From Dryococelus australis (lineage: Eukaryota; Arthropoda; Insecta; Phasmatodea; Phasmatidae), in NCBI GenBank assembly GCA_029891345.1, contig CM057002.1, positions 67,226,590 through 67,290,589 of the forward strand: a stretch of 64,000 nt of DNA, given 5' to 3'. This document shows, piece by piece, positions 1-64,000 of the stretch (within the stretch, counting starts at the first letter, position 1; each line of letters begins with the position of its first letter). The notes beneath the pieces are model-generated. The model made no database searches. It was given only the letters and a program-made list of their open reading frames with translations, and was not told where the DNA came from. Both the position numbers and the translations under genes were made by a program.

Positions 1-846
1 GAAACATTTCGTAGCATGATTTTAAATATTTCTTGAACTATCTTACGACATTTTATTTTAATATGAGTTATCTCATTTCGGTAAGTGATTCGGGATCTTG
101 GTATGCCATTATACTGTAACTATGCGGTCAAAAATATTTTATTTGATGGAATAGTGTTACAACTTATTAGTTTACAAGTTAAAAGTGTTTCGTACAAATT
201 TAAAGAGATGCATTTTCTTTCAGCGACAAGCAAGTCCCTCATCAAAGGATAATTAATGTTGGTTTTATAGCACTGGAAAATAACCCACTAAGTAAGACAT
301 TTTAGATATGTAAGAATATCGTTTGCTGGCGAATGTGTCAAAGTTGATGGAGGAAATCAGTAGATACAACTATATCCCAAAGAGACAGTCAGCAGCGGCC
401 TGCAGTTGTAATGTTGTTTGTGCTAGGTAACTGCAGACAGAGAGTTCATAGTTCTCATGAATGGAAGGCAGTGTTCTAAGCAATATCTTTCACAAAGAAA
501 CTCGGTAAAGAAGGAATGAATAGAGGGAGCGCACACTGAGAATGTCTCGTGTTATCAGTTACGTAATGTGTTTGTTTCCGCAGCTCTCACAGATTACGGC
601 CCTACAGACATTCGTCGGCAGTTGCTTATCCAGACTTGTGAGTCATTAGGCGCGTCGCTGACGACCTTGTCTATAAAGGCGACCGACCAAACAATATATA
701 CGCGTGCCTAGTTCGTCCTTACAGCACGCCCCAACCTCGCTCGCGAATTACCTTGCAGTGTGTGTATTGCGCATGAGCAATCTACTGCAGCACTTTAATA
801 CACTAGGGCGGAATACAGTTGGGGTATACTCGAGGCTTAACTGTTC
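1..846. other. Stretch without a recognised gene or repeat
   Basis: No long open frame and no repeat family seen elsewhere in the window. The only promoter-like feature is TATAAAGG at 672-679. A loose initiator-like CTAGTTC lies about 36 bases downstream, but no coding sequence follows, so I do not call a promoter. Confidence 0.5.
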
Positions 847-848
847 TA

Positions 849-1325
849 TAGGCTATTTACGGTAAAGTGAGCACTTTTGAAACCAGCCTCATTTGGAATA
901 ATAGTCCGTAAATATGTTTATATTTTATTTTAGCCTTAGACGTCAACTTCCTAATGTGGTGGAATATAAACAGTGTGTTTATTATAGACCATTCACGATA
1001 AAGTGAGCACTTTTGAAACCAGTCTCATTTGGAATAATAGTCGATAAATGTATTTTACTTTAACCGTAAACGTTAACTTCCAAGTGCAGTAGATTACACA
1101 CACTGTGTTTAGTACTTGTATTGCAATGTTTATGTAAAAAGGCCATTCAGGTATTAAAAATGGCTGAAATAAAAAAATAACTAGGGTTTCAAAGTGCTCA
1201 CGTTACCGTGAACAGCCTATACTTACATGCCAATATATATTTAGAAAGATAGTTAAGGAATAAAAAATGACTGAAACGAAAAATAATAGGGCCTCTAAAG
1301 TATCCACTTTATTGTAAACAGCGTA
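849..1325 (+). mobile_element. MITE family B, outer copy (split by an inner copy)
   Basis: The left end reads TAGGCTATTTACGGTAAAG. The right end, after the inner insertion, carries the complementary terminus ending GTAAACAGCGTA at 1325. Both ends are flanked by TA (847-848 and 1326-1327), as expected for Tc1/mariner-type insertion. The interior (TTTGGAATAATAGT, then TTTATTA, then CTTACATGCC) matches the copies at 22.9 and 33.5 kb. It encodes nothing and is interrupted by a second copy of the same family at 985-1219. Confidence 0.85.
985..1219 (+). mobile_element. MITE family B, inner copy nested in the outer one
   Basis: A 235-bp copy with ends TAGACCATTCACGATAAAG and, on the complementary strand, TAGGCTGTTCACGGTAACG. 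It is flanked by TA at 983-984 and 1220-1221. Removing the element and one TA restores GTTTATTACTTACAT, which is the uninterrupted sequence in the copies at 22,892 and 33,497. This proves a TA target-site duplication. No coding capacity. Confidence 0.9.
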
Positions 1326-1370
1326 TATTTACAAAGAACGAGGTAAAGTGCAGGGTTTCTGCCAGTATGC

Positions 1371-1605
1371 GTGGGGCCGCGGTGGTGTAATGGCCAGACT
1401 ACTCGCCTTCCACCAAGACGAACCGACTTCAATTCCCGGTGGATCGTGCCCGGATTTTCGCAAGTGGGAATCGTGCCGGACGATGCAGCTGTTCGGCGGG
1501 TTTTCTCGGGAATCTCTCGTTTCCCTTCGCCCTTGCACTCCGGTGCTGCTCCATACCTCGTTTCACGCTCATCGGCCAAATATGTCTACTCCACTCCTAC
1601 CTTGT
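1371..1605 (+). mobile_element. SINE family S1, tRNA-derived
   Basis: Starts GGGGCCGCGGTGGTGTAATGG, with an A-box-like segment, then a B-box-like GACTTCAATTCCC. The tRNA-unrelated body follows, with the landmarks GTGGGAATCGTGCCGGACGA, GGCGGGTTTTCTCGGG and CGGTGCTGCTCC that recur in every S1 copy. The 3' end is degenerate compared with the copy at 5,661. Confidence 0.85.
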
Positions 1606-1709
1606 TTTGAAATCAAGTTAGGCAGATGATACACTATACTAATAAAGCTTTTCAAAATGACCGAGAACTATATTTCCAATGTATTATTATTGGCTACATG
1701 TTTGTGACT

Positions 1710-2003
1710 GCTTGAGGTCCGCAGGTAGACACTGCACGTTATTTGAGGTCCGCAGGTAGACACTGCACGTTAGTTGAGAGGTCCGCGGGTAGACACTGCA
1801 CGTTAGTTGAGGTCCGCAGGTAGACACTGCACGTTAGTTGAGGTCCGCAGATAGACACTGCACGTTAGTTGAGGTCCGCAGGTAGACACTGCACACGTTA
1901 GTTGAGGTCCGCAGGTAGACACTGCACACGTTAGTTGAGGTCCGCAGGTAGACACTGCACACGTTAGTTGAGGTCCGCAGGTAGACACTGCACACGTTAG
2001 TTG
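1710..2003. repeat. Minisatellite, 31-33 bp unit, about 9 copies
   Basis: Tandem units containing GAGGTCCGCAGGTAGACACT followed by GCACGTTAGTT. The early units are about 31 bp. The last four carry an extra AC (GCACACGTTAG) and are 33 bp, so the two variants lie in blocks, as expected from unequal crossing over. The minus-strand reading frame across it is only the translated repeat. Confidence 0.95.
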
Positions 2004-2102
2004 ACGACCTAGCACTGCAACTGTCTTCACTCAGCTGAGTGGTTGAGAACAGGCTCGTTCTTCTATGTGAACCAGTTGTTTTACATTATTACAGCTTCGT
2101 TT

Positions 2103-2105
<3 letters not shown>

Positions 2106-2157
<52 letters not shown>
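2106..2157. repeat. (AT)n microsatellite
   Basis: About 25 uninterrupted AT dinucleotides. Confidence 0.95.
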
Positions 2158-2160
<3 letters not shown>

Positions 2161-3337
2161 AGTGTTTCAGTTATTGATTAAGCAGTTATTGAAATCCCGG
2201 TACAGAGTAGGCCTAATAAAAACAAAGAAATATGCGTTTTCCATTAACTATTTGAAAAATGTAATTCAGCACCTTAAAATGTTTTTTTTTTAATTCAAGA
2301 TTATACATTAAATTGCTTTAATTATAAATTAATTTTTATACGAAGCATTTGAAAATTACTTGTATTTTAAACAAAACAACAAACCTTTTCGTGAATTTTT
2401 CTCAATTTCGTGAATGTTTTGTACGCTCAGAATCACATGAAAGACCTTTCGCAGTTAGAAAAACAGTTATTGTTTAAGTTCAGTCCATTGGTCGATGCCT
2501 ACGAATGAGGGGGGAAAAAGAGACAATGATGAGCCGTGAAGCAAAGAGAGGAGAGAGAATGGAGAACCATAGAACAGCAATAGTTGCCGAGAATCGTGGA
2601 ATTGAGAACCAACGCGACTCCACGATACAAGCGACAACAAAGTACAAACGTCTCCCGACCTCAGTTCGCTGGTCTAGTAAGCCACAGTGTTTTTTTCTTT
2701 AAACCAGTTGGTGAGAGTTCCTTGATGTGATCCGGTTCAATTGAGTGATTCGTGAACAATGTAGTATAATACTAGACGGTACTTGAGATGATGTACATCG
2801 CGTGTATAGTAGAACGTGGTGGGTGGGAGAGCTGTGCCAGGCGACAACCAACTGTAGCAAATGTAAACTAACGTGTAACTAAAATAATAGTTTGTTGTTT
2901 TCGTACGCATTCAGTTTTTGTGGGAAGCTAAGAATCATCCACTTTGTCTTGTATGTATTTAATACAGGATTGTATTCTAGTTTTTTTGCCATTTTAGGGT
3001 TTTCGCAGTAGTTTTCTGACACGACATGTATAGTCGAGGTATGATGCTGTGATGACGTGGTGGATTGTCGAATCGCGTTCGTCTTGCTGTGACACTCCAA
3101 CTTGTAGGCGCCGAGAAAATGTCTTCTTTCTCCATGCCAGGCGAATGCCGTTGCAGTAGTTCCTGGCCATTAGTCGAGACCCTCGCAGTATGGAAGGGAA
3201 TGACTGAGACTATGTATGGAGCCAGTGACATGTTTGTGCGATGGTCGGGGCAAGGAGCTCGCCACTTGAACTACCAGCGTAGTTAGTGCGTGACGTCACC
3301 TTCCACTGTATGTCCGCCCACGTCTGTCATGCACCGG

Positions 3338-3339
<2 letters not shown>
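2161..3339. other. Stretch without a recognised gene
   Basis: AT-rich to about 2,450, then mixed composition. I see no conserved protein in any frame. A perfect CRE-type palindrome TGACGTCA lies at 3,291-3,298, just before the CT microsatellite. Confidence 0.5.

Positions 3340-3406
<67 letters not shown>
3340..3406. repeat. (CT)n microsatellite
   Basis: About 33 CT dinucleotides. The Ser-Leu reading frames across it are artefacts of the repeat. Confidence 0.95.
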
Positions 3407-3407
<1 letters not shown>

Positions 3408-3884
3408 GCCTTCTCTTACTCTTTCTTCTCCTGCCACTAACGCATTTCTCGCTCCGTCTTGCTATTTCAAAAGAAGCAAGTGCCTCAACTGCTCTTGTTC
3501 ATTTACTGTTTGTTAATTGCTATTTATACCTTTTTTTTCCAGATGCAGTGTACACAATTGTGTACATAACGCTAATGAGGGTTGTTTGCCTAATACTGTA
3601 CACTAAGAGGCTCGCTGGCCAATAATCTTCCCTGTGAGGAACTGATTCGTAAGCCTTGTTGTTGGTCAAGGTTATGATAGGTTCTCATTACGATAGCGTA
3701 ACACAATGCCTACAGCCCATTGGTTGAGGTAACAAAACAAGTTCTTTGTCATAAAATCATATATCATCATAAATCAGGATCATAAAATGTATTTTTTGTA
3801 ACATCTGAAACTTAAACTAATGTGAGTCTGAAAGGGTTAACTTTTATTTACTGGCAAGACGTGTGTGTGTTTTCTGTTTACATC
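3407..3884. other. Stretch without a recognised gene or repeat
   Basis: No conserved protein and no match to the other repeat families in this window that I can see. Confidence 0.45.
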
Positions 3885-4150
3885 GGCGCGTTCGAGGCCG
3901 GAGTGATAAAGACGACAAAGTCACGCGCATCAAGTGCCACATCGCACTTATCCGCAAGCCTCTGTACTGGCATGCAGTTTTTTTCATCGTGCAATGTACC
4001 TATGATACTCTAAGCAGGGATTTTTAAGTTTCAATTGGTGGCAAATTTGCAGGAAACGTCAGTGTAATAGTTTCGCATATCTCAGATCAGTATATTTTAT
4101 AATACAACAGTATGACAAAGCCGGTTTTAGCTACGTTTGAGGGCTCGGGA
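3885..4150 (+). repeat. Unnamed interspersed repeat family D, copy 1
   Basis: Shares the family landmarks CGAGGCCGGAGTGATAAAG, CACGCGCATCAAGTGCCACA, CTGGCATGCAGT and AAAGCCGGTTTTAGC with the copies at 7.1-8.5, 22.0, 28.4 and 32.2 kb. It is CpG-rich for its surroundings. It has no protein I recognise and no poly-A tail. The 569-bp Tc1 derivative begins a few bases beyond it. Confidence 0.65.
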
Positions 4151-4156
4151 ACAGTA

Positions 4157-4725
4157 CACTATCGACCAAAAAGTAATTGGGCCCCTGTCCACAATGTTTG
4201 CTCGGTGGTTGTCACCCCATTAGAATCTCGTAGGGCCACCTCTTGCGGCTATATCAGCAGCCACCCTGTCTGGCATGCTCTCTACGAGTGTGTGCAGGAC
4301 ATCCACGGGGATTCGTCGCCATTCCTCTTGCAACCATTCCATGAGCTGAGCAATGGATTTTGGCCACGCCTGACGAGCCCTCACCCGGCGATCCAATTCG
4401 TTCCAAAGATGATCTATAGGGTTGAGGTCGGGGGTCTGGGTGGGCCAGTCCAATCGGCGAACATTGTTGTCGGCGTACCACTGCATAGTAGCCCTTGAAA
4501 CATGGCACCTGGCATTGTCATCCTGGAAGTAACACGGGTCCATTCCGTAAAAATGCCACAATGTTGGGAACATTTCATTATCCAGAATGTTACACTAGGC
4601 CTCTGTGTTCATACTACCACGGACAAACACCAGCGGTCCTACGCCGAAGGCCGTGAAACACAAGTCAACTGACGTACTGAATTACCTTTCTTCACGGGTG
4701 CCCAATTACTGTTTGGTTGATAGTG
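4157..4725 (-). mobile_element. Tc1-like transposon, 569-bp internally deleted copy
   Basis: Inverted termini start CACTATCGACCAAAAAGTAA on the left and CACTATCAACCAAACAGTAA on the complementary right end. They are flanked by TA at 4155-4156 and 4726-4727. The interior keeps only the 3' half of a transposase gene on the minus strand. The 5' half, with the helix-turn-helix DNA-binding part and first catalytic Asp, is deleted. The element is therefore non-autonomous. Confidence 0.88.
4220..4663 (-). pseudogene. Tc1/mariner transposase, 3' half, inactivated
   Basis: The minus-strand translation begins within CFTAFGVGPLVFVRGSMNTE, meets an in-frame TAG, and continues CNILDNEMFPTLWHFYG to the end of the gene. 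It shows FQDDNARCHVS, holding the second catalytic Asp of the DDE domain, and WPTQTPDLNPIDHLWNELDR. In the latter the third acidic residue is Asp (NPIDHLW), where Tc1-type proteins usually have NPIEHLW. The C terminus MPDRVAADIAARGG is typical of the family. The N-terminal DNA-binding region and first catalytic Asp are absent. An intact protein is about 340 residues; here about 150 codons remain with one stop. It lies inside its own TIRs, so this is a deletion derivative rather than a random fragment. Confidence 0.9.
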
Positions 4726-4727
4726 TA

Positions 4728-5653
4728 TTTCTAATTTGAGTGATGAATTTAATATGTTATTCGTACCTCATCTGAAGTGTGTATTATTTTCGAATATCGA
4801 TATAATTTTGACAAGTTAAGTGGTTTAATGAAAAGCAAAATAAACATGCGGGTTTCAAACACATTGCCATGTAATTGGAGTGACAGGTAGACTGCGCTCT
4901 TACAATGCACAGCTTGTAGTTACTCCAATGCTGTGCTGCGGATTGGACGGAAGAGGTGAGCAAGTTCTCCAGAGATTGGTACGACTGGAGCGCTCTCAAG
5001 TAGAGTGATGGGTTGCACAATTGCTTTAGCATGACTCGTTATTTGTTAAACGTTGTAAGATAGTGATTCCGACCTCCTACCTCGGAGTTCCTCGGTTCGA
5101 TGCCAAGTCCCTGCGCGGCGGGTTCTCATGTGGTAGTGAGAGAGAAGTGGCTCCGGCTTAAACCAACTCTCCTCCGAAATATGAAGTGTACATAAAACAA
5201 TAAATATAGGTAGCCATCGGTGAACCGAGAAATTAGTTTTTAAATAATAATTAAGTAAAGTGGTAAACATAAGTAGTAAAATAAAAAATACAGGTGCCGA
5301 ACACCTACTGTTTTTCTTTAGCTGAAGATTTTTATACAGACTGTTTTGACAATAAACAACCCCCCCCCCCCTCCCCAAAAAAATTCTGCCTAAAGCACTG
5401 GCGAACTCTGCCCGGGGGAGGGGTTCCTCCCGGCTCTCCCGTTCCCTCCCGCGTCTTTATTCCGTCGAGTCTCCATCACCATCTCACTTTCACCTCGTCC
5501 ATTCTTGAGGCTGGCCGGAGTGATACAGTCTCCTCATACATCACATCCCGCCCTGGCCGCCTCAGGCGGGAAACACGTTCGGGTGTGAGTGTTAGTTTAT
5601 TGTTTGCTCTGAAGACTGTGATGTAGCGGCAGTACATTGTGAAATACCTAGTT
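4728..5653. other. Stretch without a recognised gene; possible SINE remnant
   Basis: A B-box-like GGTTCGATGCC at about 5,094 is followed by CGCGGCGGGTTCTCATGTGG, which could be a decayed tRNA-derived SINE of another family. A run of about 12 C lies near 5,361. Nothing else recognised. Confidence 0.35.
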
Positions 5654-5660
5654 TAGTATT

Positions 5661-5912
5661 AGGGCCCCGGTGACTGAGCGGCTAGTCTGCTCGCCGCCCA
5701 CCAAGGCGAACCTCGCATTCAATACCCAGGTGGGTCACTCCCGGATTTGCGCATGTGGAAATCATGCTGGACGATGACGCTGATTGGTGAATTTTCTCGG
5801 AGATCTCCCTACCCCCTCCCCCCTCCATCTCCTTCATCTTCACCCCGACGCTGCTCCAGATTCACCTCGCTTCAACTTCGCTGTTAAGAGCCGCCCAAAC
5901 CTCTTCACTCAC
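5661..5912 (+). mobile_element. SINE family S1, near full length, with target-site duplication
   Basis: The best complete copy. It starts GGGCCCCGGTGACTGAGCGG (A-box), has a degenerate B-box region, the S1 body, and ends TAAGAGCCGCCCAAACCTC TTCACTC. TAGTATTA occurs at 5,654-5,661 and again at 5,913-5,920, an 8-bp target-site duplication that fixes the element at about 250 bp. There is no poly-A tail. Confidence 0.88.
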
Positions 5913-5930
5913 TAGTATTATAGTTAATGA

Positions 5931-6166
5931 TAGAGAATGTTCATGGTAAAGTGAGTACTTTTGTGGCCCTAGTTAATTTTACCTGTCTGCCATTTCTTGT
6001 CATTTCATAATTTTTTAAAATAAATATTGTCATGTAAGTAATGAACACAGTGTGTATATTACACCGCACTCGGAGGTTAACGTCTAAGGCTAAAATATAG
6101 TATATTGACTTATCATTCCAAATGAGAGGGCCTTGAAAAGCACTCACTTTACTGTGATTTATGTAA
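5931..6166 (-). mobile_element. MITE family B, inverted copy
   Basis: The left end TAGAGAATGTTCATGGTAAAG and the right end, TTTACTGTGATTTA before ATGTAATA, are eroded versions of the B termini. The interior runs in the opposite orientation to the copies at 0.9 and 22.9 kb, with the complement of the TTTGGAATAATAGT landmark near the right end. Length about 236 bp. Confidence 0.75.
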
Positions 6167-7083
6167 TAATGACCTGGCCGTACCCGTGAGGTATATAACG
6201 AGCCTTCAGGCACACCGTTCAGTATTTGTAAATGTAATAGCGTACGTGTGATTGTAAGACATTGGCGGCGATGTCGGGCTGTTGGGTGTGTCCACGGCAG
6301 CCCTGCACAAAGTCTCTCTCTCCCCCCTCCCATTAGTAATGTCGTCACGACGACGTGCAGAAGGCGCCAAGTGTCGCCCGCATGCAGACGCCGGATGCGG
6401 AGGACGCTATTGCCCCGCTGACACGTTGAGCTGCACTGCAGGCACATGCTGGGTGACTTGGTGACGATATCAGGTCGCCATCACACGCTAGTGTACGCTG
6501 TGCGCGGTCAACCAACCACTTTGTAATGTGTGAGACATGCGCATCAACTCTCTCATCGCCACTGAGCTGACGTGCAGTCTTGCCGTCGATAACGCGCCTC
6601 TATGAGACTTTCACCGGAGAGCCCATCATTTTATGACGTAGTAATAAAAATAAATGTTTGGTGCACGTCCCTATTTCTTTTTACTGTTTTGTACCGGAAT
6701 GTTCGTGTCTAAAAATGATTGTGAAAACACCCGTTTGAACCATTTTCAACATTCACAAAACATGCTCGTCAGAGAAATGGAGGAGTTGAAAAAACTTATA
6801 GATATGCGTAACGTTTCTTAAATGCTATTCGCAAGCAGACCTCACTCAGACACGTAGGACGGTTTTTTTTTTAACTAAGCTACTTCTGTTGGAACTCTGC
6901 ATACCCAAGTTGGGGTAGTTGCCTACCTGTCCAGGCTCCCGTGTACCTGACCTGCTGCTGGAACTGCCGTGCAACGCACATTGTAACACAAGCTACTAAA
7001 CGACCGTCCAATGTGCTGACGTACGACAAGAACGCACTCTCAGACACGGATGTTGAGTCCAAGACCAAGACGTCACACATATT
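6167..7083. other. Stretch without a recognised gene or repeat
   Basis: No conserved protein in six frames and no repeat family shared with the rest of the window that I can see. Confidence 0.45.
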
Positions 7084-7226
7084 ACAGATATTTCACAGCA
7101 CTCCAAAATGGCTTGTTTTAAAACGCTATGTCTCAAAACATGTGTCAGTTATGTACAAAACTACTCGAGTGCCCTGCATCGTGAACCTTCCTACACACTT
7201 TCCACCAATGAAATAATAGTGTCGCC

Positions 7227-7707
7227 TCATGTTTTGTTTTTCTTTTTTGTTTTATTTTATTGCATCCGTAAGATATTTTTTCGATACATAGCTGTATTAA
7301 GATGTTGGACAAGTCAAATTTCAGTATACAAAGTTTATACACTGGGCATAGTAAACACACGCACACACAATCAGACTACACATAAACGCATCACATCTTT
7401 TCCTCATAATTTGACCAATCCTCCTCCAACATGCTGTGAGGCGTCGTCATTTTGCTGAAACAGAAGAAAAAGGATACGAGAAAAACCGGAACAAGAAATG
7501 CGTACAAAGACGTGTTATGCAATAATTTCTTAATTTTTGTAGTTTAGATATTCATCTGCACTATAAAATTTTAGTTTAGAAAAAAATTCTTTCAGCTGAG
7601 AGTTTTTGGTTAGAGAAGCAAATTTCTTGAAGGTGCTGTGGTAACTTATTGAAAAGTTGGCTACCAAGGTAGGATGACCCTTTCTGGACATGATTTTTAG
7701 TTGACTG
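7227..7707 (-). mobile_element. 5'-truncated LINE (non-LTR retrotransposon) tail
   Basis: On the minus strand the last part of an ORF2-like frame (MSRKGHPTLVANFSISYHST, then FKKFASLTKNSQLKEFF, then SADEYL) ends near 7,530. It resembles the extreme C terminus of jockey-type reverse-transcriptase proteins. A 3' untranslated segment of about 300 bp follows, with CTTGTCCAACATCTTAATAC and, at the end, AATAAAATAAAAC rich in A. The fragment interrupts family D. Only the tail is present, with no reverse-transcriptase core. The family assignment is inferred from the pattern, not from a search. Confidence 0.6.
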
Positions 7708-7759
7708 AAGCCACGTGTCTCATAGGTACATGTGAGGCGTCGGGAGCACTGCACGCTAG

Positions 7760-8368
7760 TAGATGGATTTAGTATGTCCGAACACCAATGTGGTGTGCGG
7801 GGAAGTCGGCTGCCATCTTGGATGATGTCACTACCCCTATGACGTCACCACCCCTTACGACATCCCGCACTCCTTCATAGGGATTTTTGAGCTCCGAAAA
7901 TGAAATAACAATTGCATTGCTCCTAGCATGTGGCAGTTGAACGAAGGTAAACAGCAGACGAAACAAGGTGGCGAGGTCGAACGAATATGACTAATAGGGT
8001 GATGCACTCTCGTGATGGGTGCGGAAATTAAAGATGGCCGCCTACAGTAGACAGCTCTAAGCAAAATGGCGGGTGAAGAATGTAGTAGAGTGAGGAGCTC
8101 AAGCGGCAGAATGAGCAATAGGGTGGAGCGAGAGAGAGGGAGAAAGAAGGAATTATAGAGCCTGAAAGGTAGAATGACTGTGGATGAAGTGGAAAATTCT
8201 AGAAAGTAATAGATGGTGATGCCATCAATGGGTGACATCATAGCGGTGGTGACATGTGGCGACATCGTAGGGGTGATGATATTACCCAAGATGGCAGCAG
8301 TGACGTCATCCAATATTGCGGCCAGCTCTCCTCCACACCACATTTGTGCTCGGACATAAATCCATCTA
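7760..8368. mobile_element. TIR element family E (MITE-like, 609 bp)
   Basis: The left end TAGATGGATTTAGTATGTCC and the right end, complementary strand TAGATGGATTTATGTCCGAG, continue as matching inverted repeats for about 40 bp, including ATGTGGTGTG. The inside has no protein. It contains GGCTGCCATCTTGGATGATG, two TGACGTCA palindromes (7,840 and 8,301) and GCAAAATGGCGGG, motifs that recur in the array at 60.1-61.6 kb. It sits in family D. I could not decide the target-site duplication. Confidence 0.78.
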
Positions 8369-8470
8369 CTCACGCCTTGCACTTAGTGGCGATGGCGCAC
8401 TTGATGCGCGTGACAGTGTCACCCTTATCGTTTCCACGCTTCTCGGTCTCAAATGCGGAAACAAAACTCG

Positions 8471-9237
8471 ATAGGTACAGCGTGCTCCAAGTGTTACTTT
8501 CAATTGATTTGTATCCTTTCACAATTAGTTGATATAAAAATTTCCCAGTGACTAATAAAGGCAGTGTATATATTGTGTAGATCTCACAATAAAACACTAA
8601 GTTATTAATTATTATTATTCCTCCTGAGAGGGCCTTACTTTACACTTCTATATACTTCATATCGAACATGTTCAATTCTTTGCTCCGAACTTGTTCGGAT
8701 CGCAGCCACTTCTTCAAAGGAAACTGCTTGTGGAGGTAGTGCCTACATCAGAACTTATTTCCTTGTGCCTTGTGTGTTGCGCTGTGATTAACTACTGTCA
8801 AGTAAACTGTGTCATTGAGGTGACTTCAGTTTGCGGGATTTTCTTCATTATTTGAAATAAATAAGCCAGGTAAAAAAAAAATGCAATATTCGTTTTACTA
8901 TTACAGTCGGAATGTCAGTTCTATTCAAATAATAATATACTCGACATTTATAAGTGTTGAAGGCAATTATAAATAGTTATGGAATAGTGTTTTCGATGTT
9001 ACTGTTTCCCTTTATTTGCTGTTAGTTAAATAGGTTTGACCACTGAAACTAAATTCCTTTCGCAAACTTGATGTAACGTGGCATCCGATCGAATTTACAA
9101 TAAACAGTCTTAGACCACTCGTGTGATCGCAGCAGTAGTCTATTCCCGGTACCTTCACGTTTTTTTTGCTAACAAGCCTTTGAAAAATCAACTGTTACTG
9201 TCGCCCTTATCGCTGCGCTTCGAACATGGGATATATA
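8471..9237. other. Stretch without a recognised gene or repeat
   Basis: AT-rich. No conserved protein or shared repeat recognised. Confidence 0.45.
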
Positions 9238-9465
9238 GGGACCCCTGCTCGCCTACCAGGGCGAACCTGGTTCAATCCCCGGCCGGGCCACTCCCGGACC
9301 TTCGCAAGTGGGAATTGTGCTATACGATGCCGCTGGTCGCCGGGTTTTCTCCGGGAGCTTCCTCCCCCCTTTGCATTCCGGCGCTGCTCCATTCTCGCAT
9401 CATAGTGCCCTCGCCGGCTCTCAAGACCTCGATGGTAAGAGCCACCCATATCTCTCAACTCAACT
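9238..9465 (+). mobile_element. SINE family S1, 5'-truncated
   Basis: Begins inside the tRNA-like head (CTCGCCTACCAGGGCGAACC), then B-box GGTTCAATCCCC, then the full body with CCGGGTTTTCTCCGGG and CATTCCGGCGCTGCTCC, ending AAGAGCCACCCATATCTC. Confidence 0.85.
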
Positions 9466-10561
9466 CAATAAAGATAGCTGTTATGTACAGGCTTAACGTG
9501 TTAATTGTTAATAGTGTAAACGTGGTGTAAGACGCCTGGGGAGACATGCAGTATGTACGACACTTGTCACAGTTGAAACAAGTGATGTACGCATCTCTGC
9601 GGGTGTCTGGCCAGGTGTTAGTCAGAGAGCAAGATGGCGAACCTTGTCTACAATAAAACATCCCCGCTCCCCTCATCAACCTCTGCAGACGGTCTTTTAC
9701 CATGTGCTCTTTTTGCAAATGAGCCTGTTATATATTCGTCTGCATTCGGGGATTACCTACAGACGTAGGTCGTGAATATAGCAACACCGGAATATATTTG
9801 AATGGAATGGTATTTCGACTGCGAAAATAAAAGGAGTGAGCTGTCCCCTACACCAGGTATAACATTTTCCGCGTCTAGGGGTGCAGGGGGCACATGCTCC
9901 CTCCAAGTGTAGTGAAGGGGATACGACCTACCATGTGTACTCGCAGTGCCACTGCTACAGCAGAAACATTTCCTGTATTTTAAACAAGCAAATTAACATA
10001 TATATATATATTTATATTTAAATATAATTTTGATTATTAAAATTAAAAACTTTTGCAGAATATACGTTCTTTTCCGCTGCCAATTTCAAAAGTTTTTTTT
10101 TAAATGTGGTGTGTGGTTTTTGTTTCTTCAGAAACTGGTCTAAACATGTAGCCCCCACTCCCACCCCAAACTAATAAATGTTCCACGTGTATTCAGTTGT
10201 GTACGTACCTGATCTACCATTGAATTTAATTTAATTAAGGAATTATATGTAGTGAGACTAAGATCGTGCGTGCATATTATGTCTTCCCATTAGTTTTGGC
10301 GCAGAAACGAGCAAAAATTTTGTATAATTCTGGCATCGGTGCACGATTGATTACAGAACTGCTAAATATATCATCTATATCACAGAATTCCCTGACATTT
10401 AGCAGACATGACGTCACTACAGGTAGGCCACCCTGATGGCTCTCCAGCGGTCATCTTCGGCAGTTTTCTTACATTTATAAACCTTTCATTTAATTAAAAA
10501 CTTATTTTCATTCACAGAGTGTGTGCGTTTATTCAATGTATGATTATAATAGCTGATATAG
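9466..10561. other. Stretch without a recognised gene or repeat
   Basis: AT-rich, with a short (TA)n run near 9,999 and a TGACGTCA palindrome at 10,409-10,416. No protein recognised. Confidence 0.45.
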
Positions 10562-10612
10562 GGTATCACGGTAAAGTGAGCACTTTTGGAAGCCCTCTCA
10601 TTTAAAGATTGT
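10562..10612 (+). mobile_element. MITE B/C terminus, remnant
   Basis: Only one end remains: TATAGGGTATCACGGTAAAG followed by TGAGCACTTTTGGAAGCCC and CTCTCATTT. What follows is unlike either MITE interior. Confidence 0.65.
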
Positions 10613-10799
10613 GGACTTAATTGCTTAGGCATTTCGCTTTGCAGTCTACGTGGTGAGCAATTTCGGAAGATCAGAGAGGTATTTTGGTGTAAAAGTCTGT
10701 TATATTTGAAAGGCGCCTATCCTTACTGAAAAAATATTCTTTTAGTATGCAAGCCAGGGTAATGTCAGGGAATTTTCAAATGGAAAAAAGGTGGCAACC

Positions 10800-11062
10800 C
10801 TGGTTATGCGAGTTTGTGGTTAGATTAAACTTTTATTTATGTTTTATAGGTAAATTATAATATATTATTTAAAATTAATAAGAATAAAAACAGTGAGAAA
10901 GTAGGTGTGGTGGTAATGCCTAGTATCAGCTAGTTATTATGCAAAATATTATTAGAATGAATGTGGCGCTTTGTCCCTTTGGTGTTTGTTTTTTGTATGA
11001 GGCGGAGAAATCTCCTGAAAGTAGAACTTACGCAGGATAGGCTTCAGAAGATGTGTAAGTAA
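10800..11062 (+). repeat. Unnamed interspersed repeat family F, copy 1
   Basis: Has the F landmarks in order: AAATTATAATATATTATTT, AAAAACAGTGAGAAA, GGTAATGCCTAGTA, ATTATGCAAAATATTATTAG, TTTGTCCCTTTGGTG and, near the 3' end, GAGGCGGAGAAATCTCCTG. No open reading frame. The 5' boundary is unclear. Confidence 0.65.
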
Positions 11063-11875
11063 CCGCGATATGTGGTATGCGGGAAGCTCGGGTACATACA
11101 CGTATGTTCGCCTCTACGTGTTGCTGTGAGTGTGTTATCTTGGTTGCTCTCCCAGCTTGTAGAGTGTAGGTTCCTGGCAGGCGGAGTAAAACTTCCTATA
11201 CAATAGAAAACTTTAACATTTGACTTAACTTTTACTTTCCTCTCACGAAACAATCAATACACAATACAAATTGTGAAGTCAGAGTTCAGACAATTGAACA
11301 TCGGTTTTGCGAGCTTCGTAAAAATGCGTGTCTTGTTATGTTATTATAATATAATCCAGGAGTGCATTTTGTGTGCCTTTTTTAAAAATAGGCTTAACAT
11401 TTATATTAAAAGTTTATGTGTAAAGTTTATATTTAAAAACAAAAAACCCATTTGTTTACTTTTTTAAAATGTGTCTATTCATATATTTCCTCTTCACATT
11501 ATATGTTTCCCATTTATTTAATTAAAGACGAGCTTAGTTTAATATACCGAGATTATAATCGCCCTACAATAAAATAATGCACTTTCCACATAACCTCTTA
11601 GATTCTCGGCAAAATGGCTGCCTGACTTTGACTTTAAAATTCAGTTTTTCGGAATCTTAAAAACAAAAGTGCATGACTTTACCTTTGACAGTTCCATTGT
11701 GTCAAGCTCCATAAGAAACAACGTGTTGGAAAGCAAACGTAAAGTCATATCGTAAAGTCAAATGTTAACGTTTTCAATTGTGTAAGGGCCTTAATCTCGA
11801 GCCGGACCAGCAGGTGTGTATGTGGTGCGGACACTCGACAGCTGGTGTACCGTTCAATCCAGTCAGCTGTCGGAC
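11063..11875. other. Stretch without a recognised gene or repeat
   Basis: Strongly AT-rich. Small open frames here have ordinary AT-rich composition and no recognisable family. Confidence 0.45.
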
Positions 11876-12108
11876 GCCTGCATGCCGGGCTGGCTGCCTG
11901 CCTGCCTATCTATCCTGCCTGCCTGCCTGGCTGGCTACCTGGCCCGCCTAACCTGCCTGCCTGGCTGGCTACCTGGCCCGCCTAACCTGCCTGCCTGGCT
12001 GGCTACCTGGTCCGCCTAGCCTAGCCTATCCTGCCTGCATGCATGCCTGGCTGGCTACCTGGCCCGCCTGTCCTGCCTGCCTGCCTGCCTGCCTGCCTGG
12101 CCCGCCTG

Positions 12109-12156
<48 letters not shown>

Positions 12157-12205
12157 ATCCTGCCTATCCTGCCTGCCTGCCTATCCTGCCTGCCTGCCTG
12201 CTACA
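11876..12205. repeat. TGCC-rich minisatellite / (CCTG)n array
   Basis: A CCTGCCTG tetranucleotide array with a higher-order unit of about 34 bp (GGCTGGCTACCTGGCCCGCC then TAACCTGCCTGCCT) repeated at 11,928, 11,962, 11,996 and about 12,048. The Pro-Ala-Cys-Leu reading frames over it are repeat artefacts. Confidence 0.95.
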
Positions 12206-14270
12206 TTCATAACTGGAATACCAACTACGTTTTCTTCTTGTCAGATGTGGACTGACTGTTCGAGTGCCCAAAAGCTTCTATGTATTCATTGCAAATTTTA
12301 TATTATTAACACTGTATACCAAATATTAGTCCAGTAAAAATATATTTTAAAAGCGGTAAATTAGTCATTAGAAAAACGCAGTAATGTTGTATGTAAGTGT
12401 ATGTGCTGCATGTATTAGAATTTGGATAAAATTGAATTTTTCAGCACCTGCCGCCATTGAAATGTGAAGGTTACTCCTGTGCATGATGTAGAAGAGTACT
12501 CGCTGCTTCATATGTCACGTGTATAAGTCATGAAGCAACTCGTGTGTTATATCGGCTTCTTAAGTATTGTCTTAGGTGGGTATGTCCCAACATTTTGGTT
12601 CGTGTATATTTATAAAAAAAAAATATTTGTAGAGTCAATATTTAGAAACCGGGCTCGTTTAGGAGTAGGATTTGGCTTTACAGTTATTTGGACATTTATA
12701 TTGTTTAACTACAGGTGGTCCACCCACAAGGAAAAAGGGGGAACTAGCCTATCAGGGAATTTTCACCAGGATTAGGATAAATGTAAATAATTGCTCCTCT
12801 GCAGAAGTTTCTAGTTGTGTAAATACAGAATGATGTAATTATTAGCATATTCATTTTAAAATTTCTGTTTTTAAGTTTGTTAATTGACTGTATTACATCT
12901 TTGCCAAGTGACATATGGCCTATGCGTACAAAATAAAGTATCGCGAGAAATAACTATGGGTTGAATGAAATATTTGCCTTGTTTGTTTGGTCTATTGCAG
13001 TGGAATTTAGTTATCTTCATTGACAGCATACTTGTTCTGTCAGCAGTGGAAAAATACTGTATTGAAAGGTTTCAATCCTTAAAATAGGCCAGGGAAAATG
13101 GTAAGATTCTGCCTGGAAAACCGGGAAAAGTCGGGAATTCCAAAATGGAATTTCAGCGGACATCATGAACTACTGTCACCTATGTCACGTCTGAGGGGAA
13201 GTTTCATATTTGTCAGTTTCTGTCTCACGGGAGAGAATGTGGGTAGAAGTGAATTTTATGAAGTCGTCGTGTGTGCCGTAACAAGCTGGAAATAAGATTT
13301 TTTTTTGCCAGAAGAGGTTAAAAAACAATTTATCTATGCCCCTATTTTCACATGTATCATGAAAATAAAAAATAGTGGAGTGGTTAAATATTGCATTGGT
13401 ATAGCTTGCCTGTGCTGTTTCCATTAGCGGTAAGAGAAAATGACGACTTTTCCGGTGGGTTTTCATCGCGTGTAATAAAGTTACATTTGTTACAGATCTA
13501 ATTTGCACAGTACAGCATCACGACGGAAACACTACATGCCTTGCGCGTACGAGTGATGATACACTAGGAGTGCGTGTTAGTGTCGCCCGTATAGCTCCCA
13601 CGTTTCTTAACCTTGAACGTGCAGCTACATACTCCTCGTTAAGGTAATTTGAGGAATCCATTAAAACACATTTTACCCCTTTTCACTTAAGAGTTGAATT
13701 TGAAATCTTCTTGGCCGTCCATATCCTAAGAAGTAGCCATATCCAACAGTTAGTTAATAATTCAGGCAGTCAGTGAACGAGGACTTTGCCATTAGGAAAA
13801 AAAAAGGTTACATTACTATTTATATATCACTAGTAATAATTATACTTCCCCAGTAAAGTGAATGTAGAGTAGGGGAAATCACGACTGGCCACCAAATATA
13901 GTTTAATTAAATATTTCACTAATCTGGAAAAATTTCAACTAATAATTTTAAGATGTTCGTATTCTTCAAACCGCGCTAGTTCTAGTAAATAAAATATAAT
14001 TATGGAACTTGGTCTCACTTTCTTAATTTTTTCTTTGCCAAAATTCCTTTTTAGCACTTCAAACTTTTTTGACACTTGAATTTTTTCTGTGGAAATTGGC
14101 AAATCATGTCAGTGGTTCCTTTATCAGGAAAATTTTGAACAGAGATTCATAATTTAATTGGTTCGCGTTTAGTTTGGGATTGGGAATTACGGTATTTGGA
14201 ACTTGGTATATTTTCTATCAATTTTTGACGTAATATTAAAATTTATTTATTTGTGTGTGTGTGTGTGTGT
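12206..14270. other. Stretch without a recognised gene
   Basis: AT-rich, no shared repeat recognised. A (GT)n run ends at about 14,272, directly before the LTR-like segment. Confidence 0.45.
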
Positions 14271-15130
14271 GTTACGTGCTGCAGCTGGCGCCGGGAGGCT
14301 GTCCGGTGATGTATTGGGGGGGGGGGGATCTCGATCCTCCCCTCTTCCCTAAACGACGTGCTCGCTGCTCTTTTGCCTCCCTTCTGGGAAGCCCGTGAAT
14401 AACCGACAGCTACAAGACTTGCTTGCGTAACAGCCCCTCCCCCACCCCGCTGAAGAAGCCGACAGGTGGTGCAAGGATATTCTGGGAATTAGGAAACTCG
14501 GCGCAATTCGGGAGTTAGCGAAACTTCTTGATGACGGCCTGCGACCTATAAATACAAGCCACAGCGGGACTGCGGGCAGTCTTTGGTGAAGGCCATCTAG
14601 CTGAGTGCGGGTGCGAAGTTAAGTACGGTACGACTTCGGACGAGGTGTTCGTTGTGTGAATGGACGAGAGGACGTGAAACCCGACCAGTGAAGTCTACTG
14701 TGAACGAGGGCGCTCGGAGAATTTTAGAACATTGCGGACTGGCGGGACATGGACTGAACTAAGGTGTGACTATATGAACCTGTAATACGGATTTATTGTA
14801 AATATTGGAGCTGTCAAATATGGATGCGTCATTTATAAAATAATTGAATAGGTTGACACACTGTCCATTGGGACTGATTTTTAAAATTTCACTAATTTCT
14901 TTGTTGTTATTATAAATTGTATTAATTGGAGTCATTAATTGTAAACAGTAAGTGATACCAATGTATTGTGAGATGTTGAGTTGAGATAATTTTGGTTATG
15001 GTTATTGTAAATAAAATTAGGAAATTATAATAAACTCTTTTATTTAACTAAGACCTCCACCCCTTAACGAACTTGGTTTAGCCCACTGAAGTTCTGAGAG
15101 AGAAAGTGTAACTAGAGTCTATGTGTATAA
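14271..15130 (+). mobile_element. Possible solo LTR of a Gypsy-type retrotransposon
   Basis: Starts TGTTACGTGCTGCAGC. It has a TATA box TATAAATA at 14,547-14,554 and a plausible initiator GCAGTC with its A at 14,579, about 32 bases downstream. A GC-richer leader follows, then AATAAA signals near 15,009 and 15,030. This promoter-to-polyadenylation order in under 1 kb without coding sequence is LTR-like. No matching second LTR, no clean CA end and no target-site duplication were found, so the call and the right boundary are tentative. The alternative is a single-exon noncoding transcription unit. Confidence 0.35.
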
Positions 15131-17280
15131 CAAAGAACTTTATTTCCCTACAATTAAACAGCTTTTATACCAAATAGGCATTTGTTTGAAGAACTTTTTT
15201 TTTTTTTTTTTTTTTATTTCTTGAATCACTTGATTTTTATTACTTTTTTTTAAATAATGGCTACATGTTTGGCCACTGATTTTGTCAGACTTTATTTCGT
15301 GTTTCAGTTTTGAAATGCACCACCTGTGTCATTTTAAACCCTTTAAAAAAAAAAAAAAAAAAAAAAAAGCACCACGTGTGTTTCGTCTCCTTGTAACGCC
15401 TCTCCCCCTCATGTTGGTTTCATGGATGCAGTTGGAGAAGGGTCTGCTGAGCTTAAATTGCAGAGCGTAATTTGTTTTGTAGTTTTCGTCTAACGCATAT
15501 TTTGTGTTATTTTTTGTGTTTGTGAATTAGGTTTTTCTTTTGTGTAGGTTCCCCAAATATTCTTATTTTTCTAACTTTAACTTTTTCCATCTGGAAGATT
15601 ATTTTTGAGCCCGCTGGTCTGTTTTGGATTTGCGAGTAATTCTATGATTATATTAAAATATGATCTGCATTTATTTTAACATAATTACTGGTTCGTGTAC
15701 CGCCAGTAATCGATGCAGATAATCGTGAAGTTCTGCGTTTTCCAAAATCATGTACCGATCTTGGACTTGGTCAGCTAGAAGGAAACTCAAATCTTGTTCC
15801 TAAGACATGCGATTTGATGTCACCTTCGTATATTTATTCTTTAATGCCCACTGAAACAATTTTCTTCTTCTTTGTTTAGCTTTTCTGGGTTATGACGCTG
15901 TGTAGTGTATACTTCCGGGCCCACGACAAAGAAATAAAATACGGTTGTTTTTACAGGTCCAGAGCGAGGCAGATTGTGGCCGAAGCACGCTAAAAATTCG
16001 CGTAATTTAACTTTTCAAAATCACTTGGTTGTGTACAGATTTATTGTGATTTAAATGTTTCTACACATGTGTAAGGGGGCGTGGTAAATAAGTTAACCCT
16101 GAACACGGCAATGGCAGTTAACATGTTTCTGCAAGTCAGTACCGACAAATCAAGAAAGGGCGATCTTGAATAACAGTTCCTGGATACTGTGTAAGCAAAT
16201 ATTTTGACAGATGGATTCGTTCCTCTAGCGCTATATCTTACGCCGCACTGGAACGTGCAAATATACGGTGTAAGAAATAGTTCGACAGGAGTGCATCAGT
16301 TTGGAAAATATTTTCTCTCAAAATTTAAGTGAATTAATATCTAGGGTTACCGTTTCGTCGTCTACCTATATTCGCTTCCAAAAACATGTAAATATGTATC
16401 TGCCTGTTCAGTGTTGATACGTTGCCACGTTGGTATTGACACGTTGTGACTGGTTGGTTTTGAAGATTGTCCCCCCCCCCCCCCCGGGGGGGACGCGATG
16501 TGGTCACAACGTCATTCAAGGGTCGGGTCTTATCTGTTCGCGGTGTCTTCTCTTTGATAATTGTCGGCGCACAATAACAAGTGCAGCACGAAGTACCCCA
16601 TGCTCCTTCTTTCATGGCCCTCTTACTGAATTATGAAGAGAGGGTAGGGTGTTTGAAGTGAAGTGCCACAAGAAAAAAATGTTCACTATTTATTTTATTT
16701 TGACACGTACGAAATTCTTCTCTAGCGAGATATAAAATATGCCATGCGACATTTTTACAGTGTACGTACAGTTCTGAATGTATTGGAATAAAATGTGATA
16801 AAAAAAAGGTCAAACGTTTTAAAATGCGTAAAAAATAAAATACAAAAAATAAAAGTACGTCCTTAAGTTTCCTGTTAGTGTCACTTTTAATAGAATAGTG
16901 GCGTAACAAATAAATAATTTAAAAAAATATAAGAAAAGTTGGAAATATTTAAGAGCAGCTGAGTATTTACTACATATTGTCGTTGCATGTGTGCGAGTGC
17001 GTGTTCCTACTGATATTGATCCGAATTGTTGAAGCTTGCCTGGCATGTCATTTCGGAGTGGTGGCTGAAAGATTTTTTTGAACTCTGTTCCGTGGTGCTT
17101 TGCTATCCGAAGATTATGTTTTGTGCCTAGTATTACATCCGTGTTTTAATTCCTCTTCATTAAGTTTTGTGTCCAATCCTTTGCATGATTATTTCTAAAG
17201 TGAGGCAGCAATCGTATTGAGTAAATGGCGATAAAGGGAAGATTGCACGATACGGCAGTTGCAAAATATTCCTCTTACAG
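15131..17280. other. Stretch without a recognised gene; homopolymer runs
   Basis: Contains T(20) at about 15,197, A(24) at about 15,345 and a C run then G run near 16,470-16,492 that can pair with itself. No conserved protein. Confidence 0.5.
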
Positions 17281-17660
17281 CTTGTTCGCGGTTTCTTAAC
17301 GCTATTTGAATTAAACCTTTGTAAAATCGCCCTCATGTATGACGTGTTTGATTGCTTCCTAAATATAGCACGTATCACGAGCGTTTTATACTCATGGTAG
17401 CTCAAGTACCTTATGTTTAGCGAAGTTCAAGTGTTACGTCTATTCTGCCTATAAATTATAATATTCTATTTATAATTAATGAGAATGAAAACAGAAAGAA
17501 AATAGTCGTGTAGGTAAAGTCTGGTAAAAAAATAGCATTTACAAAATCTTATTTCACGTAATGCGCACGAATACTGTGTGTTGTCCCTTTGGTATAATTT
17601 TCCCTGACTTATAGTCCATTCCCCATTGGAAGCAACTTTCTCGGAGCCCTGCTAAATATC
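17281..17660 (+). repeat. Family F, copy 2
   Basis: Starts TTGTTCGCGGTTTCTTAACG and carries GTTTGATTGCTTCCTAAATA, CACGAGCGTTTTATACTC, AAATTATAATATTCTATTT, GTTGTCCCTTTGGTATAAT and a diverged 3' end with AGCCCTGCTAAAT. Noncoding. Confidence 0.65.
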
Positions 17661-19419
17661 TACTTACAGGCCCGTTTCGTATCCTACCGCCAAATGTAAA
17701 CAAACATGGCCATGTGACTGCCATGTAGCATCTGTCAAAATCAATGTTTACATGCCATTTTGTGTGTAGATGTGTTCGTATACTTTCGCTACGCATAAAA
17801 ATAAACATTGAAATGTGACTTCTACTTTTATAACTGTCGAATGTGTTGTGTTTACTGTTTACAGCTTTTCAAATAATTCTGTCATATTCCAAAAACCATT
17901 CCGTACGAATATTCACAGTTTAGGCCTCTAACATTATTTACGTCAGTATATAACGTTTTAGAAATGCCTGAATTGAAGACAGTTCTTACGGTTATTTTAT
18001 ATTAACATATTTGTTTTCCACGACATAGCTCGATACGTGTAATGCACGTTAGTATTTTGCCGCGGCTGTGTTTAACACTGTTACAACTGCGAGATAAAGG
18101 GACGTACTCATTATCCTTTTGTTATTGATATGTGTTGGGTTATTTCTTTAAAAGGACGACCTCAGTTCGAATAACGAAGTAATAGCCAGTCCAACGAAAA
18201 AGCGACATTAAAATCATGCACAGAAATAATCCTACAATAACTTTTATTCCGCCCATATTTCTATGTATTGCAACTTACTGTTTATTAGTTTTTTTTAAAT
18301 TTAGTGGAGCTGGGCTTGGTTATTTTGTTGGGACTGGTGGTAAATCACTTTACACGACTGTGTTTCAAACACACAATGCAAAGGTACAACGTTGTGATAA
18401 ATAAGTAACTTCGTTATAAAAACAGTTCACGTTTAAAACGTATAAATAGTTCACATCAGATATTTGAAATAACATACACAGATCCAACGTAACGATCACC
18501 ACGCAGCCAAGCCACGTTATTTCACACGCAGCGGTTACAGAAACACACTGTAACAGTATATTTATTACTGCCGCGGAAACAACAGATTTATCACAACATC
18601 GTAACTTGGTTAGTTAGGTTTAAAAAACATAGCGTCTACAAACGTGATGTGGTAATTTGAAGTATTTTTCGAAACAAGTATAATTTACGCTTCGTTTGGT
18701 AAAACAGCAACACGCCATGACATCATGGCTCGCCACGTCTGCCAACTTAACTTTGTTTCTGCCCCGTCATCAGATCTAAATATATTGAAATAAGTATTCA
18801 AACATTAAAATCTCTTCGGTTGTAAACTACAAATTCAAAAATCATTATTTTGCTGTAATAAGTATGAAATATGCTACAATTGAAAACATGTATAACATAG
18901 CTGCTTACTAGCGAGGTGAATTTTCCCGAGTGTGAAAGAGACAGACAGGGACAGAGCGACAAGCCTCGCTCAATAAAACAACACTGTACCATTAGGGCCT
19001 ACCCACGATATTTTCCGCTGTTATTTTAAACTGTAAAAATGAGATATTTTGTCATAGGGGCTGCCTAAATATTTAAGCATTTCAATAGGCACCGTATAAT
19101 TTACAAATAGTATACTAAAAAAACTAGGTTAAAATAATATTTTAGCTGTGAACTATTTCTTACCGGCCCGTTGCCAACACGTAGCTGCTCTCGCTGTTGT
19201 TAATTCGTATTTAAAAATAAATAAGTATTACAAGTTATAGAAGATATTAAGGTAAAGGTTCATTTATTCAATAACACAGTACTCTAAAGTTAACCACAGT
19301 GTTATATATTTGTGGAATACAGGTTATTGAAAAAACAGGTTGACATGTTATGCCTAGAGTGTTTTTTCAATGGTTGATCTTCATAAGTCGCTTCAAATCG
19401 GGAATAGACTATAGTTAAG
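17661..19419. other. Stretch without a recognised gene
   Basis: AT-rich. A short inverted pair, GTTGTGATAAAT at about 18,391 and ATTTATCACAAC at about 18,587, might mark a small eroded foldback. No protein recognised. Confidence 0.4.
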
Positions 19420-19512
19420 CTTTGTTTTCATGAGGCGGAGGAATATCCTGGAAGTAGAACTTTAGCAGGACAAGCTTCAGAAAAGTTGGAAGTAATTGTG
19501 AATGGACTGTAG
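19420..19512 (+). repeat. Family F, copy 3 (3' end only)
   Basis: Matches the F tail: AGCTTTGTTTTCATGAGGCG, GAGGAATATCCTGGAAGTAG, AGCAGGACAAGCTTCAGAAA and AGTTGGAAGTAATTGTG. Confidence 0.75.
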
Positions 19513-19984
19513 TTCTTTCTGGATGAGTTAATTATTTGGTTAATGGAATGCCACTCACAGCATTGTTTTCTACTAGGTGTCAAGTAAGTTGTGTCTCGAA
19601 AGTCGTAACAGTTAGCAACTCGTAAAATACTTTGACATCGCTAGAAACTGGATAAGTTATGTATGTCACACTAGAAAATAACACATTTATAGCCAAAATG
19701 TTGATGTATTCGTAGGGGCATGGTCGATGTCACGGGCTGCAAACTTTATTCGGTTCGTATTCAAATCTCACTCCTCAATAGAATAATGGTACATTTTTTG
19801 GATGTATTTATGATACACAGTAAGAAACACCCATAAAGAGATGAAAAATATTTTTCCAGAAATTACCCCACCCTCTTTTTTTAAGGAAGGAAGTACAGTG
19901 AAATGAACTAGCGATTGACCGAGAAGTTTTGTGAAATTATGTTATTCTCTATTTGGTTGTATGAATGGAGTGGGGAGTGAAGGG

Positions 19985-20215
19985 ATTTGGGCGGCTCTTA
20001 TCAGCGAGGTCTTGAGAGCTGACGAGGATGAAGCGAGGTCAGTATGGAGCGGCGCCGGAATGCAAGGGTGGCGGAAACGGGTGATCCCTGAGAAAACCCG
20101 CCGACCAGAGGCATCGTCCGGCACGATTCCCACTTGTGAAAATCCGGGGAGCGATCCCGCTGGGAATCGAACCCGGTTCGCCTTGGTGGGAGGCGAGTAG
20201 TCTAACCACAGTTTG
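19985..20215 (-). mobile_element. SINE family S1
   Basis: Complementary copy. It runs from the tail GGGCGGCTCTTATCAGCGAG through CGCCGACCAGAGGCATCGTC to the head. The B-box complement is GGGAATCGAACCCGG and the tRNA-like head complement is CGAGTAGTCTAACCAC. Among the better preserved S1 copies. Confidence 0.88.
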
Positions 20216-20767
20216 TTTGCGCCGCTCGACCAGAGAAGTGTTAACTGCAAGGAGAATGTTTGTAGCGGAAGGAGTGCAGCTCGTGATGTTTATATGTGAG
20301 TGCGTGTGCAGATGGTAGTGGTGTGATGATGTGTGTGTACTTTGTCCGGCTGATGTGTGGGAACACGAGCCAACCAGACGAATGCAGAGCAAGTAGGTAC
20401 AAAGTCTACCATCAACTTCCGTCCATGCCAGTTTTCCTCATACTGCACTGCACACCCTGCCTTCTACATCGTCGCTCCCTTTTCCTTACACTGATTTTTT
20501 TTTTTTTTAACATTAATTTTTATTAATGGAATTTGAATGCAATAGCTATAATGACCTGGGCATACAAAATACACTGAACAGACATCATCGTAACATTCGC
20601 GCCTTTAAAATATAAAAGCTCTTCTGCCTTGGTACATCGAAATATTGTTAAGCAGTATTGTACAGTCCGTGAACGAACTGAAACATTATAGAAGACTGAG
20701 GGGGCGTATGGTTTATCGCACAGGGATATGTATGCACATATACTTGCTGCGGGAAGACATATCAGAA
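20216..20767. other. Stretch without a recognised gene
   Basis: Mixed composition with a T run near 20,495. No protein or shared repeat recognised. Confidence 0.4.
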
Positions 20768-20815
20768 GGCTGGTTACGGTAAAGTGAGCACTTTGGAAAG
20801 CCCTGCCTTTGCCTG
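20768..20815 (+). mobile_element. MITE family C terminus, remnant
   Basis: GGCTGGTTACGGTAAAGTGA then GCACTTTGGAAAGCCCTGCC matches the common B/C terminus and the first bases of the C interior. The rest is missing. Confidence 0.65.
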
Positions 20816-20839
20816 CCCATTGTCACATGGTACAGGCTA

Positions 20840-21057
20840 CTCGTAGTGTCTCCGCGTTGTCTGAACTAAACCTTGAGAAATCATTCCGCGTGTGGCTGGT
20901 TCGGTTGTTTCTAAAACACGTCTGGTATCATAATAATTACATACCTACTTCTGTTGGCGTGTAGCATTGAACTCTTGCTTATATTTGGTCTACATTATAA
21001 TGATTTGAATAAAACCAGAAAGTTGGTGTGTTGGTAAAGCAGTAAGATGATGCGAGA
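20840..21057 (+). repeat. Family F, copy 4 (5' half, diverged)
   Basis: Shows the 5' F order: GAACTAAACCTTGAGAAATC, GGTTGTTTCTAAAACACG, TACATTATAATGATTTGA, AAACCAGAAAGTTGGTGTGT. The GAGGCGGAGG tail is absent. Confidence 0.5.
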
Positions 21058-21401
21058 TGTAAGTAAACAGTGCGCGCGATTGTCCGTCCAATAGCGAACT
21101 AAGCACCTCGATCTGAAACCATCAAGGCTAAGCATTCACTTCGTTACACTTCATCCGTGTCGCAAGGAAAATAGTCTGCTACCTGCCAAACACAGTCGTG
21201 TTCACGTAATAACTACGGCCGTGTTCTCCACACACACCCTTAATAGTTAGTATGACTATGATGTCGCACTGAGTAATTGCTACTTATGTGAAAATCATCT
21301 GTATTTTGTTTTCATTAAAAGAAAGTATCACAGATAGGTAATGTGAAAATAAAACAAACAAATGACAAACTGACACGACCTTCAGAGCCATAGCGGACAG
21401 T

Positions 21402-21466
<65 letters not shown>
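21402..21466. repeat. (GA)n microsatellite
   Basis: About 32 GA dinucleotides with a single C interruption. Confidence 0.95.
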
Positions 21467-21469
<3 letters not shown>

Positions 21470-21983
21470 ACTGAAATGGTTACGGAGTGTGTACGATTGA
21501 AAAATTATCGATTAAGAATTGTGTAATAACTGCATCTCTCACATACAGAAATGCGTCTTCGAAATTCACGTTTCACAATCCACATAATTTTCAAGTATAA
21601 CCAACGAAAACTTACAAGCATTACCTATTATGACAACCACATATGAACTGACTATACATCAAATCGAACATTTTCTGGCAGAAAAGCATAGTATTGGTAA
21701 CGTAATTCACACGTATTTGTAATATTTAGGATGCGTACATTTCTGTAAATACTAGTTTGCCGCCAGCAACAGGGACTGCTTTGTTGATTGGCCGCCGCGA
21801 CACAAGGGCCCGACTGTCTAGCACTGGAACTGAGTTGCAGTGTTTTCAAATGTAGGTTTATTGTTATTAAACTCTCAAAAGTGCGTCCAGTGTTGCTGGT
21901 CTATGAAAGGAACACACTCTCCAGCCTATGCTTGTCGATTACTTGTCACGCACATTATAAACACCAATTCAAAGCTCCCCAAC
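21467..21983. other. Stretch without a recognised gene
   Basis: No protein or shared repeat recognised. Confidence 0.4.
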
Positions 21984-22240
21984 ATGGTTAACAACTGCTT
22001 TCTCAAAGTGCGGTGTCTCAAAATATTCGTGTTACGTACACACAAATGTACTCGGGGGACATACGGAACCTTCCTACAGACTTTCCAGCAATAAAATGAT
22101 AGAGTCACGGATGAAAGTGCCATAGGTACACGCAGCACTACGAGAACATTGCACGCCAGTTCAGAGCCTTGTGCGTAGAGACGATGGCACACTTGTAGCC
22201 CTTATAGCTCCCACGCTTCTCGACCTCTACGTGGGAGAAA
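21984..22240 (-). repeat. Family D, copy 3 (uninterrupted)
   Basis: The continuous reference for the split copy at 7.1-8.5 kb: ACATGGTTAACAACTGC, GTACTCGGGGGACATACGG, TTCCAGCAATAAAATGATAG, GCCATAGGTACACGCAGCAC, TTGCACGCCAGTTCAGAGCC and CACGCTTCTCGACCTCTACG. Noncoding. Confidence 0.72.
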
Positions 22241-22891
22241 CCTCCAAGCAGACGAGCACCTTAAGATGTAAAATATCATTATTTCTTTCAACTCTTAGTA
22301 AAACTCCAACACTTGCACGTCCTATGTTGACAATCATTGCATTCAACATGTCACAGAGTTATCCTGTACGTGTAATTATTGTTGAGATAACGCTCAAATG
22401 TTTGAACAGTGAACCCAGCTTTAGACAGCGTCTCCGCGACGTGACCCGTGGTGGTTCGAGTCCAGCGCCGAGTGACACGTTGTCGTGAAGTTTCCTTCTT
22501 ATGCAGCCTGTTTGCGCATTGCCGAAATGTTGCAGTGGTGGTAACCCTGTCAGAGCCCCGCGAATATCATGCGCCGTCTTGCACGGACAAGACAAGTAAC
22601 AAAACCTCTAGCACAGGCTATAAGTCAACGTCACGGTGTTCTAAGCCCAGCCCACTCCAGCCCACTACTCCTACACTTTCCCGAGCCGCCACGCGCGCCT
22701 TGATTTCTAAATAATTCTCAAACGCTGTTTAACTTATGTATATGTATTGACATTCCAAGCAGGTAAGTATAGTAGTGTCCGTAGTTTATACCTAGTCACG
22801 TGTGAAAATAAATATTATTTCTGTCGGAATACTCAATTGAAATACTCCAAATAATTAAAATAACACTAAGAACAGGAAATTTCGGGTATTA
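22241..22891. other. Stretch without a recognised gene; tRNA-like B-box
   Basis: GGTTCGAGTCC at about 22,452 with CAGCGCCGAGTGACACG after it looks like the B-box and following body of a decayed tRNA-derived SINE of another family. Otherwise nothing recognised. Confidence 0.35.
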
Positions 22892-23116
22892 TAGGCTATT
22901 CACGGTAAAGTGAGTGAGCTCTTTTGGAATAATAGTCAATAAATATATTTTATTTTAGCCTTAGACGTTAGCTTCCTAGTGCGGTGGAATATGCACTCTG
23001 TGTTTATTACTTGCATTGAAATATTTATTTTAAAAGATGGTTAAAGTACAAAAAAATGGCTGAAAGGAAAAAGTAACTAGGGTCTCAAAAGTGCTCACTT
23101 TACCGTGAACAGCCTA
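22892..23116 (+). mobile_element. MITE family B, intact reference copy
   Basis: A 225-bp copy with termini TAGGCTATTCACGGTAAAG and, complementary, TAGGCTGTTCACGGTAAAG, flanked by TA at 22,890-22,891 and 23,117-23,118. The interior has TTTGGAATAATAGTC, CCTTAGACGTTAGCTTCC, GTGTTTATTACTTGCATTG and AATGGCTGAAAGGAAAAAG. Noncoding. Confidence 0.92.
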
Positions 23117-23704
23117 TAGTTTTAATATGTACCTAATTAAAGTGTTATTTCGCGAAAATTGATAAATGTATCAAATCGGAAGAGGTTTACTTACATCGCA
23201 CAGTTTAAAAAATATATGTAATGATAGTTGGAGGTATATGATTACCCCCCCCCCCCCCCTCTATTCTCCTCTTCCGGCATCGCATAGTCTCATTTTGAAC
23301 TAAAAGTTCGTTTCAATAACATGATAATTGTGATTTTAATGTATGTTTATGAATAAACTCTAAAATCTAATTCTTTTGTGCTTGAAATAGCACTATACGC
23401 TAACGAACCCCGCTCCCCCCCCCCCTTTTTTTGTCCTCCTGCTCCGAGTAGCAGAGCAAATAAATGAAGTTGAAATCGTAATTTTGTGGCAATTTTGCTA
23501 TCATGTTACGCACGAAGTTTTCGGCGGGAAAATAAGTTTTAATGTTGGCTGCAGTTTTGTAGATAAAATATTCGGCGGAGAAATCTTTACTTTTCTGATG
23601 AAATTAACTGGAAAGGAAAATATTTTAGTCCTCGTTTGTTAGTAGTAGTGTGTTGTATAGTGATCGTCAACCTTGCGTGGTGTTTATGAAGGCGATATAG
23701 CACA
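23117..23704. other. Stretch without a recognised gene; C runs
   Basis: Contains C(14) at about 23,246 and a C run at about 23,417. No protein recognised. Confidence 0.45.
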
Positions 23705-23900
23705 GGGGCCGCGGTTGTGTAGCGGCTAGCGCGTTCGCCTGTCACCAAGGCGAACCGGGTTCAATCGTGAAAGACGATGCCACTGGTCGGAGGGTTTTCT
23801 CGCCCTAACACATTCCGGCGCTGCTCCGTACTCGCCTTGCTTCACCCTCGTCAGCTCTCAAGACCTCAGTGTTAAGAGCCTCGCGAATCTGCTCACTCAC
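23705..23900 (+). mobile_element. SINE family S1 with internal deletion
   Basis: Head GGGGCCGCGGTTGTGTAGCG and B-box GGTTCAAT are followed by a deletion of about 35 bases and a second shorter one. The body (CACTGGTCGGAGGGTTTTCTC) and tail (GTTAAGAGCC) are present. Confidence 0.85.
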
Positions 23901-24092
23901 GCACTTCTCTTACTTTTTTGACTTCTCGCAGTATTTTTTTTATTATTATTATTTTTAAGTGGGTGCCCTTGGACATTTGCTGTGTGCACGGCGCTGACTT
24001 GGCTGTTGAATTCCTGCGTGTAAAATAGTGTCATTTGCTGTTACAACCACGTCCACCGTAGCTTTCACGCTCCCATCCTACGCACAACTTTT

Positions 24093-24653
24093 GCTCGGTT
24101 GCACCGACATTTTCCCCGATCCGAGATCGAGTGATCCTACTTCCGAACCATGATCCATTTTGATCTTGGTTCCAATGTCAAAGTTTGCACCAACGAAATT
24201 TCATGATTCTAAATGCGTCAATCTTAGTTCCATAGTGAGAGATCGGGATTAAGTATGAGACAAATTTTGCTATTGGTTCGTAATATATGACGTCATGGAA
24301 GTAGGCGTAATTTTCACTATAGATAGAAATAGATGTGCGATTTTTTATCTGTTTTAAGTGAATTATTATTGTACGAATTTTACTGAATAATATTCAAGTG
24401 CGTATAATGTTGTTTTAATTTCCCGAGAAATCAGTCTAACGTAGTTCTATCTGCTGGCGTATTTTCAAACTACATTTGTCAACGGTAGCTGCTGATGTCG
24501 GATCGAGATTTCGAACCGCCAATTTCGGCGGTTCGAAATGAACTTCATCTCGATCTCCAGTCCAACTCTGAACTCGAATGGTGCGACAGTTTTCTGTGTC
24601 GATCTTAGGTCCGATCTCGGATCGAGTTTGGAACCACGATGGTGCAACCGGGC
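24093..24653. mobile_element. TIR element family L, about 560 bp
   Basis: The left end GCTCGGTTGCACC and the complementary right end GCCCGGTTGCACC face each other. Subterminal GATCCGAGATCGAGT and GATCTCGGATCGAGT motifs are also inverted. A perfect 12-bp-arm palindrome (TTTCGAACCGCC and complement) lies at 24,509-24,538, and a TGACGTCA at 24,288. There is no open frame of note. The duplication at the ends was not resolved. Confidence 0.55.
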
Positions 24654-25431
24654 ATAAATCTTACGAGTGTTGTTGCATTAATTAATGTTGCTTGCGAAGA
24701 TAAAGTATGGACCAAGATATTTTTACTCCCATTTGTTTTCTTTGGCTCTCTCTTCCATCGCAAACCTAAAGGAGTTTGCGATTGCCTTGTGAAACCCATC
24801 CGGGTGTACGTGTTAATGCACAGAGAAATTGAAGACGACAGAACAACTCTACTGTAGTGGACCAAGGAGAATACGAGGATAGAGTTGCATCTCTACGGTA
24901 TAAACGAGAGAACCTGTATTATTCATTTGTATGCCGAAATAGTTTACTCAAGTTCCAACGTCCAAGCCACAATGTTCAATTTGTGTTGGCAGACAAAGCG
25001 CTTGAGGTTGTCAGCTTGTATTTATTTCGATTCTGGCCGACGTTTTCTGGGCGTGCAGAATTATTGATTGCATCATTGATCCACGGTTATTTCATACTAC
25101 AAATACATTCGAGAGAACCACAATCATAGGCATGAAGAAGGAACACTACACAGTTCCATGCTAATATTAATGTAAATCACACATGTTATGAAACAACATA
25201 CGTGAAAGCCATTCAATTGAAAATATGTGATCAAGGACGTGCTTCTAAAATATCTAGAGACAAACGACGCGATTGTTTATTGTATATTGACGCGATTAGG
25301 AGGTAGTAAATATTGAGTTTTACTATGCAACAAACTTGTTTAATTGCGGATATTGTAAGGCGGTTCGTATCCTTTCTATGTGTTCGTTTTCCCTATTCTA
25401 GTTGCTGAGGCCTGTATTGAACTCCGCTGGT
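24654..25431 (+). other. Unassigned stretch with weakly transposase-like frame
   Basis: An open frame at about 24,857-25,129 (no ATG start; reads from TAG to TAG) contains ADKALEVVSLYLFRFW and GRAELLIASLIH. The spacing faintly recalls the helical segment before the catalytic domain of PIF/Harbinger nucleases, but the key motifs are not visible. I leave it unnamed. Confidence 0.25.
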
Positions 25432-25657
25432 CGAGATTTTTGAGCGGCTGTTAACATCGAGGTCTTGACAAGTGAAGAGGGTGAAGCGAGATGAGAACGA
25501 AGCAGAGCCGGGAGGTCGCAGAGAAAACCCACCGACCAGCGGCATGGTCAGGCACGATTCCCACATGCGAAAATCCGGTAGTGACCCGACCGGAGATTGA
25601 ACCCACTTCGCAGTGGTGGGAGGTGAGTTATCTAACGACTGAGCCACCGCGGCCCCT
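25432..25657 (-). mobile_element. SINE family S1
   Basis: Complementary copy, ending in GAGCCACCGCGGCCCC, the complement of the S1 head. The body complement CCGACCAGCGGCATGGTC is preserved, and the B-box complement GGAGATTGAACCC is present. Confidence 0.87.
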
Positions 25658-26601
25658 CGCGGGATAAGAGACTGGGTATATTATAATTTATGATTTAGGA
25701 TCTGCAATTCAGGAGCCGTGACGGCCAGTTCTGGACTAGGGCTGGAAGAAGGGTGCGGGGGTTGTAGTTGTGTAACCTTGTGGAATCTGCCAAGGGCAAT
25801 GTCGCCTCTGTTTCTTCACCGTGTGGTTTTTATTTTGGAGCGACGAGGCGCCCAGTGTGTCGGCGGCTGTCCAGCGAGGCGGTGACGTCATCAAGGCGGC
25901 AACGACACCTGCCTCGTGTCTGCACGGTTGGTGGGTAAGCCTGCTAGCTTGCAAGTCAGCCACTCTCAGCTCAGCTCGAGCGAGTCTTCAATACCACCTC
26001 TCGCATGTTAATTCTCTTTGCCTGCGCGGGAGTTCGTCCAGGTCTGTGTGTTTGTCCGTACAAATATGTGTACATAGTCAGGCGTTGGTTGGTCTCTCAC
26101 ACATAAAGGCTCACACGGAGCCCCTACTGCATGCTACTACTCTACCCGGGCCCGTGTGGTACATTGCCAGCTATTGTTCTCTTCACACGCTCCGTGATTA
26201 GGGCGTGCGGGAGCCCCTGTTGTCGTGCCTGCACTCAATGTATGTTTATGGGTGATTAATCATGAGAGGCGTAGAAGTAGATCCAGTGTTATGGGTTAAA
26301 ATATTAGCGTCGTATAAATAATGAAATCTAACCAAAGAAGCGCGGAGAAGCATATATGTGTGTTTGAATGGGTAGTTTAAGTTATGCAGAAATTCGTCAC
26401 TACGGTAAGTTTAATAAATGTAATTAAGAAAATTTCCTGGTAAACTTTCTAACACGTAATATAAGTTTTTAACCTACACGTAGTGAGGAAAAGTTAGCAT
26501 ACATTAGTCTACAATAATACGTAAGTGCGTAGAACGAGTCCCGGGTAAGATACGGGTGTCAGTTTCTGGTATGTCTGAATGCTAAATGTTTTATATTTAA
26601 G
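25658..26601. other. GC-richer stretch without a recognised gene
   Basis: 25,720-26,220 is noticeably richer in G and C and CpG than its surroundings and has a TGACGTCA at 25,883. A plus-strand frame of 126 codons (25,821-26,201) has a GTG start, strange composition and no known domain. It could be a decayed repeat or part of a CpG-rich promoter, and I cannot choose between them. Confidence 0.35.
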
Positions 26602-26994
26602 GGTAAACAAATCGTCAAGAAATGGAATAACATACGTGGCCAGTGGCTGAGATGCTGTAGAAAGGAAAGGGACGAGAGTATGTCTGGTGCTGGTGCACCT
26701 AAATGGAGAAAATGTATTTTTTACAAACAATTGCAGTTTTTGAAAAAATCTATTGAGCACAGGCAAACAGATTCTAGCATCGCGGAGGTAGAGGAGCACC
26801 CAGTGGAACAAGATGGGGGTGACAAGTGCAGACAAAATAAAAAAAATAAAAACTCATCAGTACAGGATCTGCAAAGCGAGCAGCGCCAGTAGTGAACCAG
26901 GGGTTCTCTAGTGCCACAGGCAGGAAGCTTAAACTACACGAATTCGAACTGAAAATGAGCTTATTCCATCAATACAATGATTTGGTGAAGAACT
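26602..26994 (+). pseudogene. MADF-domain protein remnant
   Basis: After a splice-acceptor-like TTTATATTTAAG, the plus strand reads GKQIVKKWNNIRGQWLRCCR and, a few residues on, GAPKWRKCIFYKQLQFLKKS. This is the second half of a MADF domain (KW..LR..., then a Trp/Tyr and FL motif), a DNA-binding domain of insect transcription factors and of accessory proteins in PIF/Harbinger transposons. The first frame stops with TAG at 26,890-26,892. In the next frame the sequence continues AAPVVNQGFSSATGRKLKLH and EFELKMSLFHQYN to a stop at 26,992-26,994, so a frameshift separates the halves. The C-terminal BESS motif is not visible. It is either a fossil gene copy or part of a transposon; neighbours do not decide. 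Confidence 0.6.
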
Positions 26995-27477
26995 GATTGT
27001 GATTTTCTAAATGGGCACTCTACAAATGACTACAGCGTAGAGCTCCTCCACCAAAACTCTGCAGTCTAAAAGTAGACTTTCAACATATTACCCATTCGTT
27101 ATCTTTCATCGACCCACGTACTACATCACAACGTACTTCAGGTCTTTCGCGCCATCATACTTCAGATCTGAACCCCATTTATGTTCAGCAGCATGCGTCT
27201 GCAATCAGATCCCAGTACCAAGAAACATCTGTATCAACTGAAATGTCAGATTGTTCTTCTTTTTCCAAATACATAGCCTGCAGCATAGCCTTTACAAGCC
27301 AATCGTAAAAGTTAGAACGGTTTATTTCCATTTATATTTAAAGGATTTTGGAACCAATATTTTCCTATATCCTCAGTAGTCATTGCATATAAATAATTGT
27401 TTGCAAATAAAAAAACATATTAATATTTGTGACTTATAATTATATTACCTTAGTGTTACTGCATGCATTTCTTGTGG
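26995..27477. other. Stretch without a recognised gene
   Basis: AT-rich. Possibly the decayed 3' part of the preceding MADF remnant, but no protein can be read with confidence. Confidence 0.35.
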
Positions 27478-27754
27478 TTGTATATTATTCCTCATATTGG
27501 TGTTGTATATTATTCCTCATATTGGTGTTGTATATTATTCCTCATATTGGTGTTGTATATTATTCCTCATATTGGTGTTGAATATTATTCCTCATGTTGG
27601 TGTTGTATATTATTCCTCATATTGGTGTTTTATATTATTCCTCATATTGGTGTTTTATATTATTCCTCATATTGGTGTTTTATATTATTCCTCATATTGG
27701 TGTTTTATATTATTCCTCATATTGGTGTTGTATATTATTCCTCATATTGGTGTT
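27478..27754. repeat. Minisatellite, 25-bp unit, 11 copies
   Basis: The unit is TATTCCTCATATTGGTGTTG plus TATAT. The start of CCTCAT recurs every 25 bases from 27,490 to 27,740. Units with GTTTTATAT form a block between units with GTTGTATAT. The three overlapping frames (Ile-Pro-His-Ile-Gly-Val type) are translations of the repeat. Confidence 0.97.
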
Positions 27755-27998
27755 TTTTTCCATGCAAATTTTCTTGCAAACGATCGTGTAACTGATCGAA
27801 TAATGCCCGTGACATTCTGAACTAGCTGGAGAATGTTTCAGTTCTTGGAACAGTAAACAAAATGCACCTAGTCCACTCATTGTCTGTACTTACGTCGACG
27901 GCTGTACGAGAATATCTCCTCGACCATTTTACGTCTGCGCTCCATCGTATATAACGCCATACTGGAGGGAAATACTCGGAAGTTCGCCCGCACGGGTA

Positions 27999-28392
27999 TA
28001 GGCTGTTCACTGTAAAGTGAGCACTTTTAAAGCCCTGCTTGAGATCTACTTGTATGTACGTAGTGGATTCCTCCGCCGTATGGTGAAATTAACATTGCCA
28101 TAGGCATCGTCACTTTATTCATGCGTCAGTCATGTCAAACTATGAAATTATAAGAAAAGAAAATATATTAAAAATCGATGCATTTTTACACTTCGATGCA
28201 TTTTAAAAAACAAAATAAATAATTAGAGTTTTCACAAATTGTTACCTAACACTTTTTATTCGACGTTATGTAACTATTTTCTGTCTATCATTACCAACTT
28301 CACTGGGCGCATGCCACTCAGTGCGCCCGTTAACATAAATGGAGGCAGGGGCAGTCGCTTTTTTTCTAAATTTGATTTCAAAAGTGCTCACG
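27999..28392 (+). mobile_element. MITE family C, right end missing
   Basis: Begins TAGGCTGTTCACTGTAAAGT with TA at 27,997-27,998. The interior (GAGATCTACTTGTATGTACG, AACATTGCCATAGGCATCG, CACAAATTGTTACCTAACAC, GGAGGCAGGGGCAGT) matches the copies at 40.2 and 43.0 kb. It stops at AAAAGTGCTCAC, where family D sequence begins, so the last 20 or so bases are lost. Confidence 0.8.
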
Positions 28393-28790
28393 AAGACGTA
28401 GCGTGTGAAATGGGCCGAGGGACTCCCTCCATCCCTCCCTTCCCCCAGGACCTCGTTCCCTCGTTTGAGGCCGAGAAGCGCGGGATCAATAAGGTCGACA
28501 CTACTACGCTCATCAAGTGCCCCATCGCCTCTAAGTGCAAGGCTCTGAACTGGCGTGCAGTGTTCTCGTCGCACTGCCTCTACCTATGGCTTTTTCAGCA
28601 TTGAATGTATTATTATATCGGTTTAAAGTCTGTAGGAAGTTTCAATGCAGGGCCCTGGAGTAATTTTGTACCTATCTGACGCGTATACTTTGAAATAAAC
28701 GCTTTGAAAAGGCCGGTTTTAGCCATTTTGGACTGCCCTGTTTCTTATGTGCGTGATGTCTTGAAAGCGCTACGGGTGACGCTGGCCGGT
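28393..28790 (+). repeat. Family D, copy 4
   Basis: Has TTTGAGGCCGAGAAGCGCGG, GCTCATCAAGTGCCCCATCG, AAGGCTCTGAACTGGCGTGC, GTCTGTAGGAAGTTTCAATG, AAAAGGCCGGTTTTAGCC and GTGCGTGATGTCTTGAAAGC. It extends further 3' than copies 1 and 3 and links them to copy 5. A frame of about 120 codons runs through it with no recognised domain. Confidence 0.72.
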
Positions 28791-29237
28791 ACATGTAAGG
28801 CGATATCGCCTCTACGTGCAAAGTTGTGTTCACCTCGTGCTGCTGGAGCTGTGGGACTTTTAAACGGCGGCCCTATCGTGTGATTGGATGAGAGGCTAGT
28901 AAAACCCAGTGTATACATTGGCTCTCTAGGCCCCGTTTTTAAGAGCCGCCCAAATCTCTTCTTGACTCACTGTACTCCTCGGTCGTACTTTCGTCGAATT
29001 CTGTTCGTACACTTTGAGGAACAACAAAGAGTCTGTACAAAGCCGTTTCCAGCCATGTTGGAGAGCATTAAGATAATATTTCCAATGTTAGTAATGTGTT
29101 GAAAGTACCACACCCTACTAGTGTGAGGACGTTTTGGTTCTACAAATAAAACCCACTGCGGCGTAGTTGAAGTGCTAGGAGTTCCTTCCAGAGGAGCACC
29201 TTACACTGCAACGTGCACTACACATTACACACTATTA
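28791..29237 (+). mobile_element. SINE S1 tail fragment within unassigned sequence
   Basis: TTAAGAGCCGCCCAAATCTC near 28,938-28,960 is the end of an S1 SINE without its body. A D-like patch (ACAAAGCCGTTTCCAGCCAT) lies near 29,038. The remainder is unassigned. Confidence 0.55.
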
Positions 29238-29442
29238 TAGGCTGTTCACGGTCAAGTGAGTACTTTTTAAGACCCTCCCACTAGCCAATAGCCACTAATA
29301 AGTACGGTCCGTTCCAGACTCAGACATTACCTTTTGAGAGTGCTGAAAGTATATCACTCACATGGCAATGTTGATATTAAAAATGTAGCGGAAAGACAAA
29401 AACTGTCCTTAAAAAGTGCTTACTTTAACGTGACTAGGCTAT
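29238..29442 (+). mobile_element. MITE family B copy abutting half of another
   Basis: The left end TAGGCTGTTCACGGTCAAGT has TA in front (29,236-29,237). The right end, TTTAACGTGACTAGGCTATG, is eroded. Directly after it, 29,443-29,525 repeats the 3' half of a B interior (TGGTTAAACGATAGAAAATG, AACGGAAAAAGTAACTAGGG) and stops without a terminus. This is either a second nested insertion that lost one side or a local duplication. Confidence 0.72.
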
Positions 29443-29525
29443 GCATGGCTATATTTATTGATAAAGGTGGTTAAACGATAGAAAATGGCCGAACGGAAAA
29501 AGTAACTAGGGTCTGAAAAGTGGGC

Positions 29526-30879
29526 AGAGCCAAGAAGAACGTAGTTTCGGGGGCGGTGTGGTATGTATGGGTGGTCTGCAGAGGGATATTATTTCCTTAT
29601 TCTCGTGCAGGTGGTACGAGTGGGTTTGGCTTCCTCTGTGGTACGTAGGCCGTGCATCCTGTGACACGTCATTATCTCTAAGTCAGCGACCTTCGTTGTC
29701 AAGGTTACTGGACCGCGAAAACTTTCTTCCGATGCCGTACCCATTTATCCCTTATTTTTGTAGTTTGCGATTTGAGTTCGGGTACTGTCGCCACACACAC
29801 TCGTTTAGCTGTCGTAACAACACGCCGATATAGTATTAATAATAATAATAAAAAGTAACTCCAATGCCTAAAAACAAACTTACCTTTTTATACGGCACGC
29901 GTCAAAATTGCTATATGTGATTACCACAAAGTCATACTATTCGCTACTATTCAAAATATATGGTACGGCACCTGATCATAATACTTGCGTCGAATGATGT
30001 TCATCACGCATTCTTGCGTATAGTTTGTGTATTGAGCCGATGTGGCAGAGATTTGGTTTAGAGTTGTCGTAAGATACATAATACGATATACAAAATTACG
30101 AAATACTGTGTTATTTTATATACCTACAAATTCAAGTCACGCAACTATTTCTGTGTTCAGGTGTCCAGTGGGCTGCCCCAGAAATATTTGTACCCCCTGC
30201 ATGTCGAAATGAAATACATGAATAGCAACAGATAGCCCAGAAAATAAAGGCCAAAAATCGTCCATTGTCGCGCCTAATTCCGGGAAAGCTGTATTAACAC
30301 CCTCCAATGTGTATCAATGGGACCTTCACTCAGCCTCTAGTATATCCTTCATTAATGTTCTAATCGAGTAAACATGTCTGTTTTGTTCTTCAATGTTGAC
30401 TGTATAACTTTAGTCCAGACATTTTCTCTAATATTGATAAATAAGACAGTATAACTTTAGAAGCCTAAATAAAAGTTTTATTTTTAAGACGATATATTAC
30501 TTTTTCTTAATTTTTTTTTTTTAAGTAATTTAAATATGTACACGAAACACTTCAAGCCCAGGTTCTTACTTACGTGCTTGCATACTTCATTGGTTAGTTT
30601 CTGATTTATATATCCGTCCCTAATGTTAGTGTTAGTGTTGGCAGTTCACGAACCTCGGTTAGCCGTCTTATGTTGGCGTAAGACGGCGGGATTGGCCAGT
30701 AGAGGCAGAGTCGTGTTTGAATGAGGAGATCTAAGAAGTAATTATCATCTCGGCGCAGGCGAACAGGAATGATCAGTGGCGAAGGGGCGTTTCAAGGTCA
30801 TCATCTCTAGCGACGAGACGGAAACCACGCTAGAGACGGGTGTCTGTAGTCTGTTCACGCCATCTTCCCGCTTTTTCAA
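29526..30879. other. Stretch without a recognised gene; small hairpin
   Basis: A perfect short stem (GCCGTCTTA and TAAGACGGC) lies at about 30,662-30,688. No protein or shared repeat recognised. Confidence 0.4.
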
Positions 30880-31275
30880 TCGAACTTCTGAAAAATCACC
30901 ACATGTATGTTGTTTGATTGTCTACTAAGTAGGTATGTTACGAATCACAAGTGTTTTATACGTTAAACGTAAAAGAGTATTATTTTGGATTTAATTGAAA
31001 TTATAGTTAAAATTTAGTTACCTGTAAATTATAATATTTCATTTATAATTATTGTGAGTAAAAACTGTGAGCAAATAGGTGTGTATAGCGCTTAGTAAGA
31101 AATAGTTCTCATGGAAAATTTTATAAAATTCAGTGCGCACAATAGGGTGCGTTGCCCTTGTGGTCTAATTTCATGTACTTGTTTGAAAATTAGTTTGAAT
31201 GAGGCGGAGGAATATCCTGAAAGTGCTTGAGAAGAGAAATTGCAAGTAACTGTGAAAGGACTGTAGTTGCGGATA
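30880..31275 (+). repeat. Family F, copy 5, near full length
   Basis: Covers the whole F order: CTTCTGAAAAATCACCACAT, GTTTGATTGTCTACTAAGTA, ATCACAAGTGTTTTATACG, AAATTATAATATTTCATTT, GCTTAGTAAGAAATAGTTC, GAGGCGGAGGAATATCCTG and GCAAGTAACTGTGAAAGGAC. About 400 bp, with no coding capacity and no obvious terminal repeats. Confidence 0.7.
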
Positions 31276-32179
31276 GGCGAGGGCCTTAATGAGCGGAAGT
31301 GTTATGGGGAGGTAGCGCTTGTGAGAGAGAGAGCCCACCACGTGTTTGTCGGACTGGTTTGTGAGGGAAGTTAGAGGGAGGCAGATATAATAGTGGGAGG
31401 GTGGTGTACATGGGTGGGAGTGTTGGCACGTGCTGGTCCACAGCTGCTTGCTTTGCCTTCCCCTCTGAAAGTTGTTGTGGAAGGGGGATAGGACAACCGC
31501 GTGGCGCGCTTTCATCGCCTGCCTGCATTGTTATGTGCGCCCGCCTGTCGTATCTCGCCTCGCTCCGCTTTCGATCCATCGATACCACACTGTCGCCGGA
31601 GGACTGCAAAAACAACAGTCCCCCAACTGTCTCGTTTACACCACTTTTATTTTTAGATCCACATCTTACTATACCGAGATTTAGCACGCCTTCTTTTGTA
31701 AAAAAAAATATTTGTTACGTATAAGTTAAGCGTACATGGCCCGAGGATAGTATTTTCTTTGCGTTGATGCACAGCGATACGGGCGACAATAACATGCCCG
31801 CCCAGTGGGGCATCGCTCTTACTCTGTGCTTTCCTGTGCTGATTAGATTTGTAACAGCGAGACTTTATTACACGCGTAGATTAAATAAACTAAAACTGCA
31901 CCTTTTTACTTTTGTCCTAGTTCTGAAGGCAGGCAAGCTCCAAAAGTGCGGTTTTTTTTTTTTTTTTTTTTACCATGTCCACGGTTATTTTTCTCTTAAC
32001 ATACGGTTAATATGATAAAAAAAAAACGTAAATGTACAGTCTTAAATAATTAGTGTTAGTCATTTCTGGCAACAAGTCATATTCACAGGATATTTATTTT
32101 CTGAGATGAACGTAAATGCGCTGACAAGGAATTTAGAGAAACTACGCTCAGACTGCTAACTGATATCCCAGCCGTTGTA
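31276..32179. other. Stretch without a recognised gene
   Basis: 31,290-31,620 is GC-richer with a 133-codon minus-strand frame of low-complexity Pro/Ser/Leu character and no known domain. A patch near 31,765-31,820 is faintly like family D. T(20) lies near 31,951. Confidence 0.35.
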
Positions 32180-32395
32180 GTAAGTTCCGCATTTGAGACC
32201 GAGAAGTCAGTAGGAAGGTTGAATGCTGGGCCTTTTAGTAGTTTTGTATGTATATGATCCGTATATTTGGACTGCGCTTTGAAAAGGCCTTTTTTTTTTA
32301 AAATCATTTTGGAATACTTTGAAATGATGTTTGTAACGTGCGTGACATTTTGAAAACACACAGCAGCCGCCCGCTCGCCTGAAGTGTTTTCGTAG
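32180..32395 (+). repeat. Family D, copy 5 (3' part)
   Basis: CGCATTTGAGACCGAGAAG, AGTAGGAAGGTTGAATGCTG, GCGCTTTGAAAAGGCC and GTGCGTGACATTTTGAAAAC match the 3' half of the copy at 28.4 kb, with an internal deletion. Confidence 0.6.
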
Positions 32396-32427
32396 ATGAG
32401 CACATTGGGCGTAGGTTGAATAGTTTA

Positions 32428-32831
32428 TGTTTAAAACAACCTTTTATTTACAAATGCACTAACGAGAGGAAAATAATTATAATATTTATACAATTTTCTA
32501 GAACTTGTAAGATGTTGTCGAACAGCCGTAATAAACTTTACTACAAATTAACAATTATGTTTGTATCAATTAATATTTAGTATATGAAAACTTGGCGCGA
32601 ATAGTCAAGAGCCTTACGCACAATATGTTCCTGTGCTTACGCAAATGAGATATACGTTCTATATTGCGCCAAGCTTTTACATACTAAATATAAATTGATA
32701 CAAACATATTAATTTGTAGTAAAGTTTATTACAGCTGTTCGACCACATCTTAAAATTTCTACAAATTGTGTAAATACTATAATTATCTTTCTATTTTTAG
32801 TGCATTTATAAATAAAACGTTGGTTTTAAAT
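32428..32831. mobile_element. Foldback element, 404 bp, arms about 170 bp
   Basis: The left arm (32,431-32,602) and right arm (32,659-32,828) are inverted copies over nearly their whole length. Examples are GTAATAAACTTTACTACAAA against its complement and TATTTAGTATATGAAAAC against its near-complement. The loop is about 56 bases. There is no protein. Such long inverted arms are typical of foldback MITEs and can form a stable hairpin if transcribed. Confidence 0.88.
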
Positions 32832-33496
32832 TTTTTTTTACATTTATTTTATTTTTCAGTTTTTAGTCTCCAACCATGTGTTTGTATCGCGAATATGGCT
32901 TTCCCTTGCTAAGAAAGATCCCCATGATGTATCGTGATCGACCAGTAGTTCGCTTTCATTCCGATACGGGACATGCTGTAGGAGCAAACTATAATAATAG
33001 TTTTCAGAACTATTTTCCGCTACACAAAAAGGCACGCGCACAACAGCAATGGCACTTCTAATCTCCATTTTACTGTTACTCGATTCCGTAAAACAAACTC
33101 GATACGACGTTAACTGCATGTAGTAGTAGAGTTCCTATGACCACCTTCCGGCTCCATCATCAGATCAGCTCAATGGTACCTTCACATTGTATTGTCATGG
33201 GAACTACACGTGTGTGCGAAATTCCAGCTCAATTGGATAACGGGAAGTGGTTTAAAATCGACTTTCAAGATTTCACCCGAACGTACAAAGTAACTAACTA
33301 ACAAAGCAAATTAAATAAAAACTTGTAAAAAAAAAACACCGTATTCCCTGCTTTCCAACATAGATGAAAACTGTTTTTTCACACTTATGTATTTCAAAAT
33401 ACTCCACCGACCGCTAAGTCCCACAGATACATCATGTAGCACAAAGAGAACATAGCTTGGCAGTTGAGGGCCTTGTGGGTACACGATATTCATACT
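32832..33496. other. Stretch without a recognised gene
   Basis: No protein or shared repeat recognised. Confidence 0.4.
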
Positions 33497-33730
33497 AATG
33501 TGAACATTTTTTGAAGAGCTCTCATTTGGAATAATAGTCTAGAAATATTTCATATTGTAGCCTTAAACGTTAACTTTCGATATATATATATATATAATAC
33601 ACACACACACACAGTGTTTATTACTTACATGGCAATATTGATTTTAAAGAGTGGCGGGATGATAAACATAGCTGATAGAAACAAGTATAACTAGGGTCTC
33701 AAAAGTGTTCGGTTTACCGTGAATAGCCTA
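33497..33730 (+). mobile_element. MITE family B, left end eroded
   Basis: Left terminus lost (AATGTGAACATTTTTTGAAG). The interior has CTCATTTGGAATAATAGTC, a (TA)n/(CA)n expansion at about 33,580-33,614, TTATTACTTACATGGCAATA and AACTAGGGTCTCAAAAGTG. The right terminus GTTTACCGTGAATAGCCTA ends at 33,730, followed by TA. Confidence 0.82.
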
Positions 33731-34275
33731 TAGGAGAACGTACTCGCTTGTCGCCCTGTACCACCCGGCAGCCTGTACACGACTTTTGACCAACGTGTAA
33801 CAAAACTACGATGTGACCAAATAGTTTTTTTTTATAAATGCGGTGTGTTGTAAAACGAAATGTAAACAAACGGGACTGCATTAAGACATGTGAATATGGC
33901 TGTTGCTTTGACCGTTCTTAAGGGGAATGCGTAGTAAAAATTGTAAACTCCTTCAAGGTTACGTCTGGATAAGTGAGCATTGCGACTGGTCCTTGTTTTA
34001 AGGCCGTGTTATGCATTTCCGGGAAGCCGAGTTCCTTGCAGATTAGTTGAACAACGGCAGAGTATTATTACACGTGACGCAAGGCAGGTGGACTGAGCTG
34101 CAGCCACTGTCTACATTTCTGCTGTACTTTATGTTTTTAATATTTTATATTAGTTTCTAGGGACTATGGAATGTTTATACTATTTGGAGGAATAACTAAA
34201 GTTATTTGTGAGGACAGGACACATATTTTATATTATTAAAATGATATACATTAAATATAAGTTACTGGTGAGGTA
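33731..34275. other. Stretch without a recognised gene
   Basis: No protein or shared repeat recognised. Confidence 0.4.
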
Positions 34276-34279
34276 GGTC

Positions 34280-34507
34280 CTAGTCAATTACAATATATAT
34301 GACAAACCCGAATGCTACAGTCGCCGGAGGCTGAGTGTTGTGTCTGAAGATGACGAGTGGCTCGCCAAGCTGCATCTTGATGTCTTCATCTCGGCGTGGG
34401 TCCACAGACAGACTGACCCTGTACAAAGTGTTGCCAAGTATTATATAGTTTCTGGTGGCATAATTGTCCCAAGTACCGTGCCGCAGGAAGGGGAGCTCCG
34501 CTGGCAC
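34280..34507 (-). other. Candidate coding exon, unidentified
   Basis: A 75-codon minus-strand open frame with coherent protein character: LPFLRHGTWDNYATRNYIIL, then NTLYRVSLSVDPRRDEDIKM, then LGEPLVIFRHN. Roughly 44 of 75 codons end in G or C by my count, well above the surrounding AT-rich DNA, as in a real exon. There is no ATG start, and an in-frame TAA lies just upstream. An AG before TGCCAGCGGAG could be an acceptor, but its pyrimidine tract is poor. The frame ends in TAG, and no clear GT donor is seen. I do not recognise the family. It may be a real exon, a processed fragment, or chance. Confidence 0.22.
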
Positions 34508-35689
34508 TTAGCTCATATGTTTTATAAACTGTTATTGTTGTAATGTGTTTTGGGCCTCCGCCTGGCCTGGATACAGACACGTCGCTGCAGTTTGTTGGGC
34601 TGGCCCGCCTTTACTAACAACTTCGAGCTAACTTCGCAGCAAAGCCTTAAAATTACTGTTTTGAAGATTTTCACCATTTTGTATTTTCGAATATACTGAA
34701 TAGGATAAAATTTAAAATAATGGGGGCTGTGGATAATTGTTTTGTACCTCTCCTGGGAACAGCTTGTATTTGCAGAATATTTGCCAGCTAAGGTACACGT
34801 GTCTGCCAAACACTAGACAGTCCCCTTAACATGCATATGGTGGACTTAGCCAGCTCCCTGTTGCCAGTGCTCGGAGTTCACAAATGCTAAGACGAGGTCA
34901 GGGATGTCATATTTAACTACACAATGTTATATGGTTGTTCAGAATATTATATTAATGCCTGCCTCTGTGGTGTAATGTTCGACGTGTGGATTTGTTTTTC
35001 TTATCACAATTTAGTCACTGTTATTTACAGTTATGTGCAAAAACCATTCACTCTTGATGTGCAGTACAGAACGTGACCCGCACGATACGAGAACGGAATA
35101 CAAACTATTCCTTAAAAAAAAAAGGTTGCGTGGTGGTGATTCGGATAAGTCACATGTATTGCTAATGTTGATAAAAAACTTAAAACTGATTACTAAAAAA
35201 TGTCTTTCGGGTACCATATTTTTGTGTGCCTAATATTAATCATGTTCTCATTAATTCTTTTTTTTTTATCTTTCTTATTAAATGTCCCATTGTATGCGAG
35301 TTATGTTCGTGCGAAAATTCCCACGAAATGGGAGACCCGATGACGTGCCAACACTGAGCCAGTTCGGCTATGGTGAGGTAGACATAGCAGGAGCAACGTG
35401 GGAACAGAGCCAGCCTCCTGCAGGAGCAGTTATCTCTACAACACGCCCGCCTTATCAGTGGTGCAGCCATGTTCCATCATGCAGGCTATCTCGTGTTCAT
35501 TGCCGTCCCACGGCCAGCCCATTATCTACGTGGTGTATGCTCACGTACCGCGGCCCGTGCAGAGATCATTACACACGACGTCTGCCATGCCAACCCAGTA
35601 CCTTGCTTCACACGTCAATATGACCCAACTTGAACCCAGCAGCGGTGTGTATAACTTGCCCTTCTGCACATATCTCGCTCCGTCTACAG
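34508..35689. other. Stretch with weak transposase-like fragments only
   Basis: Up to about 35,270 nothing is recognised. From about 35,520 plus-strand fragments in shifted frames (YVVYAHVPRPVQRSLH) faintly resemble the N terminus of the mariner-like transposase whose C terminus follows at 35.7-36.0 kb. They are too decayed to call separately. Confidence 0.3.
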
Positions 35690-36125
35690 GATGTCTTCAT
35701 TTCCTCGCTACAGCCTGTAACACATAGCATACAGCGTATGGCCCGCGGGCTGGATCATGTTACTGTGGAATGCCATCGCCGCTGTAATTGGCAGCCCCCA
35801 AGGAGCCATGATTTGAATCCACTAGACTGTTATTTGTGGGGACATTTAAAGGTACTTGTGTACGCAACCCCAGTGGACGATGTGGGCACCTCTGTAACCG
35901 TATTGAGGCGGGTTGCGGAACAATCTGGACATTTCCAGGAATTCATCAACACATCCGAGTGTCCATGCAGCGCCGGGGTGATGCATGTGTTCGTGCTGAT
36001 GGAGAGCATTTTGAACATTTCCTTTAGTTCCGATAATAAGCTTTCACACATGTGTAACTAATTCCTGTGCAGATCCTACTGTTCTAGGTGTAGTGTCCAT
36101 TTCATATTAGTGGTCTCAAATTTGA
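35690..36125 (+). pseudogene. Mariner-like transposase C terminus, frameshifted
   Basis: The plus strand reads PPRSHDLNPLDCYLWGHLKV and LVYATPVDDV, then after a frameshift IEAGCGTIWTFPGIHQHIRV and QRRGDACVRADGEHFEHFL, ending at a stop near 36,027. The PDLNPLDxxLWG motif carries the last catalytic Asp of the mariner/IS630 DDE fold, and the EHFEHFL-type end is typical of a widespread arthropod mariner-like family. About 100 codons of an expected 350 or so remain. Flanking noncoding sequence (TATGGCCCGCG, GGATCATGTTACTGTGGAAT, TGGTCTCAAATTTGACA) recurs at 39.4-39.6 kb, so it belongs to the same element family. Confidence 0.72.
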
Positions 36126-37846
36126 CAGTTCTAGGAAAGTAGTGCCATGGCATCTGGGTGCCTATGTATCCTTCCGCCACAGCTGAACTGTCGTTGAAGG
36201 TGACTGTTTGCAAAACACCATGTGACTACCAGTATTTGTAAACAAACTACATGTGCCTCCTCCCAAATGACTTTTAGAAGCTGTGGAGGGCTGTTCAAAC
36301 AGTTGCAGGTTGGCAACTATCCAATTTTTTTTTTTTTTTAGTTTTTAAATATTTTATGTAAATGACTAACAGCCCATGTAATAAGTCTGTAAATTGATAG
36401 TTTTTTTACCTTGCAAGAAATTTGTAACGAGAATACACGAAAATTTAATTGTATTTTGACTGTCAAATGAATAAGATATTTCACTATTTTTTAATATACG
36501 GTACTCGAAATATATTAATGACAACCAATCTTGTCACACTTACCTGAGGAAAATCTTGTAAACATAAAAATTTAGCATGGTTTTCATGAACACTAAATAC
36601 CAAGGACCCCCCCCCCCCCCCAAGAATGCACAAATACCGAAATACCCCTTCTCCCCCCCCCCCAAATATACATTCTTACATATAGACTATGTCTACTATT
36701 GTATTAGAAGTACATAATTCATCTTTGTGGTATGATATGACAACAAACTCTGTACAGCCTGATAATTTTATGGTAATTATAATTCTCAGGATGTTAAAGT
36801 ATGTAGGTAGCCAAAATAATATTTAAGCAAATGTTACTTAATTTCAGTAATTTTAATAACTCTCATTTAGTAACGCAAATGTTAAGTATTGCAGTCCTAC
36901 ACACAAAATACTTTAATAACTTTTCTCAAATACCTACGTGTTCAGATTGTCATGCTGAGAATAAAAACTTATTTCCTACTAACCCAGTGTTGATATTTAC
37001 ACTGGAGTTCAGTCGCACAACCTCCGTCCTTAAAATTGTGAATACAGTCCTAGGCTTGTTCTTGTGACTGTATTTCAGTTCAGAGATGTTACAAAGCGCT
37101 CTAGAGATGCAGATGTGACCTACAGCAACAATATATCAAACGAACATGTTACTTACACACAAAAAAGATGTCCCACCTACCCAAGATTGAAGACATCATA
37201 AAGTTCATTTTCCTTTCTGATAAATTTTGGAATATCGCAGTTCCTGCTGATGCATGAGACACTTCTTTATGATGTTGGAAAGAATTTTGTTTGATAAGCA
37301 TGTTGTAATTTACTTGTTATCAAATAGTTGATCTTTCCAATGTAAATCCTGTTTATGTGAATTATTCTTCAGTTATTCTTACAATATTCTTAACAACCTA
37401 TGTTAACACATAAGCGCTTGTAATTTGCAAAAATACTCAAAATGTTTACGAAAGACTCCAACGTTGAAACCTACATCTTATTATGTTATTTTCAAATACA
37501 GCCTTTAAAAACAAGAAAAACATTTAAATTTATTTGCTAACAAATATCCCTGCGTAACAAGCTTGACCAATTTTATATTTGTTCTAAAAAAAATACAAGT
37601 GATACAACTTGCAAGTTTGTATGGCCAGTAAGTTTTACGTTTTGAAACCCTCCAGAACCAGAGTGTATGTAGAGTTTCAATCAATAATAACAGAGAGAAA
37701 TGTTCATAGCAATGAAATGTGGGCCCAACTAGAATATCATCTTTATTTCATTTCGAGGGAAAAAGGAAAAAGTTAGCAGTTTTGGGGGGGGGGGGGCCTT
37801 TGGTTTATCGTCTTTCGTGAGACGGGGTTATTTTGATGTTCTTACG
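36126..37846. other. Stretch without a recognised gene; C runs
   Basis: C runs at about 36,607-36,621 and 36,654-36,663 and a G run at about 37,784. The rest is AT-rich, with no protein recognised. GTATCCTTCCGCCACAGCTG near 36,167 recurs at about 51,530. Confidence 0.45.
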
Positions 37847-38361
37847 ATGCCAGAATCACATAGCCCCAACGCGCACGACACGACGGCCAACAGCCAACGA
37901 AATACAAGATAGGTCGTCGTAAACCCGGCCGATTCTGTCGTCCGACCAGCAGTTTTGGATTAGCAATGATTTATATTCTTCGTCGTGTCGTGCGGCACGA
38001 TGCACAGAATGTACAACATTGCAAAATTAAATTGTTTTGCAAGCTTTCCCTACAATGGTAAATACGCAGCTTTAAAGAAAAATAAATTCAAAACTACTGT
38101 ATCTAACTCTAAAAAATAATAATCTTACTTTTGTATTCATTAGCGACAACAATTTGTCACAATTATGTATGACAAATTTCTCTCTTGTTCATCGCTTTTG
38201 AGACTAACGTAGCCTATCAGCGCCTTCTAAATTGTTAGGTTAAATGCCAAGAGCATGGTGTCGGTCGTGCTGTAAATTCAATTAGTCACATTGAAATGTG
38301 TCGTGGTTGCTTTTTTTTTTGTTGTGTCGTGCTGTGTTGTCGGGCTATGTGATTCCGGCAT
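37847..38361. mobile_element. TIR element family G, copy 1 (515 bp)
   Basis: The left end ATGCCAGAATCACATAGCCC and the complementary right end ATGCCGGAATCACATAGCCC match for about 40 bp, continuing into ACGACACGACG-type repeats. The interior (GCAAGCTTTCCCTACAATGG, GTATGACAAATTTCTCTC, GACTAACGTAGCCTATCAGC) is shared with 59.15 kb. Noncoding. The target-site duplication was not resolved. Confidence 0.8.
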
Positions 38362-39420
38362 GAGTGTATGGCATTTTGAGTTGCAAATTGTTTTGATGGA
38401 GCAGTGAAAAATTTTGCTCGTATGGAAATAACATTTAAATAATTTAACTTCGAAAATTATAACTGTAATGAAAATACAAAACGCAATGCATATGTCGCTG
38501 TTCGTGTTCGTACAGATGCAGCAATATATACACGCACACACTTTAACCCAAGTTAACCTTACACTCGAATTTACGATGTAGACAAACAAATATTATTCAC
38601 TAACTACAAAAGTATGAAAATTGCAGCATTTTTCAGGCCACGTGCACTTCAATAATTATATTAACGGTTTACAAATACATTTACAAAACACGCAAACTTA
38701 CTGTTGTAACCCCTTGAACACGTGTGTTTCTATGGCAATCCTTGCGAGTTTACTTCACTAAAACCACGTTTGTTCGTCACTAGCATTAAATAATTTATTT
38801 GCTAAATCATTCAGTAAAATCAACACTGCGCACGTTTCCTGATACAAACAAACTTAAACTTATATACGGAAATTATATTCGTGTCACTTTATTGTGGAAG
38901 GCGATTAGGAAAATGGCGGAACGAGCAGTTTTAACGACGTGCCGATTAATATTACATTTCACTCAGCAAAACGCACTACAACGGTACTTATAACCAACTG
39001 TGTTTGGAAAAAGCAAATTAAAAATAACTAACTACCTATTAAATATTCCGACAACACCAACAAGATATTCGTATAATAAACACGATAAGAAATAAAATGC
39101 ACGCACAACTGCCTTCACCGGGCTGGAAACATAAACATGGCAGGCCATTGGCTAGAAACGTTTACTGTTGGTATGTGTCGACATACTCTGTCATTAATGC
39201 TAAACATGTTTTTATAGTCCCGTTACTAATAGCCAAGAAAATTTAATATTGCTTTAGAAACATAATTTAAACCATAAATGTTATAAGTATAATTAAGAAT
39301 TTAAATTACAACTTTTAGTTCCGATTTTTATTGTCTTCCAAAGACCTAATAATACGGATCCCGGAGCAGTTTATCAGCTGATACAATATTGTAGGAGCGA
39401 TAGCATTTACTGTTTACATA
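38362..39420. other. Stretch without a recognised gene
   Basis: A patch at about 38,937-39,005 (GTGCCGATTAATATTACATT, ACCAACTGTG) weakly matches 52,366-52,430. Otherwise nothing recognised. Confidence 0.4.
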
Positions 39421-39600
39421 GTGTGTAGGTTGGTCACATTGTCAAATTTGAGACCACATACATGAAATGGACAATAGTGTCATAGTATGAGGTGTCGTTT
39501 ATCATACAAACGAACGCTGCTATGGCATTCCACAGTAACATGATCCAGCACGCGGGCCATACACTGTTCGTTATGTATTACTGGCAGTAGTAAAGAAACG
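39421..39600 (-). mobile_element. Mariner-like element fragment (same family as 35.7 kb)
   Basis: On the minus strand, GTGTATGGCCCGCGTGCTGG, ATCATGTTACTGTGGAATGC and GTCCATTTCATG then TGGTCTCAAATTTGACA align with 35,730-36,130 but lack the transposase coding part between them. It is an internally deleted relative. Confidence 0.6.
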
Positions 39601-39771
39601 AAGCGTCTGCGGACCTATGTTCGTGTAACATTTCTTCATCCTCCAGATGTGAGGAATGTTTCCCTGAAGTATTAACATGCAATATTGTATATAAACACCT
39701 AAAAAAATATTGGAATGTTGTGAGATAAGGCAATTGGGTTAGTAGGAGTTTTTAGTTCTCTTGTTATCAAC

Positions 39772-39998
39772 AGGGACCGCGGTGACTGAGCGGTTAGTCT
39801 GCTCTCCTCCAACCAATATGGACCAGGTTCTATCCCCCGTCGGGTCACTCGCGGGTTTTCACATGTGGGAACTGTGCCGGACGATTCCGCTGGTCGGCGG
39901 GTTTTCTCGGGAGTCTCCCGTTTCCTCCGCCTTTTCATTCCGGCGCTGCACCATACTCACCTCAGTCACCCACATCGGCTCTCAAGATCTCGCTGAAT
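39772..39998 (+). mobile_element. SINE family S1
   Basis: Head GGGACCGCGGTGACTGAGCG, degenerate B-box GGTTCTATCCCC, body CGCTGGTCGGCGGGTTTTCT and CATTCCGGCGCTGCACC. The tail is diverged. Confidence 0.87.
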
Positions 39999-40222
39999 TG
40001 TTGTAAAATATTTTTTGCGAAGTATGCCTTATGAGGAATCAAGACAAGAACTTTCAGTCGCCCTTGTTAAATTTTCTGGATATTATTTTATTTGTACATT
40101 ACAAAAATATAGTAAAACTTTCACTTTGGAATGCCATTTTGCAAAAACCGTGCTTTAAAAAAATTATCCGAGGCAAAAGTAGTTAAAGCTAACGTCTAAA
40201 AATGTAACAGTATGTGGTGGTA

Positions 40223-40575
40223 CTGGCGGTTCACGGTAAAATGAGCACTTTTGAAGCTTAAGATCTACTTGTATACACGTTGTGTATTCTTTTGTCACAT
40301 TGTAAAATTAACATTGGCACGGGCTTCATCACTTTATCCATGTGTAGGTCAAGTCAAACTGTGAAATAAAGTAAATATTTTATAAATGTACGTATTTTTA
40401 CACAAAAAGAACAGAAAGCGAAAGAAATAATTAAAGTCATCACAAACGGTTACCTAACACTTGAAATTCGGCATTAAGGTACGGAACTACTTTCACTCCA
40501 TCGTTGCCAAATTTACTGGCGAGCGCTTGTTTGAATGTATATATGTATACGTGCAGGCAGGGGCAGTGACTCTCG
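40223..40575 (+). mobile_element. MITE family C, right end missing
   Basis: The left end CTGGCGGTTCACGGTAAAAT follows TA. The C interior is present (AGATCTACTTGTATACACG, AACATTGGCACGGGCTTC, GGTTACCTAACACTTG, CAGGCAGGGGCAGTGACTC). The right terminus is missing. Confidence 0.78.
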
Positions 40576-40639
40576 TCGACAGTGTAAGTGGCTCAGACTA
40601 GCAGGAGCTAGTAAGTAACAGTCCTAACATTCACGTGGA

Positions 40640-40740
40640 GCGACTTTCGGAAACCAGGAGAACCTGGATGAGGATGGCGGGACCGGGTTTCAAACCGGGT
40701 TCTCCTGGATGCTTGCCACAGAGCCACCCACTGTTCGTGA
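40640..40740 (-). mobile_element. tRNA-derived SINE, a second family
   Basis: On the minus strand GTGGCTCTGTGGCAAGCATC resembles an A-box region, and GGTTTGAAACCC about 30 bases on resembles a B-box. A body with GGTTCTCCTGGTTTCC follows. It differs from S1 in all landmarks. Confidence 0.5.
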
Positions 40741-42483
40741 CATGTGGGAAAGTCCATGGAAGGAGTTCCGTCAGGTTGACAGCAGCAAAGTTTAGTCACC
40801 GACCCGATGTTTACACATGATAGCACACACTTTGGCTAAGAGTAAAGAGCTGCATAACACCCAGGTTTTCCTGCAGTTATCCTGTGTCAACACAATCCCA
40901 CATCTTGCACGTCCATGTTAGCTGCCATCTGACACGTACTGTACTGCTCAGGCGGTACATACTCGCGGCGTGGAAGATAGTACACGGGAGTATGTCGACG
41001 ATGACGGCTGTTCTGGGTCGCTGCTCACAAGTTGAGTCACTCCGGATGTAGGACGCCAACAAGACGTGGAACTGCTTTCTGGACACATGAGCACGACGCT
41101 GACCTTCGCCACCAGGTATCCTTGAGGGGAGCGGTGCACGAAAGCAGTGTAGTCACCCAGTTTTCGTCATAACTTATTTTTTGTGAAGGTTTATCGTTAT
41201 TTTTGTCACTGCAAGACATAAATGATAATTTTTAATACCTCTGTATATTGCTAGATATCCGCCGCCTTCATTATTGTCTTATGAAAGATAATAAATAAAC
41301 TGTTCTTTCTTCACGGCTCCATATTTTACAAAGTTATTATTTATATCTTGCCGTAATTTCTAAAGTTTTTTAATGCCAACTAGTGACAAAAATTAGGTAA
41401 AAACATGCGATAGGCGGAACAGAATATAGAAGGGTGTAGGGGTGGAAAAAGTTGGTATGTCCACATTCAGGAAATAAATCGCAATTATTCTGACAAGTTT
41501 TCTAGTGGACTGAACAAACAAAGAGGTGATATAATAAGAAGATCTTACACATCATTTTCCAGTACACATACTGTCCTTCCAGCCTTAACCATGATGTTAA
41601 CTCGGTTTCACATATCATTTCCTTTCCAACTTTTCCGCTAGCCTCTCGATAATCTCGGAATAGGACAAAGTTCGTCGAGATCATTTAGTGTGAGATTGAC
41701 AAAAGGAACACAAACAGCATGACTGACTTCCATGTGTCAAAACAATTGAAGAAGAGGATATGTTGTCAGAACGACGACACTAGCGCTGCCTTATACAAGT
41801 GTCACAAATGGCAGACACATAATGCAGTGTATACTGTAAAAATTTGATGCAGATTTTTTAGTGAAGTAGTTCGTACTTGTACTAACATTTGTAAAAGTAC
41901 AAAGATACTGCTTGTAAAATGTATTGTTTCTAAAATTACAAAGGGCCGTATTTGTAATATAACTCTAGAAGGTTTTTAATTCAACAGGAATTTCTTTCAG
42001 TCGAGAAGTGAAGGTACGATTTATCACATTGTATAATAAATATTCAAGTGAAAAAAAGGCGAATTATTGTGTGTGCTCGCGCGTGAATAACATAAATTAA
42101 ATAATGAGCATTAATTAAAGGGAATGTGTGTCCTTATAGTGTAATTATCTTTTAGCGTAGATAATTTTATTGTATTTTAGCGTTCTTTTCCAGGATAGAA
42201 AATCATATGCATTCATGTGGTTACGGCAGTGTATGCTCCCTCCTAATATTAACCAAACTGAACTGACGGCCTGAAATCAAATTCTGTGGCTGTATAATGC
42301 TAGGAAGATGTCATTCCGATGCAACATTTCATTGGAGAATATATTCTGAAATAATAAAACGGTGAAATGTGCAAATGTGCTGTTCGCTTATAGACATGCA
42401 GTTCAAAAGAAATTAAGATTGAAATTTTTTTCCCACCAGGTTAATAGATATTGATTTTTCATTTGTACCTATAGCAACTAAAA
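40741..42483. other. Stretch without a recognised gene
   Basis: Several short overlapping minus-strand frames at 40.9-41.2 kb have no recognised domain. The remainder is AT-rich. Confidence 0.4.
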
Positions 42484-42575
42484 CCTGTGTGACGAATCGG
42501 TGTAGGGGTTAAGGTCGTAAGTTTAAACTCAGAGGGCTGGGGTTCGAGTCTAGGTTGCCGCATTTTTTCTTTTCC
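42484..42575 (+). mobile_element. tRNA-derived SINE head, a third family
   Basis: GGTGTAGGGGTTAAGGTCG (A-box-like) and, about 40 bases on, GGGGTTCGAGTCTAGG (B-box) have tRNA-like spacing, followed by a T-rich segment. The sequence does not fold as a genuine tRNA that I can draw, so I call it a SINE head rather than a tRNA gene. Confidence 0.5.
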
Positions 42576-42835
42576 TTAAATTATTATGAATGCAATTCTT
42601 GTATCACAGTTTTGTTATACATGAATTTGTTTTGGGGGGGTTCATTAAAAAATTTACTTTTATATTCACTACTTACCAATGTATTCGAAATACAAGATTA
42701 TCAATTTATTTTAAAGATATAGATATTGCAAGTCTACTTAGTAGGTTATTAGTTTGGTTTACAAAAAAATCTTTTGTAGCTGTACGAAGGATTTTTTTTT
42801 GGCGCCAAGGTTTCCATAATATGTTTGGTCCATCC

Positions 42836-43605
42836 ACAGTCACCTCCAGCTTTTCTGAAGCCCTGCTAAAGTCTGCTTTCAGGATATTCCTTCGCCTCAT
42901 GCAAACAAAGCTTAACCGAGTGTAGAAAATTGCACCAGGAGAGCGACACACCGCATTCTTGCGCGTTCAATGTAATAATGTTTTGCATAAGAACTATTTC
43001 GTACTAGGATTAAAGGCTGTTCACGATAAAGTGAGCATTTTTTAAGTCAACCTTACAAGAAAGCCACTGCCCCTGCCTGCGAATATTTTAACGAGCGCCT
43101 TGAGTGAAATGCGCCCAGTAAAGTTGACAACTATGGCTGGGAAGTAGTTCTGTATCGTAACGTCGAATAAAAAGTGTTACGCGACCAATTCTGACAAATT
43201 AAATCATTTCTTTTGCTTTCTGTGTTTTTTAATGCATGTAAGTGTAAAAATGAACAGATTGGTAAAAATATTTACTTTTATAATAATTTCACAGTTTCAC
43301 TTGACCGACGCATGCATAAAGTGATGAAGCCCATGACAATGTTAATCTGGCGTAAGACGGAATAATATACAACGTGCATACAAGTAGATCTTAAGCAGGG
43401 CTTTCCAAAGTGCTCATTTTATCGTGAACAGTCTATACAAATATACATATTTTCTCTCTGTTTTTACTCATATTGATTATAAATGAGGTTTTGTAATTTA
43501 TAGACAAAATATAAGTAAAAGTTAGATTTATAAAAAATATACGCTTGTGATAAATGTAATATTTAGTACACAACGAAGCACGTCAACATGGGGTGATTTT
43601 TCACA
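42836..43605 (-). repeat. Family F, copy 6, split by a MITE
   Basis: Minus-strand copy. The 3' end is at 42,836 (complement of AAAAGCTGGAGGTGACTGTG) and the F body lies on both sides of a MITE C at 43,013-43,435. GTACTAGGAT before the insertion and CATATTTTCTCTCTGTTTTT after it are adjacent in uninterrupted F copies. Confidence 0.75.
43013..43435 (-). mobile_element. MITE family C, complete 423-bp copy
   Basis: Both ends are present: AAGGCTGTTCACGATAAAGT on the left and, complementary, TAGACTGTTCACGATAAAAT on the right. TA lies at 43,011-43,012 and 43,436-43,437. Interior landmarks GCCACTGCCCCTGCCTGCG and GTGTTACGCGACCAATT are complementary to the copies at 28.0 and 40.2 kb. This is the reference copy for family C. 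It sits in family F. Confidence 0.9.
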
Positions 43606-44640
43606 TCCGCGATCCAGAAGTGTGACGCAACCTCGGACGGACTATAGCAAGCACTGTATAGCAGTGAGTAGCTTGTCCCTGGAGAGTGAGCTGCAGGCCT
43701 TGGGGGAACACTAGGGGATGCTAAGTGGCGGATGTACACGCACTGGTGACCTCGGCTTGGGGGGATGACAGATACCTCGGCACTCCACTTCCTGTCCGGC
43801 CCGGAACTACGCTGCTCGCTCTGCCCTCTAGCATGGCCGGGCTAATTGCTACACTTCTTCACGACTGCAGTGCTCCTTCAGGGGAGAGTGCGCAGTCCAC
43901 ACTCCCGGGCAGCTTTACACCCACTATCACTGCCAGTAACTTCGGAGGTAGCATTCCAGGTTTCAACACTGCGTGGACCAGTGTTTCAGTAATCCTCTCA
44001 CCAGTTGTTTATACAATTTGATTAAATTATACTTGGTGAAAGATATAAACGAACACATTCATTACAGTTAGCCACGTAGCTTTGACAGTTAAATATTGGT
44101 GTGTAGTAATTCAGAGTTGGGTACATGAGCAGAGGACGACAGTCGGTCTGATCTACATCATCTTTACTCTATGGCAAAGCTTCTGTGAAACTGTGGCTCT
44201 ATGACTCCGGCTGCGTGTCGTGTTCCCATTCGTAAAGCGCCTACAGTTCGAAACTTCAATTACTTTAATAATACTATTTAACTTCCTATCAAAAGTGTAT
44301 TGTCTAATAGGAAAACGTACTAACAGGAAATTCCGCGCATAAAGACGCACATAAACTACGATGGGTTTATAGCAAATGCTTCCTTCTTTGTTAGGGACTT
44401 TACTAGCCATAAATAACTCAAGAATATGTATGTATTTAGAATAACCTACGCTGTGTACACAAGTATATGCGTAGTACGAATGTAACTTTAAGGGTTATAC
44501 CGGTATTACATCAGTCATACACACATTTGTAAAAAAAAAAAAAAAAAAAAAAGCTCAGCTGAAGGTTCCGCTGCAGGGACACGACTACAGAACATTGTAA
44601 TATGTATACAGAAAACATCAACATGTTGGACCACCCGTAG
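43606..44640. other. Stretch without a recognised gene; A run
   Basis: A GC-richer segment at 43,690-43,960 carries a 98-codon plus-strand frame with a GTG start and no known domain. A(22) lies at about 44,530-44,551. Nothing recognised. Confidence 0.4.
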
Positions 44641-44854
44641 TACGGCGAAGTGACGTGGAGACATGCAGACGGATGTTCTGCTGAGGAAGATCCTGCCACA
44701 ACTGGCGCAACTTACCCTCCAAATCCGCTGGCTAAAATTGTCGTCCTATCTGGTCCCAAACGTTCTCAGTGGGCGAGAGGTCTGGAGACCTTGTTGCCAA
44801 GGAAGTATGTTGACCTCAGTTACGAAGGCAGGCCACAGATACTGTCTGTCTGTA

Positions 44855-45760
44855 AGATGGCAAGATTCTGATAGTTCAACTAATGGTTACTTTTAGTTTG
44901 TATCCTTTCGCAATCTGCTGGCGTTTCATGCTACACGAAAACAAGGAAATGGGTTTCGGGAAAAAACTTGGCATGTTAAGGACATAGAGGGACAATTAAT
45001 GGCCCAATATAAATCACTAGTAATCAAAATCGATGTCAAGAAATATATGTTGCTTTAAAAATTATGCAGACGTCGCAGAAAAATACAACTATTGGTATCT
45101 GTTCGTAAATTTGTTATTTTATATACGAAACATATTCATTTGAGCGTTATAGCTGGCTAAGTTCGAGAAAGAACTCACAGATGGCGCGCACAGCATGGTT
45201 AAGTGTGTGAGCCGACAGATAGCAGCAGGTTCACCGCCTCTAGATCCTGCTTTTTAAAACTTGACTTTTCTCCTATTACTGTCTCGAAACGACACGAATT
45301 TGAAATATATTTCGTCAAATTATTTGAAAAAATAACTCAATATTATCATGCAATATTTCTGTAGGCTTTTGGAATCAATATCAAGCACATATGGAAAGCA
45401 TGGATGGATAGTGGGAATACGACACAGATATAAGATTTGAAGTCGCGTTTCATCCGGCTGTGAATCGTCTTATTGAGCATTTCATTTTGAACACCTATAC
45501 ATTACTACTTTAGCACGAAGATTAGTTTGTAACACTTACAACCTCTGTTTTGTGACCACATTAACTAAAATATATTAATTAATCTGGGAACTCTTTGTTA
45601 TTGCGTATTTTACCCTTGTATGCGCCGCCAGTGCACTCAGAACAGCCAACTTAATATTAACTTTTGTTCGTTCGTGTATCAGCTTATACACGATTTTGTA
45701 AACGGCACTTTGTTTCATATATGTCAAGTTGCCTCTCACTGACTCAAAATCTTGCCATCT
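44855..45760. mobile_element. Unassigned 906-bp TIR element inside the Tc1 gene
   Basis: The left end AGATGGCAAGATTCTGA and the complementary right end AGATGGCAAGATTTTGA face each other, with TA at 44,853-44,854 and 45,761-45,762. Both flanks carry parts of the same Tc1 transposase gene. There is no open frame that I recognise, so it is presumably non-autonomous. Confidence 0.72.
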
Positions 45761-45823
45761 TATATGAGATAGACAGTACCCATGCTGTGTGAGACCGAAT
45801 TACCTGAATGTATCGCCACGCCG

Positions 45824-45861
45824 CACAGTGTGGTCAAATCCCCAAAACGTGGCCAAAAGTC
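45824..45861 (+). repeat. Transib left terminal inverted repeat
   Basis: Heptamer CACAGTG, then TGGTCAAATCCC (12 bases), then CAAAACGTGG and CCAAAAGTC. It differs from the right repeat at four positions (8, 11, 26 and 30). Confidence 0.93.
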
Positions 45862-46465
45862 ACAAAAGTAATTTTTGTTTAGAATGATGTTAGACCTCTA
45901 ACGGTGAAGACAAATGCCCATTGCGAACAAAATCACCTCGATGTACTCGTAAATGTGTATATATTGTTCGAAATTCGAACCTAAAGTAGACACTTGCTCT
46001 GACTGTCTGTACGAACACGTAAAGTGTCGCTAAGTACGACGGGCCCTTCAGTTGGTAAATAAGGCTCAATTCACGATTACAACCAGACGTACTTAATCCT
46101 CGTTCGTTATTCGTCACACGTTAATGTCCAAAACTGTATCGTAATATACGTATTGATATTATTGAATGTATTTCAAAACATTCATTTTATATGCATTTGG
46201 TAAATTGGACGAGGCCTATAAAAAATTCCTTGCGATATCCCGCGTTCTTCCCTTTATAACGTAAAGCCTACTTCTTTGGCTACGTTCTTTCCAAAAATTA
46301 CATGCTACTTCTTGGTACCTTGCGAAATAGAGTGGATCTAGCAGAGAACTGCGCGCTGCAACCTGCTGAAAAAGCAACGAAGTTAGAGTTATCTGTAGGT
46401 GCGTGCATCGGCAGGTTATCATAGACCGCCCAGTGCTCTCTCAGCAACACTCCATACCGAGACTT

Positions 46466-46524
46466 CACCCAAGTCGTGATTAGTCGCTGTGTGTCACCCA
46501 AGTCGTGATTAGTCTCTGTGTGTA
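46466..46524. repeat. Two-copy tandem repeat in the Transib leader
   Basis: CACCCAAGTCGTGATTAGTC followed by a CTGTGTGT stretch occurs twice in a row, about 30 bp each, upstream of the transposase frame. Confidence 0.75.
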
Positions 46525-46568
46525 GTAGCAGTTGTTCTGTGTAGTGGTTTTGTGTGCGGATTACGAAG

Positions 46569-48511
46569 ATGTCATTTACAATAACATATCGACGATATCA
46601 TTAAACGCGCCTTCCCTCAAGATATGTTGGATAATGATTGGATGGCTGTAAAATTAGATTGCCGCAAAAAATACGATGCTTTCAAGAAAATGTGTGATGA
46701 CTCATGCAGAATCGAAGCAAAGTTTTGCAAGAAATACCTCACCTGGCTTGACATACCTGTTACATTTTCAATTCCAGACAAACAAACCGCAATAACGAGT
46801 CTCACTGGTAAGTAGCCAAATACCATCTTAATGATTACAACTCTGTCATATTATTTTGATTTATTTCTGTCACCCTACTAATTTTATTATTAGCAGTAAT
46901 TGGTAGACCTGAGAGGGAGAGATAGAGTTTGCTTCTTAATCGAAAAGAAGTAAAAGGCGGAAAGTGCAAGAATTACAAGAGCGTGCACCCCCGGAGGTCC
47001 TAGCTTATGCAGCGCAAATGAGCCTTCGATCAGCTGGAAAACTCTGAGTCCAAAGTTGTAAGTGAAGCAGTTTTTACGACGCCAACTCGCGCGGGCAAAA
47101 TTAATGCGGCTTACAGACATCATCAGCTAAATACCGTAACACTCTACTCTCCACTTGAAGCGCTGTCACTTATGCTAGAGACTGACCTTTCTAGAGATAA
47201 TTATAAAAATTACGGTTGGAGGCAAAGTTTAGAGGAGCGAAACTATACTCATCATATACAAAAGTTCGTAACGTAAAACAAAGAGTGTGATCCGGCAGAA
47301 GAAAGTGCGACTATCACCGAATCGAAAGCGGAAATCAAACTGCAGGCTCTCTTGGCTCTGACAGTAAAACGAATAATCGAACTGCAAGAAAATGTTTTAC
47401 TGACTCTTCCTTTTGACGTGCGTGAAAACATAATTTTACTTTCAAAATGGAGGTTTGACGGTAGTAGTGGCCATGCAGCTTACAAACAAAGAAGTAACCA
47501 GGAAGTGATGTTTGATGTAAGAGTGTTAATGACATGCCTAGTGCCGCTGCAAATGTACGGATTAAATCCAGATATCGGGAAAAAATTAATCGTGTGACAA
47601 ACTCCGCGGCCATCATCTACTCGATACTGCAGGCCAATAAAGCTGGAGTTAGCCGCCCATCTCACTTTGAAGGTGCATCACTAGTTAGCGATGACGATGA
47701 TTGGCGGGAAGACTTGCAATGCATTGATGGAAACGACCTCAGCTCAGCGTTGCAATATGTGCAGTGTGGCCCCTAAAAATGTTAACAATATAAACTTGGT
47801 TGTGAAGAAATCAAGTGATGAAAGTGTCCGTCAATATGGTCTATGAACATTACATGCATATGCACGCTTTTTAGAATGGTTCCTTCATCTGTTGTACAGA
47901 CTGCCATTTAAATCGCGGTATATAACGAAAGAGCTGAAAGAACAAGTTGAAGCAAAACAGTCGAAAATCCAAGACTTGTTCAAAAGTGAAATAGGAATTT
48001 TCATTGGTGGTGTTCTTCAAGGAAAGGGAACAACACACGATGGAAATACTGCTCGCCGTTTTTTTTTTTTTTTTGCATATGCCCATCAGTCCGCAGAAAT
48101 CACTTATTACAGGACTTATTACAGAATCTGCAACTATACTGCGCGTTCTGTCAAGTGATTTTGCAGTCGTTATTGACGCTTTCCGTGCGTATGCCTTGGA
48201 CACAGCGCATCTGTATGTGAAGGAGTACAGCTGGTATTTCATGCCAATATCACAACACAAAATTCTTATTCATGGAGCTGATGTAATATCTGTTGCATAG
48301 GAAAGGATCCCAAGAAGCCCGGTATAAGGATTTTCGACGGTTTCGGGAAAACAGGTGCCGCACAACGTTGCTAGCGGAGAGTAACAGGGAATTGCTAAAT
48401 ATGTTTTTAACTTCCTCTAACACCATTATTTCATCCGTTCGACCACCCCCTCCAAAAATGTTTCACAGCATAACACCAGCAATGCTTGCTCGCTCTTCTG
48501 AAAGAATCTGA
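46569..48511 (+). pseudogene. Transib transposase (RAG1-like DDE recombinase), decayed
   Basis: A first frame with WMAVKLDCRKKYDAFKKM at about 46,636 ends at a good splice donor, CTG|GTAAGT (46,811). An acceptor TATTATTAG lies near 46,893. The next part reads KRSKRRKVQELQERAPPEVL and, after a stop, LEALSLMLETDLSRDNYKNY. It continues TITESKAEIKLQALLALTVK and SKWRFDGSSGHAAYKQR; the Asp (47,457-47,459) sits where the family's first catalytic Asp lies. CLVPLQM follows. About 230 bases that do not resemble Transib come next, and the region expected to hold the second catalytic Asp is missing. Then YGL, stop, TLHAYARFLEWFLHLLYRLP, GTTHDGNTARRFF, a T(16) run that breaks the frame, AFRAYALDTAHLYVKEYSWY, HKILIHGADVIS, another frameshift, and QEARYKDFRRFRE. 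The Glu in that motif (48,314-48,316) aligns with the catalytic Glu of RAG1-type enzymes. Stop at 48,511. At least three frame breaks and two stops, so inactive. Confidence 0.9.
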
Positions 48512-48877
48512 TGTTGGTTAACCTCATAAACACCACTTATCATCCGTCATTTAATATGGAAGTGATGGGATAAGAACATCGGTTGAGCAACTAGATATAA
48601 TTATTTAACATGGACTATTAATGCTTGTATTCCACGTTATGTAGGCATATGTATGTATGAAGCTTTTCAGTAAATAGATTGAATTAATTATTTAATAATG
48701 TCCTCGGAAGTATTGATTACTAAGAACAGTTACACATATCCAAGTGTAATACATGTGTAAAAGAACGGAGCGGATGGAGTTGAAACGCCCCATACTAGAA
48801 CATTTCGAATAGAATGTTACTTTTAGGTCTAAGGCACAGACCTGAATGCAAATGGAACGACTTTAAAATGTGAAATA

Positions 48878-48915
48878 GACTTTTGTCCATGTTTTGGGGA
48901 TTTGGCCCCACTGTG
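48878..48915 (-). repeat. Transib right terminal inverted repeat
   Basis: On the minus strand: CACAGTG, then GGGCCAAATCCC, then CAAAACATGG and ACAAAAGTC. It is followed by the CGCCG duplication at 48,916-48,920. Confidence 0.93.
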
Positions 48916-49317
48916 CGCCGTCAGGGTTCCTTCAATCGCCACTAGTGTGGTGCGGGAATAGTAGGAAATGAAAACTCTCATTGGGGCGATGTGCCACTCT
49001 ACAATGAAGCGTGCATCACAGTGCTGACCAAAACGTCTCCAGACAGAACAGTCATTCATCGCTCAACACCACTCGCCGCCAATCAGCAAGTTGCCGTGCT
49101 GCTTGTTCCTGGCAGAATGTTGCACGTACCTGAAGACCTCGCGACGACAGATCCCGCTCTGCTAGCCGCCTGGATATGATACTGGTGGCCACAGGAGTTA
49201 CTCCAGCCGCCGTGCCATGTCCATGGATGGCACCCAGCGACGCCCCTGGAGTACTTACAGCCCGTCGCAATATGAAACGATCCTCCCTGCTGGTGGTGCG
49301 CCGGGAAAGTACGTGTA

Positions 49318-49551
49318 TACTCTCCTGTTCCCACTGCATCCAACACGTGTGTACTCTCGTGTTCCCACTGCGTCCAACACGTGTGTACCCTCCTGTTCCC
49401 ACTGCATCCAACACGTGTGTACCCTCCTGTTCCCACTGCGTCCAACACGTGTGTACCCTCCTGTTCCCACTGCGTCCAACACGTGTGTACCCTCCTGTTC
49501 CCACTGCATCCAACACGTGTGTACCCTCCTGTTCCCAATGTGTCCAACACC
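49318..49551. repeat. 34-bp minisatellite inside a transposase gene, 7 copies
   Basis: GTTCCCACTGCRTCCAACAC plus GTGTGTACCCTCCT recurs with starts at 49,327, 49,361, 49,395, 49,429, 49,463, 49,497 and 49,531. Copies differ by only one to three bases. On the minus strand it cycles through three frames (WTQWEQEGTHVL, DAVGTGGYTRVG, RSGNRRVHTC). Seven units means six extra, 204 bp, so the downstream transposase frame is kept. Confidence 0.97.
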
Positions 49552-49689
49552 GACTCACAGTGTAGGCAGAACTGTTCAAGTGGCGAGCAAAGCGCCGAAG
49601 CGTCCAACCTGTCTCTGGGAGGCCTACGATGCGGCCTCTCTCAAACTCATCAGCTGGACAAAGGCTTGTCGATTGCATAGTCGGGGCAT

Positions 49690-51061
49690 GCTGCGTATTC
49701 TTTGAATTTGGCGTTGTGGCTCACACGGATACTAAGGCGTTATTCGGTGTCTTGCAGCGATGAATGACGGAACATGTATATCCTCTAATGGCACATCCAC
49801 GCAAGCAAACCGCATTAAAAGCTGACTGGGTATGTCGCGCTATGACGATACTCACGCGATTCGTTCATGGTTATCAATTTTTTTGCAAATGAGAGTAGAT
49901 AACATGTGTGAGATACAAAGGTCACAATTTCAATAGTATGCATATTTTGCATTTCAAGTCGAAGAAATTAACTTGGCGGTGACTTGGTAATTTGTGTTCG
50001 GTAAATCATAACCGCCGAAGCTGACGAAACGTAAAATTTACGAAAATCGATCGCGTGACCATTTGGTTAAAAATAGCCAATTATGGCCTTGCGCTGGGAA
50101 TTTTAACCCATGTTGAACACAAAGTAAGGGGCAGGAGTACCGTATTCTTAACCCACTACTCTATATCCATGAGCCAACTTGTATCAGCCAGGCCTGCGGC
50201 CGTGTGAACAGTAGAGAGAAAATGGGGTAGAGTCCACGTGTTAGCTGCGCAGTAACCATTCTGTGTCTCCCAGTATTCAGCAGCTTTTTCTACCATTAGC
50301 ACTGTCAAAACAAACGTGGATAGGAATGTGAGGTTCGAGCACTGTCGGTCTAAGTCACTGCTTTGAGAAGCTTGTTATGCTTATTTGCAATTTTTTTTCC
50401 AATGCATCTAGTATATTCAAGTTAAAGTACGCCCCTACCCCTTCAAATATTATAACCAGGATCTGTCGAAAATTTAAAAAAAATGTAAACAAACACGCTG
50501 ATCAAGGTTGGCCATGTGACTTTGTCAGTTGTACTGGCAAACTGTGAATCAATGTTGCAGCTGTTGACATTTGCTTTGACGTGTGCAAGAGCGGATTTAG
50601 ATATTCAATTCGTGGTGTGGAAGAGAGGCACTGCCTCGTCGTAATTTTAGTAAACAATCATTTTAATAAAACAAGCATTGTTTGACCATGTTGCTACTAT
50701 CTCGATCCAGTTGTAAAACATTGACATGGAATATCGACTGAGGGAAATGTTCTCTCTGTATCCGTCTCTGAGTCTTGTTAGCAGCACTGGGGAAGACGGA
50801 GCCAGCCAGCCACTGGAGGGGGAATCTATCAGCGGCTGAGGTCATTGCTTATCTGTGGCCGTCTGTCACCCGGGTGGGTGGTGGGTAGGTCAGGGACATC
50901 TTGGGGTACTTGTCGTCGGGTGGTCAGACTTTGATGCGTTGTGAACCGAGGTTGTCATGACAATCACACAGGATCATTCCCTCTTCAGCCCAACTTATCA
51001 CTCTCTCTATCTGGCACTGGAAAAAAAAAAAAACAGTTTGTAGTCACCACAAATATTTATT
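49690..51061. other. Stretch without a recognised gene
   Basis: The first few hundred bases may hold the 5' end of the Tc1-like element, but I could not find its terminal repeat. Nothing else recognised. Confidence 0.4.
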
Positions 51062-51280
51062 AGACTACTGTTCTCCCACCAATGCGAACCGGGTTCAATT
51101 CCCGACGGGGTCGCTCCTGAATTTCCGCATGTGGGAATCGTGCTGGACGATGCCGCTTGTCAGCAGGTTTTCTCGGGGATCTCCCGTTCCCCCCGACTTA
51201 GCATTCCGGCGCTGCTCCGTTCTCGCCTCGCTTAACCCTCGTCGGCTCCCAAGACCTCGATGTTATGAGCTGTCGAAATA
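51062..51280 (+). mobile_element. SINE family S1, 5'-truncated
   Basis: Begins in the tRNA-like head (TTCTCCCACCAATGCGAACC), B-box GGGTTCAATTCCCG, body GGGAATCGTGCTGGACGATG, GCAGGTTTTCTCGGGG and ATTCCGGCGCTGCTCC, then GACCTCGATGTTATGAGC. Confidence 0.86.
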
Positions 51281-52439
51281 TCTTGACAAAATGAAGTGGA
51301 ATACCGTGGTGCCCTGACCTTGAAGTGCGGATTCAGACAGACACGTGTCAGCCAGTCCGTTGTTTGGGAAATTCTACGCTCACGGACATCCCGAGCTGGG
51401 TAACACAACTGTGGGCGTGGGACATCCACTCCTGCCGAAATGCCGAACTTGTTGCGTCATAAGGTATTATACTCAGTTTCATATAAGTACACTACATATT
51501 GATAGTTCTAGAAAAATAACAGGCCACAGTGCGTCCTTCCGCCACAGCTGTTCTGTCTTGTCAGTCATATAGAACAGCGTCTGTAAGGAAATGCTATGAT
51601 CCATGGACTGTAGGTTATTGTCCCAACTTGTTTTATTTTTGCTATGGCTTTGGTAGCATTCAAATTATTGTAATCTGGGTAGTTTTAACCTCGCCGAACG
51701 AACAAAACGCGATAGACACGCCTGTGTTTGTACCGATGCGAGTAATACATGCACTTTGTACATAAATATTTTTTAGCTAAATTAATATTATACTCTTGAC
51801 TTTCCATTTCTGTAACATCGGAGGTAACGGACACCATGTCACAAGTATGAATATTTACAGGAGTGCTGTTTACCTCGGTTCCATGATGGCACGTGCTGTT
51901 TACCTCGGTTCCATGATGGCACATAGTGGCCTTTCCTACTGGCTAGAACGCTAATTGTTCCTTATTGTATAATAATGCTTTGTAACCCGGAAATAGTGCG
52001 AAAATTACAATGAGACAATGTCAAAAGCACGGCTTTGTAAAATATGCGTAGTATCCTTTATCTCCGATGCACAGATATAATAAACGTATTATTTTTACAC
52101 TACGAAACAGAGTTGAAATGGTTTTATTTTATTCTTTTATGCCACGTACGTTTCAGACATTCTAATAACTGTTTTGAAATAGGCTATTCGCCAAAAACAC
52201 TTGACTTGCTGTAATTCCTATTAGCAATTCCTTATTACATGTTGTGTGGCAGTTTGTGTGCTCCTGAAATATTTTATTAGATAAATACGACACTTCAACT
52301 TCGTAACGTAAATAAATTAAGAGGCTCTAAGTCGGTACAGAAAATTACGGACAAAACCAAAAACGTGCCGATAATAATACATTTCACGAAAGAAAAAACA
52401 CGAAAAAGGCACCCCTACAACCAACTCTGCTTAATGAAA
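51281..52439. other. Stretch without a recognised gene
   Basis: 51,480-51,565 resembles the 3' flank of the mariner-like element (GTCCTTCCGCCACAGCTG). GTGCTGTTTACCTCGGTTCC plus ATGATGGCAC is tandemly duplicated at 51,862-51,921, 30 bp each. No protein recognised. Confidence 0.4.
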
Positions 52440-52584
52440 GTGGCGTTGTTTGAGCTAGTGGTTCACAGTTCTGCCGGCAGATGTCACCTCCTTTCACAAA
52501 CTTACGACATACAGCTGGGGTCCAATATAGGCGACTTTATATTCTGCCTGCAGAGCTGTGAACCACTAGCTCAAACAACGCCAC
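52440..52584. mobile_element. Palindromic MITE, 145 bp
   Basis: The arms at 52,440-52,480 and 52,544-52,584 are inverted copies (GTGGCGTTGTTTGAGCTAGT, GGTTCACAG) with two or three mismatches over 41 bases. The loop is 63 bases. The arm identity implies a young element. The open frame across it is fortuitous. Confidence 0.85.
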
Positions 52585-52692
52585 CATCCCTTTGTGAGCA
52601 TTAAAATGGAAGTGGTTTGTAACGTGTCGTCAGAAACGTGTTTTCGATAACTTTAATGTTATATTTTGTATGTGGCTCTAAGAGATAACTAC

Positions 52693-52714
52693 TATATATA
52701 TATATATATATATA
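52693..52714. repeat. (TA)n microsatellite
   Basis: About 11 TA dinucleotides. Confidence 0.9.
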
Positions 52715-52829
52715 AAGAGCATACATTCACGTTTACATTAAATATATAACAAGTAAAAATAGTTTCTGTAGTTTGTGTTCAGCGAACCAACATTTAAACA
52801 TAGCGGAGTTTCCTAACTTGAACCACTAC

Positions 52830-54764
52830 TAGTTGCCTAAATTGGACTGATCCAATTAAGGAAACTCGTTGTACAGTATTACTTTTTCTTTAACTTATTT
52901 TTGTTTTAAAGCCTAACTGGTGTTAAGGGGCAGTCGAGGGCCAGTATAGTATAGTACTTCAAATAGGCCTGACTCTTTATATGAACTACTGATTTATGTT
53001 TGTCAGAATGTAATGTGAAATGGGTATTACTTATTACATAGGGTCGTTTCTTTGTCTCAGGACGACTTCACGTGGCAAATACGCAAAATGGAGTTGAGAT
53101 GAGCTGAGCATGGCGCATGGCATTTTGTGCATGTCTAAATGGCGATCATGGTTTTAATGAACGTTTTCGGATCTACAATGCTCCTAAGACTACTTCAAAC
53201 CGACATGTGCAGGAATAACTTCAGAAGAAGTAAAGCAACTAAGAAAGTTGAACAATTTCCTCAGAGGAAATAGACAACCAACTTGCAGAACATATTTTGA
53301 GATTTTAAGATATGATGTTTGGATTAACTATCTATCACAATATTAGAAATCTTGCAGAAAGAAACAGCGTACACCATAGCTTCAACAACACGACCAAAAT
53401 GACAGGTAAGAAGTCGTTCGTTCTATGCCTTCGTGAAACGGCATCCGGAATAGTCGTTACGGCAGTCAGAATCTACATCGATAACACGAGCGAATGGTTT
53501 CTGTAGAGTTTGTAGATGCATTTTTTTGACATCTTGGAAAGAATTTGCTATGCTAACGACTTGGATGCTACAAGAATTTATAACGTAGATGAGAGTGGAT
53601 TCTCTACAGTAGGCCTACAGAAAAAGTCGCGAAAAATTGAAGGACATAAAGGACGAGTGCACTTCCAAGTACTGAGCGAGGAGTCAACACTGCAATGGTT
53701 TGTTGTGTCAGTGCTGATGTGCACTACATTTCGCCAGTGCTAATTTTCAAAAGGCTGAGGATTACAAACCAAATAGGTCTAGGGGCACCACCGGGAAGTT
53801 TTATTGAAATATCTTATTCAGGATACATAAACTCTGGACTTTTCTATAAGCGGCTGAAGCACTTCATCAATACTGCCAACAATGTGTCATTACTGCTCGA
53901 GGGACATAGTACGCATTACAAGAACTAGGAAGCGTTACTGCTCGCTCGAGATAATGGTGTCATTCTTTTGCAACTTCCTTTGCATACTACACATCGAATG
54001 TAACCATTTGATGTAGCCTTGTTCGAACCACTTCAGACCTTCTGTGATCAATCTGTGCAGGAGTGGTTGACAGCACATCCTGGGCTCGCAGTCACCGTGG
54101 CTAAGGTCGCCGGGATGCTGGACAAACAAGCTACTGTCATTTCAACAGCTGCTAACGTTTTAAGAAATCGCGAGTATGGCCGGTCGACTGTACACTTTTC
54201 ACTCACTCACCAACATTTTGCTGCTTCTGATATTTTAAATCAAAACATTGAGACAGAGAAACAAGAAACTGAAATATATGCCACCATTGAACCGAGTGGG
54301 TGCTTCTAAACATGTAAAAGGAGTGAAAGAAAAACAATAGCAGATGAAAGTAGATGGTTATGCAGTTTGTGTGAAGAGGAAAGCATTGAAGATATGATAA
54401 CAGTGCATGAATTGTAGGTTTTGGGTGTATTCTAAATATGCAGGTATTAATAAGGGCGTGAAAAAGTATTTCTGTGGAGAGTGTGATGTTAAAAAATAAT
54501 TTAGTACGCTGTAGTATCTCATAAATACTTCAGGTAGCTCATTATCTAAGTGGTCCAATTTAAGCAGCCAGTTCCCTAAATTGGACAAAGTGCAGGCTTC
54601 AACAAAATGATTTGTTCCTGTATCTGTATTTATACTTTAGTATATCTGGTGTCACATTACCGACATAAATACTGCTCATAATGCACTTGTGTAATTATAC
54701 GTAAATTATTTTTAAGTACACTAAAAAACCGAATTCCGAAAACTGGTCCAATATAGGCAACCTT
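52830..54764 (+). mobile_element. Pogo/Tigger-like transposon, probable extent
   Basis: GTTGCCTAAATTGGAC at 52,832 (after TA) and its near-complement GTCCAATATAGGCAAC ending at 54,762 bracket a pogo-type transposase. Further inverted CCTAAATTGGAC motifs lie just inside the right end (about 54,572). The right TA is not visible, so the boundaries are tentative. Confidence 0.55.
53140..54499 (+). pseudogene. Pogo/Tigger-like transposase with C-terminal zinc finger, inactivated
   Basis: Fragments in order: ERFRIYNAPKTTSNRHV, resembling the N-terminal psq-type DNA-binding helix; FFDILERICYANDLDATRIY; NVDESGFSTVGLQKKS, first catalytic Asp at 53,588-53,590; ISPVLIFKRLR; and LLLEGHSTHYKN, where the second catalytic Asp is replaced by Glu (GAG at 53,899-53,901). 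Next come a TAG at 53,926-53,928 and a TAA at 54,001-54,003, both in frame. PFDVALFEPLQTF carries the last Asp (54,010-54,012). Then EWLTAHPGLAVTVAKVAGML. After frameshifts the tail reads RWLCSLCEEESIEDMI, CMNCRFWVYSKYAGINKG and YFCGECD. That is the cysteine pattern of a PHD-like finger, as known in some pogo elements, with the expected His and one Cys changed to Tyr. Confidence 0.85.
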
Positions 54765-54817
54765 CCCATATATAATATATATATATATATACATATATAT
54801 GGGAAGGTTGCCTATGT
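54751..54817. repeat. Perfect hairpin at the pogo-like right end
   Basis: ATAGGCAACCTTCCCATATA and its exact complement lie either side of a short (TA)n loop, giving arms of about 22 bases. It may be two element ends meeting head to head. Confidence 0.85.
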
Positions 54818-57800
54818 TATATATATAATGCGCAGTGGCAACTGTTCACCGAGCTAGAAACGTTTCACTGACCGGAATTGTCCACATGCTCCGTAATAAT
54901 TTTTTAATGCGTTTTTAAAGCTAATTCGTTAACGGCCGAAAAATGGTACATTTCTAATTTAAAGCATAAATGTTTATTGGACTCGCATACAAACTGCGTG
55001 GAGGGAGATTCCCCAGGAACGTATCCAGGTCGGCCTTGGCCACTATGTTTAGAGGCTCTGATTGCAGCACATGGGGGCTTCACACCATACTGAATTCTCA
55101 AGGACAGAGATCACGTACAGTTATGTTATCCTAATCAAATGTGTGTTGTCATGTTCCTAATCTGAGGTATAAAGTACGTTGCAATCACAGTATCCTTCTT
55201 GGGGTTGCATTTTTCACAAACGCTAGTGTATTTACTTACTGTGTAGGTTGGTCACATTGTCAAATCTAGTGTACTTGTACGAAATGCAGTATAGCTCATT
55301 CCATCCTGGTTGGCTGTCCTTCCTTAGTAACTTCCTACGAACGACAGTCCTGACTGAGTCTTGTGTATGCTAACTTCCATGGCAGAAATGTTCTGTTGGC
55401 ATACTGGATAGGTTGAAAGTCAGCTGAGTGTGTTTATGTGAACATAATCTGTGGCAGAGAGATACAACAGTTTCCAGGGGAGACTGCTGTTAAAGAAGTG
55501 CACTTATTCATGAGACAGACTGTACGTACGAATTTCAGGTGAATACAGGTGGCCATTGTTGATACGTCTTCCCGATCGCACACGAATTATTATAATGATT
55601 ATTCGTGAAATATATATGTGATATTTGCGAAAATAAGAGTTATAGAAGTGAAGGTGATGGGCAGTGTGTCGATAACTACGAGGCCAGACAAGATTAGGAA
55701 TGACGTTCACGTGCGGGACCTACAGATGAAGTGAGGGTGATGGACTGACATGACATGAGGAAGGAAGGGGGAGGGAAATGCTACCTAGAGTTGTGTGGAT
55801 ACACACTTCTCCAAGAGTAGAATAGAGTAACTGAGATACAGCTCAGCAATGCAAGAGTAAATGTGTTTTTTGAATGAGCATGATGGAAATGGCATGCTGT
55901 GTGTACAAATATCTACTGAATAAGTAAAATTCATTTATTACTTCCACGATCTATATCATTCCCAAAAAAAAAATCGTACATAAATATCTTTATTTACGAT
56001 AACTTAAAGCATTTTGTAAAAAAATTCCTTAAGTTATACAAGTTAATTTGTAAATAAACAATACGAATTTTATCCTTCCACGTTGTAATTTTCCTGTGTG
56101 CGCGTGTGCTAGCGAGCGCGCGCGCATGTGCGTGTAACCGGAAAGTCCACATTTCGTTTCAGTTCGTTTAGTTCTAATAAACTTCCAGCCATTTTCAGTT
56201 TTCTCTTTATTACTCACTGAATTAGTGCGTGTAACAGTTTTACTCTGGCAGTACGCTCAGAGTAATTACTCTGCAATTTTGGGACACAGCTAAGAGCTAG
56301 TCTAGTAAAGCATTTACTCAGTGTTTCGGGACAGCAAAAAGTTAAGATTACTCACTAAGTAGTGTTTTGGAACACCGCCTGGAAGAGTATGGCAGCTTAA
56401 AGAGGCATCTAGAAAGATCAAGGATGAGATGGTATTAAGAGACAATGTCTGAAATCTGGGGGAAAGGGAGAAAGATAGATAAATAGGCTTGAAGAGGGGA
56501 GCACATTGGGATGGCAGAGAGAAAATCGCATTTCGTGATCTGCAACCGTTATATATATACGTACATACACACACGCGCGCGCGCGGTGGTCCGCATAATA
56601 ACGTGGACACCGTCAAAATTTCCGTAACGGTTGCAGGTAACGAAACGTGGTTTTCACTAAATGAAATAACGTACGGGGGCAAGTAATTTGCCACCACAGT
56701 GGCTATTCGCAACACGTGCATGGACAGGAATAAGTAATCAGCATATGATTTTTCCCCTGGAAACATACATTTATTTCAACGGCATCTGAATGTAGGTGCA
56801 AAGAGTAATTCAGTTATATGGCATATGCAATGGAAAGTAACACTGAAACGCCTAGAAGTAATGTTTAAATATGATTAAGTTATTGGTGGGGCCGGTAGCA
56901 TGGGACAGGTGACCTGTACTCACAGCTGTACGCAAGGCCAAGTCCAACATCATCACAAGACAAATATATTTTGTTTCTACTTTCGTCTTTTCGGGCTGGG
57001 TCGTCATGTGATACAACTTTACGTTTCAACATTTCGTCCATGTTTTCCTAGTATAATAAATAACTAACGTGGCGTCAAAATATTTTTTCCTATGGGTTTT
57101 GTATACATTGTTGTATGCATTTTAAATTTTGTGCCAAGGCAGTTTGCTCATTACGGATGCCTATTAAAATTCGATTTTTCGTAAATCAATTAAATCGGCT
57201 TCAAGAAAGTCGATTTAAGATCAACATTAAGGCTGTTGGGTTCTTTTTTCGGAATGGACATATTTCTTAAGAATCTTGTTACGATTCAGCGGCATCTTTG
57301 TATATCACCTAGCGTTATGAATTTTCTGGAGTTTTAGGCTGTCGTATTTATGAATTTTCTCTGTGATTGGACTCGTAATAATGGATTGTTAATTTTTTGC
57401 GGAATTAAATATTTTGGTTGTTGATTTTTTTATGAATTTCTGGTCAGTAATTTTTATGGTTGCATAAGTTCGTTCCCAAGGTCGTGACACATCTTAACAC
57501 ACGGAATCGACGTGACGTTTGCACAACTGGTTCGAAAAAGATCGAAAATCGTTTTGTCGTAAATCGAATGGTGGTGTCCGTTTTTTCTGCGCGCTTCGAT
57601 AATAGAATATCGATCCACGATTGATTAGGTAAAGGTCGTCATGCCTAGTGCTGATCATGCTGTTATGACTCGAGCAACGCGTAGGTGCTTCTGATTGTGT
57701 TAGGTAGTGATGGCGGAGGGGCGTGATGTAGTGAGGCGGCTGCAGACAAGACAGCTGGCCTGTGCCCCCAGGGTGACGTCATCCAGGGCTTACACTCCCC

Positions 57801-58150
57801 TCCCCCAGGGGAACAGATGTCCCGCCCTCAAGTGCGTGCATTCTCACCGACAGCTGCCCCATACTTCGACAAGGGCTGCGGTCACGTTACGAGTGAGGCT
57901 GAGTTCATGACGAACCGTAGTACATGGAACGAGTGCGTGTGAATATGATACTACCCATATTCCATCATGTACGTGTCGTCTGGCAAGTTGCTGGATTTTA
58001 TTTCGTGTTTTACACTCATAAGATCATCTGCAAATGAAATTGCAATTGCAGGGGAAAATTAAAAGTTTATTTAATCATTTCAGTTGGAGATAAACTGACA
58101 GTTTTATTTTCTTGAACAAATTTAAACAAGTTACTGATTTATGTAATGAG
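54818..58150. other. Stretch without a recognised gene
   Basis: GTGTAGGTTGGTCACATTGT then CAAATCTAG at about 55,242 repeats a piece of the 39.4 kb mariner-like fragment. (CA)n/(CG)n runs lie near 56,100 and 56,570. A CpG-richer patch with TGACGTCA (57,774-57,781) lies at 57.7-57.9 kb. No protein recognised. Confidence 0.4.
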
Positions 58151-58151
58151 C

Positions 58152-58380
58152 CTACTTTTCTCTACGTGGATGCAAATAATTGCTAATGGAGTTCTTAAAA
58201 GCGTAGATGAAAGGTAGGTCTTGACATCTCGTTGACATCGATATCATTAGAAATGGAACCAGAAACACATACAGCAATAGTGAAACAAATACAAATACCC
58301 ACGTATCTTGCCCGGGACTCGAACCCATAAAACCTCGTACCATAAGCTATTGTGCAATCAGCTGCATCACGGAGGTCGAG
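58152..58380 (-). mobile_element. tRNA-derived SINE, another family
   Basis: On the minus strand a GATGCAGCTGATTGCACAAT head is followed by TATGGGTTCGAGTCCCGGG (B-box) and an AT-rich body of about 150 bases. It differs from S1. Confidence 0.55.
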
Positions 58381-59145
58381 TTCGGAGCACGAACTCCAGA
58401 TGTAATCAGTCTAATGTTTTGAATGGTATGGTTTACTAAACTAAAATATTTAGAAGGGCTTCATTTTGAAAATGATTGGCTGGCCCTCTTAGAATATACC
58501 AGTTCATACCATCTGCCACAGTAGCACTTGCTTACAAAATCTGATAGGAATTGGTGAATTATTTCCCGAGATGTGACCTTAAAAAATTAATTTCTTCGTG
58601 GGGCGGTAACTTGCAAAATGGCGTACTGTAGTGGTTATTTGTTGACGTACATGATGCTTGTACAGACACTTTCAGCGTACACAATTTTATCGAAATTGAC
58701 CGTACCGTATGGCAGATATACCAAATAAGCCTAAAATATTCGCATGACCGTAATTTTAAAAAATAAGTGCTAAATCAATTTAGATCACATGTGTACCTGA
58801 CCTACCTTACCATTACTTACGTACCAAATATGGCGACAATCGGTTGAGTAGTTTTCGAGATATTACGCAAAAACTTTATTTTTCATGTGGTGTTGTCTTC
58901 CAAAGTGGCAGACCAATTACAATATCCATCTCAAAACTCAATACCTACGTTAGCACAAAATTTGATTTGAATCGGCCGAATGGTTCCATTTTGAAAAGAA
59001 GCACTTGACGGGGTCTAAAACTTGTAAAAGTCGAATGCCCTTACGAAGTAGGTACTATATTTGTACAGAGTTTGGTGAATTTTGGTTTACACGTTTAAAA
59101 GTTTTTTAAGGATACACGCGCGCGCACACACAGAGTAAAGTGATC
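58381..59145. other. Stretch without a recognised gene
   Basis: No protein or shared repeat recognised. A short (GC)n/(CA)n run lies near 59,117. Confidence 0.4.
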
Positions 59146-59159
59146 TCATAAGCCTTTCC

Positions 59160-59470
59160 GAAGGAACGTATGTATGTACAACCTTGCAAAATGAAATTGT
59201 ATTGCAAGCTTTCCCTACGATGGTAAATACGCAGTTCCAAAGAAAAATAAGTTTAAAATTACTGTATCTAAGTAGTAAAAATAATATTTTACCTTTGTAT
59301 GCATTAGCGATGGCAATTTGTCACCATTATGTATGACAAATTTCGCTCTTGTTCACCGCCTTTGAGACTAACGTAGCCTATCAGCGCCTTCTAAATAGTT
59401 AGGTTAAATGCAGTGAGCGTGGTGTCGGTCGTGTCGTGCTGTGTTGGTCGGAGCTGTCAGACTCCGGCAT
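59160..59470. mobile_element. Family G, copy 2 (left end missing)
   Basis: Matches the inner and right part of the 37.8 kb copy: ATTGCAAGCTTTCCCTACGA, TTATGTATGACAAATTTCGC, GACTAACGTAGCCTATCAGC, GTGTCGGTCGTG. It ends near CAGACTCCGGCAT. The left TIR is absent. Confidence 0.75.
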
Positions 59471-59502
59471 TACTGATGGCCAATGTAACTACTCATATAA
59501 AG

Positions 59503-59911
59503 TCTATTCGCGGTTTCTTCTAACTTTTAGAAAATCACAAGTCAGTATTTGGTTGTTTCCAAAATATGTTGTGTGTCACAAGCGTTTTATAGTCTTTTAA
59601 AAGAAAAGTTCATTGCTTTTTGTTAAGTTAATATTTTACTTATTTTTTCTTATAATTTATAATATTTCATTCATAATTGGCATGAACAAAAACTGAGAGA
59701 AAATAACTGTGGAGGTAATGCCAAGAAATAAATAGTTATCATGCAAAATATTATCACGCAAGGTGCGAGCTAATGCGGAGTGTCGTTGCTTTGGTATAAT
59801 TATCATAGAGTACGTTAATCTGTGATTGTTTGAGGCGGAGGAATATCCTGGAAGTAGAACTGTAGCAGAAGTTCTGTAAAGTCGGACGTAAGTTCTGTAA
59901 AGTCGGACGTA
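59503..59911 (+). repeat. Family F, copy 7, with a short tandem duplication
   Basis: Full F order from CTATTCGCGGTTTCTTCTAA through AAATTATAATATTTCATTC, TTATCATGCAAAATATTATC and GAGGCGGAGGAATATCCTGG. GTTCTGTAAAGTCGGACGTA occurs twice in tandem at about 59,871-59,911. Confidence 0.7.
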
Positions 59912-60079
59912 TTGTATTCTATCATAATGTAAAGGGCTTTTTGACGTCCCACCAGTTTTATGCTTGAAAGCTTAGCAGGGGACGGCTTACAGACTAGCCT
60001 ATAATATTGCCGTAAATACATGTCCACAATCCAGTTAATATTGAGTCGTAGTAGTTAGAAAAGGTCGATTCTGTCACAA

Positions 60080-61560
60080 GGGGATGGGGATCCGGGGAGC
60101 TGGCGGCTATCTTGGATGACGTAATTTTCCCGCTCAAATTCAAACAGAAAACTGCCAAATTCGCGGGAAAAAAAATCCCTTTTTACCTCAAATTTGACCC
60201 TTTTCCCATTAAAATGTCCCTTTTTTCTCTCATGCTCTTTCATTCCACCGATGATCCCACAGTGTGATGTTTGACTCAATGAGGAAGATGTGGCTGGATC
60301 AGAACTTCCTGCTCTGGCAATCCAGTCCGCCATCTTGGAATTTGCACTGACTAGCAAAATGATGGCACTGCATAGCAAAATGGTGGCCAATGCACTGTCT
60401 AGAAAAATGGCTGCAAATGCACTGCCTAGCAATATGGCAGCGAGTAAGCCAGCAGTGACCATCTTGGCGATCAGTACGTCGATGGCGGCCATTTTGTTAG
60501 TCAGTCGAAACTTCCACCCTACTGAATGTTTCTACTTCCTGCTCTAGCATTCTGTAACACTGCCCCCTGCTCAAGTCTGTTCTCGCAGTCCAAGCTTCCA
60601 CAATGAATCCCCATGCCAGAAATTCCTCTTTCTACTAGCAAAATGCAAAATAGCTTCCATGCATTGCTTAGCAAACTGGAGACCAATGCACTTCCTAGCA
60701 AAATTGCAGCCAATGTACTGTAGCAAAAATGACGACCAGTGCTGACTAGCAAGATGGCGGCGACCACCAATAGGGCGGCTCCTGTGTTCTGGGACAGGCT
60801 GTGATTGGTGATTAGGAGCCGGTGAGCTGCGGCCGCCATCTTGTACGACGTCATTTTCCACAAATTCGCACAGAAAACGACCAAATTTGCCAGTAGTGGC
60901 CATTTGGGCACCCAGTAAGTGGGTGGCAGCCATTTTGGCAACAAGTTTACCAATGATGGTCATTTTATTAGCCAGTCAAAATGCATGGAAGCTGCTATCC
61001 TACTGAATGTCTACTTACTGCTCTAGCATTCCATAGTACTGCCCCCTCCACAAGTCTGTTCCCGCAACTCTGTCATTCCAGTGCAGGGGTTCCCTCGGCA
61101 TACCGCCATGGCCATCTTGGCATATGTTCCAGAGGCTTCTGGATGGTACTGTCTAGCAAAATGACTGCCAATGCAGAACTGTCAATCTGGCCCACCAGCT
61201 AGGAAGGGACACTTCCTAGCAAAATGGCGACCAATACACTCTAGAAAAATGGCTGCCAATGCACTGCTTAGCTAAATGGAAGAGTGTTCAAACAGACTCT
61301 AGGGGGGGTCAGTGTTACGGTCGTGTCCCTAGCCCGAAGCCTCAGTACTGACCTGAATGCTGTCTTGCAAAATGGCGGCCAATGCACTGTCATGCAAAAT
61401 GGTGTCCAAAGCACAGTCTAGCAAAATGGCTGCCAATGTACTGTCTAGCAAAAAATTGTGACACTGCCTAGCCAAATGGTAGCCAATGCAGAACTTTCTA
61501 CACTGTCAATTCGGTCCGCTATCTTGATAGTCATACTGCAGCAAAAGTACTGCTGGGTCT
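60080..61560. repeat. Composite tandem array with AAAATGGCNGCCAATGC units
   Basis: Two levels. A block of about 730 bp starting GAGCTGGCGGCTATCTTGGA (60,097) recurs, diverged, from about 60,824 (GCTGCGGCCGCCATCTTGTA). Within and after the blocks are about 18 degenerate units of CTAGCAAAATGGCGGCCAAT plus GCACTGT, roughly 27 bp with irregular spacing. Overlapping open frames on both strands (up to 145 codons) are translations of the array. Some motifs are shared with the element at 7.76-8.37 kb. Confidence 0.82.
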
Positions 61561-63000
61561 AGGGATCACTCTGCCAGTCATGCTCTGTCATACCAGCATC
61601 ATCCATCTTGCCTGAAGAATGTTGAGTTCATAGCTCCCTGCAACATTCCTCTCCTGACATAGTTAGCTATAATTTCCCAAACAGTTTGAGATGTAACTAC
61701 CAGAATCATAATAGAGGCTGTGACGAGTAGTTAGTCACCAGTTTTATTTTTATGTGCCTGTTTTTTTTTAATTGGTAGCTGTTTGTTTACTGTGTTGCTC
61801 ACTAGGGTAATTTTTATGCCATTTTGCTATGCACCGGTGATATGCATTTACTATTCCTAATTAGCAGGTGTATTAATCAGTATCTTGTATTTGCGAAAGT
61901 ATAATAGTTATTTAAATATATGTTTTATGTTTTAATCTATTTAGTATTTATGAAGTTTTTGTGTAACTTCTGTTTGCGAGAGCTGCCGTTCGAGGGCGCT
62001 AGTAGTGAGTGTGAGACGGTGCAGTTGGTCTGATTTTGAGAGAGGTGTGAGCTACCGTCGCGACAGGAGGCGATATGGTGCAGCTCCGACAATAAGTTGT
62101 CGCGATGTGTGCGGAGTTTTTGGCGGCGAGTATGAAGAGTTAAAGAGTATGGCACTTCTGTGGTAGGTCGCCAAATATGAATGGTCCAATGGAAAACTGT
62201 CAGGAGGCTTGTGCCGTTTCCGGTGACGTGGACAGCTCTTTTTTTTTTTTTTTATATCTATTTCGCCTTTGCAAATAAGGTTGTGATTGAGGTTGGGTCT
62301 GGTGACCTATTTTCATGTGAACTGATTATTTATTTCCTGAATGGACTTTTCGCGATGTGTCGGGCACGTTTTATAGTTGGAATACTACGAAGAATAATCG
62401 TCTGGCCTGGCTTGGTGTTGGTTAAGCAAGGACGAGTCTACGAAATCAGCTGACCAGGGAAGCGGAGCTGCCTGTGTGAGGCGTGTGTGGTGGTCGACAG
62501 CGTGGCTATGCTGGTTGAAGTATTGGGCCGCTGTATTCTCGCTGAAAGTCACGTCATTTTCGTCGGAGGGTGACGGCTGCTCCGTTAAAAAAGGTATTGT
62601 CTCTCTGCTCTGGTTTTTATGCCCGATTATCTCGTGGGTGGTTTGTTGACTTACTGATCCAAGACATTACTTTTTGGATGATCGCTTCAGCGCCGTAACA
62701 AACTGCGGCTCCCCTTGTTTGCTTATTATAAAAAAAAGTATGATGTTAGTCGGGACTGTTGTACTCAAGTGGAGTTTTATATGAAATTTCGATAAACTAC
62801 TTTACGTGTGTCCCATTTTTAATTAAAGGTATTTGTGTGTATGGAAGACGTTTTAAAGTATTTTTATGAAGATGGTTGTAAACTAGTGTAAGAATAAATA
62901 AAAGTGTATTTACCATGTGTGTACTTATAAGCATAGTTGGTGGTAATTTCCGAACGGTTTGAGATAAAACTACCAAAATCGTAGTATAGACATTGTCCCA
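61561..63000. other. Stretch without a recognised gene; distant direct repeat
   Basis: AATTTCCCAAACAGTTTGAG then ATGTAACTACCA at about 61,671 recurs as AATTTCCGAACGGTTTGAG then ATAAAACTACCA at about 62,946, roughly 1.27 kb apart. TGTTACGG (61,315) and CCGTAACA (62,694) are inverted but have no matching flanks. No protein recognised. Confidence 0.4.
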
Positions 63001-63009
63001 AGCAACGAA

Positions 63010-63115
63010 AGGAGACGACCTCAGGACTCACCTAAGCCACTCGTCAAAAAAATGCAGGAGGTGCGGCTTCCTTTAGGTTACTAGTCCAATGCCTTAACCA
63101 CACAACCACCATTGT
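63010..63115 (-). mobile_element. Possible tRNA-derived SINE head
   Basis: On the minus strand GGTTGTGTGGTTAAGGCATT resembles an A-box region, but the B-box is not visible. Weak call. Confidence 0.3.
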
Positions 63116-64000
63116 GCGAGACGCGTGAGATAAAATAACGTTCATCGACCTATGCACCCAACAGACATTGTACGGTTAAAATGCATGCATTGGCCTACAC
63201 ACTCGCCAGACTCGTCATCGCGAGACTCGCCTACAATGTTGGAGAATCGCACAGGTCTACACACCCATGCAAACAGAAAAACACAATGGAAAGAAAAAAA
63301 GTTATATGTACTTACCAACCAGCATAAGCGCATGGGTGCTAGACAAGACCAGATCAGCATAACAGAAACGACATCATTACAAACAAAAAGAAATCACCCA
63401 TCACCCACGACACTAATAGTGGCCGACCATCATTGTATGATCCATAAGGCAGCCCAAACAGTCGCAAGGACAGCACAAAATACTAGCCGAGAGAAATGTG
63501 TCAAAGCTCCAGACCAGCCGAGTCATACACTTGCCAATCAGCTTCCGGCGCTGCGACACGACCTGGCTGTCCTTTCGAACCAGCTGAAAGGAAATCATTA
63601 CCAAGAGAGAGACGACGCCGAGACAAGCAGCATTTTCCAACCAATGAGCAAGCTTTGAGTTATGTTATTCGAAAAAGAGTACCCTTGTAAAGTGTGCGGG
63701 AACAGTAAGGCCAACACATCGATGCAAAGGAAAATAGTTATTAGTACAGTCATACCCTGTGTTCGTGTACCGAACCTGAACTTACAGACAGGCGTACTAT
63801 GTCTCCAACCAGCACTCGTGTACCAAACCTTCAATGCATGTACTTATAGACTGTCTGCGCACTCATGTACCGAGTCTATAATTATAGGTCGACATACTCT
63901 GTCCGACCTTCATAGGTCGTACTTCTACCTTCATAGGTCGTACTTACATTATTCCTCCCACCACTAGAGCCCAAGACCATGCGCACCATCGTCATGTACT
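63116..64000. other. Terminal stretch without a recognised gene
   Basis: A 168-codon plus-strand frame (63,152-63,658) has a polar, unpatterned sequence and no recognised domain; I treat it as fortuitous. CCTTCATAGGTCGTACTT occurs twice near 63,908-63,951. Confidence 0.4.

Follow-up and report, generated by a model that had tools for sequence, protein, structure and literature searches.

The best match to the transposase of the element described here is that of HzTransib from Helicoverpa zea (PDB 6pqn series), for which a hairpin cut-and-paste mechanism and the catalytic triad D126, D225 and E436 have been reported (PMC6941560). HzTransib measures 3518 bp and is flanked by the duplication GCTCG (PMC1852546), while its terminal inverted repeats (TIRs) are described as bearing little or no likeness to the nonamer of the V(D)J recombination signal sequence (RSS) (PMC8289069). 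For the insect Transibs of Kapitonov and Jurka 2005 (Drosophila Transib5, Anopheles Transib2 and N1-N3), the TIRs are given as a heptamer and a nonamer-like block, with spacers that are either symmetric (20-22 bp) or asymmetric (12/23) (PMC8355894, Figure 2 legend), and in some insect Transibs, heptamers and nonamers are stated to be identical (PMC6941560). As identical heptamers and nonamers as well as 12/23 spacers date back in the literature to Kapitonov and Jurka 2005, RSS-like Transib ends are already known, and our findings extend this known picture.

The present element lies in a 64,000-nucleotide stretch of contig CM057002.1 of Dryococelus australis, which we refer to as the window. 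Its family (family A, our own label, assigned independently of Repbase and Dfam names) appears to be a new family of an established type. It resembles HzTransib in the kinship of the transposase, the catalytic positions, the 5-bp duplication and the overall size (3092 bp), but its duplication reads CGNCG; the ends are compared by the published description of the HzTransib TIRs. Set beside the families of Kapitonov and Jurka 2005, likewise by description, the genome shares with them TIRs with a heptamer and a nonamer-like block, but carries CACAGTG in all seven families examined (at both ends in six), with 12-type and 23-type ends residing in different families rather than in one element. Likewise, the V(D)J RSS shares the exact CACAGTG and a nonamer-like block, which is found at spacer 22 in the window family and, for certain sister families, at 23 or at 12, but the window copy matches the nonamer at only 6-7 of nine places, its ends are symmetric and no 12/23 pairing was seen. 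What is unusual is the setting, that is, several families in one genome that share an identical RSS heptamer, some of them with a nonamer-like block at 12 or 23. A search of titles and abstract openings, in a collection with few subscription papers and few Repbase reports, turned up no account of Transib families of the 12-type and of the 23-type occurring together.

The element, its ends and its insertion site

The element occupies positions 45824..48915 of the window (plus strand, 3092 bp) and is delimited by its TIRs, its target site duplication, its sister copies and an empty site. The 5' TIR of 38 bp (45824..45861, plus strand) opens with the RSS heptamer CACAGTG (45824-45830), followed by a proximal A-block, CAAAAC (45843-45848), and a distal nonamer-like block, CCAAAAGTC (45853-45861), at spacer 22. 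The 3' TIR, also of 38 bp (48878..48915, minus strand), has its CACAGTG at 48909-48915 and its distal nonamer-like block, ACAAAAGTC, at 48878-48886, again at spacer 22 and with seven of nine letters in common with the RSS nonamer ACAAAAACC. Copies of CGCCG directly abut both ends (45819..45823 and 48916..48920). A 38-place pattern built from both arms matched the window twice, whereas 100 shuffles averaged 0.00 matches. CACAGTG alone is common in the window (12 matches, 8.5 expected), so what carries the evidence is the duplication together with the pairing of the two 38-bp ends. Further inside, upstream of the transposase frame, the window holds a 29-bp direct duplication (97 %) at 46465-46522.

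With the window element as query, its own genome yielded at least 120 matching stretches, own copy included, and we fetched 37 regions, the window copy and 36 others with matching stretches. The consensus of 26 5' ends and that of 28 3' ends are identical over 38 bp, CACAGTGGGGCCAAATCCCCAAAACGTGGCCAAAAGTC. The exact heptamer CACAGTG is present in 38 of these 54 ends, one of which (L046) is probably no true end, and the runner-up, CACAATG, in three. Eighteen copies have both ends; their flanking 5-mers are identical in nine, agree at four of five places in five, at three in one, at two in two and at none in one. Among duplication lengths from 2 to 10, only 5 (nine exact) and 2 (11 exact) stand out, all others giving at most one, and the excess at 2 bp is expected from the CG...CG form of the family consensus, CGNCG. 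Mismatched flank pairings agreed exactly in 23 of 306 cases, which we attribute to the shared target preference. The first-pass annotation had placed 38-bp TIRs opening with the exact RSS heptamer at precisely these positions, between two copies of a GC-rich 5-bp duplication; all of this is borne out, the heptamer by a sister-copy consensus in which both ends begin with CACAGTG, and the duplication by the sister copies and the empty site described below.

Alignments of the window copy with its sisters have a mean identity of 81 %, which indicates that the family is old. Two regions on C2 (L056 and L057, at 61.00 and 60.98 Mb) share 94.4 % identity across 3815 aligned columns, flanks included, and are probably a segmental duplication rather than two insertions. 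Another copy (L060, C5:214901429-214907520) is interrupted by about 2.5 kb of other sequence, which lies between positions 297 and 360 of the element.

The empty site was sought with a query in which the left and right flanks were joined by a single CGCCG. Against its own genome, this query gave 42 rows: two from the window itself, two short pieces and 38 other loci, whose alignments span the joined flanks at 72-81 % identity. Scoring covered 40 of the 1832 candidates, so there are at least 38 such loci. The presence of the joined flanks at these other loci implies that the element inserted into a repeat. This repeat carries a frame resembling a Tc1-type transposase, for which Pfam returned only a weak HTH_23 match below cut-off (E 0.0083). 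Within the minus-strand open frame that otherwise resembles this transposase, the window contains 7.1 copies of a 34-bp unit with 94 % matches (49311-49550), an array that seems to have grown within the repeat.

Transposase remains and superfamily placement

The interior of the element retains pieces of a transposase, spread over several frames of the plus strand. An exon 1 remnant at 46585..46815, with longer versions of the frame in two sister copies (L062 and L063), is probably followed by a putative GT...AG intron. The fragment at 47277..47597 holds the first catalytic Asp (SKWRFDG) and matches 6pqn_A with E 1.1e-11; the next, at 47679..47843, comprises a CxxC stretch, with Gly in place of the second catalytic Asp. 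Two further fragments cover the C-terminal half (47995..48300, interrupted by a poly-T run; 6pqn_A, E 2.1e-9) and the C-terminal part, in which the third catalytic residue, Glu, is retained (48287..48511, QEARYKDF). Just upstream of 47679..47843, the window copy lacks about 90 bp that are found in its sisters (gap at element position 1833-1835).

In a PDB search, the two matching window fragments retrieved the HzTransib transposase alone (6pqn and five more entries). The match is far stronger for a frame of 385 aa in a sister copy (L061), which aligns with the HzTransib transposase over 362 residues at E 1.2e-75, its second PDB match being a chance one (E 1.2). By phmmer, these three queries matched no RAG1 chain up to E 10. 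Pfam gave no family at cut-off for seven window fragments and six sister frames, so the superfamily placement leans on one PDB sequence. When the triad is mapped onto the rows of the window family and the other families, using a 17-residue offset to the PDB numbering that we infer from the HzTransib alignments, residues aligned to D126, D225 and E436 are present across the rows: the first Asp also occurs in frames of sister copies, the second is kept in 14 of 15 rows, the exception being the window copy, and 13 of 15 retain the Glu, which is replaced by Asp in one of the other two and falls in a gap in the last.

Given its broken frames, the missing 90 bp or so and the loss of the second catalytic Asp, the window copy is, to judge from its sequence, dead. 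On the element strand, none of the 37 regions showed an intact transposase; their longest stop-free frame has 386 aa and lacks the N-terminal part.

Transposase homology thus occurs together with CAC-heptamer TIRs and a GC-rich 5-bp duplication, as in other Transib elements, and the window element is almost certainly a cut-and-paste DNA transposon of this superfamily, as the first reading of the sequence had proposed; what we observe here are the ends with their duplication, a preference for CGNCG targets, an empty site and a transposase akin to that of HzTransib. CAC starts are found in other transposon superfamilies, and the ends could in principle have converged in a different DDE superfamily such as CACTA or hAT. 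Against the match to HzTransib in the sister copy and the 5-bp CGNCG duplication, we give this next to no credence, and the PDB matches placed none of the frames in another superfamily. Heptamer-like ends with 5-bp duplications are also reported for RAGL elements (PMC7204232), and one might suspect a transposon of the ProtoRAG type that has both a RAG1-like and a RAG2-like gene, with recognition limited to the RAG1-like part. This is highly improbable, however, given that HzTransib is the best match, that the phmmer searches found no RAG1 chain, and that every recognised fragment is on the same strand of an element of 3.1 kb, an arrangement that in our judgement leaves no space for a convergent RAG2L gene. 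No RAG2-like gene was recognised among the window frames, the sister regions having been read on the element strand and without a RAG2L profile.

For a Transib element, the known members of the family suggest how transposition would have proceeded. The transposase would be a DDE enzyme related to the RAG1 core that grips both near-identical ends, nicks each at the outer edge of CACAGTG and forms hairpins on the flanking host DNA; the freed ends would then be joined to a CGNCG target, giving rise to the 5-bp duplication. The heptamer would mark the cleavage point, and the A-block two helical turns inward (spacer 22) would most likely be a second contact of the transposase, like the nonamer for RAG1.

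Nonamer-like blocks in the window family and its relatives

The first-pass annotation had also pointed to CAAAACRTGG, 12 bases past each heptamer, as a weak echo of a nonamer at 12-RSS spacing. The position is correct, but the likeness is at chance level: at spacer 12, three of nine letters agree with ACAAAAACC at the 5' end and in the family consensus (P 0.70, 100000 shuffles) and four at the 3' end, and we reject a nonamer at 12-bp spacing for the window family. At 23, the window copy scores 4/9 at both ends, so that neither RSS spacing holds the nonamer. The better block is at spacer 22, about one helical turn further inward, where the window copy scores 6/9 (5') and 7/9 (3') and the family consensus 6/9 (P 0.057, 100000 shuffles). 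This likeness is marginal and, taken for the window family alone, not significant; a shuffled end reaches 6/9 with P 0.32 at any of the spacers 11-13 or 21-24 and with P 0.81 anywhere. A spacer of 22 fits the symmetric 20-22 bp spacers published for Transib.

The frame of L061, used as query, gave 114 genome matches, many of them at 31-49 % identity and hence from other families. We fetched 11 such loci, nine of which gave an end pair; L075 and L078 gave none, although L075 has a single end resembling family B. Candidate pairs came from one scan that required CAC and two that required CA and heptamers agreeing at five of seven places, and were ranked by a repeat and duplication score. Sixteen of the 18 ends open with CACAGTG, the remaining two with CATAGTG and CACGGTG, and the duplication agrees at four or five of five places in seven of the nine elements (L071 and L073 fail). 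Together with the window family, this makes seven families, A to G, of which six have CACAGTG at both ends of some element and family F at one end. None of the nine elements was recognised as a 12/23 asymmetric one.

For the spacing of the blocks, we took both ends of one element per family, 14 ends in total, which come from related families and hence do not represent 14 independent tests. Their nonamer likeness peaks at spacers 22-23, with a summed score of 82 against 48.8 expected, reached in none of 5000 shuffles, while at spacer 12 the sum is 39 against 40.9 expected. Single-end P values range from 0.004 to 0.10 in families B, C and D, save one end of a C copy (L070; 0.28), and are 0.09 and 0.013 for A, 0.40 and 0.06 for E, and 0.05 and 0.03 for F; E and F score only 4-6/9, and at one D end a stronger match (8/9) lies at spacer 9. 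The 12-bp spacing is found not in the window family but in family G, where both copies carry ACAAAACCT exactly 12 bp into the 5' end (7/9; P 0.008 and 0.016). The 3' ends of this family have a weaker block (4/9 and 5/9; P 0.28 and 0.09), and no block was found at spacers 22-23. In a tree of read-through fragments, the families form two groups, one of A, C and D and the other of B, E and F, which G joins (support 0.87). As the 22-23 spacing is present in both large groups, it is probably the older state, from which the 12-bp form of family G, about one helical turn apart, would be derived.

Genome-wide end patterns and the origin of the RSS likeness

The pattern CGNCG-CACAGTG-N-CAAAA has 380 matches in the genome and 19 in a reversed control, with some ends counted twice and copies of one family not being independent. 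Two alternative heptamers showed no clear excess, neither CACAATG (34 vs 27 in the control) nor CACGGTG (13 vs 22), which indicates that the genome favours CACAGTG within this class of ends. Among the first 100 of the 380 matches, the spacer is 23 in 40, 22 in 18, 11 in 18 and 12 in five. Average-linkage clustering of 83 ends with readable letters gave 27 clusters at distance 0.35 and 18 at 0.45, and the modal spacer is 22 or 23 in 14 and eight of these, respectively; single linkage joined 82 of the 83 and was dropped. One cluster of 12 ends, on C1 and C2, reads CGACG-CACAGTG-TGTACAACCTTG-CAAAA or close to it; its constant CGACG flank is unlike that of a transposon, and it is probably a larger repeat that holds a Transib-like end rather than a set of independent insertions.

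The longer block CAAAACC gives 31 matches and none in the control, with spacers of 23 in 21, of 12 in seven and of 22, 24 and 28 in one each. Judging from the fetched loci and from matches to the unfiltered pattern below, most of these ends can apparently be assigned to C, D and G, and the number of independent families among them is therefore small. The exact heptamer with the exact ACAAAAACC occurs three times (control 0), at spacers 12, 24 and 23, the spacer-12 match being a G-type and the spacer-24 match a C-type end. When CGNCG is no longer required, CACAGTG-N-ACAAAACCY matches 172 times (control 114); the first 100 peak at spacers 12 (19) and 23 (12), the background being about three, with much of the peak at 12 due to repeats of unproven Transib origin. 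Two repeats whose Transib status is unproven, CACAGTG-TGTACTCGCCAC-ACAAAACCC and CACAGTG-GTTACAGTTTTC-ACAAAACCC, have the exact layout of a 12-bp RSS.

How much of the likeness beyond the heptamer reflects kinship with the RSS is a matter of balance, and we lean slightly towards convergence alone: any dimeric transposase might contact A-rich blocks one or two helical turns in, and A-tracts resemble ACAAAAACC. This reading agrees with the chance-level and marginal scores of the window family at 12 and 22 and the ease with which shuffled ends reach them, with the relatedness of the families behind the 14 ends, with the low scores of E and F and the spacer-9 match in D, and with the lack of nonamer likeness described for HzTransib. 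It is less easily reconciled with the spacer of exactly 12 or 23 in 28 of the 31 CAAAACC matches, or with the three exact matches to heptamer and nonamer. Alternatively, the Transib families of this genome might form two end classes, in which an exact CACAGTG is followed by the block after precisely 12 or precisely 23 bp, the two RSS spacings, in different families and not as 12/23 pairs, with A-blocks of the window family near both (11 and 22). We put this forward as a tentative and rather unlikely proposal.

If the families do fall into these two classes, the lengths of 12 and 23, or one turn and two turns of the helix, would be an ancient feature of the way Transib ends are recognised. Uniting ends of the two classes could then give rise to a 12/23 pair before any RAG2. 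Transib ends rank among the best living clues to the origin of the RSS, and this genome provides natural end pairs for asking whether Transib transposition has spacing rules. Should ends of the 12-class and the 23-class prove not to be interchangeable, the 12/23 rule would have a transposon precursor.
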